Below, in pieces: positions 1 to 33,754 of a stretch of 33,754 bases of DNA. This DNA comes from a virus. The stretch is taken from positions 1-33,754 of the IMG/VR virus record IMGVR_UViG_3300017917_001233; one strand, 5' to 3'. The position numbers and the translations under genes were made by a program. The notes under the pieces were generated by a model. That model saw only the letters and a program-made list of their open reading frames with translations, searched no databases and was not told the DNA's origin. Within the stretch, counting starts at the first letter, position 1. Every line of letters begins with the position of its first letter.

Positions 1-600
1 GAGTTCGTTCTTGCTACGAACCAATTCGTTAGCACTAGCAACAACACTGTCAGCAGGAGTAATGTTACGAATCATGACCTGTGTGATAGTAATACTACCA
101 TCGAGTTTTTCTTCAGCAAGATTCTTAGTGATTTCTTCCTTAATCATGTTCTCCATTTCAGTGCGATTGTCTGCCATGTCAAGTGCCTCATACTTACGAG
201 CAGCCTTGTAGATAGCATTACGAGCATTCTGGACAACATAGTTGTACATCAGATACACATCGCCTTTGTGTTCTGCGTGGAAGCTACGGTTCTTGGAACT
301 ATACAGTTCAGCGGCTTGATTCTTGTTAATGTTATAAACAATTACAGCATCGATATCTTTCATTGTACTGTTGTCTTTGGCCACAGGCATCATGTTCTCA
401 ATAGACACGTTGACATCCTTGTAGGGGAAAGTAAGAACGTCACCTATGATAACCTGGTTGAAAGTGCCGGGCTCTAGCTCACCTTGCTTGACCTGTTTGT
501 CAAAGCCAACACGCACACCAACCTCACCAGTTTCGATACGGGTACAACCAGTTGCTAGAACAGCAAGACCCAGGAGAGAGATAAGACCAAAACGTTTCAT
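1..600 (-). CDS. SPFH/prohibitin (Band 7) family lipoprotein, 3' end outside window
   Basis: The visible 200 codons begin MKRFGLISLLGLAVLATGCT, a type II signal peptide with lipobox ATGC, so the protein should be exported and lipidated at Cys19. The following text (ETGEVGVRVGFDKQV, then EPGTFNQV) is the usual opening of an SPFH/Band 7 domain, and the ARNAIYKAARKYEALDMADNR stretch leads into the helical part of that fold. SPFH proteins form membrane-associated oligomeric assemblies; several large phages carry one, but the role in phage is not established. The reading frame is open at base 1, so the C-terminus is missing. Two tiny membrane proteins lie just upstream and probably share its transcript. 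Family call fairly sure, function unknown. Confidence 0.75.
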   Translation of the reverse strand, partial: MKRFGLISLLGLAVLATGCTRIETGEVGVRVGFDKQVKQGELEPGTFNQVIIGDVLTFPYKDVNVSIENMMPVAKDNSTMKDIDAVIVYNINKNQAAELYSSKNRSFHAEHKGDVYLMYNYVVQNARNAIYKAARKYEALDMADNRTEMENMIKEEITKNLAEEKLDGSITITQVMIRNITPADSVVASANELVRSKNEL

Positions 601-601
601 A

Positions 602-703
602 TTAAAGAACTCCAGTAGAAAAAAGATAAACAGCAATTACAAAACCAAGTGCAGCATAAGCTACACGACCTAGAACCTCAATCGTAAGTTGACTTGGGGT
701 CAT
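602..703 (-). CDS. 33-aa single-span membrane protein
   Basis: A short frame with a good SD (AAGGA, 7 bases before the ATG). It has a polar N-terminus (MTPSQLTIEVLGR) and one hydrophobic helix (VAYAALGFVIAVYLF), ending in STGVL. It lies directly upstream of the SPFH lipoprotein with a one-base gap and directly downstream of the 58-aa membrane protein, so the three look like one small membrane operon. No family recognised. The clean SD, the tight spacing and the TM-like composition are the reasons for calling it; protein-level evidence is absent. Confidence 0.6.
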   Translation of the reverse strand: MTPSQLTIEVLGRVAYAALGFVIAVYLFSTGVL

Positions 704-712
704 TTTATTTCC

Positions 713-889
713 TTAAAAAAGAATTACCAAAATAAACATCACCGCAATTGCTAGTGACGAACAGATTATACTAATACCTGCTATTTTTGTCAAGGCTAAT
801 GCTTGCTTACCGGTTAAATGTCGGAAACCTTGAATGCTTAACCAAAAAACAAAAAACAGGAACAGAAATAAAAATAGAACACGGATCAT
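713..889 (-). CDS. 58-aa two-span membrane protein
   Basis: Starts at an ATG that overlaps the ligase stop (ATGA at 886-889), with SD AGGGA inside the last ligase codons. The protein has a very hydrophobic N-terminal helix (MIRVLFLFLFLFFVFWL), a short polar turn (QGFRHLTGKQ) and a second hydrophobic helix to the C-terminus (ICSSLAIAVMFILVILF). A small hairpin membrane protein of this shape could be a holin-like or accessory membrane protein, but nothing specific supports that. A perfect sigma-70 promoter lies inside the gene, so it may double as a regulatory region for the downstream genes. Confidence 0.55.
   Translation of the reverse strand: MIRVLFLFLFLFFVFWLSIQGFRHLTGKQALALTKIAGISIICSSLAIAVMFILVILF
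765..793 (-). promoter_or_regulatory. Perfect sigma-70 promoter inside the 58-aa gene
   Basis: TTGACA at 793-788, a 17-bp spacer, TATAAT at 770-765. It would start RNA near 758 and feed the 33-aa membrane protein and the SPFH lipoprotein. Both hexamers match consensus exactly. Confidence 0.75.
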
Positions 890-2232
890 TTGTCATCCCT
901 AAAACGAACAAAACGAGGAAAACGCAAACTGTAAGTACCGTCTTGGTTCTGTGTAATCACATCGCAAAGAATCTCAGCAGTTTTCCCAATAACAAATCGG
1001 CTGTCAGCCCAATAAGAATCACGGTCAGTATCACTGAAACCACTTCCAACATTGACAGTGATAAATTTGCCGTCGTCCTCACCAGCACAAACAAGTGCGC
1101 CGAGACGACCTTGATTGCGTCCAGTACCTTCTTCAACACCGATAACCTCCAGATCAACAGTAATAGTAGGCTTCCACTTCATCCAGCTAGTGTTACGCTT
1201 ACATTCGTAAGGGGCAGTAAGATCCTTAATCATAATACCCTCAAAGCCTGCGTTAACTTGATCCTTAGCATATCGGTCAAGCTGGTCACGACCTGCGGCA
1301 GTATCAAGGTCAACCATGATGTGTGGCAACAGTTCAACATTGGGCATGTCATCAATGACACCACGCATGCCGTTAAGAATTTCTACACGCTTTTCAAGTT
1401 GAGCGTTCCAATATCCTCGACGGAAGTCGGCTAGTGGCATAATGTCAAAGACATTGAACACACTATCCTCTGCCTGGACATTCTCTTTGCGACGGGCTTG
1501 ACGCATGAGTTCTTGGAATGTGTTGCCAATCACTTCTCCGTCAAGTACAAAGCCCTCAGTAAATGCGCCACCGTATTTGTTTTTGATTGTGCGAACCAGC
1601 TTAGTAAAGTTTGCGCTTACTTGTTCCTCGATGTGCGTAAAGTTCTCAAAGATTTTACCATTACGGCTATAACACGTAGTAATTACTTCACCAGCATCAT
1701 TGTAAATAACTACCATAAGCACACGAACGCCATCCAACTTAGGCTCAAGGCGTTTGATGCCCTTCATTTCAGGACGATTCTCACTATTGGTTGCGAGTTG
1801 ACAACCAAAGATAGGAATTTCGTATTCAGTTTTCTTACAGATTTTATTGATGGTCTTGTCACTGATACCCGCACGAAGGTCTCGGCGAATGACAGGAGCA
1901 CAGAATGTATTCCATTCTTCGCTATCGAACCTATATGCCATTTCTTCGATAGCATCACGTGCGGCATTGCCAGTAAGTTGGCGTTTGCTAAGTTTAGTCA
2001 GCAAGTCATTAAAGTCGTTCCAGGGGTTTTCTGCGCCAGTGACTCCTACAGTATCAGGCACTTGTCGGACATTAAATGTGACAAAGGGATTATAACAGGC
2101 TTTAGTCAAGCCCAAAAAGATTTGTGCGTTAATAGAGCCAAGCACAGTGGCTTCCAGTGCCTGTTTGAGGACATCCTCTTTATGAAGGCGACTGTCAGAT
2201 TCATTCAGTTTACGGATCCAAGAAGCGGACAT
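886..2232 (-). CDS. ATP-dependent DNA ligase (T4 gp30-like)
   Basis: Seals nicks in duplex DNA during replication and repair using ATP. Motif I is KLDGVR at residues 165-170, with Lys165 as the expected adenylated lysine. LDGEV (230-234) fits motif III, EGIMIK (331-336) motif IV and WMKWK (350-354) motif V, followed by an OB-fold C-terminal domain. At 448 aa the length is close to T4-type ligases, and the N-terminal 140 residues match the all-helical DNA-binding domain region of that group. SD AAGGA precedes the ATG and a perfect sigma-70 promoter lies 30 bases upstream. The last codon overlaps the start of the 58-aa membrane protein. Confident. Confidence 0.95.
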   Translation of the reverse strand: MSASWIRKLNESDSRLHKEDVLKQALEATVLGSINAQIFLGLTKACYNPFVTFNVRQVPDTVGVTGAENPWNDFNDLLTKLSKRQLTGNAARDAIEEMAYRFDSEEWNTFCAPVIRRDLRAGISDKTINKICKKTEYEIPIFGCQLATNSENRPEMKGIKRLEPKLDGVRVLMVVIYNDAGEVITTCYSRNGKIFENFTHIEEQVSANFTKLVRTIKNKYGGAFTEGFVLDGEVIGNTFQELMRQARRKENVQAEDSVFNVFDIMPLADFRRGYWNAQLEKRVEILNGMRGVIDDMPNVELLPHIMVDLDTAAGRDQLDRYAKDQVNAGFEGIMIKDLTAPYECKRNTSWMKWKPTITVDLEVIGVEEGTGRNQGRLGALVCAGEDDGKFITVNVGSGFSDTDRDSYWADSRFVIGKTAEILCDVITQNQDGTYSLRFPRFVRFRDDK

Positions 2233-2258
2233 TTGATTCCTTTACTTAATATGCTATT

Positions 2259-2287
2259 ATTATAGCAGTTTATCCATTTATTGTCAA
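2259..2287 (-). promoter_or_regulatory. Perfect sigma-70 promoter for the ligase gene
   Basis: TTGACA at 2287-2282, 17-bp spacer, TATAAT at 2264-2259. The -35 side overlaps the last codons and stop of the upstream glycosyltransferase gene. The -35 box extends into TTGACAATAAATGG, shared with the promoter at 6700-6728. Confidence 0.85.
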
Positions 2288-3172
2288 CACCAATTTATCA
2301 AGTTTTTCCCACTCTTTTTTAGCTATAGTACGGAAGTTCTCATAATTGTGCGTTATCTTGGGTAGTAATTTCTGATACAAAAGTTCTACATTATCCAAGT
2401 TGTCAATAATCCTAGCTATCTCTTTAGCAGATTCATTGTAAGTTGATTTGGGTGAGAATCCAAAATATTCATCAAAGGTTTCAAATCCTAGATTCTTTAA
2501 GAAGTCTGATGTTTTGGTATGTCCGTATACGATGAAAGGCCTCATTCCAATAATAGGTTTAAAAACCTTTTCACTTACGAACGGTGTACCTGTGTTTAAA
2601 TTTTGAATAGTTTCACTTACTACGTTCAGAAAACACTTGTTCCAAATATCAATGTTACCTAGCGAATAGATATCATTAGGTATGGGAAGTTCCCCACCAA
2701 CATCATTATAACCATTATGTTCCGGTAGTTGTTCATTGAACGAATATTCTTGTGTACCTAGAGTTACAATACCTTTTTTGTTTTTCAAAAGGTTATACAA
2801 TGTAACTCTATAGTCGATGGGTTTTCTTTGATAACACAAAAAATTATATTCAAATTTAGGCACTGTATCTGTTTTTGAATAGTTCAAAAAGTATTTGTCA
2901 GTGGCTAACAACCAAAATACTAAATTAGATGTATCTATATGAATAGCCTTAGGACTCTGATAATGAAAACCATTAGGATCAAAAAGAGAAATGATAATAG
3001 CTTTGTGATTAGAATCGCTCAGCCAATCGTCAATAATCTTTTTGTCTTTATCGGTGGCCCATGTGGTACTAAAAACCAGTGTGTCCGGCTTATCAAATTT
3101 TTGGAATATCTCAATAGCAAGTTTATGTGCTTGCCAATTGGTTTTGTATATATCTTCGTAAGAAAATATCAT
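2270..3172 (-). CDS. Putative glycosyltransferase (GT10/fucosyltransferase-like C-terminal half)
   Basis: 300 aa. The C-terminal half carries the run NVVSETIQNLNTGTPFVSEK followed by VFKPIIGMRPFIVYG. An acidic nucleotide-sugar contact, SEKxxKP and a small aliphatic segment in this order are typical of GT-B enzymes of the GT10/exostosin-like group and of phage proteins of that type. The N-terminal half is poorly conserved, as expected for the acceptor-binding domain. It would transfer a sugar from a nucleotide donor; the acceptor is unknown. The start ATG overlaps the stop of the upstream gene by four bases. Family moderately sure; GT10 specifically is a recollection of similar phage proteins. 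Confidence 0.6.
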   Translation of the reverse strand: MIFSYEDIYKTNWQAHKLAIEIFQKFDKPDTLVFSTTWATDKDKKIIDDWLSDSNHKAIIISLFDPNGFHYQSPKAIHIDTSNLVFWLLATDKYFLNYSKTDTVPKFEYNFLCYQRKPIDYRVTLYNLLKNKKGIVTLGTQEYSFNEQLPEHNGYNDVGGELPIPNDIYSLGNIDIWNKCFLNVVSETIQNLNTGTPFVSEKVFKPIIGMRPFIVYGHTKTSDFLKNLGFETFDEYFGFSPKSTYNESAKEIARIIDNLDNVELLYQKLLPKITHNYENFRTIAKKEWEKLDKLVLTING

Positions 3173-3678
3173 TTAAATGGCCAAGCACTATTCTTATCAA
3201 GAGGGGGTCGTGGTTTTAATTCGACACGTTCCTCAGATACAACGGTATAATTTTCATAAGTGATTTTATCTACGACAAAAGGACCGTAGATAGTCACACT
3301 TTCATCTTCAAGTTGCCAATTATGGTCTCCGTCAAACAACCAAGCGGCGTTACAACGTCCATCTTCGTCACCATCACAATAGCAACGTTCAATCTCCTCA
3401 CGTTCTTCTTCGGTCAATTCGTCATCAAAAGTGAAATCAATACTGATGTTATCATCAAGTTCACACCCATCACCGATATTAGGACTAACGACTACATACT
3501 TACTATCAAGATAAGGTAGTTCATCCTCTGTTTGTACAAAACCCTGGCCCCAACGATAGAGTTCAGTTACTGCCCATCCAACAATGGAGCCGTCTTCACG
3601 TTCTTTATAAACGTCATAAAAAATTTCAATAGATTTTTTATCTACTGGCTTGATGCGATATAGAATTTCAGTCGCCAA
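3169..3678 (-). CDS. Acidic conserved phage protein with C-terminal AWPF motif (paralogue of 19858-20361)
   Basis: Very acidic (DDELTEEEREEIERCYCDGD) with an H-x-W followed by acidic residues (GDHNWQLEDES) and ending KNSAWPFK. The 167-aa protein at 19858-20361 has the same plan: an acidic middle, HGWIMDDCE and a terminal AWPF. I choose the TTG at 3678, giving 169 aa: AGGAG sits seven bases before it, while the in-frame ATG at 3693 contains that SD in its own second and third codons and has none upstream. The gene overlaps both neighbours. No known domain recognised; acidic proteins of this type can be DNA mimics or bind basic partners, which is speculation here. Confidence 0.65.
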   Translation of the reverse strand: MATEILYRIKPVDKKSIEIFYDVYKEREDGSIVGWAVTELYRWGQGFVQTEDELPYLDSKYVVVSPNIGDGCELDDNISIDFTFDDELTEEEREEIERCYCDGDEDGRCNAAWLFDGDHNWQLEDESVTIYGPFVVDKITYENYTVVSEERVELKPRPPLDKNSAWPFK

Positions 3679-3985
3679 TTTGTTTCTCCTCATTTAGTAT
3701 ATTGAATAGTTCAAGACTAGCAACAGTTTCCATTGTCTCGTCAAGTTTTGAAAGAAGTTCTTCCAAGTTGTCTTTAGTTTTCTGTAATGTGTCGGTACGA
3801 ATACCTCGAACGAACCGACTAGTATTAACCATCTTTTTGAGGTTGCATTCAGTGCCAACTTCGCTCATTTTTGATTTGTCGAACCCGTTTTCATAGGTAG
3901 TTCGAAAGCCATTTAGAAACGCAAGCTCCTCAATAGAAACTTCACACAATACACGGCTACTATCTATTTTAGCAATGACTTTCAT
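3668..3985 (-). CDS. Hypothetical protein, 105 aa, C-terminal coiled coil
   Basis: Excellent SD (GGAGG, seven bases from the ATG). The N-terminal part contains IEELAFLNGFRTTYENGF, and the C-terminal half (residues about 65-100) is a heptad-like helix (LQKTKDNLEELLSKLDETME). The end overlaps the start of the next gene and the start overlaps the stop of the previous one (ATGA at 3982-3985), so it is an integral part of the small-gene operon. No family recognised. Confidence 0.65.
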   Translation of the reverse strand: MKVIAKIDSSRVLCEVSIEELAFLNGFRTTYENGFDKSKMSEVGTECNLKKMVNTSRFVRGIRTDTLQKTKDNLEELLSKLDETMETVASLELFNILNEEKQIGD

Positions 3986-4338
3986 GTTTGAACCTCCGGC
4001 ACTTTTTCATCACGCAACAGCCTAATAAGTTGACGATTGCGTTCATCTTGTTCCTTACGCTCACGCTTCGCCTTCGTAGACACCCTGAGCATTTCGTCAT
4101 ATTGGCGCGCCCATTCAAGTCCGGCAAAGAATGATTCTAGGTCTCCGATCGTGCCGCAAAACAATTCAGCGTCACGGCTATAGATAGGCAATGCTTCTTT
4201 GTCCTTAGGTCTAATGGCAACATAATCATCACCTCGACTGCCACCCCAACCTGCCTTGGGATAGCAAAGCATAAAGCCGAGTTTGTCTGCTCGTTCTTTA
4301 ATCTTTTCGCACCGCAAAATTGTATGATACCCGCTCAT
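3982..4338 (-). CDS. Conserved phage hypothetical protein, 118 aa
   Basis: The frame can be extended to a GTG at 4344, but the ATG at 4338 overlaps the upstream stop as ATGA and has GAGG five bases before it, so I use 4338. The sequence has a compact globular N-terminal part (HTILRCEKIKERADKLGFML, then GWGGSRGDDYVAIRPKD) and a long charged C-terminal helix (TKAKRERKEQDERNRQLIRL). Similar short proteins occur in phage early regions. No function can be assigned. Confidence 0.65.
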   Translation of the reverse strand: MSGYHTILRCEKIKERADKLGFMLCYPKAGWGGSRGDDYVAIRPKDKEALPIYSRDAELFCGTIGDLESFFAGLEWARQYDEMLRVSTKAKRERKEQDERNRQLIRLLRDEKVPEVQT

Positions 4339-4523
4339 AGCCACCTCAAACTAAACCATTCAAAATTTTTTCTAATACTAAATCCATAACCATGTTGGCT
4401 ACTAGATTCATGTAAGTAATCCACATTGTTACTGTTCATCCAAGCCATTATGTCCAATAACTCTTGAAAAGAATCAACAAAATAATGATTCTTTGGATAG
4501 CCTACAACCTGATAAACTTTCAT
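4335..4523 (-). CDS. Hypothetical protein, 62 aa
   Basis: Begins MKVYQVVGYPKNHYFVDSFQ, rich in aromatic residues. The ATG at 4523 shares its A with the upstream TGA stop (TGATG), the coupling used throughout this operon; longer starts at GTG or TTG just upstream are possible. It ends in an ATGA overlap with the next gene. No family recognised. Confidence 0.55.
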   Translation of the reverse strand: MKVYQVVGYPKNHYFVDSFQELLDIMAWMNSNNVDYLHESSSQHGYGFSIRKNFEWFSLRWL

Positions 4524-4888
4524 CACCAACTTGAATTGTAAAACACTTTACGCTTGAGAAACAATTCTGCCTTAGCATCAACGCAAAATTTAAGGTCATG
4601 CTCTTTGTAATAATCATCACTGGGCTTGCCGAAAAAGAATCCTTCAGTATTCAATTCTGCCATAGTACCATTACGGATATCTTCTTCCAGTTGTTTGATA
4701 TCATCCCAAGTCAATTCAAGTTCAACACCATTGAATGAATTGTACTGTAGACCTTTTTTCTCCGCAAGTTTCTCCATCCAGCCATGTAGATTAGGGTGCT
4801 TTCGCCAATAGGCAATCTCTTGGCGGCTAGTATCGTCATAGTCAGTATCAGCCTTATTGGCAACGTATGCGTACATATCAAGTCCCAT
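4523..4888 (-). CDS. Conserved phage protein of the MGLDMYAY family
   Basis: Starts MGLDMYAYVANK, with a central YWRKHPNLHGWMEKLA block and a later GFFFG segment, a combination recurrent in many tailed phages and prophages. Members are sometimes labelled phosphoglycerate kinase in databases; I see no nucleotide-kinase motif and treat that as a mislabel. The start is set at the ATG preceded by GGAGA six bases upstream; a start 33 bases further up is possible but has no SD. The stop is coupled to the next start (TGATG). Family confident, biochemical function unknown. Confidence 0.75.
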   Translation of the reverse strand: MGLDMYAYVANKADTDYDDTSRQEIAYWRKHPNLHGWMEKLAEKKGLQYNSFNGVELELTWDDIKQLEEDIRNGTMAELNTEGFFFGKPSDDYYKEHDLKFCVDAKAELFLKRKVFYNSSW

Positions 4889-4917
4889 TTTGTTCTCCAA
4901 ATTTAATCGTTTGAATT

Positions 4918-5070
4918 TCACTTACAAATTTTACTGATATCATCGGCAGACTTGCCTGCCTGGACACTTGCGATACGGCATTGATTTTGCTGATGTTTTT
5001 CAACTCCTACAGCCACAAACATCGACCCAAAAATCATAGCCAAACTAATCATTACCCATTTCATTTCCAT
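4918..5070 (-). CDS. 50-aa exported or single-span membrane protein
   Basis: An N-terminal hydrophobic segment (MKWVMISLAMIFGSMFVAVGV) is followed by a hydrophilic tail with two cysteines (NQCRIASVQAGKSADDISKI then CK). AAGGAG lies seven bases before the ATG at 5070. The start codon overlaps the stop of the 42-aa gene upstream (TAATG). The two cysteines in an otherwise short tail would fit an exported, possibly disulfide-bonded protein. No family recognised. Confidence 0.6.
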   Translation of the reverse strand: MEMKWVMISLAMIFGSMFVAVGVEKHQQNQCRIASVQAGKSADDISKICK

Positions 5071-5198
5071 TATTTTGCTCCTTCGATGGCGATTTCTTTT
5101 GTCTTTTGTAGACCGTTGTCAAGCATACGTGCGATTCCAGTAAAACCCACAGTTGAAATTATGATACCAAATATCGTACCGAAAATAAAATTCTTCAT
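5070..5198 (-). CDS. 42-aa single-span membrane protein
   Basis: MKNFIFGTIFGIIISTVGF forms one hydrophobic N-terminal helix, followed by an amphipathic tail (ARMLDNGLQKTKEIAIEGAK). Its strong SD (GAGGAAGAG) lies five bases before the ATG and inside the end of the previous gene, whose stop overlaps this start (ATGA). Together with the 50-aa gene it makes a pair of tiny membrane proteins embedded in the small-gene operon. Function unknown. Confidence 0.6.
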   Translation of the reverse strand: MKNFIFGTIFGIIISTVGFTGIARMLDNGLQKTKEIAIEGAK

Positions 5199-5329
5199 TT
5201 ATACTCTTCCTCAGCGGCTAGTAGAATTAAGTGAGCAAAATTTTGACAGAAAACATTGAACCAAAGGCTGTCTAACATGTCCTCAGGCGCGCCAGCCTCA
5301 ATAGCAAGTTGTTTCAATTCCTCATTCAT
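5195..5329 (-). CDS. 44-aa conserved phage protein (MNEELKQLAxxAG family)
   Basis: MNEELKQLAIEAGAPEDMLD, then FAHLILLAAEEEY. The pattern (MNExxxxLAxxAG, an aromatic residue, then FAxLIxxxxxE) is seen in many short phage proteins, and a second, longer member lies at 15877-16113 (MNEKFTELALQAG ... FANLIIKECLE). The start overlaps the upstream stop as ATGA, and the stop overlaps the next start the same way. Role unknown. Confidence 0.65.
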   Translation of the reverse strand: MNEELKQLAIEAGAPEDMLDSLWFNVFCQNFAHLILLAAEEEYK

Positions 5330-6075
5330 TTGATAACCTTTACACGATTAAGTTGGGTAGTGTTGTCACGATAACCTTTAACTGTTCCCGTGATTTTAAC
5401 ACGATCTCCAATTTCGATGTTGGTTTTGTAGGCAAAAAACAACACTTTGTCATCGTCAGTTATACCAGTAATATAATATGTGTTCCAATTCTGTGACCAG
5501 ATTTGTTTAACCACTTCAATCTCAGCAGTCACTTTGTCACCAATGGTACCCACGTTACCGCCAGTTGCCCATTTGATTCGGCGTTCAACATCATCACGTG
5601 ATGCCATTTTTTCATAAGTAGCAGGCAAACTTGCGATAGTGGCAAGTTCAAGGTTGGATGTAATTTGATCCTTTTCAGTAATTTGCATAGCAGACTGAAG
5701 GAAGGGGGTGAGAGTTTTACCTTCAAGTACCTTGAAAGTAAGACCCTTGAAGTACTGACGAATTTTACGACCTTCTTCGATATCCTCAGCCAAGAAGGGA
5801 ACATTATCCTTGAGGTACTGCTCCATCAGTTGACGGTTAGTAGATTTATTTGTGTCTGGGGCTACCGCCTTGACATATCCGCAATTGGCACGATAAGCCA
5901 AAACACTAGCAGTCCAAACAAGTTCGGCGTCATACGCAAACTTGGGAGTAGTAGAGAAAGGCTTCCGATAGGCGTAAGGATTACGATAAGAAATATCAAA
6001 GTCATCATCGTCCCGTTGACCGAGACGCTTGATATCATTATCAGACCAACCAGTTACATCAACAAAACCAGGCAT
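5326..6075 (-). CDS. Conserved phage protein with C-terminal OB-fold-like nucleic-acid-binding domain
   Basis: 249 aa from the ATG at 6075, coupled to the upstream stop by TGATG and preceded by AAGGAG at eight bases. Residues about 180-249 read as an OB-fold: GDKVTAEIEVVKQIW, NTYYITGITDD, VLFFAYKTNIEIGDRVKITG, then GTVKGYRDNTTQLNRVKVI. The repeated beta-strand spacing and the GDxVxIxGTVK end are typical of single-strand or nucleic-acid-binding OB domains. The N-terminal 170 residues are helical and not recognised. It may bind DNA in replication, but it does not look like T4 gp32. Domain moderately sure. Confidence 0.6.
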   Translation of the reverse strand: MPGFVDVTGWSDNDIKRLGQRDDDDFDISYRNPYAYRKPFSTTPKFAYDAELVWTASVLAYRANCGYVKAVAPDTNKSTNRQLMEQYLKDNVPFLAEDIEEGRKIRQYFKGLTFKVLEGKTLTPFLQSAMQITEKDQITSNLELATIASLPATYEKMASRDDVERRIKWATGGNVGTIGDKVTAEIEVVKQIWSQNWNTYYITGITDDDKVLFFAYKTNIEIGDRVKITGTVKGYRDNTTQLNRVKVIK

Positions 6076-6380
6076 CACAGAATCTCCTTAAGAATACGGT
6101 TGTAAACGTCAGCCTTGCTCATGTAATAGTCATAGTCACGTTCGCCGGGGTGAAAATTCTTCCACTGATTTTGACCAGCGAAGGAAACAATATCATGCTT
6201 AAGGCTGTTGTCGCTATAGAACGACTGAAACCCATACAGGTCGTAGTGGGCAATAAATCCAGAGCACTGGTTGATAAATTTGTAACCAGTGTTATTTAGT
6301 GAATTAATGTTACGGCACGCCTTCACAACATTGGAAACAATCAACGATTTTTGACGTTCGGTGAGGGGAGTCAGTGCCAT
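6075..6380 (-). CDS. Hypothetical protein, 101 aa
   Basis: Starts MALTPLTERQKSLIVSNVVK with SD AAAGGA six bases upstream; a longer frame to 6434 runs back through the promoter and has no SD, so it is rejected. The middle is Asn/aromatic-rich (NINSLNNTGYKFINQCSGFI) and a typical small-protein helix closes it (ADVYNRILKEIL). It is the first gene after a perfect promoter. No family recognised. Confidence 0.65.
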   Translation of the reverse strand: MALTPLTERQKSLIVSNVVKACRNINSLNNTGYKFINQCSGFIAHYDLYGFQSFYSDNSLKHDIVSFAGQNQWKNFHPGERDYDYYMSKADVYNRILKEIL

Positions 6381-6405
6381 GTGTGTTCCTTTAAACAATA
6401 AGTGT

Positions 6406-6434
6406 ATTATATACCCAAAAATATTTATTGTCAA
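6406..6434 (-). promoter_or_regulatory. Perfect sigma-70 promoter
   Basis: TTGACA at 6434-6429, 17-bp spacer, TATAAT at 6411-6406, 26 bases before the start of the 101-aa gene. The surroundings of the -35 box (ACGGCTTGACAATAAAT) are identical to those of the promoter at 6700-6728. The -35 box overlaps the stop of the upstream gene. Confidence 0.88.
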
Positions 6435-6670
6435 GCCGTTTGCTTGGCTTCCTGCATTTCACTCAGGATATATTTGGCGACATTCATTTGCTTGCGAACA
6501 TACTCAACCGAGCGGGGACCAGCACCCATAGCAAGCATTTCTTGGCAGTCAGACATGATACCCATGACGACCATTTCCAGACCCGAGAAACGAGCGGTAA
6601 TACTTTCCATGTACTGCTCACGGATATCTTCAACAGACATACCATAGCACTTGTTTTCAAATTCAGTCAT
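6431..6670 (-). CDS. Hypothetical protein, 79 aa
   Basis: MTEFENKCYGMSVEDIREQY followed by a Met-rich helix (LEMVVMGIMSDCQEMLAMG) and a C-terminal helix (VRKQMNVAKYILSEMQEAKQ). The start at 6670 has AAAGGAG five bases upstream; extension to 6688 would place the SD inside the gene. It is a monocistronic-looking early gene between its own perfect promoter and the next one. Helical small phage protein; family not recognised. Confidence 0.65.
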   Translation of the reverse strand: MTEFENKCYGMSVEDIREQYMESITARFSGLEMVVMGIMSDCQEMLAMGAGPRSVEYVRKQMNVAKYILSEMQEAKQTA

Positions 6671-6699
6671 ACACGCTCCTTTAATCAATCAATACATGT

Positions 6700-6728
6700 A
6701 TTATATGCCCAAATCCATTTATTGTCAA
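6700..6728 (-). promoter_or_regulatory. Perfect sigma-70 promoter
   Basis: TTGACA at 6728-6723, 17-bp spacer, TATAAT at 6705-6700, 30 bases before the 79-aa gene. It lies immediately after an intrinsic terminator, so transcription is stopped and restarted here. Confidence 0.9.
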
Positions 6729-6732
6729 GCCG

Positions 6733-6755
6733 TAAAAAAGCCCCGTTTCCGGGGC
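6733..6755 (-). terminator. Intrinsic terminator
   Basis: On the minus strand GCCCCG-GAAA-CGGGGC (6755-6740) is followed by six T. The six-bp GC stem with a GNRA-type tetraloop and U-tract is a textbook Rho-independent terminator. It lies 20 bases after the stop of the 90-aa gene. On the plus strand it is followed by ATTTT, so weak function in the other direction is possible. Confidence 0.9.
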
Positions 6756-6774
6756 ATTTTGTAGTACTAAAGTA

Positions 6775-7047
6775 TTACTTTTTTGAAGGTGTGCTTTGGT
6801 TTACAAAACTGTACATTTTTTCAGCAGTTTCAAGGATCTTATCTAGACCTGGAAACTCGGGCATACCGACTTTAGTGACGACCTTACCGTCCTTGTCACG
6901 TTCTACAGTAGCTTCCCATCCCATATACTTGTATTGGAAATCTTGACCTACTAAGTCTTTAGCCATTGCTAGAATGTCGGTACGAATTTCGTAACCATTT
7001 TTATTGAATTTAACTTCGGGCATTTTTGGTGTTTCAAATTGTGACAT
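6775..7047 (-). CDS. Conserved T4-like phage protein, 90 aa
   Basis: MSQFETPKMPEVKFNKNGYE, then IRTDILAMAKDLV, YKYMGWEATVERDKDGKVV and a C-terminal helix with MYSFVNQ. I recall close relatives in marine and freshwater T4-like phages, often near structural genes, without assigned function. SD GAGGAG precedes the ATG. It is followed directly by a strong terminator and preceded by a plausible promoter at 7067-7095, so it looks individually expressed, perhaps to a high level. Confidence 0.65.
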   Translation of the reverse strand: MSQFETPKMPEVKFNKNGYEIRTDILAMAKDLVGQDFQYKYMGWEATVERDKDGKVVTKVGMPEFPGLDKILETAEKMYSFVNQSTPSKK

Positions 7048-7066
7048 AGTTTTCTCCTCTGTGTGT

Positions 7067-7095
7067 ATTATGTCTGTTTAATGATTGATAATCAA
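7067..7095 (-). promoter_or_regulatory. Probable sigma-70 promoter
   Basis: TTGATT at 7095-7090, 17-bp spacer, CATAAT at 7072-7067, just upstream of the 90-aa gene; weaker than the others (4/6 and 5/6). The -35 side overlaps the stop of the acetyltransferase gene. Confidence 0.5.
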
Positions 7096-7670
7096 TCAAT
7101 TCGGTGAGTTGGATCCATCCATAACTTAGCAAGTTTACCTCGCAAACGATTTATTTCAGAAACAATCTCAGCCTGCTCTTTGAGTAACTGTGTGTTACTC
7201 TCAAAAAGATTTGGTGTCGGAACTTCAATTAATGCCGTCCTTTCACCATTTCCTCTTGACTTTGTTTTCAGTCCATGCTTATTAGCAATGTGCTGAATAA
7301 CTCTATTTTGTTCAATACAGTGCATGTATAATTCAGGTACTTGATGAAATTTTGCCCATGTAAGCATTTCAACAATCAATTTATTGGCTATACCTTGTTG
7401 TTGAAATTCTTTGTCTACACTTACAGCAAGTTCCCAAGAACCATCTTCATTTTTTGCCATATGTCCCCAACCAACTCTGGTATCATCAGTTCTAGCGTAC
7501 CACAACTCATGGTCTCGTGGATGATAGCACATGTTCAATGCTATTTGATCTATATTGTAATCACTGATGTTATATCCAAATCTAGAGTAGCGGTCTTCTG
7601 GGCTAAGATTTTTTAAATGCCTAGCATAGTCCGCTACTTTATAGATGTTGGTATGGACGTAAGTAATCAT
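7092..7670 (-). CDS. GNAT-family N-acetyltransferase
   Basis: 192 aa. The GNAT core is visible: SWELAVSVDKEFQQQGIANK has the beta-4 strand and the acetyl-CoA pyrophosphate loop (QQQGIA in place of Q/RxxGxG/A), followed by helix 3 and LYMHCIEQNRVIQHIANKHG, where N/V/I contacts precede helix 4. A C-terminal coiled segment (LLKEQAEIVSEINRLRGKLA) lies outside the domain. Substrate unknown. The start ATG overlaps the stop of the 29-aa gene. Family confident. Confidence 0.8.
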   Translation of the reverse strand: MITYVHTNIYKVADYARHLKNLSPEDRYSRFGYNISDYNIDQIALNMCYHPRDHELWYARTDDTRVGWGHMAKNEDGSWELAVSVDKEFQQQGIANKLIVEMLTWAKFHQVPELYMHCIEQNRVIQHIANKHGLKTKSRGNGERTALIEVPTPNLFESNTQLLKEQAEIVSEINRLRGKLAKLWMDPTHRID

Positions 7671-7756
7671 ACCTTGTATTTATTGGCACGATACTTTTTA
7701 GATTCTTGTAATCCTTCAAGTAACGCTAACAAAAATTTTTTTATTTTTGTAATCAT
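7667..7756 (-). CDS. 29-aa basic amphipathic peptide
   Basis: MITKIKKFLLALLEGLQESK followed by KYRANKYKV. It has a GAAGG SD about six bases before the ATG, its start overlaps the stop of the 54-aa gene (TTATGA), and its stop overlaps the start of the acetyltransferase (TATGAT). Double coupling in so short a frame supports it as real. One amphipathic helix with a basic tail suggests membrane-surface or nucleic-acid contact, which is inference only. Confidence 0.5.
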   Translation of the reverse strand: MITKIKKFLLALLEGLQESKKYRANKYKV

Positions 7757-7917
7757 AAGAAACCTTCTTTCATTTTTGACATTTCGTATTCACGTGTCAT
7801 TTTTTCTACATCATATGTACTTTGTGGAAATCTAGAAATGATGTATCTTTCTAGTTCGTGTCCGTAACTATTGTGTTTAAAGAGGCTTCTTAAAGCCTCT
7901 ATGATAGAGGCTAACAT
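7753..7917 (-). CDS. 54-aa hypothetical protein with structured 5' coding region
   Basis: MLASIIEALRSLFKHNSYGH followed by ELERYIISRFPQSTYDVEKM and a Met/Glu/Lys-rich tail. SD AAAGGGAAG lies within the last codons of the upstream gene. The first 12 codons encode two mutually exclusive hairpins (7881-7914), one of them terminator-like, so expression may be attenuated. I do not recognise the family. Confidence 0.55.
   Translation of the reverse strand: MLASIIEALRSLFKHNSYGHELERYIISRFPQSTYDVEKMTREYEMSKMKEGFL
7881..7914 (-). promoter_or_regulatory. Overlapping alternative hairpins (attenuator-like)
   Basis: Reading the minus strand: AGCCTCTA-TCA-TAGAGGCT forms an 8-bp stem, and AGAGGCTT-TAAG-AAGCCTCT forms another 8-bp stem using the same central AGAGGCT. 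The second is followed by TTTAAAC, a short U-tract. The two cannot form together, the arrangement of a terminator/antiterminator pair. It lies just after the end of the 7919-8191 gene. Confidence 0.5.
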
Positions 7918-7918
7918 A

Positions 7919-8191
7919 TTACTTCCCTTTCTTAGCGCATGCGGCTGTAGGGAAATATTCAGCTAGTTTCTTAGTGAAGTTAACGTATGGAGTACGATCG
8001 GTTAGAATTTCACCTGTCTTAGTGACAGCTTCTGTACCGGCATTAATAGCAGACTTTGTGTATGCGGTTTGAGCATCAACAAAGTTGTTTAGTACTTTTT
8101 GGAATTCATCGTGTTGAACGAACGTAGAAACGAATTGTTTCTTAGCGTTTTGAATAGTATCGACGGCTTGGAAAGCGTATTGATTAAACAT
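7919..8191 (-). CDS. Phasin-like helical protein, 90 aa
   Basis: MFNQYAFQAVDTIQNAKKQF ... VLNNFVDAQTAYTKSAINAG. The aromatic-poor, Ala/Thr-rich amphipathic helix with FVDAQTAYTKS resembles the phasin family, proteins that coat polyhydroxyalkanoate granules in bacteria. It is shorter than typical host phasins (about 150-190 aa). SD AGGAG precedes the ATG and a late-promoter-like GCATAAATA lies about 57 bases upstream, so it may be expressed late and abundantly. Alternative: a small structural or scaffold-like helical protein. Phasin assignment is tentative. Confidence 0.5.
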   Translation of the reverse strand: MFNQYAFQAVDTIQNAKKQFVSTFVQHDEFQKVLNNFVDAQTAYTKSAINAGTEAVTKTGEILTDRTPYVNFTKKLAEYFPTAACAKKGK

Positions 8192-8247
8192 ATTTTTTCT
8201 CCTGTGTGTAATGTGTTTAAGTGAGTTTTTAAACAGAACTCTAACTG

Positions 8248-8255
8248 TATTTATG
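8248..8255 (-). promoter_or_regulatory. T4-type late-promoter-like element CATAAATA
   Basis: CATAAATA preceded by G (8256). T4 late promoters use TATAAATA as an extended -10. RNA would begin near 8242, leaving a leader of about 50 bases before the phasin-like gene, with AGGAG near its end. The element overlaps the end of the start-less frame at 8257-8460. Confidence 0.5.
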
Positions 8256-8256
8256 C

Positions 8257-8460
8257 CTAAGACATTTTATTATAATGTATTTCTCTGTATTTTTCTAGAG
8301 CCTTGAGTCTAATGAAGGCTAATCTAATTTTTACATAGTCAGAAATATCATTATCCGGATCTTCGAAATCATACTTTCTACGATATACCGGAAGTATATC
8401 CTCATCGCTAATAGTTAGATTTGGGTCTCCACCATTAACGATGAGTGATTTTCTTAATGG
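8257..8460 (-). CDS. Protein-like reading frame without a canonical start codon, at least 67 aa
   Basis: The frame reads PLRKSLIVNGGDPNLTISDE, DILPVYRRKYDFEDPDNDIS, DYVKIRLAFIRLKALEKYRE, IHYNKMS and a stop. The composition is that of a real phage protein: ordered acidic stretch, then a basic helix. There is no in-frame ATG, GTG or TTG between the last in-frame stop, which lies inside the upstream gene, and this region; only a CTG at about 8493 is available. It may be started from a rare codon, fused by +1 frameshift to the upstream gene at 8462-8704, or be a gene that lost its start. The range given is only the part beyond the upstream stop. Confidence 0.4.
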   Translation of the reverse strand, partial: PLRKSLIVNGGDPNLTISDEDILPVYRRKYDFEDPDNDISDYVKIRLAFIRLKALEKYREIHYNKMS

Positions 8461-8461
8461 A

Positions 8462-8704
8462 TTACTTCTTAGGAGCTTCGGCTTTGGAATCCTTGGCAGG
8501 TGCGCTTTTAGTGGCCTCTTTAGCTTGTTTGGCCTCGGCCTCCTTGTCTGCCTTCTTCTTAGCTAGTTTCATGTCACTAGCAGGAGCAGCTTGGGCAGCA
8601 GGTTGAGCAGCCGGTGCTGCTGGCGCAGCAGGAGCCTTAGCAGGTTCTGCGGCAAAAGCGGACACAGCAAAGAAACTTGCGATTAGAGTGGATAGTAATT
8701 TCAT
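8462..8704 (-). CDS. Exported Ala/Pro/Lys-rich low-complexity protein, 80 aa
   Basis: A Sec signal peptide (MKLLSTLIASFFAVSAFA, likely cleaved after AFA) is followed by a proline/alanine repeat region (APAAPAAPAAQPAAQAA) and a lysine/alanine/glutamate-rich tail ending KAEAPKK. Such proteins resemble small periplasmic, TolA- or histone-like bacterial proteins, and may be host-derived. SD AAAGGA precedes the ATG. A terminator lies just upstream, so it needs its own promoter, which I could not identify confidently. Downstream lies a start-less frame that could be its +1-frameshift extension. Function unknown. Confidence 0.6.
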   Translation of the reverse strand: MKLLSTLIASFFAVSAFAAEPAKAPAAPAAPAAQPAAQAAPASDMKLAKKKADKEAEAKQAKEATKSAPAKDSKAEAPKK

Positions 8705-8717
8705 TTTGATTTCCTTT

Positions 8718-8738
8718 AAAAAAACAGATTATATCTGT
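8718..8738 (-). terminator. Short AT-rich hairpin with U-tract, probable terminator
   Basis: ACAGAT-ATA-ATCTGT (8738-8724) followed by six T on the minus strand. The stem is weak (6 bp, AT-rich) but perfect and the U-tract is long. It lies 37 bases after the stop of the 57-aa gene. The 15-bp palindrome could alternatively be an operator. Confidence 0.5.
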
Positions 8739-8774
8739 AATATTATAACGCTTCAGGTATATAATCCGTTGACA

Positions 8775-8948
8775 TTAGCCGCCTCGGCCACTTCTCCGAA
8801 CTACAGATGGTCCACCAAAACCTTTGGATGGTTTTGGCATCTTTGCGTTACTATTTGAATTAGCATTGAATTGTTTACTAATATTGTTCTTTTTAGCTTC
8901 ATTAGCCATATTAACAAATGGATTTTTACTTTTCTTCGGTTCAGTCAT
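8775..8948 (-). CDS. 57-aa basic Asn/Lys/Gly-rich protein
   Basis: MTEPKKSKNPFVNMANEAKK, NNISKQFNANSNSNAKMPKP, SKGFGGPSVVRRSGRGG. Low-complexity, basic and probably disordered, with an Arg/Gly end. The start overlaps the upstream stop (ATGA at 8945-8948) with GAGGAAA before it. A nucleic-acid-binding or virion-associated role would fit the composition but is unproven. Last gene before the terminator at 8718-8738. Confidence 0.6.
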   Translation of the reverse strand: MTEPKKSKNPFVNMANEAKKNNISKQFNANSNSNAKMPKPSKGFGGPSVVRRSGRGG

Positions 8949-9340
8949 CGTTTCCTCTCTTTGGACAATTGTATATATCTGTCTATAGACCCGTATAAAT
9001 TAATTAGCATTGCGATCCTACTATCGTATACTCTTATAAAGGGCATCTTTTTACCATCAACTACCTTTACCTGTATATAGTAAGGGCATGGCATTTTTTT
9101 GTTAAGCTCTAACATATACTGAGTCCAGCTTAAAGTGACATTGCTATTTTTAAGCATAAAGTCAAAATCAAAATACTCAAAATCACAATTTCTAAAGGCA
9201 AGGTCTCCTGGATCAGTAAGGCGGAATCCGCCTTCTTTGCGGATATTTACCCACCACGTTTTTAATGCTTGCTCAAAAGTAAGATGTATGTCTGGCTTTT
9301 CTGCCAATATGATTCTAGTAAATTCTTCTTTACTACTCAT
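8945..9340 (-). CDS. Conserved phage hypothetical protein, 131 aa
   Basis: MSSKEEFTRIILAEKPDIHL, then FRLTDPGDLAFRNCDFEYFD, MPCPYYIQ and RVYDSRIAMLINLYGSIDRY. The order R-L-T-D-x-G, a D/E-Y-x-x-F segment, PYY and a C-terminal AMLxxLYGSIDxY is one I associate with a widespread small-protein family of T4-like phages of unknown function. A start at GTG 9352 is possible; the ATG at 9340 is preferred because it overlaps the end of the upstream gene. It overlaps the 57-aa gene by ATGA. Confidence 0.65.
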   Translation of the reverse strand: MSSKEEFTRIILAEKPDIHLTFEQALKTWWVNIRKEGGFRLTDPGDLAFRNCDFEYFDFDFMLKNSNVTLSWTQYMLELNKKMPCPYYIQVKVVDGKKMPFIRVYDSRIAMLINLYGSIDRYIQLSKERKR

Positions 9341-9626
9341 CTGGATAAACACGTGTGCCGCTGTTCATAAACACCACTGTGAATTTATCTGTTTTGAATT
9401 GTTTATTGAGTTTGCGGCAAAGATTTCTTGCGTGTCCTGGATTACTAAAGCTGGTCTTTTTGTATTTTGGTACAGCTTCATTATCTAGATAGTGCTGGCT
9501 CTTTAAATTAATAGGCTGACCATCATAAAAAACAGCCCATATGCCGGCAGCCTCGACTATCTGGTCGCACTTGTATGTAGTTTTATCTACTAGCTCTAAT
9601 AGGATTTTAGGTTGTGATCTGCTCAT
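9333..9626 (-). CDS. Conserved phage hypothetical protein, 97 aa
   Basis: MSRSQPKILLELVDKTTYKC, then GIWAVFYDGQPINLKSQHYL, then KKTSFSNPGHARNLCRKLNK and TVVFMNSGTRVYPD. The F-S-N-P-G-H-A-x-N-L-x-x-K-L-N segment followed by a short beta strand recurs in small phage proteins that I recognise only as conserved hypotheticals. It starts three bases after the previous stop and overlaps the next gene's start. Function unknown. Confidence 0.65.
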   Translation of the reverse strand: MSRSQPKILLELVDKTTYKCDQIVEAAGIWAVFYDGQPINLKSQHYLDNEAVPKYKKTSFSNPGHARNLCRKLNKQFKTDKFTVVFMNSGTRVYPDE

Positions 9627-9629
9627 AAG

Positions 9630-9821
9630 TTACCATTTTCCACCATTTACTACTACTTCGATAACTTCGTTGGAGTTAGATTTTTGTTCAGATTTGTCTA
9701 CCAGTAGTTTTAATATTTCGTCACGCAATTCTTTTGCGTCAGTAATCGGCATTAGTAACTCACGAACTTGCCTAGCTTCGCAGGCCGCAACTTTGTCAAC
9801 GAATTTTTTAATTTGGCTCAT
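9630..9821 (-). CDS. 63-aa helical hypothetical protein
   Basis: MSQIKKFVDKVAACEARQVR, ELLMPITDAKELRDEILKLL, then a short strand-like end (NEVIEVVVNGGKW). Charged helices dominate. There is no SD; instead GCATAAATA ends four bases before the ATG, an arrangement also seen at 29900. The gene is expected to be in the operon that continues from 10275. No family recognised. Confidence 0.6.
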   Translation of the reverse strand: MSQIKKFVDKVAACEARQVRELLMPITDAKELRDEILKLLVDKSEQKSNSNEVIEVVVNGGKW

Positions 9822-9825
9822 ACTT

Positions 9826-9833
9826 TATTTATG
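9826..9833 (-). promoter_or_regulatory. Late-promoter-like element CATAAATA next to a start codon
   Basis: GCATAAATA at 9834-9826, four bases before the ATG of the 63-aa gene. By T4 geometry RNA would start at about the first base of that ATG. Confidence 0.4.
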
Positions 9834-10275
9834 CTACTTTTATTTCGCTTTCTGACATAAAAGGACCTACATAATCGTAACGTTGAATAAAAATGTATTT
9901 AGGACAGAAAACGTTTACATATTCATCATTCTGTTTGATGGCAAACCATCCAGCAACATGATAGCATTTGCTTTTTGGTGTTTTAGTATAGATGTGTAGT
10001 TTTCTCTTTACATCATAATAACTATTATAGATTTTATCGCCAGTGGTCGGGTATGTAGCGAAAGATGGAGGTTTAGGAGGATTGATTTTTCCAACCCTCT
10101 GAAATTCAATTTTCTTTAGTTTACTGATGGTATTAGTACTATCATAGGTTTCAATTTTATCATCCATCTTAACCTGATATTCAGTACCCTCAGCAATCAC
10201 GTTGCCGATTTTCTTTTTACCATCTGTAATAACCCAATATTGGTCTTTGATAATAGGTTTAGCTACTAGATTCAT
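9829..10275 (-). CDS. Hypothetical protein, 148 aa, beta-rich
   Basis: MNLVAKPIIKDQYWVITDGK, repeated short strands (KKIGNVIAEGTEYQVKMDDK), a Pro-rich linker (INPPKPPSFATYPTTGD) and CYHVAGWFAIKQNDEYVNVF near the end. SD AAGGA lies before the ATG. The two Cys are widely spaced and no metal site is evident. It overlaps the end of the upstream gene by 17 bases. I do not recognise a family; the composition suggests a compact, possibly SH3- or OB-like beta fold. Confidence 0.6.
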   Translation of the reverse strand: MNLVAKPIIKDQYWVITDGKKKIGNVIAEGTEYQVKMDDKIETYDSTNTISKLKKIEFQRVGKINPPKPPSFATYPTTGDKIYNSYYDVKRKLHIYTKTPKSKCYHVAGWFAIKQNDEYVNVFCPKYIFIQRYDYVGPFMSESEIKVA

Positions 10276-10729
10276 GTTTGTTATCCTTAGTTAATTCACA
10301 TACTAACAAGAAATGTTCGTATGCTTTTCTTACTGATGGATTAGACATTAACGTATTTGCCTCTTCCATCATAGCTTTTACACCTGCTTCCGCATAGTCA
10401 CGAATACTACCATAATTCAAATTGAAAAAATCATCACCAAATGCTTCCTTCATTTCATTCCAGGCTTTTCGCTGACGTTCAGTTATCGGTCTTTCTTTGG
10501 GCTTTGCTTCACTAGCTTTATGTATAGCTGTACAAATAGTATCTTCTGCTACTCGTCCAGCCGCAATCATAGCCGCGTAATTAGGATCAACATTATACCG
10601 CCGACTACTGCCTCCGGGATAAACGCAAACCAAGTGGCTACCTTTTGGGAAAGCATCCAAAAGTGTTTGGTCATACTCGTAAACAGGCTTGTACCGTTTC
10701 CCAACTTTTTCATAAAAAATCCTTTTCAT
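10259..10729 (-). CDS. Conserved phage hypothetical protein, 156 aa
   Basis: MKRIFYEKVGKRYKPVYEYD, then FPKGSHLVCVYPGGSSRRYN, DPNYAAMIAAGRVAED and a helical C-terminal half (ITERQRKAWNEMKEAFGDDF ... EHFLLVCELTKDN). The ATG at 10729 overlaps the upstream stop (ATGA), with GAAGAG about nine bases before it; the longer frame to 10747 is disfavoured. The basic N-terminus and GSSRRYN loop would suit nucleic-acid contact, but nothing specific is seen. Function unknown. Confidence 0.65.
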   Translation of the reverse strand: MKRIFYEKVGKRYKPVYEYDQTLLDAFPKGSHLVCVYPGGSSRRYNVDPNYAAMIAAGRVAEDTICTAIHKASEAKPKERPITERQRKAWNEMKEAFGDDFFNLNYGSIRDYAEAGVKAMMEEANTLMSNPSVRKAYEHFLLVCELTKDNKHESSS

Positions 10730-10953
10730 TTTGAAAACTCTTCCCAAAATAATTCACTATCTTTAACATACGCAACAGGCTTCAGCCAACCATTGTCAAT
10801 ACATTCTGCGATAATTTGCCTATAGGATTGAGGAGCACTATGACTGATTTCAAATCCTGCTCTCGGTGCTATAGTATTACCGTTCACTAGCATAAAGCCC
10901 TTTTCGCCTTTTCTAATTGTCCTAATACTTGAAGTTTGTACTTTAAATGTCAT
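10726..10953 (-). CDS. 75-aa conserved phage protein
   Basis: MTFKVQTSSIRTIRKGEKGF, MLVNGNTIAPRAGFEISHSA, then PQSYRQIIAECIDNGWLKPV and a short acidic end. The second half (helix, then NGWLKPVAYV) looks like a small helix-turn or winged element and is one I associate with other T4-like phage small proteins. It is coupled by ATGA on both sides. Function unknown. Confidence 0.65.
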   Translation of the reverse strand: MTFKVQTSSIRTIRKGEKGFMLVNGNTIAPRAGFEISHSAPQSYRQIIAECIDNGWLKPVAYVKDSELFWEEFSK

Positions 10954-11186
10954 CGCTTTAATTCATCAATAACCATCTGTTTTGCTCGGGCGTCTAATTC
11001 GGCATTTTGTTGTTCTAACATCAAAGGAGCAAACTGTTCTACATATTTGAATAATGCTTCTTTGCCGCAATCATTAAAATGATTATACTCGCCCTTTTTT
11101 CCAATGCTGGATTTATAATAATGTTCTTTATCATTCAGTATAGCCATGATACCAGCATATAGTTGCTTATGTAGAATGTTGCTCAT
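10950..11186 (-). CDS. 78-aa hypothetical protein
   Basis: MSNILHKQLYAGIMAILNDK, EHYYKSSIGKKGEYNHFNDC, then a helical end (QQNAELDARAKQMVIDELKR). The ATG at 11186 lies inside the end of the 5' nuclease gene with AAAGG about eight bases before it; the longer frame to 11261 runs through nuclease coding sequence without an SD. The aromatic/His-rich centre (HYYK, YNHFND) is notable. Family not recognised. Confidence 0.6.
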   Translation of the reverse strand: MSNILHKQLYAGIMAILNDKEHYYKSSIGKKGEYNHFNDCGKEALFKYVEQFAPLMLEQQNAELDARAKQMVIDELKR

Positions 11187-12180
11187 GTAGTTTGCCTTTA
11201 TACGGAGTATTAAGCCACTTAGCGTAAGTTTCAGCATTTTCAGAGATTTTTTGAAGTTCATATTTTCCGCAAAATTTCATAAAGTGAACACCCACTTGAA
11301 GCGTAATATTAACACGCACACCAGTGCGAATTGTTTCATCAACCTTATCTTTAATTTCCTGAGGTTGTGCTGTAAGGTCAATCAGTGTTTTATTGCGTTC
11401 GTAGCAATCACGCACCCGCTGTTCAACACCGTCGTGATCTACCCAACGTTGTAGCATGAAGTTATTCCATTTGAAGCCTTGCTTGTTACGGTCTTCGTAT
11501 GCCTCAATCATACCAACACGATTTTTAGAACCTTTTTCGGGAGCACGGGGATAGGCAGTAAACACGTTGTCAGTGCTGTCACCACGAATGATTTTCTTAA
11601 ACAACAGATATTGAGGATCTTCCAGAAGTTTGGGTTCTTTAGTTTTCTTGTCGATTATAGGCTTACCATTGTCCTTGAAATATCCTTCGAGGGTGATAAG
11701 TTCATTTGAGACTCCATTGTATTGGAACACGTTTGGAGCAATAAGCTGAACATAATCGGTATCAGAACTAATAATGTAATGCGTATCATTTGGATGAAGA
11801 TGGATGAAGCGGGCGATTAGGTCGTCAGCCTCAGCGTTTTCGTGACGCAACACACTGACGTTAGTTTTTTCACGGATAAACGTAGTGAATTGCTCATACG
11901 TTTCCCAGAACATTTTGTTCTCTTCCTGCTCAGCCTCAGTCATTGCCTGATTGGCAACAGCACGATTAGCTTTGTAGGGCTTGTAAAAGTCTTTGCGCCA
12001 AGAACGGCCCTCAAGACAAAAGACAACATGGTCAATGCCATACTTTCGTACAGCCATATTGACCGATGCTAGTGTAAGATGTAGTGCCATACCGACCTTT
12101 TCCCAAGGGTCACTGTTACGATTAGCAACGTGACGGGCACGAAAGAAAGTATTGGCTGTGTCAATGAGTGCGTATTTCAT
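11167..12180 (-). CDS. 5'-3' exonuclease / flap endonuclease (T4 RNase H-like)
   Basis: 337 aa PIN/FEN-type nuclease that removes RNA primers and 5' flaps from Okazaki fragments. The acidic metal-binding residues are in the expected order: Asp7 in MKYALIDTAN, ENAEADDLIARF (residues 114-125), SSDTDYVQL (138-146) and GDSTDNV (200-206), the start of the helix-hairpin-helix region. Lys/Arg-rich FYKPYKANR (65-73) fits the helical arch that threads the 5' end. A perfect promoter is upstream. There is no SD before the ATG (leader about 27 bases). Length suits the T4/T5 phage group. Confident. Confidence 0.88.
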   Translation of the reverse strand: MKYALIDTANTFFRARHVANRNSDPWEKVGMALHLTLASVNMAVRKYGIDHVVFCLEGRSWRKDFYKPYKANRAVANQAMTEAEQEENKMFWETYEQFTTFIREKTNVSVLRHENAEADDLIARFIHLHPNDTHYIISSDTDYVQLIAPNVFQYNGVSNELITLEGYFKDNGKPIIDKKTKEPKLLEDPQYLLFKKIIRGDSTDNVFTAYPRAPEKGSKNRVGMIEAYEDRNKQGFKWNNFMLQRWVDHDGVEQRVRDCYERNKTLIDLTAQPQEIKDKVDETIRTGVRVNITLQVGVHFMKFCGKYELQKISENAETYAKWLNTPYKGKLHEQHST

Positions 12181-12213
12181 ACGGGCATGTATCTATTCGA
12201 TTAATATGCGTAT

Positions 12214-12242
12214 ATTATACGACTATTTTGCGTTTTTGTCAA
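12214..12242 (-). promoter_or_regulatory. Perfect sigma-70 promoter for the 5' nuclease
   Basis: TTGACA at 12242-12237, 17-bp spacer, TATAAT at 12219-12214. The -35 box contains the stop codon of the upstream 150-aa gene. Confidence 0.88.
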
Positions 12243-12691
12243 CTGACCTCTGTCCTACCGTTACCCAAATCTCTTTGCTGGATATGACGCAAATCTCTGT
12301 TAGTTGGGTCAGCCTGTGCTTGTTCGTATACCTCAAGTGCTACATTTCGGCACACATCTTGGAACCACCGATCTACGATATCTCTGTCGGTGTCCTCTTT
12401 CTTTTTCATGTAACCAGCTTTAACTAGTCTAGCAATAAAGATTTCATTCCAATCTAGTTCAAACGCACCCTCATGTAGATTGTTTGGATTTAATTCTAAC
12501 CCAATGATGTTTATATAAGGTTCGCCCGCTTGTGTTGCTTTTTCTTTAGCAGATATTTCAACTTTTGGCTCTTTTGGCTTGCGCGGTTTTTTTACTTTAG
12601 GTGTTGCTGGTGTTTTCTTTGCTTCAGGTAATACTTGATCCTCTGGCAAAGTGTCTTTATTTTTTCCAAATAGTTTATCCAATAATCCCAT
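12239..12691 (-). CDS. Conserved T4-like phage protein, 150 aa, basic linker plus helical domain
   Basis: MGLLDKLFGKNKD is followed by a Lys/Pro-rich disordered linker (TPATPKVKKPRKPKEPKVE) and a compact C-terminal domain: INIIGLELNP, ELDWNEIFIARLVKAGY, then DIVDRWFQDVCRNVALEVYE and ADPTNRDLRHIQQRDLGNGR ending TEVS. I recall this C-terminal domain in cyanophage and other T4-like phage hypotheticals. The start at 12691 has GAG eight bases upstream; four more residues are possible. A candidate promoter sits at 12745-12773. Function unknown. Confidence 0.7.
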   Translation of the reverse strand: MGLLDKLFGKNKDTLPEDQVLPEAKKTPATPKVKKPRKPKEPKVEISAKEKATQAGEPYINIIGLELNPNNLHEGAFELDWNEIFIARLVKAGYMKKKEDTDRDIVDRWFQDVCRNVALEVYEQAQADPTNRDLRHIQQRDLGNGRTEVS

Positions 12692-13703
12692 ATTTTTTCT
12701 CATAAAGTTTTATGCTAGCAAGATTCTTAGCCTTGCTTTCGCACATGATATCAAAGTGTTCATTGAATGTCAATGCCCAATCGTTGACAGCATCATTCCA
12801 ATAGTAGTCACTATGGGCACGTAATTTTTGCTTGTTATGACCTGCCTCCATCAACGCATCACGGGCGGGAAGGGCGTCTCGGGCATGGTCAACAAGTATG
12901 TCTTCCCTACTGACAGAATAATGGCAAGCAGGACGAATGCCACGCCAACTATCAATAACCTTTTTAACGCGGTCATCAGTAGGCTGAATGTATTCTCCAC
13001 TGTTAACCCAGTGGTGATGTATGTCCAATACGATTGGAACAAGGTCGCTAATTTGTAGGCAAGTTTCAAGATCATGTGTCATTTCCTCGTTTTCGATAGT
13101 CAGGCTATTTCGTGCCTCGGGACTAAGCCGAGTATATGCTTTACGAATACCATCAGGGCCCTGACGACCACTGATGTGTACATTGATTTTAATATCCTGA
13201 AAATTCTTACCATAGCCCATCCAGCGAGCCATATCTACGTGGTATTCAAATTCTTCGATACTTTGATTTACAACCTCTTCTCGGTCGCTAGCCAATACTA
13301 CAAATTGATCGGGATGAAAACTTACACGCACATCATTAGCACGGGCAGTTTCGCCTAGTGGTCTGAACCAATGTTCAAGTAGATTTTGAATATCAGTGGA
13401 TTTCCAAAAGTCACGATAATCTTTGTGTGTGTAGAAACTTAGCATGTCACTGGTGATACGCAACATACGTAACTGTGGGGGGAGGGTAGCAACTTTCTTA
13501 ATAAGGTTGTGTGTATTCATGATGTTGGTCTTAGCAACATCAATGATTTTTTCCTCAACCTTAGCACGTGGATTGCGATTAGCCCACGCTAGTGTAGTAC
13601 CACCGGTGTTCAGGCCCTCAGCACTGGCGATCTCGCCCTTTTTGTTAATCTCTGCCCACTTACAAGCAAAGCCGATACGTTTGATAGTTGGATTGAATGT
13701 CAT
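12675..13703 (-). CDS. uvsE: UV damage endonuclease (UvdE/UvsE family)
   Basis: 342 aa TIM-barrel metal-dependent repair enzyme that nicks DNA 5' of UV photoproducts. Family marks: RIGFACK at residues 11-17, MLRITSDMLSFYTHKD, VRVSFHPDQFVVLAS with a metal-binding His, INVHISGRQG, SLTIENEE, PIVLDIHHHWVN with the His cluster, and RAHSDYYW near the end. Nearly all metal ligands expected for the family are present. It starts with RIGFACK close to the N-terminus as usual, so the ATG at 13703 is right although no SD precedes it. Repair by UvdE in phages complements or replaces T4 DenV. Confident. Confidence 0.92.
   Translation of the reverse strand: MTFNPTIKRIGFACKWAEINKKGEIASAEGLNTGGTTLAWANRNPRAKVEEKIIDVAKTNIMNTHNLIKKVATLPPQLRMLRITSDMLSFYTHKDYRDFWKSTDIQNLLEHWFRPLGETARANDVRVSFHPDQFVVLASDREEVVNQSIEEFEYHVDMARWMGYGKNFQDIKINVHISGRQGPDGIRKAYTRLSPEARNSLTIENEEMTHDLETCLQISDLVPIVLDIHHHWVNSGEYIQPTDDRVKKVIDSWRGIRPACHYSVSREDILVDHARDALPARDALMEAGHNKQKLRAHSDYYWNDAVNDWALTFNEHFDIMCESKAKNLASIKLYEKKYGIIG
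12745..12773 (-). promoter_or_regulatory. Candidate sigma-70 promoter inside uvsE
   Basis: TTGACA at 12773-12768, 17-bp spacer, TATCAT (5/6) at 12750-12745, 54 bases before the 150-aa gene. It is within coding sequence, so chance occurrence is possible. Confidence 0.4.
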
Positions 13704-13709
13704 GCTGAT

Positions 13710-13738
13710 AGTCTAACAGAAGCTGGATTAATTGTCAA
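13710..13738 (-). promoter_or_regulatory. Probable sigma-70 promoter for uvsE
   Basis: TTGACA at 13738-13733, 17-bp spacer, TAGACT (4/6) at 13715-13710. Only six bases separate the -10 box from the ATG, so the transcript would be leaderless or nearly so. Confidence 0.6.
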
Positions 13739-14552
13739 TGTTTACCATTTCTTCAAAAGAATATAATCTTTTCATATACTTACTAGGATTATCTAGTACA
13801 CTTTTAGCTAAATCACCATCACGTTTGGGACCATAATTAATACTAAAGTCTAATCTATTTACCCTTTTGTATTCTTCTACTATTTCCTTAACGGTCTTAC
13901 CCTCACCGTGTCCTAGATTTTCTAGTCCATTTGCTGGATTTTCTATTGCTTGTTTAATTGCTTCGCAAATTTCATTTACGTGAACATAATCACGTTCGCA
14001 AGTACCATCACGGGTATCGTAATCATCACCGAAAATCGTAAACTCACCCTTATGTTTTGCTTTATGTAAGTTATAAAACAAACCGTCAGGATTAGTTGGC
14101 TCAACGACATTTCCACCGATGACATTGTAAAATCTAAAGATGGTATAGTCCATTTTAAATTTTTCACAATACTCTTTTACTAGGTCTTCTCCAACACGTT
14201 TACTAATGCCATAAACACTTTCGAGTTGTGAAGCCGCTCCTGTACTGGCAAAAATGAAGTTATCAGTTTCTACACCGTGAAGAACATTCAATGTTCCTAA
14301 AACATTATTTAAGTAATAGTCAGTTCTTCTATTCTGACTTTCACTCACGTTAACTAATGCGGCAAGATGAACTACGCAGTCAAATTTATCATTGATACCT
14401 TGAGACATTTTGATATCCCAGTTAATGTAGTTCTCAGTCAACACTTTGGGGTATACTACATCTACACCATAGATTTGGTATTCATTTTTCAAATAGTTAC
14501 ACAGGTGTGATCCAATGTAGCCGGAACTACCAGTAATTAAAATTTTCTTCAT
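13728..14552 (-). CDS. NAD-dependent sugar epimerase/dehydratase (GalE-like, extended SDR)
   Basis: 274 aa. Rossmann glycine motif GSSGYIG at residues 8-14, acidic NAD-ribose contact in YGVDVVYP, HLAALVNVS, FASTGA and the catalytic Tyr-Lys pair YGISK (Tyr114, Lys118), followed by FRFYNVIGG and RDYVHVNE, the substrate-side marks of UDP-glucose 4-epimerase relatives. It would interconvert or modify a nucleotide sugar. It is translationally coupled (TAATG) to the glycosyltransferase encoded just upstream, which likely uses its product. It is slightly shorter than bacterial GalE (about 338 aa). Family confident, exact substrate unknown. Confidence 0.85.
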   Translation of the reverse strand: MKKILITGSSGYIGSHLCNYLKNEYQIYGVDVVYPKVLTENYINWDIKMSQGINDKFDCVVHLAALVNVSESQNRRTDYYLNNVLGTLNVLHGVETDNFIFASTGAASQLESVYGISKRVGEDLVKEYCEKFKMDYTIFRFYNVIGGNVVEPTNPDGLFYNLHKAKHKGEFTIFGDDYDTRDGTCERDYVHVNEICEAIKQAIENPANGLENLGHGEGKTVKEIVEEYKRVNRLDFSINYGPKRDGDLAKSVLDNPSKYMKRLYSFEEMVNIDN

Positions 14553-15880
14553 TATAGCCCTTCAAATAAATTTGACACAGATTCTTCTGGGGAAAAATGC
14601 GGATCTTTCGTAAAATATGTGTCTTTATTAGTATATAAAGTCATATATTTATGTCTATTCGTAAGAACACTACGGATATCATCAATACAAATTACTTTTC
14701 TACCTAACTCTTTGATAAAGTCGGCATGGCTTGTAGTAGTGACTGAACAGAACTTGGCACTGTTGTTAGTAGACGTTTTTCCATTAAAATTATGAAAGCA
14801 GTCATTCCATTTTTGGAACGCACGTTTCTCCATAAAATTAGCATGTTCAATAGCGCCTAGATTGTAATAAGTTTCCGCACTCTCAAAACTTTCATATAGT
14901 TCTTTGACCTTCTGCGCCATATTCTTTTTATTACATATGTAGAAGAATTCTTCGTTAAAATTTTTAGTCCAGCGTTGTCCTTCTAATACTACTGTAGGCA
15001 GTTGTATGTGTTGTTCATAAAATGCCATGCCATAGCTTTCAACAATGCTAGGATTAAATGCTACTCTAGATTGTGTGATGAAGTCTACTTTTTCTTGACC
15101 TACGATACTAGCACGTATATCGTATTTGACGCCAATCTTTTTTAGTCGTTCTTCAAATTTTTTAACTCCGTTTGGGCTAGTCATAACTCTAGCTGGTAGC
15201 ATAGTTTGTTCAATCAATTCAATGAACAACTCAGGGTTTTTTCCTTCTTCCCAGCGTCCAACAAATAATACACCCTCTCTAGGATTATTGTATCTTTCTA
15301 GTAACTTACGTTCACTAATAGGAATAGGCAAATGATAAGCATTGTCCATTGATACTTGATTGAATTTACTTTGTGTACCAATATATAAGTTAGACATTTC
15401 TAATTGCTTACGCATCATTTCATTAGTAGAATGAAGAAATGGATTTTTAGTGTCTTTAAATATTTGACTTTCTAAGTGTGTATAGGCAATTATTTGAATA
15501 ACATCATCAAGGCCCATAGTACTTGCTACTTGTACAGATTCATACGTGTTACATATTAAACAGTCATAGATATTTTGCTCTAACGCTCTGATAATGCTGT
15601 TTCTAAAATTAGCCATCCTTTCATAACAAAAGGTATCACCATACATAAAAATATTACTATGCTCGGTGTACTTAAGAGGCTCTTCCGGAAAGATGATGTT
15701 AGTGTTTAATGATTTTACAAAGTCATTATCTTGTGGTTCTTTGTCTGTGATAATATCTACTTTGATATTATGTTCATCCATCAATTCACAAAAACTTTTT
15801 GTGAATTGACCAATGCCACCATGTGGAATTAATGTTTGATAACTAACTAAAAATCCAATACGCTTGTCGTATGTTCTCAT
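14552..15880 (-). CDS. Glycosyltransferase (GT4-like, GT-B fold)
   Basis: 442 aa. The N-terminus has the acceptor-side loop PHGGIGQFTKSFCELMDEHN, typical of GT4 enzymes. The donor-side domain starts REGVLFVGRWEEGKNPELFI and contains IVGQEKVDFITQSRVAFNPS, then IVESYGMAFYEQH, which carries the E-x7-E-like retaining-GT signature. A C-terminal extension of about 100 residues (from KTSTNNSAKF) is not explained by the GT fold. It lies between the epimerase (TAATG coupling) and a small gene (ATGA overlap). It probably uses a nucleotide sugar made by the neighbouring epimerase. Acceptor unknown. Confidence 0.8.
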   Translation of the reverse strand: MRTYDKRIGFLVSYQTLIPHGGIGQFTKSFCELMDEHNIKVDIITDKEPQDNDFVKSLNTNIIFPEEPLKYTEHSNIFMYGDTFCYERMANFRNSIIRALEQNIYDCLICNTYESVQVASTMGLDDVIQIIAYTHLESQIFKDTKNPFLHSTNEMMRKQLEMSNLYIGTQSKFNQVSMDNAYHLPIPISERKLLERYNNPREGVLFVGRWEEGKNPELFIELIEQTMLPARVMTSPNGVKKFEERLKKIGVKYDIRASIVGQEKVDFITQSRVAFNPSIVESYGMAFYEQHIQLPTVVLEGQRWTKNFNEEFFYICNKKNMAQKVKELYESFESAETYYNLGAIEHANFMEKRAFQKWNDCFHNFNGKTSTNNSAKFCSVTTTSHADFIKELGRKVICIDDIRSVLTNRHKYMTLYTNKDTYFTKDPHFSPEESVSNLFEGL

Positions 15881-16113
15881 AGAAAATTAGTGTCAAATGT
15901 TTTATTAATACTAGTAACGCATCTTGCCTTGATGCTAGCTGCCATTCCTTTATCAAATGTAGTCAATACAAAATCACGACAATCTGCGTTTTTCACTGCC
16001 TCTAAGCATTCTTTGATAATTAGATTTGCGAATGCTTCTAATTGTGTTGGATTAACATTTGGGTAGTGTGACCCTCCTGCTTGTAATGCTAGTTCTGTAA
16101 ATTTCTCGTTCAT
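15877..16113 (-). CDS. 78-aa conserved phage protein (MNExxxxLAxxAG family)
   Basis: MNEKFTELALQAGGSHYPNV, then LEAFANLIIKECLEAVKNAD and a C-terminal SIKARCVTSINKTFD. It is a longer relative of the 44-aa protein at 5195-5329, sharing the MNE..LA..AG opening and the FAxLI helix. The ATG overlaps the upstream stop (ATGA), which rules out the longer frame to 16128. This family is common in tailed phages but has no known function. Confidence 0.7.
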   Translation of the reverse strand: MNEKFTELALQAGGSHYPNVNPTQLEAFANLIIKECLEAVKNADCRDFVLTTFDKGMAASIKARCVTSINKTFDTNFL

Positions 16114-16361
16114 CTTTTTAATTCCCAAAATATATGTTCTTTTTTAGAGTGCCATCTATGTTCAAACATAGTTTCTCCGGGTCCAACCCACATAGCAGTT
16201 AGCCTGTATGCTTTCTTGAACCAAATAATTTTTCTAGTAAGATGGCATCGCTTAGGGAACCAGACAAACTTTAGTTGTTTTCCTATACAATGTGACGCAA
16301 ACAATTTGTCTGCGCTAGTTGTAAATCCTACATCTTCATCACTGGTCATAACTCCCATCAT
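16110..16361 (-). CDS. 83-aa hypothetical protein
   Basis: Begins MMGVMTSDEDVGFTTSADKL and continues with aromatic/basic segments (KFVWFPKRCHLTRKIIWFKK) ending FEHRWHSKKEHIFWELKR. The start codon is coupled to the QueE stop (TGATG), with the G-rich end of queE acting as the SD. The repeated His/Trp/Lys pattern near the C-terminus is striking, but I do not see a complete HNH or zinc motif. Function unknown. Confidence 0.6.
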   Translation of the reverse strand: MMGVMTSDEDVGFTTSADKLFASHCIGKQLKFVWFPKRCHLTRKIIWFKKAYRLTAMWVGPGETMFEHRWHSKKEHIFWELKR

Positions 16362-17209
16362 CAGGTCCCCCATTCGTTTTTGAATAATGGCACTTGTAAT
16401 CTATCACTGTACCTCCAACCTTTTCGCATTGCCATTTCTGCCACGTTACGATTGTTAAGGGAATACACGCTGTCAACACCGCCGACAGGCATAAGATAAA
16501 CAGGACCCGTGAAACCATATGAGCGATACTCATTTACTGCCCTTTCTGCGTCAGCCAAGTCCTCTTCCGTAGCGATTACAAATTTTAAATAGACAAAACC
16601 AACACTTTGATATTGATGTATAACCTTGGGCTGAATTGCTTCTTCCCATTTCTCTCCGCTTACAGTTAACTTAGGACTCACACTAAATGTAAGGGCATTC
16701 TTTTCTCTGTGCATCTTCCATGAATGTAAGAACTCAATGACTTCTGGATAAATCATTTGAGTTCCATTAGTCTCAAAAGTCAATTCCTTGAGATTATTCA
16801 TTTGCTTCTTAGAAAGAAGTTCCGGATAGTTTTTTTGCCATCCCAATAAAGGTTCACCACCGGTGATAACCAAGTGCTCATCGTACCAGCGATTGTGAGG
16901 CAGTATATCCATAATCCTACTAACAATATCATCGGTACTGAGATAAGGACTAAGATGTTTGAAACGAGGGTCCCAAGATGCATAAGAGTCACATCCAGTA
17001 CTGACAAGTGGAAGGGATTTATAATCCTTATAACTTTCTGCTTTAATTGCGATAACGTTTCTCTCATTAGTTTTCTCTCCCCGCGGCATTCCGAATCCAT
17101 CACATTTGAAATTACAACCAAATGTGCGGAGGAATACGCTAGGTACACCCATGTACCTGCCTTCACCTTGTATACTATAAAATAGTTCGCTGATTTTAAT
17201 TTCGCTCAT
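16361..17209 (-). CDS. queE: 7-carboxy-7-deazaguanine synthase (QueE), radical SAM
   Basis: Converts 6-carboxytetrahydropterin to 7-carboxy-7-deazaguanine (CDG). N-terminal SELFYSIQGEGRYMGVPSVF is diagnostic for QueE, followed by FLRTFGCNFKC. Cluster cysteines are Cys32, Cys36 and Cys73: the third lies in TGCDSYASW, equivalent to the CDTxYAW end of the normal motif, but after an insertion of about 35 residues. SAM-binding ITGGEP is at 115-120, then TFETNGTQ and FSVSPKL. At 282 aa it is longer than E. coli QueE (223), partly through the insertion. The start overlaps the QueD-like gene (ATGA), strong evidence for one pathway. Confident. Confidence 0.92.
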   Translation of the reverse strand: MSEIKISELFYSIQGEGRYMGVPSVFLRTFGCNFKCDGFGMPRGEKTNERNVIAIKAESYKDYKSLPLVSTGCDSYASWDPRFKHLSPYLSTDDIVSRIMDILPHNRWYDEHLVITGGEPLLGWQKNYPELLSKKQMNNLKELTFETNGTQMIYPEVIEFLHSWKMHREKNALTFSVSPKLTVSGEKWEEAIQPKVIHQYQSVGFVYLKFVIATEEDLADAERAVNEYRSYGFTGPVYLMPVGGVDSVYSLNNRNVAEMAMRKGWRYSDRLQVPLFKNEWGT

Positions 17210-17745
17210 GCGAATAAGTCCTCATTCCATTCACGATGACCTTCTCTAAAAGCCATGTTACTTTGTGTTTCTCTAACTTCGACACGATAGCACCAAAGTC
17301 GTTCGCTTTCTCCAGTACCAAGCAAATCGGGAATATAGACACCATTTACATATTTGTAAAGCATATCGGATAGTCCTTCGCAACCTAGTCTAGGAAGTAT
17401 TGTTAGTTTAGCAAGTTTTTTACTTTCTAGCAACTTGAATGTTTCCAGTTCTGGGTCGTCTTGGGCTACCAATAAAGTATGATCGAATTGGTCTTCCAAA
17501 ATCTTTTTGAGTTCTTTTAATCCACCATAGTCCATAGCCCAGTTACGAATATCTAGATTGTCAGTTCCAAAAAAGAACTTCATACTAAAACTATATCCAT
17601 GTATTAAATTACAATGGCTATTAGCACGCCATTGGCGATACGCACATGGAAATGAATCGTGATATTCTTTTGTACTTACGTATTTGTATTGTCTAGCCGA
17701 ATTCCAACGATGTGTTTGAAACTCGTTCTCATTTGAGTTTGCCAT
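17206..17745 (-). CDS. queD: 6-carboxytetrahydropterin synthase-like protein (QueD/PTPS family)
   Basis: 179 aa T-fold enzyme expected to turn dihydroneopterin triphosphate into 6-carboxytetrahydropterin, the substrate of QueE. SHCNLIHGYSF (43-53) matches the QueD catalytic Cys-x-x-x-His-Gly-His segment, with Cys45 as nucleophile. FDHTLL (88-93), GCEGLSDML (121-129) and VEVRET (155-160) are the other family marks. Two of the three usual zinc histidines are changed: AYRQW has Tyr36 where AHR is expected, and HGY replaces HGH (Tyr51). SD AAGGAG lies before the ATG. Its stop overlaps queE. Family confident, full activity uncertain. Confidence 0.82.
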   Translation of the reverse strand: MANSNENEFQTHRWNSARQYKYVSTKEYHDSFPCAYRQWRANSHCNLIHGYSFSMKFFFGTDNLDIRNWAMDYGGLKELKKILEDQFDHTLLVAQDDPELETFKLLESKKLAKLTILPRLGCEGLSDMLYKYVNGVYIPDLLGTGESERLWCYRVEVRETQSNMAFREGHREWNEDLFA

Positions 17746-17828
17746 CTCTAGTCTCCTTTATAAAAGTAGCAAGTTTGATGACAGCAGAATTTATAAAGCG
17801 GGATGATGCCAAAGACCGCTATCTTTAT
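17746..17828 (-). other. 83-base intergenic stretch before queD
   Basis: This is one of the longer gaps in the operon. It contains a weak 5-bp hairpin (AGCGG ... CCGCT around 17800-17823), two TTTATA stretches and the queD SD. I see no complete coding frame with an SD and no consensus promoter within it. Confidence 0.4.
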
Positions 17829-18296
17829 TTACCATTTTTTCTTGTTGTTCTCTGCTTCGGCAACTCTTTTTCTAAGATTAGTCGAGCTAAAACTATGGTC
17901 TCGTCTAGAATTGTAAACAATTTCTATACCTCTGTCAACACAGATTTGTTTACCTGTGAAGTTTTTGTCTTTGTATTCTTCACCTATAATGCGTACATTG
18001 ATGGGCAAAATTAAAAGTATTTCTTCCAAATCTTTTTCTGTATGGTAGACTAATATTTCATCTACGTAGCGAACAGCTTGTAATTGTAATTGTCTTTCTA
18101 CTATACTTTGTACTGGCTTGTTTTTAGTATCCGGGCGATCATATGACGGATCTACTTGTAATCCGGCAATTAGGTAATCGCAATGTTTCTTACACTCAGC
18201 TAGCATAGACATATGCCCAGCGTGTAATAGTTCGAAGGCGCTGAATGTTATACCTATCTTTTTGCCCTCTAAATCCCTAAGTTTATTGAATATCAT
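17829..18296 (-). CDS. Cytidylyltransferase-like nucleotidyltransferase (TagD/RfaE-like)
   Basis: 155 aa. GITFSAFELLHAGHMSML (residues 15-32) has the HxGH signature (HAGH) of the nucleotidyltransferase superfamily. RQLQLQAVRYVDEILVYH fits the following helix and strand, and SFSSTNLRKRV near residue 140 matches the ISxTxxR motif that contacts the nucleotide phosphates. The family activates small alcohol or sugar phosphates as CDP derivatives. It overlaps the upstream gene by 14 bases. In this operon it could supply an activated sugar or polyol for the glycosyltransferases. Family confident, substrate unknown. Confidence 0.82.
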   Translation of the reverse strand: MIFNKLRDLEGKKIGITFSAFELLHAGHMSMLAECKKHCDYLIAGLQVDPSYDRPDTKNKPVQSIVERQLQLQAVRYVDEILVYHTEKDLEEILLILPINVRIIGEEYKDKNFTGKQICVDRGIEIVYNSRRDHSFSSTNLRKRVAEAENNKKKW

Positions 18297-18555
18297 AGTC
18301 TGTTATTTCTTCTACATAAGGTTCCGGTTCACCCTCTATATCGAATCCCCAAGTAAGTTCGTATTCTTTGCCGGCGTGATGATATGTTTCGGTAAACGTT
18401 CGTTGATTATTACTGGTATCAATGGGGTCTAGCAATGAAAGTAATGTTATAAGATGTTCTCTTTCAGTCCCTGAAACAACTCTGCGCTTCTTCATTCCTA
18501 TTTTTTTAAGGAACTCTAAAGCCTCAGCTTCATTCATTGGGGGGAAATTACGCAT
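18283..18555 (-). CDS. 90-aa conserved phage hypothetical protein
   Basis: MRNFPPMNEAEALEFLKKIG, then MKKRRVVSGTEREHLITLLS and NNQRTFTETYHHAGKEYELT followed by WGFDIEGEPEPYVEE. The YxHAGxxYxxTWGF segment is one I associate with small phage proteins of unknown function. The ATG at 18555 overlaps the end of the upstream membrane-protein gene; the SD is weak. The longer frame to 18609 uses coding sequence of the upstream gene and is disfavoured. Confidence 0.6.
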   Translation of the reverse strand: MRNFPPMNEAEALEFLKKIGMKKRRVVSGTEREHLITLLSLLDPIDTSNNQRTFTETYHHAGKEYELTWGFDIEGEPEPYVEEITDYDIQ

Positions 18556-18730
18556 TTTTGTTACCACAAGTACAATTGCGTCCTTGATTACAATTGTGTG
18601 TACAATCACTAGACGGGAGTCTATTTACTAAGAAATACACCCCCAAACCTGCTAGTATAAAAACAAATACATTAGCCGCAAGTTTTAATACATATCCTAG
18701 AAAAATACTGATACCAATTAATGTTTCCAT
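18548..18730 (-). CDS. 60-aa membrane protein with CxxxCxQGRxCxC motif
   Basis: An N-terminal hydrophobic region of about 40 residues (METLIGISIFLGYVLKLAAN then VFVFILAGLGVYFLVN) is followed by a Cys-rich tail, DCTHNCNQGRNCTC. The C-x3-C-x-Q-G-R-x-C-x-C signature recurs in short proteins of many unrelated tailed phages; a metal site is possible. AAGGA lies eight bases before the ATG, and the start overlaps the folE stop (TAATG). Function unknown. Confidence 0.7.
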   Translation of the reverse strand: METLIGISIFLGYVLKLAANVFVFILAGLGVYFLVNRLPSSDCTHNCNQGRNCTCGNKNA

Positions 18731-19410
18731 TACTTACATCCTTGACGAGCTATTTGATAAAACTCATTACGAACTGCCGGATCATTCTTAAAACCTCCAC
18801 CTAAACGACTGGTTACAGTAGAACTGCCAGTATCTTCAACACCTCTGCTTTTTACACAATAATGTTGTGCGTCAATCATAACAGCAACATCTTCGGTGTC
18901 TAGGATATACTGTAGTGTATGAAAGATTTGTTCTGTAAGACGTTCTTGAATTTGTGGACGCTTGCTGAAATATTCTACAATCCGATTAATTTTAGAAAGT
19001 CCCAGCACTTTATCCTTAGGCACATATGCAACAGTAGCGGTACCATCAATGATAACAAAGTGATGCTCACAATTACTCTGAACATTGACGTTCCTTTCAA
19101 CTACCATTTCGTTGTACTTCATCTTGTTATCAACTGTAGTACACTTGGGGAATGCTTCATAGTCAAGACCCCAAAAGATTTCGTTGACGTACATTTTAGC
19201 AACACGTTTAGGTGTTTCGATAAGACTATCATCACTTAAGTCTAGACCCAAGATACGCATGATATGTGTAAAATGTGCCTCGATATGATCGATTTTTTCT
19301 TTACGGTCATAATTGTTAGGCACTGTTGGAGTCTCAACACCCATCTTAACTAGATGTTCGTGTACACGTTGACCCAATTTTGGATCGGTTTTTGTTTTGT
19401 TGTATGACAT
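18730..19410 (-). CDS. folE: GTP cyclohydrolase I (FolE)
   Basis: 226 aa. Opens the guanine ring of GTP to give dihydroneopterin triphosphate, the entry point to 7-deazaguanines and folate. QSNCEHHFVIIDG (111-123) has zinc ligands Cys114 and His117, and the third ligand is Cys185 in AQHYCVKSRGVED. VAYVPKDKVLGLSKINRIVE and STVTSRLGG are further family marks. Length matches E. coli FolE (222). SD AAGGA at the ATG 19410 rules out the longer frame that reads back through the hairpin at 19446-19469. Very confident. Confidence 0.95.
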   Translation of the reverse strand: MSYNKTKTDPKLGQRVHEHLVKMGVETPTVPNNYDRKEKIDHIEAHFTHIMRILGLDLSDDSLIETPKRVAKMYVNEIFWGLDYEAFPKCTTVDNKMKYNEMVVERNVNVQSNCEHHFVIIDGTATVAYVPKDKVLGLSKINRIVEYFSKRPQIQERLTEQIFHTLQYILDTEDVAVMIDAQHYCVKSRGVEDTGSSTVTSRLGGGFKNDPAVRNEFYQIARQGCK

Positions 19411-19445
19411 ATAGAATCCTTCCTTACGCGGATATGAAAATTGAA

Positions 19446-19469
19446 ATGTGCCACCTTTGTGTGGCACAT
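19446..19469 (-). terminator. 9-bp hairpin downstream of the H1-like gene, possible terminator
   Basis: ATGTGCCAC-6-base loop-GTGGCACAT, a perfect 9-bp inverted repeat between the H1-like gene and folE. On the minus strand it is followed by TTCAATTTTC, a poor U-tract, so it may be a weak terminator or an mRNA-stabilising or processing hairpin in the folE leader. Confidence 0.5.
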
Positions 19470-19470
19470 G

Positions 19471-19478
19471 TATTTATG
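19471..19478 (-). promoter_or_regulatory. Late-promoter-like element CATAAATA
   Basis: GCATAAATA at 19479-19471, containing the stop codon of the H1-like gene. RNA would start near 19465, inside the hairpin, with folE 55 bases downstream. Confidence 0.4.
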
Positions 19479-19662
19479 CCTTAGCTTCTTTACGTGCAGC
19501 TTTTTCTGCTGTAATTTCATTGCGGCGAGCTTTAACAGCCTTTGCTAATTCTGCTAAAGCCTTGCGGGCACGTGTGCCTGCGGCATTGTTGCCCTTTTCA
19601 AATTTTTCATTCTCGGCTTCATATGCTGCCAAATGAGTTTTAATATCGTTATTTGCTGACAT
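19474..19662 (-). CDS. Histone H1-like DNA-binding protein
   Basis: 62 aa. MSANNDIKTHLAAYEAENEK, then FEKGNNAAGTRARKALAELA and KAVKARRNEITAEKAARKEA. The GNxAAGTRxRKALxELxKxxKxxRxEI pattern is that of bacterial and phage histone H1-like (Hc1-type) proteins, which bind and compact DNA through Lys/Ala-rich helices. The start at 19662 is chosen to match the family N-terminus; AAGGA lies 11 bases upstream. It overlaps the upstream gene by 14 bases. A role in phage or host nucleoid handling is inferred. Confidence 0.7.
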   Translation of the reverse strand: MSANNDIKTHLAAYEAENEKFEKGNNAAGTRARKALAELAKAVKARRNEITAEKAARKEAKA

Positions 19663-19855
19663 TTTTCTTTCTTCCTTTAGTTTGTTTTTTGTTCGTTTGA
19701 ACAGAAGCAATTGCTTCTCTTACTTCTTTTAATAGCTGTTCGTCATCCCATACTAGTTCAGTACGACCATCTTCAAAAGTCTTTACTGTCAAGTGAGTAC
19801 CTTGACTAATCTTTGGCCAACTATCAGTAGACTTTTTGACTTTTTTTGTTACCAT
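19649..19855 (-). CDS. 68-aa basic hypothetical protein
   Basis: MVTKKVKKSTDSWPKISQGT, HLTVKTFEDGRTELVWDDEQ, then LLKEVREAIASVQTNKKQTK and GRKKNVSK. A small beta-strand plus helix core is flanked by basic tails at both ends, suggesting nucleic-acid binding. Ideal SD AAGGAG five bases before the ATG. It sits between the acidic AWPF protein and the H1-like protein. Family not recognised. Confidence 0.65.
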   Translation of the reverse strand: MVTKKVKKSTDSWPKISQGTHLTVKTFEDGRTELVWDDEQLLKEVREAIASVQTNKKQTKGRKKNVSK

Positions 19856-19857
19856 AA

Positions 19858-20361
19858 TTACTCCTTAGAACCTTCTTCTGGTTTTGAGAATGGCCATGCT
19901 GCTCCAGGTTCCAGCTTCATAGGCTCTTTAACCGTTTCTTCTTCATCGGTATCTACGTCTACTGGATCGCTAAGTGAACCATCTTCGTTAACTTTTCTAA
20001 TTTCTAAATCACAATCAATAATCATTTCACAGTCATCCATGATCCAACCATGTTCTTCTAAATCATAATAACTGTTTTCTTCTAGGAATTCTTCAACCCA
20101 CTCTCTTACTTCATCGTCACAGTCATCGTAGTCAATTTCTTCCCAGCAACCATCGAATGTTTCAATCATTTCACTTTCGTATCCACAATTGAACATATCC
20201 ACACCTGCTTCGATCTTTGGGGGATTGTCATCATCTGTATAAACAACAAACTCACCCCAACGCCAACCAGTTTCGACAACGATGGTATTACCATCTTTAG
20301 TCATGTATTGACGTTCAACTACTGATTTTTTCCACGTTGGTTGTACATTCCATTCTGCCAT
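19858..20361 (-). CDS. Acidic conserved phage protein with AWPF motif (paralogue of 3169-3678)
   Basis: 167 aa with about a third of its residues Asp or Glu (for example IDYDDCDDEVREWVEEFLEE). HGWIMDDCEMIIDCDLEIRK aligns with HNWQLEDESVTIYGPFVVDK of the 3169-3678 protein, and both end near AWPF. SD AAGGAG precedes the ATG. It is encoded directly next to two basic proteins, so a charge-complementary partnership or DNA mimicry can be imagined but is untested. No known domain. Confidence 0.7.
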   Translation of the reverse strand: MAEWNVQPTWKKSVVERQYMTKDGNTIVVETGWRWGEFVVYTDDDNPPKIEAGVDMFNCGYESEMIETFDGCWEEIDYDDCDDEVREWVEEFLEENSYYDLEEHGWIMDDCEMIIDCDLEIRKVNEDGSLSDPVDVDTDEEETVKEPMKLEPGAAWPFSKPEEGSKE

Positions 20362-20371
20362 GATTTACTCC

Positions 20372-21565
20372 TTAGTATTTGGCTTCTTTACTATAATTAC
20401 GATAATCGGTTGACATACGCAACCATTGTTCACCTTTGCCCGTCATTATATCACAGATTCTATCAATTGTTTTATCTGTCCAAGTACAAATTTTATACAT
20501 ATTAGGATGAGGCTTTTTCAATAAAGGTTCTAGTTTGTCCAAAGCATCAGTAATAGACCATGGTACATATAATCTTTCTGGATCATTACCAAAAGTTTCA
20601 GGGAAACTACGATAAGCAGGATACAGTACATTACACCCTAATGTATCTGCTTCGCTTACAGTATTGCTTACCCAATCTTGTAAGGCGCAGTTGAACAACA
20701 CGCGGCTGTTATTTAATATTTCATAATAAGCATTCTTATCTAAATCTTCGTAAACAGTCAACTTACCTTGTTCTTCTAATTTTCTGGTTCGCTTCATGTA
20801 ACTATCGTTGTTACTACGTAGTTTTCCACCACTACAAATACAAAACTCAACACCGGATGCGCCGGGATGACGATTAAAGTATGCTTCAATAAGATCCATA
20901 AAGAAATCAGGTTGCTTCTCTTGATCCCAACGTGCGGCAAACACTACACGCATTTTTCTATCATAGAAAGATTTTAATTTGTAGTTAACACGTTCTAATA
21001 CTTCGTCCTTACCAAATGCTAATCCACTGATATTATAGATAGGAACATCCCATCCTGCTACTTTCATGTGCATTACCATTTCTTCATTAGATGCTAGTAC
21101 AGCACCGCCGCTATCACGTACTAGTTCGCAAACCATTTTTTCATATAGGCCCATCCATTTCGACATACCCCAAACATGAACAAAATCATCAGGATCAATG
21201 GACTGAGCAAGACAGCGAACATAAATCCTAGGCCTGTGAGTCTCTGGGACCTGATTAAGAATGTACGGCAAACTCTCAATTCCAGGCTGAAACATGTCCT
21301 CAAAGTAGATAACGTCATCATTAGTAACCTCACCTTCCTTCATCATCTTTACAAGATTCATTAATTGGCTCATACCGAAGTAACTGCGACCATGTGCGTC
21401 AAGTACTTGACCTGTCACAATGGCTTGGTCACTCGTTAATGTATCTCCGGGTACGATTACATATTTGATTTTTCTACGTTTGAATACACGTTCGTTCCAT
21501 TCTGTTAGTTGTAACGTGTATCTTGCTTTGTAGGGTTCTAAACCCATATAAAATAATTTACGCAT
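20372..21565 (-). CDS. Glycosyltransferase (GT4/GT1-like, GT-B fold)
   Basis: 397 aa. The C-terminal donor domain is clear: MRVVFAARWDQEKQPDFFMD, GVEFCICSGGKLRSNN, NAYYEILNNSRVLFNCALQD and WVSNTVSEADTLGCNVLYPA, with Glu in the E-A-D-x-x-G segment where retaining GTs bind the nucleotide ribose. The N-terminal half includes YFEDMFQPGIESLPYIL and HVWGMSKWMGLYEKMV. Its start lies within the end of the nucleotidyltransferase-cupin gene (overlap of eight bases), implying a shared product route. Acceptor unknown; DNA, LPS and virion protein are all possible. Confidence 0.75.
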   Translation of the reverse strand: MRKLFYMGLEPYKARYTLQLTEWNERVFKRRKIKYVIVPGDTLTSDQAIVTGQVLDAHGRSYFGMSQLMNLVKMMKEGEVTNDDVIYFEDMFQPGIESLPYILNQVPETHRPRIYVRCLAQSIDPDDFVHVWGMSKWMGLYEKMVCELVRDSGGAVLASNEEMVMHMKVAGWDVPIYNISGLAFGKDEVLERVNYKLKSFYDRKMRVVFAARWDQEKQPDFFMDLIEAYFNRHPGASGVEFCICSGGKLRSNNDSYMKRTRKLEEQGKLTVYEDLDKNAYYEILNNSRVLFNCALQDWVSNTVSEADTLGCNVLYPAYRSFPETFGNDPERLYVPWSITDALDKLEPLLKKPHPNMYKICTWTDKTIDRICDIMTGKGEQWLRMSTDYRNYSKEAKY

Positions 21566-22322
21566 CTTTTCTTTCTATATCTTCTTCAACACATTCGTCA
21601 CCATATTGTATTTCGACAATTCGGCAAGGCTCATCATATAGATTAACTAATTGATGCCATTCTCCTTGAGGTATATATGCTGACATATGTGTACCTAATT
21701 CTTTTGGTGGCAACTTATAACCATTATTCATCATACTGTTAAGACTACAATTACCACTAGTTACTAACCAAAATTCATTACGTTTGAAATGTTTTTGCAT
21801 GCTCAAACTTTTACCTGGATCAATTGTAAGTTCTTTAACCTTACAACCATCAACTTCATGTAGTATACGATAGTATCCCCAATCACGCAACGTTTTAGGT
21901 GCTTTCCAATTTTCTAAAATCCAACTGCTTGAATTCTTTTTGTTTTTCCCGCCTACACCAAAAACGAATTCAATATTGTCATCTTCAACATCCATTTCTG
22001 GAATGTTCTTTTTTGTTCTGTCACCACCGTTGGCAAAAACAATAGTAGCATCAGGAAATTTTTCTCTTACTGCGTATATTGCCCAACGTGCGCTATCATC
22101 GTTGTCATCAAAGTTAATTATCCAATCTACGTAACGATTGGCTTTTAAAACTTCCATTCTCTCGTTGAAAGGCATAAAAGGTTGGCCCTTTTTACGAGCC
22201 AACCATTCGTCACTGTTTAGTCCTACGACTAATTCATCTCCCAATTTTTTAGCAGCCTTGATATACTCAATATGACCGCTATGTACTGGATCAAATCCCC
22301 CAGTGACAAGTACTATTCTCAT
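21558..22322 (-). CDS. Nucleotidyltransferase-cupin fusion
   Basis: 254 aa with two domains. Residues 1-135 are a cytidylyltransferase-like domain: VTGGFDPVHSGHIEYIKAAK has the HxGH motif (HSGH) and LVVGLNSDEWLARKKGQPFM the sugar-phosphate side. Residues about 145-254 are a cupin like the isomerase domain of type II mannose-phosphate isomerases: WGYYRILHEVDGCKVKELTI, DPGKSLSMQKHFKRNEFWLV, TSGNCSL and AYIPQGEWHQLVN with the metal His residues. The fusion suggests sequential steps on one sugar phosphate: isomerisation, then activation. It overlaps genes on both sides. Domain calls confident, product unknown. Confidence 0.8.
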   Translation of the reverse strand: MRIVLVTGGFDPVHSGHIEYIKAAKKLGDELVVGLNSDEWLARKKGQPFMPFNERMEVLKANRYVDWIINFDDNDDSARWAIYAVREKFPDATIVFANGGDRTKKNIPEMDVEDDNIEFVFGVGGKNKKNSSSWILENWKAPKTLRDWGYYRILHEVDGCKVKELTIDPGKSLSMQKHFKRNEFWLVTSGNCSLNSMMNNGYKLPPKELGTHMSAYIPQGEWHQLVNLYDEPCRIVEIQYGDECVEEDIERKDA

Positions 22323-22537
22323 GCCATTTTAGCCTGACTAACTAAATCGTCCCAGTTGCTTTTAGCAGGCTTGCCAGCTAGTTGCTTTTGGTGTTGACGA
22401 TAAGCGAAACTACGCATGTCGTATAGAGTTGATTCATCAAACTTATATCCGTAGTCTACACAAAATTCTTTATATTTTTCGAGGTCTTCAAAAATTTGAG
22501 CGACTTTCGGATTAGGTTGAAACGTAGGTTTTGCCAT
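22319..22537 (-). CDS. 72-aa conserved T4-like phage protein
   Basis: MAKPTFQPNPKVAQIFEDLE, KYKEFCVDYGYKFDESTLYD, then MRSFAYRQHQKQLAGKPAKS and NWDD. The PKVxQIFEDLEKYxEFCxxYGYxFDExxLY pattern is one I associate with small proteins of cyanophages and other T4-like phages. The start at 22537 has AAGGA eight bases upstream; a longer frame to 22615 overlaps the upstream gene without an SD. Function unknown. Confidence 0.75.
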   Translation of the reverse strand: MAKPTFQPNPKVAQIFEDLEKYKEFCVDYGYKFDESTLYDMRSFAYRQHQKQLAGKPAKSNWDDLVSQAKMA

Positions 22538-22550
22538 TTTATTTTTCCTT

Positions 22551-23009
22551 TTAAATAGCGAGTTGTTGATAAGGTTGAGTTGTATTATAACGGATTGTGG
22601 CTCCGTTTTCGCCATCTTCGGATACTGTTATTTCAATATCACGACCTGGGTAACGACTAGCAATTTGCTCATAGAGGTCATCGCTAATCATTTCACAGCT
22701 TTTATAATCTAGCGACAATACACCTTGGTCGCCAGAATACAATTGTTCAAGCCATCTTTTAAATTGAATGAATTCCACATCTCTGTCGTTATGCCAAACT
22801 TGAATGCCAACAGTAAAGTGAAAAATATGCCTATGAGGGTAGCCAAGAAACGAAACGTCATACATATCTCCTGTTTTTAGATTGGGGTCAGACTCTGCTG
22901 CCGGATAGCGATGGATTCCCTCTTTACGGAATGTAACCCAGATTGTTCTTTTTGCTTTGTCTTTAATTCTTGCTCTTTGTTCAGCAAGTGCTTGTTCACG
23001 TTGTTCCAT
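22551..23009 (-). CDS. Conserved phage protein, 152 aa, possibly a T-fold (QueD-like) domain
   Basis: RTIWVTFRKEGIHRYPAAES, then YPHRHIFHFTVGIQVWHNDR, DVEFIQFKRWLEQLY, YKSCEMISDDLYEQI and RDIEITVSEDGENGAT. The HRHxFHFxVxVxVxHxDRxxEF ... SCExI ... VxVSEDGExGA pattern is widespread in phages and some bacteria as a conserved hypothetical. The order (His-x-His strand, helix, S/T-C-E segment, terminal V-x-V-x-E) parallels QueD/PTPS T-fold enzymes, so a distant relationship is possible; this is inference. The gene lies just two short genes from the DpdA-like gene. Starts in a TAATG overlap. Confidence 0.6.
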   Translation of the reverse strand: MEQREQALAEQRARIKDKAKRTIWVTFRKEGIHRYPAAESDPNLKTGDMYDVSFLGYPHRHIFHFTVGIQVWHNDRDVEFIQFKRWLEQLYSGDQGVLSLDYKSCEMISDDLYEQIASRYPGRDIEITVSEDGENGATIRYNTTQPYQQLAI

Positions 23010-23221
23010 TATCTATCGTCCTCAAAGTCTACTGATTCGTAGTCATGTTCCCACTGTAGTTTTTCTAATCTACGAATCTCGTCTTTGTATTGTAACTTTT
23101 TTCTTTTCAGTTCAGCAATCGTATCGGGATTACTCTTAGGATCTTTTTCCATTTCAATAATTTGCTGGTCTAACATCCTATGTGTTTCAGTCAATGTTTG
23201 TATACGTGCGCGGTATGGCAT
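23009..23221 (-). CDS. DUF465/YdcH-like small coiled-coil protein, 70 aa
   Basis: MPYRARIQTLTETHRMLDQQ, IIEMEKDPKSNPDTIAELKR, KKLQYKDEIRRLEKLQWEHD. The H-R-x-L-D-x-x-I ... LKxxKLxxKDEIxRL arrangement is that of the DUF465 (YdcH) helical-hairpin family, found in proteobacteria and phages. The start at 23221 is supported by GAGGA about seven bases upstream. It sits between the DpdA-like gene (8-base gap) and the 152-aa gene (TAATG overlap). Function unknown. Confidence 0.7.
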   Translation of the reverse strand: MPYRARIQTLTETHRMLDQQIIEMEKDPKSNPDTIAELKRKKLQYKDEIRRLEKLQWEHDYESVDFEDDR

Positions 23222-23229
23222 AATTATCC

Positions 23230-24696
23230 TCAATTAAAAGAAAACAATTCATCAAACTTAGTCAAAGCATTAACAGTTTTCTTGCCACTAAAGCCCTGAC
23301 TACCCGACTTCATCTGCATCCAGAATCGGTCATACTTTTCAATTTCATCTAAACTTTTCTGTCTATCATTATGGGCAAAAATCTTGTCGATGATTTGACC
23401 AAATGTTTCACCTGTATTTTTATTAATAATCATAGCTGGGTGAATGCCTTGTTCGTAACGTCTATTAGCTTCTTGTACTGCGGTGATATGTTGATATACA
23501 TTGTGACTTTGTAACAGTGTATAACTTAGAGTATCCCAACTTGTTTTAGTTTCTTTACCATGTTGACCTATGAAGCCGTGTCCCCTATAGCACAAATCTT
23601 TCATAAGCATTCTATCAGTTACAGGGCTATCAGTAAATAGTTTATGGATACCGTCTTGTAATACACCGTCCCGATATTTCCTATTATCAGTAGCATAGTT
23701 TTTATCCTCAGCGGTTTTCTCCATACTATATGCCCACTTCTTATCATGTTCAATACTAGTATTGAAATATGCCAATCCTTTAGCCGCACTAAAAAATGGG
23801 CTAGCACAGTCAAATGTAATGACTAAATTAGGGTTATGATATTTTCTGATAGCTTTCTGTATCTCAGTAAACACTACAGCATATTCTAAGATACTAGTAC
23901 CCAGACAGTGAATTAAGTCATGCTTACCTTTTTCTAGTAAACCATCGTGAATTATATTAACTAGCCTTAGTAACATCAAGTGAACATCAATTTTATTTTG
24001 ACCACCGAATGCCCATCCATTAAAGTGATTGTCTGGATAAACTTTTGGATCACAATATTTTTTCATTTCATCATACCAATCATTTGATTGTGTATGATTT
24101 AGTCCCTGAAGTACATTTAGAAACTTACACTTACCACTGCGATGTTGAATAAAATATTCATTATTGATATGAGTAGCTTTTACTGCCTCTTCAATTGTAG
24201 TGATTCCGTGCTTATCAAGTAAATGTTGATTGCGTAATGTTTGTGTTGGAACATCTAAACACATACCATAATCCATGTATGTATCCATCCACTTCAACAC
24301 TTTCTGACGTTGTGCCATTGCTTTAGGACAATTAGGATCCTTCCAATCAGCAGGCCATTGACCTTTCATAATTTGGAAACCACCTGAGTCACCCAATAAG
24401 AACGTTCCTTGTTCACGTTCACGCACTACAGTTTCGGCATTGTCTTGTTCGTTAACATCAAGGTTCGCATGTCCAGCAGAGTATAGACCCCATTTATAAT
24501 TATAGAGTCCATGACTACTGTTCAAGAAATTCAAACACTCAATATCGCCATTGAAACCCGCAGGTATTCTTGACTGTTCAAAATAATTTTCACCTTTGAT
24601 TTGTTTGCCGATCCCAGTAATATAAAAACTACTGATAGCAGGTAAAAATAATGCCCAGTCAGACTTATGTGCTTGTGATAGATTAACTTGTTCCAT
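23230..24696 (-). CDS. dpdA: DpdA-like DNA 7-deazaguanine transglycosylase (tRNA-guanine transglycosylase homologue)
   Basis: 488 aa. Tgt family motifs occur in order: LLGDSGGFQ (101-108, general-acid Asp103), MCLDVPT (145-151), LNVLQG (193-198), GWAFGG (227-232; GYAVGG in E. coli Tgt), LGTS (265-268) and ITFDCASPFFSAAKG (293-307), equivalent to MFDCVMPTRNARNG with nucleophile Asp296. Tgt swaps guanine for preQ1 in tRNA; phage DpdA relatives swap guanine for a 7-deazaguanine in DNA. The protein lacks the CxCxxC zinc motif of bacterial Tgt and has long insertions, as expected for a divergent DpdA. FolE, QueD and QueE in the same operon make DNA modification the best reading. Starts in a TAATG overlap. 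Confidence 0.82.
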   Translation of the reverse strand: MEQVNLSQAHKSDWALFLPAISSFYITGIGKQIKGENYFEQSRIPAGFNGDIECLNFLNSSHGLYNYKWGLYSAGHANLDVNEQDNAETVVREREQGTFLLGDSGGFQIMKGQWPADWKDPNCPKAMAQRQKVLKWMDTYMDYGMCLDVPTQTLRNQHLLDKHGITTIEEAVKATHINNEYFIQHRSGKCKFLNVLQGLNHTQSNDWYDEMKKYCDPKVYPDNHFNGWAFGGQNKIDVHLMLLRLVNIIHDGLLEKGKHDLIHCLGTSILEYAVVFTEIQKAIRKYHNPNLVITFDCASPFFSAAKGLAYFNTSIEHDKKWAYSMEKTAEDKNYATDNRKYRDGVLQDGIHKLFTDSPVTDRMLMKDLCYRGHGFIGQHGKETKTSWDTLSYTLLQSHNVYQHITAVQEANRRYEQGIHPAMIINKNTGETFGQIIDKIFAHNDRQKSLDEIEKYDRFWMQMKSGSQGFSGKKTVNALTKFDELFSFN

Positions 24697-25088
24697 TAAC
24701 TTCCCATTAACTCTTGACCTTCAGTGCCACTAGACTTCAACAAGGTCTGAACCATTTTAATTTGTTCTTCTTTTTCTTTGATTTGATTAACTAAGTCTTT
24801 GATAGCAGGGTTGGTCTGAGCAAGTTGTTCACGATCAAAATCTTCTGCTCGTTTTTTTCTTGCCCAATCTAGTAGCATTTCTGCTTCAGCAGTCAATCCA
24901 ACAGTAACACTAGGACTTGATAATGTTGCCCAGGTAGAACCATCATAAACTTTGATACACTGACTGTCAACATCATACATCATGTCACCGACCATTTTGG
25001 CATTTGAGTTATAACTCCTAGACACATAGGTAGAGCCACTGCCAGAAACCTGTATGTATTTGCCAGTTGCGGCTATGTTGTTAATCAT
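24696..25088 (-). CDS. 130-aa phage protein with structural-protein-like N-terminus
   Basis: The N-terminal half reads like a phage fibre or capsid-decoration snippet (GKYIQVSGSGSTYVSRSYNS, then GDMMYDVDSQCIKVYDGSTW, a common Q-x-x-x-VYDGxxW surface motif). The C-terminal half is a charged coiled coil (EEQIKMVQTLL). It overlaps the sliding-clamp gene by ATGA and the DpdA-like gene by TAATG. I recall similar proteins in aquatic T4-like phages without assigned function. Confidence 0.6.
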   Translation of the reverse strand: MINNIAATGKYIQVSGSGSTYVSRSYNSNAKMVGDMMYDVDSQCIKVYDGSTWATLSSPSVTVGLTAEAEMLLDWARKKRAEDFDREQLAQTNPAIKDLVNQIKEKEEQIKMVQTLLKSSGTEGQELMGS

Positions 25089-25813
25089 TTTGTGTGTGCT
25101 GGGAAAAGATAACGATACACTGCCAAGCCACTATCGACTGTAATTTCCATAGCACCTTGATCGCTAATCTTAATGGTCTTATCGCCGGGTAGAGACAAGA
25201 TAGTGTTAGTTTCAGTTACTGGCCACTTCCAAGTCTTTTTGAATCCACCGGACAAGTCACTCTGAAAAGTAAACTTACCACTATGTGTACTAGGATCACC
25301 GAAGTAAATGTTGAGATCCTTGCCTTCCATAACAGTCTTGAATGTAGTTTCTTCGCTGTGAACACTAGACTGACGCTTTAGACGCTGAATACTCAATACA
25401 CTAGGAGTAAACTCTACGTCCCAACCAGTACCATGAAAGGTAACATTCTTTACTTGTGCCTCAACAACACTCTTAATCATCAGTCGATAGTCAATGCTAA
25501 AGTCACCCTTTTCGTTGATGAATCGGGTAACAGTTGGGGCATCTGGATACTCAGTGTTGTCCTTCAAAATGCTGATATTGGCATTCTCTTTAAATTCATC
25601 TGTGTCTAAAATGTTCTTTAGTTTGTTCAAGTTAGGCATACCGAAAACACCGATGAATTCGGGTTGCGGGTTCTTTAGTGTGCCCATAATGATGACAGAC
25701 TTATTGCTAGCAAGACCATTGATGCTAGTTTCTTTGTCAGTGCCGGTTACTTTGATTAGCTCAAAGCCGATACTAGATGTGTGTTGGATAATATCCTGTA
25801 GAATATCTTTCAT
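25085..25813 (-). CDS. DNA polymerase sliding clamp (T4 gp45-like)
   Basis: 242 aa, close to T4 gp45 (228). The protein has the alternating strand pattern of a clamp and the characteristic end GAMEITVDSGLAVYRYLFPA, where gp45 relatives carry the same beta strand and terminal loop. It tethers the family B polymerase encoded immediately upstream on the transcript, and in T4 also activates late transcription. SD AAAGGA precedes the ATG, and a strong promoter lies 40 bases upstream. The stop overlaps the next gene. Confident from the C-terminal signature and gene context. Confidence 0.85.
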   Translation of the reverse strand: MKDILQDIIQHTSSIGFELIKVTGTDKETSINGLASNKSVIIMGTLKNPQPEFIGVFGMPNLNKLKNILDTDEFKENANISILKDNTEYPDAPTVTRFINEKGDFSIDYRLMIKSVVEAQVKNVTFHGTGWDVEFTPSVLSIQRLKRQSSVHSEETTFKTVMEGKDLNIYFGDPSTHSGKFTFQSDLSGGFKKTWKWPVTETNTILSLPGDKTIKISDQGAMEITVDSGLAVYRYLFPAHTK

Positions 25814-25854
25814 GGTTTTCCTTTAAAATGTTATTTAAGATATAGTTGTTACGT

Positions 25855-25883
25855 ATTATGTAGGAATATTTTACGTATGTCAA
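25855..25883 (-). promoter_or_regulatory. Strong sigma-70 promoter for the sliding clamp operon
   Basis: TTGACA at 25883-25878, 17-bp spacer, CATAAT at 25860-25855 (5/6). It is in the 84-base gap between the polymerase and clamp genes and probably drives the long operon that includes the DpdA-like gene. Confidence 0.85.
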
Positions 25884-25897
25884 CATTTGTTTCACCA

Positions 25898-28612
25898 TTA
25901 GTCGAAAGTGAATAAGTTGTTAAATGTAGTATTGGTATCTGTATTGTCTCTAAGTTCCCAATCTAACACACCTAACAAGTTTTCAATCTTTTCATCAACT
26001 AATGTTTTTTCCATTCCCAAATCGTCAAATGGTAGTTCTTTGAACCACTTTGGTAATCGTAGTTCATCAGTTGGGTAAGCAATGCTAGTAAACCCTAATG
26101 GATTAGATTTAAGTTTACATACAACAATCTTCATACCATCTACGATTTTCATAGAATAGTTGTCACTATTGACTTCTCGCAAATAGTTGTAGTTCAATGC
26201 CGCACGAACGTGACCAGGCATGTTTGCTCTACCGGTTTTGCTCATTCTTTCTTGCTCTCCATAATACGTTAGATTATTAACGCCTTTGGGAGAACCTTTA
26301 GTCCAAGATTCTTGTGCTGATAGTTTGGTTTTGAATTCTTTAATAGTTTCAATAACTTCCTTTCTATCTTTACCTTCCTGAATAACCATAACAAGAACTT
26401 TCATCAAAAACTCTTGTACGTATTTAGGAGTGTCAGCACGTTTCAAATCAAGACCCATTGCCTTGATATCGCCTAACTTACCAGCAACGTCTTTGCGTTT
26501 ACCTTCTTTATCATATATGTTAATCGCATACCGCTTTTTAGTAATAAAGATAGTTCTATCACCTACAAGTTCTCTACCTGCTTTAATGATAGATCCATTC
26601 TTTCTAGGGGCGTGAAAAGCACGTTCCATGAATGCTGGGAAGCTATCGTTAACTTGTTCACCGATACCATCATATAATTGAACACATGTATCTTTGTCCC
26701 AGTTGATATCACCTTTGTCAATTTGTTCTTTCAAAGCAGGATATGCGCTGAAATAACAAGAGTCAGTATCACCATAAACAATCGCACGACCATTAAAATC
26801 GTAATCACCTTCAATACATTCATTGATGTAACTCATCATGTGCTTGACAATCTGACGACCTGATAAAGTAACAGACTGACCAATACGTTTATCATAGAAA
26901 CGGCAGTGTTCATTCAACAGTGCGCCATAAGCAGAGTTAAGTAAAATCTTACGTACAAGTTGTCGCTTGTCGTAATATTCATACATATCAGTGCCATAAC
27001 TTTCTTTAGCCTGTTTTTGAATTGATTTACGTTCTGTATACCAACGTGATAACAGACCAGGAATCACACCTTCTTTTTCATACGTAAAGATTGTACCGTT
27101 AGCAGAAATCATCCATGGGTTGTGACTATCAAAAATCATCTTCCATATTTCAGCCGCACTCATTTCTTCGCTACGACCATCTTCATAATCTACCCATAGC
27201 ATAGTTCCACGTTCTTGGTTCATGATTGCTGTATACTCTAATACACCAAACAAACCTTCCCATAGAATAGCACCCCAGACTTCATCACCTTCTTTAGCAC
27301 GTTTCTTAGCGGCACCCAATTTGAGCGCCTTGTCTTTCATGTATTTGTCGGTGAGGGTTTGTCTGACTTGAGCAACGATGGTTTCGGGTGCCATGTTGAG
27401 GGCACGAATAGCCGAGGGATAGAGCGAGTTAATGTCAACTGCTCCGACCCACTCATGCATTCCTTTCTTGGGCGTAGCAACATAGGCACCTGCCGCTTGC
27501 TGTTCATCTTCATTTCTATCATCCTTTCGTTTTTTATCTGGAACTACCAATCCACGATTATGTGCTTCGTTAGCAATAGCCATTTCGATCATTGCTACAG
27601 AACCCATAACAGTGGGCAACAAAACTGTATTCTCATGTGCTAGCGCATTTGCTAGGTCTAAGAATTTTAATTTATTATGAATTTTGACCAACAGCATTGT
27701 ATCTTGTCTGTTGTAAACTAAGAACTGTTCCCAGTCTTTATTATACAACTGATCCAATGTGCCTTCGTATTGTGTTTTATTTTCGCCTACTTCCATTTCG
27801 CCAATAGCATCTAGTTTGTAGCTATGGCGACTTTCGTAGTTGTATTTCTTATAAAGTTGTAGATAGTCCATATGAACTCTACCTACCAAATCATAAGTTA
27901 CTTCTTCTTTACCGAAACGTTCATATGTTCTAGGTTTAGGTAACTGACCCAACAAACAAAATTTACGTGTATCGTCTTTAGACATTACCCTTGTTACACG
28001 ATTAACCATATATGGAATATCGTATCCTTCGGAGTTCCAGCCAGTAAGTATGTCAGCATCTTCTATTAGTTGAAAGAAAACATCAAACATTTCCTTTTCA
28101 TTTTTGAAAAGCAAACAGTTATCAAATTTACTAACAATTTCTTGTGCTGTTTCGTCACTCATGTGCCTCGGTGGGATACACAAGGTAACCAATGTGTCTT
28201 GCCAATCAAGATACATTGAGATAGCCGTAACAGGATTAAAAGGATCATCAGTTGGACTGAAACCCTTTTCAGGATCAAAGTCAACTTCAATGTCAAAGAA
28301 ACATGTATGTAGTTTAGGAGGTTCTACATTAAGATAGTTTTCGCTTAGACAACGAAACACTACGTTAATGTCACTCTCGTATAATTGTTTTCCAGAATGG
28401 ATTCTACGTTCTTTTTCAAATTCACTGCGCTTTCTAGTACTGAACCTAGAAACAGTGTTTCCGTAAATAGAACGATACTTACCACGAGGATCATCGTAAT
28501 AGAACACATAATTAGTAGGGTATTCTTTGTAGGCTCTAGTACCCTCAGGTGTTCTCTCCACTACATAGATGCGGTCTTCATCACGTGAATGGATAGCATC
28601 AACATAACTCAT
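25898..28612 (-). CDS. Family B DNA polymerase (T4 gp43-like)
   Basis: 904 aa replicative polymerase with proofreading. Exonuclease motifs: CFFDIEVDFD (Exo I, Asp107), LTGWNSEGYDIP (Exo II, 189-200) and YNRQDTM (Exo III, 300-306). Polymerase motifs: DINSLYPS (A, 393-400), KILLNSAYG (B, 555-563) and YGDTDS (C, 613-618). All catalytic acids are present. The C-terminal TFNNLFTFD resembles the clamp-binding tail of T4 gp43. Length matches T4 gp43 (898). The start overlaps the DsbA-like stop (ATGA). No intein or split is visible. Very confident. Confidence 0.97.
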   Translation of the reverse strand: MSYVDAIHSRDEDRIYVVERTPEGTRAYKEYPTNYVFYYDDPRGKYRSIYGNTVSRFSTRKRSEFEKERRIHSGKQLYESDINVVFRCLSENYLNVEPPKLHTCFFDIEVDFDPEKGFSPTDDPFNPVTAISMYLDWQDTLVTLCIPPRHMSDETAQEIVSKFDNCLLFKNEKEMFDVFFQLIEDADILTGWNSEGYDIPYMVNRVTRVMSKDDTRKFCLLGQLPKPRTYERFGKEEVTYDLVGRVHMDYLQLYKKYNYESRHSYKLDAIGEMEVGENKTQYEGTLDQLYNKDWEQFLVYNRQDTMLLVKIHNKLKFLDLANALAHENTVLLPTVMGSVAMIEMAIANEAHNRGLVVPDKKRKDDRNEDEQQAAGAYVATPKKGMHEWVGAVDINSLYPSAIRALNMAPETIVAQVRQTLTDKYMKDKALKLGAAKKRAKEGDEVWGAILWEGLFGVLEYTAIMNQERGTMLWVDYEDGRSEEMSAAEIWKMIFDSHNPWMISANGTIFTYEKEGVIPGLLSRWYTERKSIQKQAKESYGTDMYEYYDKRQLVRKILLNSAYGALLNEHCRFYDKRIGQSVTLSGRQIVKHMMSYINECIEGDYDFNGRAIVYGDTDSCYFSAYPALKEQIDKGDINWDKDTCVQLYDGIGEQVNDSFPAFMERAFHAPRKNGSIIKAGRELVGDRTIFITKKRYAINIYDKEGKRKDVAGKLGDIKAMGLDLKRADTPKYVQEFLMKVLVMVIQEGKDRKEVIETIKEFKTKLSAQESWTKGSPKGVNNLTYYGEQERMSKTGRANMPGHVRAALNYNYLREVNSDNYSMKIVDGMKIVVCKLKSNPLGFTSIAYPTDELRLPKWFKELPFDDLGMEKTLVDEKIENLLGVLDWELRDNTDTNTTFNNLFTFD

Positions 28613-28866
28613 AGAGTTTTACCGACTGTCTCCAGAATAGTGTTGAGTTCTTCGTTTTCTTGATTTGTTTGGGTGAGTTTAGCTTTGTGTGCCACACGAA
28701 TAGCCTTTTTAAGAACAGAAGGTTTTACTTCAAGTTCTTCGGCTACTGCTTTGATAGTGTCACTCAAGCCTTCGGATAGGGTGTCAATCTCATGTAGGAC
28801 TGCCATACCCTCGTTGACTAATTGGGTCAACTTGATTTTTTGATCGCCTGTAAAGGTCTTTGACAT
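28609..28866 (-). CDS. dsbA: DsbA-like double-stranded DNA-binding protein
   Basis: 85 aa, all helical. MSKTFTGDQKIKLTQLVNEG, then LSDTIKAVAEELEVKPSVLK and KAIRVAHKAKLTQTN. The LSDTxKAVAEEL-x-KPxVLxKAIxxAHK block is that of phage T4 DsbA relatives in cyanophages and other T4-like phages; in T4 the protein binds near late promoters. The start at 28866 has AAGGAG six bases upstream. A promoter lies directly upstream. It is a reasonable partner for the late-promoter-like elements in this window. Family fairly confident. Confidence 0.8.
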   Translation of the reverse strand: MSKTFTGDQKIKLTQLVNEGMAVLHEIDTLSEGLSDTIKAVAEELEVKPSVLKKAIRVAHKAKLTQTNQENEELNTILETVGKTL

Positions 28867-28888
28867 AGTTTCTCCTTGTGAAGTAGTT

Positions 28889-28917
28889 AGTATATATGTA
28901 CTTCGCAAGAAAGTCAA
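28889..28917 (-). promoter_or_regulatory. Sigma-70 promoter for dsbA-polymerase
   Basis: TTGACT at 28917-28912, 17-bp spacer, TATACT at 28894-28889, both 5/6, 22 bases before the dsbA-like gene. Confidence 0.72.
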
Positions 28918-28922
28918 CTATT

Positions 28923-29900
28923 TTACTGAAAAATTTCGGGATGTTTTTTACCGTATATTTTGATGTACTTACCAGCAACCATATCAGCCAATGCTTCAAT
29001 TGGGCTACCGGGATAGCTGTCACCTTGCTTAATCATTCCTAATTGGGTCTGTCTTTCATGTACCAATTCATGGAAGATTGTTCTAAAAATATCAATGAGG
29101 TTGCGATTAGCTATGTATACCCAAATAGTCTTTCTTCCGGGTTCTTCTGTGTGATATCCGGTATGTGTCCCTGCTTGAGCTTTATCGGTATCTTTACTTA
29201 ATATAATTTTGGGATAGGGCTTTTCAATATGTAATTCTTTTAATGCCCACTTTATAAAATCGTTTATCTGTTTGAGATGTTGATCCGATTCAACTTCTTC
29301 ATTCATTATAGGAGCGTTCTTTAGATAGTTACTGTGAATTTTTACTACGTCACCTACCTTCACAGCACCTTTTTTAAGACTGGGACTTGCTGATACTATT
29401 TGAATGGTTACTTTTCCAGTAGGACTTTTGTCTAAAATTTTACCTATGACGCTAGTATAATTTTGATAATTTTTTGTTAAGTCAATAAGAGATTCGTTAA
29501 CCTGTGTATTTACTGGCTCCATTCTACAAACTTCTTGTTCCAATTCAAATTTTTTGTTAGGAAATTTTCTTTGTAAATGTTGTATATCAGCTTGCGCTCT
29601 TGCGATATCTGTGTATTTGGCAGCAGGCTTTCCGTCGATGAATAGAATATATATTTCTCCCTGTGCCTCTGTCATTTCTTCCTGTTCGTTTCTTTGTTTG
29701 ATTTTCTTAATCCAAACGTCAGGAGTATGTCCATACTTGTGAACAAAAAGGTCATGGAGTTTCTTACCAGTAATCTTATATCTCTTACTGATTTTTGTCA
29801 TCAATTCATCAATAGTATCATAGTTAGTCAACTTAAGTTTTGGTAACTTATTTGCTAAATCTTCAACTGGATCAGAAATTTTAAAGTCTTTAAATCTCAT
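28923..29900 (-). CDS. HExxH zinc metallopeptidase-like phage protein, 325 aa
   Basis: The C-terminal domain has FRTIFHELVHERQTQLGMIK (272-291) with the HELVH zinc site at 277-281 and Glu302 in SPIEALADMVAGKY as a plausible third ligand, the layout of gluzincin-like and phage-encoded metallopeptidases. The N-terminal 130 residues include DTIDELMTKISKRYKITGKK and a linker, with a KOW/SH3-like stretch VKVGDVVKIHSNYL in the middle. I start it at ATG 29900 (MRFKDFK), preceded by GCATAAATA rather than an SD; the longer frame to 29969 reads through a GC-rich island. A virion-associated or ejected protease is possible. Domain moderately sure. Confidence 0.65.
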   Translation of the reverse strand: MRFKDFKISDPVEDLANKLPKLKLTNYDTIDELMTKISKRYKITGKKLHDLFVHKYGHTPDVWIKKIKQRNEQEEMTEAQGEIYILFIDGKPAAKYTDIARAQADIQHLQRKFPNKKFELEQEVCRMEPVNTQVNESLIDLTKNYQNYTSVIGKILDKSPTGKVTIQIVSASPSLKKGAVKVGDVVKIHSNYLKNAPIMNEEVESDQHLKQINDFIKWALKELHIEKPYPKIILSKDTDKAQAGTHTGYHTEEPGRKTIWVYIANRNLIDIFRTIFHELVHERQTQLGMIKQGDSYPGSPIEALADMVAGKYIKIYGKKHPEIFQ

Positions 29901-29905
29901 AATAT

Positions 29906-29913
29906 TATTTATG
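29906..29913 (-). promoter_or_regulatory. Late-promoter-like element CATAAATA next to a start codon
   Basis: GCATAAATA at 29914-29906, five bases before the ATG of the metallopeptidase gene. By T4 geometry RNA would start exactly at the A of the ATG. Confidence 0.45.
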
Positions 29914-29919
29914 CTCACT

Positions 29920-29970
29920 TCGGGGAATCGGGTAGCGAATCCTATCCCGCCGCCAGCAGCCGGCGACACG
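29920..29970 (-). other. GC-rich intergenic island (about 70% GC)
   Basis: Between the desaturase stop and the metallopeptidase start lies a 50-base block far richer in GC than its surroundings. It can form GGATAG-GATTCG-CTACCC (one wobble pair) and a second, weaker CGCC/GGCG hairpin on the minus strand. On the plus strand CGAATCCTATCC and the following CGCCGCCA look like the 3' end of a tRNA gene, but no 5' half is present. Nature unknown. Confidence 0.4.
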
Positions 29971-29973
29971 GTC

Positions 29974-30684
29974 CTAAGGCGTGTTTCTTAATTTCAAAAG
30001 TCCAAGCATTCTGAACATTTGAATATAAATCCATCCCATATCTAACTCAAACCATCTTTTACTCAATCTAGGATTCGCTGGATTTAAGTGATGGTTATTA
30101 TGAAGTTCTTCACCACCAATAATAATACCAATAGGACTGATATTCCTACTATTATCTTTTGTATTTCCATTACGATATCCCCACCAATGACCTATACCAT
30201 TGACTACACCGGCAGCCCAGAAAGGAATCCAAATCATTTGTACTCCCCAAATTATGGCGCCAATCCAACCGAAGACGGCAATATTGAACACAAAGAGAAT
30301 GCCAATGCCAAGTCTGGAGTGAGCAGAGTATATGTTGCGCTCCATCCAATCATCAGGAGTGCCAACACCGTATGTATTAACCATATCTTTATCTTTTGAT
30401 GCTTCATGGTATAATAATGCTCCCTTAAATAAAACACGCCATATTCCATAAATTAATGGACTATGCGGATCACCAACTAAATCACAATCTTTATGATGTT
30501 TTCTGTGTATAGCTACCCACTGTTTAGTAACCATACCTGTTGTAAGCCACAACCAGAAACGCATAAAGTGACTTAGCACAGGATTAAAAATTAAACCTTT
30601 ATGTGCTTGTCCTCTGTGTAAAAATACTGTAACACACACAATAGTAATGTGCGTAGCAACCAAAGTGTATAAGAGTTCAATCAT
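29974..30684 (-). CDS. Membrane fatty-acid desaturase (acyl-CoA/lipid delta-9 type)
   Basis: 236 aa di-iron membrane enzyme that would introduce a double bond into acyl chains. The three histidine boxes are complete: HRGQAH (23-28), HRKHH (60-64) and HNNHH (195-199), plus His166 in NGIGHWWGYRN. Hydrophobic spans at about 1-20, 35-52 and 123-165 match the usual topology, with a DPHSP segment after box 2. It is shorter than bacterial acyl-CoA desaturases (about 300 aa), mainly at the ends. It is coupled to the methyltransferase-like gene by ATGA. As a phage gene it is an auxiliary metabolic gene acting on host membrane lipid. Confident. Confidence 0.9.
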   Translation of the reverse strand: MIELLYTLVATHITIVCVTVFLHRGQAHKGLIFNPVLSHFMRFWLWLTTGMVTKQWVAIHRKHHKDCDLVGDPHSPLIYGIWRVLFKGALLYHEASKDKDMVNTYGVGTPDDWMERNIYSAHSRLGIGILFVFNIAVFGWIGAIIWGVQMIWIPFWAAGVVNGIGHWWGYRNGNTKDNSRNISPIGIIIGGEELHNNHHLNPANPRLSKRWFELDMGWIYIQMFRMLGLLKLRNTP

Positions 30685-31259
30685 TCTTTGATACCTATTA
30701 CCATAAATCTATCATATTCAGTTTCAGGATCCTGTAAATGCTTAGAACCTTGGTATAACACCTTCAATGGATAAATTTTTAATATATCTTCAGGACCATT
30801 GAATTGTCTTCCTGGATCTTGGTTTCTAGCTTGTAGGGCAACCATAGTTCCTGAAGGTATATTACCGAACCAGTCTTCACCTTTCATATCGGTTAAACTT
30901 GTATTAATTACTAATCCGTTTCTATCTAACTGTCTGTAATCTAGATTGTTAGCATCTTTAAACATGAATTCGACATTATCATCAACATTAGCTATTTTAT
31001 GTAATGATTTTGCTGTTTCTAAAAATTCACGATTAGTTTCTACGTTAATTATTTTCTTGGCAGTTATATTGCTATTCATTTTTATATACAATGAAGTATT
31101 AGAATACCAAGCTCCTAAGACATAGATTGTTGAAAATGTGTTTTTTATTTTCTCAATTTCATCAATCAACCACATTTTACTTACGTTGAGGTCATGAGTC
31201 ATACTACCTTCAAGGCTATACCCACTACTTTCTACTAATTCTATTTCTGTGATTTTCAT
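30681..31259 (-). CDS. SAM-dependent methyltransferase-like protein with capsid-targeting-like N-terminus
   Basis: 192 aa. FSTIYVLGAWYSNTSLYIKM (42-61) is a degenerate Rossmann motif I; KIINVETNREFLETAK has the acidic ribose contact (Glu); NVEFMFKDANNLDYRQL and GLVINTSLTDM fit motifs II and III; PSGTMVALQARN is the following strand. The glycine-rich loop is replaced by GAWYSN, so activity is uncertain. The N-terminus MKITEIELVESSG resembles T4 internal-protein capsid-targeting peptides that are cleaved after L/I-x-E. It overlaps genes on both sides by ATGA. Fold moderately sure. Confidence 0.6.
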   Translation of the reverse strand: MKITEIELVESSGYSLEGSMTHDLNVSKMWLIDEIEKIKNTFSTIYVLGAWYSNTSLYIKMNSNITAKKIINVETNREFLETAKSLHKIANVDDNVEFMFKDANNLDYRQLDRNGLVINTSLTDMKGEDWFGNIPSGTMVALQARNQDPGRQFNGPEDILKIYPLKVLYQGSKHLQDPETEYDRFMVIGIKE

Positions 31260-33163
31260 GAATTTCTACCATACATCAGATTGCTTGTTCCGCCATTTTG
31301 TTGCTTCCAACGCAAGAAATAGTTGTAAGCATTTGACACATCAGGCGCATAATATCTATGTACAACTTCACCGGTGTCTCGATTTGAAATTTGAAAATTA
31401 TTTTCTCTGCCTACTGGTTGCGGATCACCGGCTGTGGCTCTAACTTCACCTTGTTTTGGCCTGTCATCTACGAAAGGTCTAAGTAAACTTATTTTAGCAT
31501 CATTGATGTTATAATGTCTCCACTCTGGGGTAGCAGTCACCGCACTATCCCACGCATCTTTTTTGTTTTTGCCTACAACTTCAATTCTAGTATTACCGAT
31601 ACTAACGTTCCACCAGTAATCGCCGGCGTCTTTTCCTTGAGATTGTTTTAATGTTGCTAATGCTAATCTTCTAAAGTCAGCTACAACCTTTTGCGGAGCG
31701 CCGCCGACAGCAGTAACATACTGACTAAAATCATTAATCATTTGGCCATACACATCCGTGCTAGCATCAGGATTTAACAACCTATATAATTTTTTATAGT
31801 ATTCTTGTTTATACTTTTCTGGATCACAAGACGCATCCATAGCTACAACGAATCTATATAATGTATTAATTAGTGTTTCGATATCTTCATTAAGCCAATC
31901 ACCACCTGGACTTCTAAATTCTATGTAGCCATCTTTAGTATTGATACTAGTGTATTTGTCTGTTACCCCACTATGAATTAACTTTACAGCTTTTTCATCT
32001 AAGCCTTCACGCATTTTTTCTAAGACAGTTGTTACATCACCGGGATTATTACGTAGTCTTTTGCGAATATTTACTAGTGCGCTCTTACAATAGTTATTTG
32101 CTTCTCTACCAAATTGTTTTAGGATGTATTCATCTCCCATTAACAATGCTAACTTGGTATAGTCTACTTTTTCTCTACTATAGTTAGGAACGCTAATATT
32201 CATGTGTAACCCAGTAGATTCGTTAGTATAGCAACCATAATTCTGTGCCCATTCAACCACATCTTTTAAATCTTCTACTAGTTCGGTTAATGGTAATGGT
32301 GGGCTGACAAATTCTAATCCAGTATCACTATCATCATCTGGACTTAAACTTCCATCAGGTTCAACAGTATATTCACCTTTTTTTCGAATGCCATGATAGC
32401 TACTAGAAGCATTACACGGTCTACCTATAGCATCACTAAAACTTTCAGCAACGTTTTCTATACTTTCGACGCCGCCACCTGAACGTGTAGTGTGTGGCCA
32501 ATAAACATCATTATTGCTACCAAATTCATGGTATACGTCACTCATCCACTTATAGTTTCTATCTAACCAATCACCTTCGTCAGGACCATCATAATCATCT
32601 ATAAAGGCTTCATATGCTCTCTCGTATATACGACCTTGATTGTCCCATTCTTCATCAATAAACTCATCAAATAATTCATCGACTCTTTCTCTGATATACT
32701 GATGCCAAGCATCACTATCTTCTTCAATTTCTGGATTGTTTTCTTTTAATTCTTCAATAGCTGTTTCTGCGGCCTCATCTTCATCAAAATAATCGTTTAC
32801 CTCAATGTAATCCCTTAAGAAATCTCTTCCATTGTTTGACCAATCTTCACTTTGATATTCAGTAAGCCATTCAAAAAATTCTTCCTGCATTGATTCAATC
32901 ATGCTACGAACATCGCGGCGACTATTATTACCGTCACCGCCCATAAAGAAATCTTCTATACCACTCCAGCTACTAGCTCTGTCATCAGCATCAAAGTCTG
33001 GTTCATATTCATCATTGTCCGGATCTTCTGTGTCTGGAACTATCATTTCAAATTCCATGCCGGCTGTAGCGTTTATATTTTTTACGAGGAGCTTTAACGA
33101 TGAAGGACTCATGTTCACTTCATCTAATTGTTGATATTCTATTAAGAAATCTATGGCTCTCAT
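31256..33163 (-). CDS. Putative amidoligase (Amidoligase_2-type, COOH-NH2 ligase), 635 aa
   Basis: Residues 35-40 (GMEFEM) match the family G-x-E-x-E opening. YTVEPDGSLSPDD (265-277), TGLEFVSPPLPL (281-292) and STGLHMNISVP (316-326) match the later D-x-S-L, E-x-x-SP and TGLHxHx motifs, which carry ATP- and metal-binding residues of this ATP-grasp-like ligase family. A 200-residue acidic insertion (SEDWSNNGRD ... DEGDWLDRNY) splits the domain. The family forms amide bonds on peptides or proteins. The N-terminus MRAIDFLIEYQQLDE resembles a capsid-targeting peptide (LIE). ATG 33163 is in a TAATG overlap. Family fairly sure, substrate unknown. Confidence 0.7.
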   Translation of the reverse strand: MRAIDFLIEYQQLDEVNMSPSSLKLLVKNINATAGMEFEMIVPDTEDPDNDEYEPDFDADDRASSWSGIEDFFMGGDGNNSRRDVRSMIESMQEEFFEWLTEYQSEDWSNNGRDFLRDYIEVNDYFDEDEAAETAIEELKENNPEIEEDSDAWHQYIRERVDELFDEFIDEEWDNQGRIYERAYEAFIDDYDGPDEGDWLDRNYKWMSDVYHEFGSNNDVYWPHTTRSGGGVESIENVAESFSDAIGRPCNASSSYHGIRKKGEYTVEPDGSLSPDDDSDTGLEFVSPPLPLTELVEDLKDVVEWAQNYGCYTNESTGLHMNISVPNYSREKVDYTKLALLMGDEYILKQFGREANNYCKSALVNIRKRLRNNPGDVTTVLEKMREGLDEKAVKLIHSGVTDKYTSINTKDGYIEFRSPGGDWLNEDIETLINTLYRFVVAMDASCDPEKYKQEYYKKLYRLLNPDASTDVYGQMINDFSQYVTAVGGAPQKVVADFRRLALATLKQSQGKDAGDYWWNVSIGNTRIEVVGKNKKDAWDSAVTATPEWRHYNINDAKISLLRPFVDDRPKQGEVRATAGDPQPVGRENNFQISNRDTGEVVHRYYAPDVSNAYNYFLRWKQQNGGTSNLMYGRNS

Positions 33164-33754
33164 TATCGTCCCGTCCAAACTGCATATAGCCCAGTATATG
33201 AATTATAACCACCGTAGACTTTACTCAGTTGTGTGTCTATGTATGCTTGTAATTCTTGTTTTGTGGTGCTAGGCTTAACATCAAAAGCAAAGTAGTGACG
33301 ATCACCGGCTTTTCCTATATATTGTCCACCTAATTGGCCCATGATGGTGTCAATACTTTTATCTACCATTTTGTTATGTCTTTTTTCCCAACCACTAGGG
33401 TTAGGATAGTTTTTAAAATCGTAATCGTCAAGTCTAAAATAACCCTTCATCTCAACACCGGGGATTTGACTTAGACTCAACCAGTTTTTGCGGCCTCCGG
33501 GTGTTTGACTTGAACCGGCAAGTAAAGGACGCCTCATAATAGTCAATACAATACCGTAAAGTGCTTTAGCCAAACCCATACCACGATAATCTTCGTCTAT
33601 AGTAATAGTTCCTACTTGTACAGCATTTTTCAATGGAAAGTAATTACCAACTCCCATAACACTAAGTTTACCTACTATCTTACCTGGAGCACTGTCAAAA
33701 GCTGCTTTGAGTCTAGCATTTCTTTCCTTCCAACGCTTCATTCTTTCTTTATAA
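33163..33754 (-). CDS. GNAT-like acetyltransferase, 5' end outside window
   Basis: The first ATG inside the window is at 33741, but the frame stays open to the edge (YKER before the Met), so the gene probably begins outside. VQVGTITIDEDYRGMGLAKA followed by LYGIVLTIMRRPLLAGSSQT is the beta-4/alpha-3 acetyl-CoA-binding unit (R-G-M-G-L/A) of GNAT enzymes, followed by GRKNWLSLSQIPGVEMKGYF, as in phage GNAT-like proteins. The C-terminal 80 residues (from DKSIDTIMGQ) are a separate domain. The substrate is unknown. It is coupled to the amidoligase gene by TAATG. Confidence 0.6.
   Translation of the reverse strand, partial: YKERMKRWKERNARLKAAFDSAPGKIVGKLSVMGVGNYFPLKNAVQVGTITIDEDYRGMGLAKALYGIVLTIMRRPLLAGSSQTPGGRKNWLSLSQIPGVEMKGYFRLDDYDFKNYPNPSGWEKRHNKMVDKSIDTIMGQLGGQYIGKAGDRHYFAFDVKPSTTKQELQAYIDTQLSKVYGGYNSYTGLYAVWTGR

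Follow-up and report, generated by a model that had tools for sequence, protein, structure and literature searches.

A short gene of an uncultured virus very probably uses programmed +1 slippage of tRNA-Lys on AAA_A to make both a short, putatively exported protein and a version of it with a C-terminal extension. The gene lies in a 33.8-kb IMG/VR virus record, which we analysed as a single stretch of 33,754 nucleotides (the window). Comparison with related loci points to this mechanism through the two-frame layout of the gene, an invariant AAA AGY in the first frame, a peptide encoded in the +1 frame upstream of the first stop codon, homologues that carry the same domain in one frame, and a hairpin specific to the two-frame loci. 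We infer that slippage proceeds by re-pairing of tRNA-Lys and that the products are exported.

Under the proposed mechanism, one mRNA would give rise to two proteins. Most ribosomes would read the ORF encoding the signal peptide and Ala/Pro/Lys-rich tail (frame 0) to its TAA, yielding a short exported product with a basic, disordered-looking tail. A fraction of them, with peptidyl-tRNA-Lys on AAA and AGY in the A site, would slip by one base onto the overlapping AAA (A_AAA), take an Ala or Val tRNA on GCN or GTN, and then translate RIPKPKLLRSNP and the C-terminal domain in +1. The long product would then carry the same export signal and spacer, followed by a domain of ~70 residues ending in an amphipathic-looking helix.

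A start-less frame shared by many viral loci

In the window, the frame that lacks a start codon comprises 101 codons from stop to stop (8257-8562, minus strand), is +1 relative to the ORF at 8704-8462, and overlaps it by ~100 bases (Table 1). It contains no ATG, GTG, or TTG ahead of the domain, and from the Ser codon overlapping the frame-0 TAA to its own stop it spans 69 codons. A preliminary description of this DNA had reported a protein-like frame of 67 residues, with no ATG, GTG, or TTG before the in-frame upstream stop (TAG, 8565-8563), lying in +1 of an exported Ala/Pro/Lys-rich ORF and remaining open for more than 100 bases into that gene. Each of these observations holds, and the 67 codons (8460-8257, stop included) sit within the 101-codon frame. 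The boundaries given for the frame left out the conserved +1 peptide upstream of the frame-0 stop (8493-8461).

Table 1 Positions of the features discussed in the text, in window coordinates.
Feature	Position	Strand	Remarks
Shine-Dalgarno-like AAGGAA	8711-8716	-	Six bases 5' of the first-frame ATG; read in the sequence
Frame-0 ORF, 80 aa (80 codons), ATG start	8462-8704	-	Signal peptide and Ala/Pro/Lys-rich tail ending in KAEAPKK
Putative signal peptide MKLLSTLIASFFAVSAFA	8651-8704	-	Called by eye from the sequence
Frame-0 stop codon TAA	8462-8464	-	Read in the sequence
Nearest upstream stop in the +1 frame, TAG	8563-8565	-	Read in the sequence
Proposed +1 slip site AAA AGC	8504-8509	-	Re-pairing on A_AAA; Ser codon AGC in the A site, then GCG in the +1 frame
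+1-frame part after the slip, AHLPRIPKPKLLRSNPLRK...KMS, then stop codon	8257-8505	-	Predicted fusion of 148 aa
Conserved +1-frame peptide RIPKPKLLRSNP	8458-8493	-	Straddles the frame-0 stop; in one continuous frame in class-2 homologues
Predicted RNA hairpin	8398-8449	-	Begins 12 bases after the frame-0 stop; structured segment across class 1, not class 2
C-terminal helix, residues 43-68 of the +1 part	8263-8340	-	Confident part of the AlphaFold2 model
UvdE-like UV endonuclease	12675-13703	-	
Radical-SAM protein	16361-17209	-	
GTP cyclohydrolase I	18730-19467	-	
Fatty acid desaturase	29974-30684	-	
Amidoligase-like protein	31256-33178	-	

The 69-residue peptide matched 20 viral contigs, and an alignment search added two more; with 22 IMG/VR loci in total, the start-less frame is far beyond what chance would produce. 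Because these first searches leaned on the conserved SNPLRKSL, we repeated them with C-terminal-only queries that start about ten residues further on, after the junction, and used the best 80 of 86 and the best 80 of 195 confirmed relatives, two sets that partly overlap. When pooled with the first set these gave 117 distinct loci among the matches listed, and 115 of these 117 had the two-frame layout, with the domain in +1 of an ORF encoding a signal peptide and an Ala/Pro/Lys-rich tail. We refer to the two-frame loci as class 1, and used 58 non-redundant class-1 loci (window included) for most statistics; many of the loci are related, and the counts are therefore not independent. A DNA-pattern scan recovered at least 120 stretches, among which 76 loci differed in local sequence and showed this architecture, and was left out of the counts because its pattern required the motif itself.

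We found 47 copies in the 46 records that were searched whole, indicating a single-copy gene in nearly all of them. One record of 524 kb (IMGVR 3300027749_002876) contained two copies of the domain gene (L187 and L223), unlike the 45 others, and possibly represents two genomes joined in assembly. In tblastn searches of 50,697 records of named phages we obtained no match for the window domain or the SNPYRL-type domain, and only matches at E = 0.9 to a Gordonia phage for a third domain type; the bacterial genome contigs that were searched likewise contained no relative. A short DNA match to Vibrio phages fell within the Ala/Pro-rich stretch and was taken as compositional.

Using the frame-0 ORF of locus L302 (which shares a contig with L352) as query, we recovered 37 loci representing 11 distinct sequences, which together with L015 make 12 distinct class-2 loci. 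In class 2 a signal peptide, a linker, and the domain follow one another in a single frame, preceded by a TGAGGA-type ribosome-binding site, and starts with ATG in 11 of the 12 distinct loci and with TTG in L015; L374, for example, reads MKGLTIALAMMIGIGTSQAS...KSTRIPKPKLFRSNPHRATHF. The motif RIPKPKL[LF]RSNP stands out in L374, L373, and L015, can still be made out in L363 and L380, and is faint or missing in the other class-2 loci; class 1 has the first part of this motif in +1, ahead of the stop. This match implies that the class-1 product should be an exported protein with the domain. A single phage protein family may have two export routes, with a signal peptide of its own in class 2 and one borrowed by frameshifting in class 1. 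The preliminary description had suggested that homologues with a normal ATG at this site would reveal a sequencing error or mutation. Homologues with a normal ATG do exist, but that ATG lies upstream, in one frame with the domain and with a signal peptide of its own, and thus indicates the expected form of the fused product, not an error.

A second ORF overlaps the class-2 genes almost from their start (beginning MLMRTRNE or MLMRTK) and has the Cys pattern CxCP...CDQKR, as seen at L352:3967-4143, L374:992-1156, and in L015 near 4811. This ORF could be a genuine gene, or it could be no more than a side effect of the ribosome-binding site. The idea that L015 is not an in-frame fusion, given the Cys-rich ORF that overlaps it in frame 0, was overturned by its start codon and ribosome-binding site.

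The proposed slip site and the point of frame change

An in-frame AAA AGY was present 10-30 codons 5' of the frame-0 stop in all 115 class-1 loci, and likewise in 58/58 of the non-redundant set. When 114 loci were aligned on this site, AAAAG were the sole invariant bases in 105 columns, but the last in-frame AAAAGY of each ORF served as the alignment anchor and produces this invariance, so the informative part is that none of the 115 loci lacked AAA AGY. Codon shuffling within each ORF indicated that on average 15% of ORFs would hold the hexamer. Across the 58 non-redundant loci, Lys was encoded by AAA in 37% of cases and Ser by AGY in 47%, and among the other Lys-Ser pairs of the same ORFs only 1 of 17 was AAAAGY, indicating that the codons matter and not the amino acids. 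The run AAAA would permit perfect re-pairing of tRNA-Lys in the +1 frame. Stop codons in the +1 frame numbered 0 among 1044 codons between the site and the frame-0 stop versus 45 among 2131 upstream of the site, a contrast that is probably due in part to a recurrent Met-containing motif upstream.

The hexamer cannot suffice for frameshifting, given that it occurs 234 times in 1048 neighbouring ORFs. The corresponding expectation from synonymous shuffling is 295, but this deficit says little about avoidance because AGY is also depleted after AAG. A hungry-codon cause acting through a rare AGY was unsupported, since AGY is not rare in these genes, where AGT was the most frequent of the Ser codons sampled. 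We also rejected slippage at AAA AAA or AAA GCC nearer the stop, as L001 has neither (CCC CAA GCC) and AAA AGY is the common element, and a -2 slip at AAG AAG, which does not fit the loci ending in a single AAG.

To locate the change of frame we calculated substitution rates at frame-0 codon positions 1, 2, and 3 across 304 pairs. Upstream of the slip site these were 0.117, 0.135, and 0.293, and in most of the overlap 0.052, 0.016, and 0.199; the rates in most of the overlap follow the frame-0 positions, which identifies frame 0 as the constrained frame there. In the last five codons and the stop the rates were 0.109, 0.012, and 0.024, and downstream of the stop they were 0.236, 0.163, and 0.121; in both stretches the rates follow the +1 frame, whose codon positions 3, 1, and 2 these are. 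These patterns suggest that selection also acts on the short frame-0 product beyond the slip site, that the +1 linker is weakly constrained until the motif near the stop, and that the downstream frame is under purifying selection across divergent homologues. At frame-0 codon -3 the residue was Pro in 28 loci, Ala in 13, Ser in two, and Val in one, and the residue read in +1 was Leu in 44 of 44, encoded by three different codons.

The class-1 +1 peptides just before SNP shared a mean of 5.8 of 9 identities with RIPKPKLFR of L374 (44 loci), compared to a mean of 1.0 of 9 and a best value of 5 for 968 control 9-mers taken from these loci in +1, 5' of the slip site. The peptide thus matches a protein that needs no shift, which argues that ribosomes are already in the +1 frame before the stop. 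At L303 a +1 TAA lies directly 5' of AAA, so that the shift cannot be earlier than AAA, and at L001 and L018 the conserved +1 peptide VPKxKLLRSNP begins directly after AAA, which makes a later shift unlikely; the two sides of this bracket come from different loci.

Downstream structure and alternative explanations

No excess structure was found in the 69 bases 3' of the slip site (mean z +0.4). The class-1 loci have a predicted hairpin that begins about 12-15 bases past the frame-0 stop (mean z about -2 in 58 loci, or about -1.2 when anchored at the gene end), and this hairpin is absent from class 2 (about -0.3 in 12 loci). Its distance to the slip site, about 45-105 bases, exceeds that of usual stimulators, and no Shine-Dalgarno-like stimulator was visible within 45 bases 5' of that site. 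Searches of Rfam returned only sub-threshold matches, and within one clade changes in the stem were mostly one-sided, with both sides changed in 2 of 16 pairs (weak covariation). A second, terminator-like structured zone occurs at the end of the domain in several loci and overlaps the last codons; in L242 (818-844) and L278 (758-786) a strong hairpin followed by T's starts in the last domain codons and contains the stop, apparently a terminator built into the coding end, and none is evident in the window.

The hairpin past the frame-0 stop may help frameshifting. Its constant distance from the stop invites the speculation that it affects a ribosome at the stop while the slipping ribosome is the one behind. 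In its most specific form, which we regard as rather unlikely, this would be collision-driven programmed frameshifting, in which a ribosome pauses or terminates at the stop before the hairpin and a queued ribosome 1-3 footprints behind slips, with AAA_AGY serving as a +1 signal across a large group of uncultured tailed phages through sense codons and no rare A-site codon.

The class-1 specificity of the hairpin and its fairly constant position relative to the stop could also be explained by a programmed shift near the frame-0 stop itself (xCT AAG AAG TAA), driven by the hairpin 12-15 bases 3' of that stop, with AAA AGY employed for something else; AAG TAA is indeed in frame in 56 of the 58 loci. 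We consider this unlikely given that the +1 peptide before the stop is kept as protein and is common to class 2, which implies that +1 is read earlier. In addition, tRNA-Lys on AAG would need to re-pair with AGU, and AAA AGY would be left unexplained. Less probable again is that the domain is a separate protein made from an internal non-standard start such as CTG, or by re-initiation coupled to the frame-0 stop. Overlapping phage genes are often translationally coupled, an ATG, GTG, TTG, or CTG can be found somewhere in the open +1 frame of all 58 loci, and 20 of them have a GTG between the slip site and the stop. Nevertheless, the potential start codons occupy no conserved position and lack a Shine-Dalgarno sequence: CTG is the only one of these codons in the whole open +1 frame of 16 loci, the window among them, the other 42 have ATG, GTG, or TTG at no conserved place, and four of the 58 have none of ATG, GTG, TTG, CTG, ATA, ATC, and ATT between the slip site and the stop. 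An internal start would also omit the signal peptide that class-2 homologues carry on the same domain.

Polymerase slippage on the A run, giving a mixed mRNA pool, would account for AAAAG as the invariant core but leaves the invariant AGY after the run unexplained, and a run of four A's is too short for efficient polymerase slippage; we view this as highly improbable. The window alone would permit a sequencing error, or a start that decayed in this genome only, yet the same layout recurs in 115 of the 117 distinct loci listed, from many metagenomes, and the domain has coding-type substitutions, leaving almost no room for this explanation. Of the options raised in the preliminary description, the lost start, decayed gene, or sequencing error is accordingly excluded by the conserved layout, and a CTG or other rare start is unlikely given the loci with no near-start codon and the invariance of AAA AGY. 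The +1 shift proposed there, which would join a signal peptide, a low-complexity spacer, and a domain with acidic stretches and a helix, is strongly supported.

Predicted gene products, genomic context, and known +1 sites

An AlphaFold2 model built from 58 sequences gave pLDDT values of 83-97 for 10-residue blocks in the C-terminal helix, with an overall pTM of 0.38. The domain matched no PDB sequence below E = 0.059, and neither the class-1 domain nor the class-2 proteins had a convincing match in Pfam or PHROGs; matches to DUF3619, made by 6 of 17 members, reached E = 0.012 at best and were not credible. The computed pI was 9.7 for the mature short product, which is thus basic, and 9.6 for the predicted mature fusion, with a charge of +7.

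The window encodes a family B DNA polymerase, an ATP DNA ligase, and a 5'-3' exonuclease, and related contigs have genes for a single-strand DNA-binding protein and a UvsX-like recombinase near this gene, suggesting a T4-like replication neighbourhood. At most, the gene product may be a periplasmic protein expressed with replication genes. Judging only from its export and this neighbourhood, our guess is that it works in the periplasm and affects the host envelope, lysis timing, or superinfection. The next gene downstream (7919-8191, minus strand, 90 aa) belongs to a cluster found in 51 class-1 and two class-2 loci of 128, with no Pfam match and a weak match to PHROG 9654 of unknown function. 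A small basic protein with the Gly/Arg tail VVRRSGRGG (8775-8960, minus strand) is encoded directly upstream in 56 class-1 loci of 128. Other genes of the window code for a UvdE-like UV endonuclease, a radical-SAM protein, a GTP cyclohydrolase I, a fatty acid desaturase, and an amidoligase-like protein (Table 1), and no tRNA genes were found in it.

Neither the AAA AGY site nor the protein family was described in the literature we searched, which consisted mostly of papers outside subscription. The class-1 domain would escape gene callers that require a start codon. The loci constitute a natural series of more than 100 distinct sites with one six-base core and little else in common, and this shared core makes the question of what makes a +1 site work directly testable. 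The passage on forward (+1) frameshifts in the PRFect paper reports no general motif identified for them (PMC10885494). Unlike -1 heptamers of the form X_XXY_YYZ, the present loci have the domain in the +1 frame, not the -1 frame.

Among phages, the cps and tsh genes of Listeria phages PSA, A118, and A500 are described, in the passage devoted to them, as using a +1 slip to make a second product with a C-terminal extension (PMC5009743). The codon there is Pro (CCC_UGA, or CCC before a pseudoknot) and the genes encode capsid and tail proteins (PMC5009743, same passage), whereas at the sites examined here the proposed slip is on Lys AAA followed by a Ser sense codon, within a gene for a putatively exported protein and 10-30 codons ahead of its stop. 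In the bacterial release factor 2 gene prfB, the P-site tRNA slips +1 at CUU_UGA, as outlined in the section on that gene (PMC10885494). In contrast to prfB, the present sites have AGY and not a stop codon in the A site, and have no upstream Shine-Dalgarno-like element.

The +1 site of EST3 has the Ser codon AGU in the A site, like that of Ty3. For yeast Ty3 (GCG_AGU_U), the account of that element describes the A-site Ser AGU as slow, followed by GUU in the +1 frame (PMC5009743). The phage sites resemble these two in placing a Ser sense codon of the AGU type in the A site, but Ty3 and EST3 are eukaryotic and have Ala or Leu in the P site, and AGY is common in the phage genes. In Euplotes, +1 shifts occur at AAA before a stop. 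The mechanism by which Lys AAA in the P site slips +1 is treated in a general passage (PMC5009743). The proposed phage sites would share with Euplotes the +1 slip of Lys AAA in the P site, although Euplotes is a ciliate and depends on poorly read stop codons.
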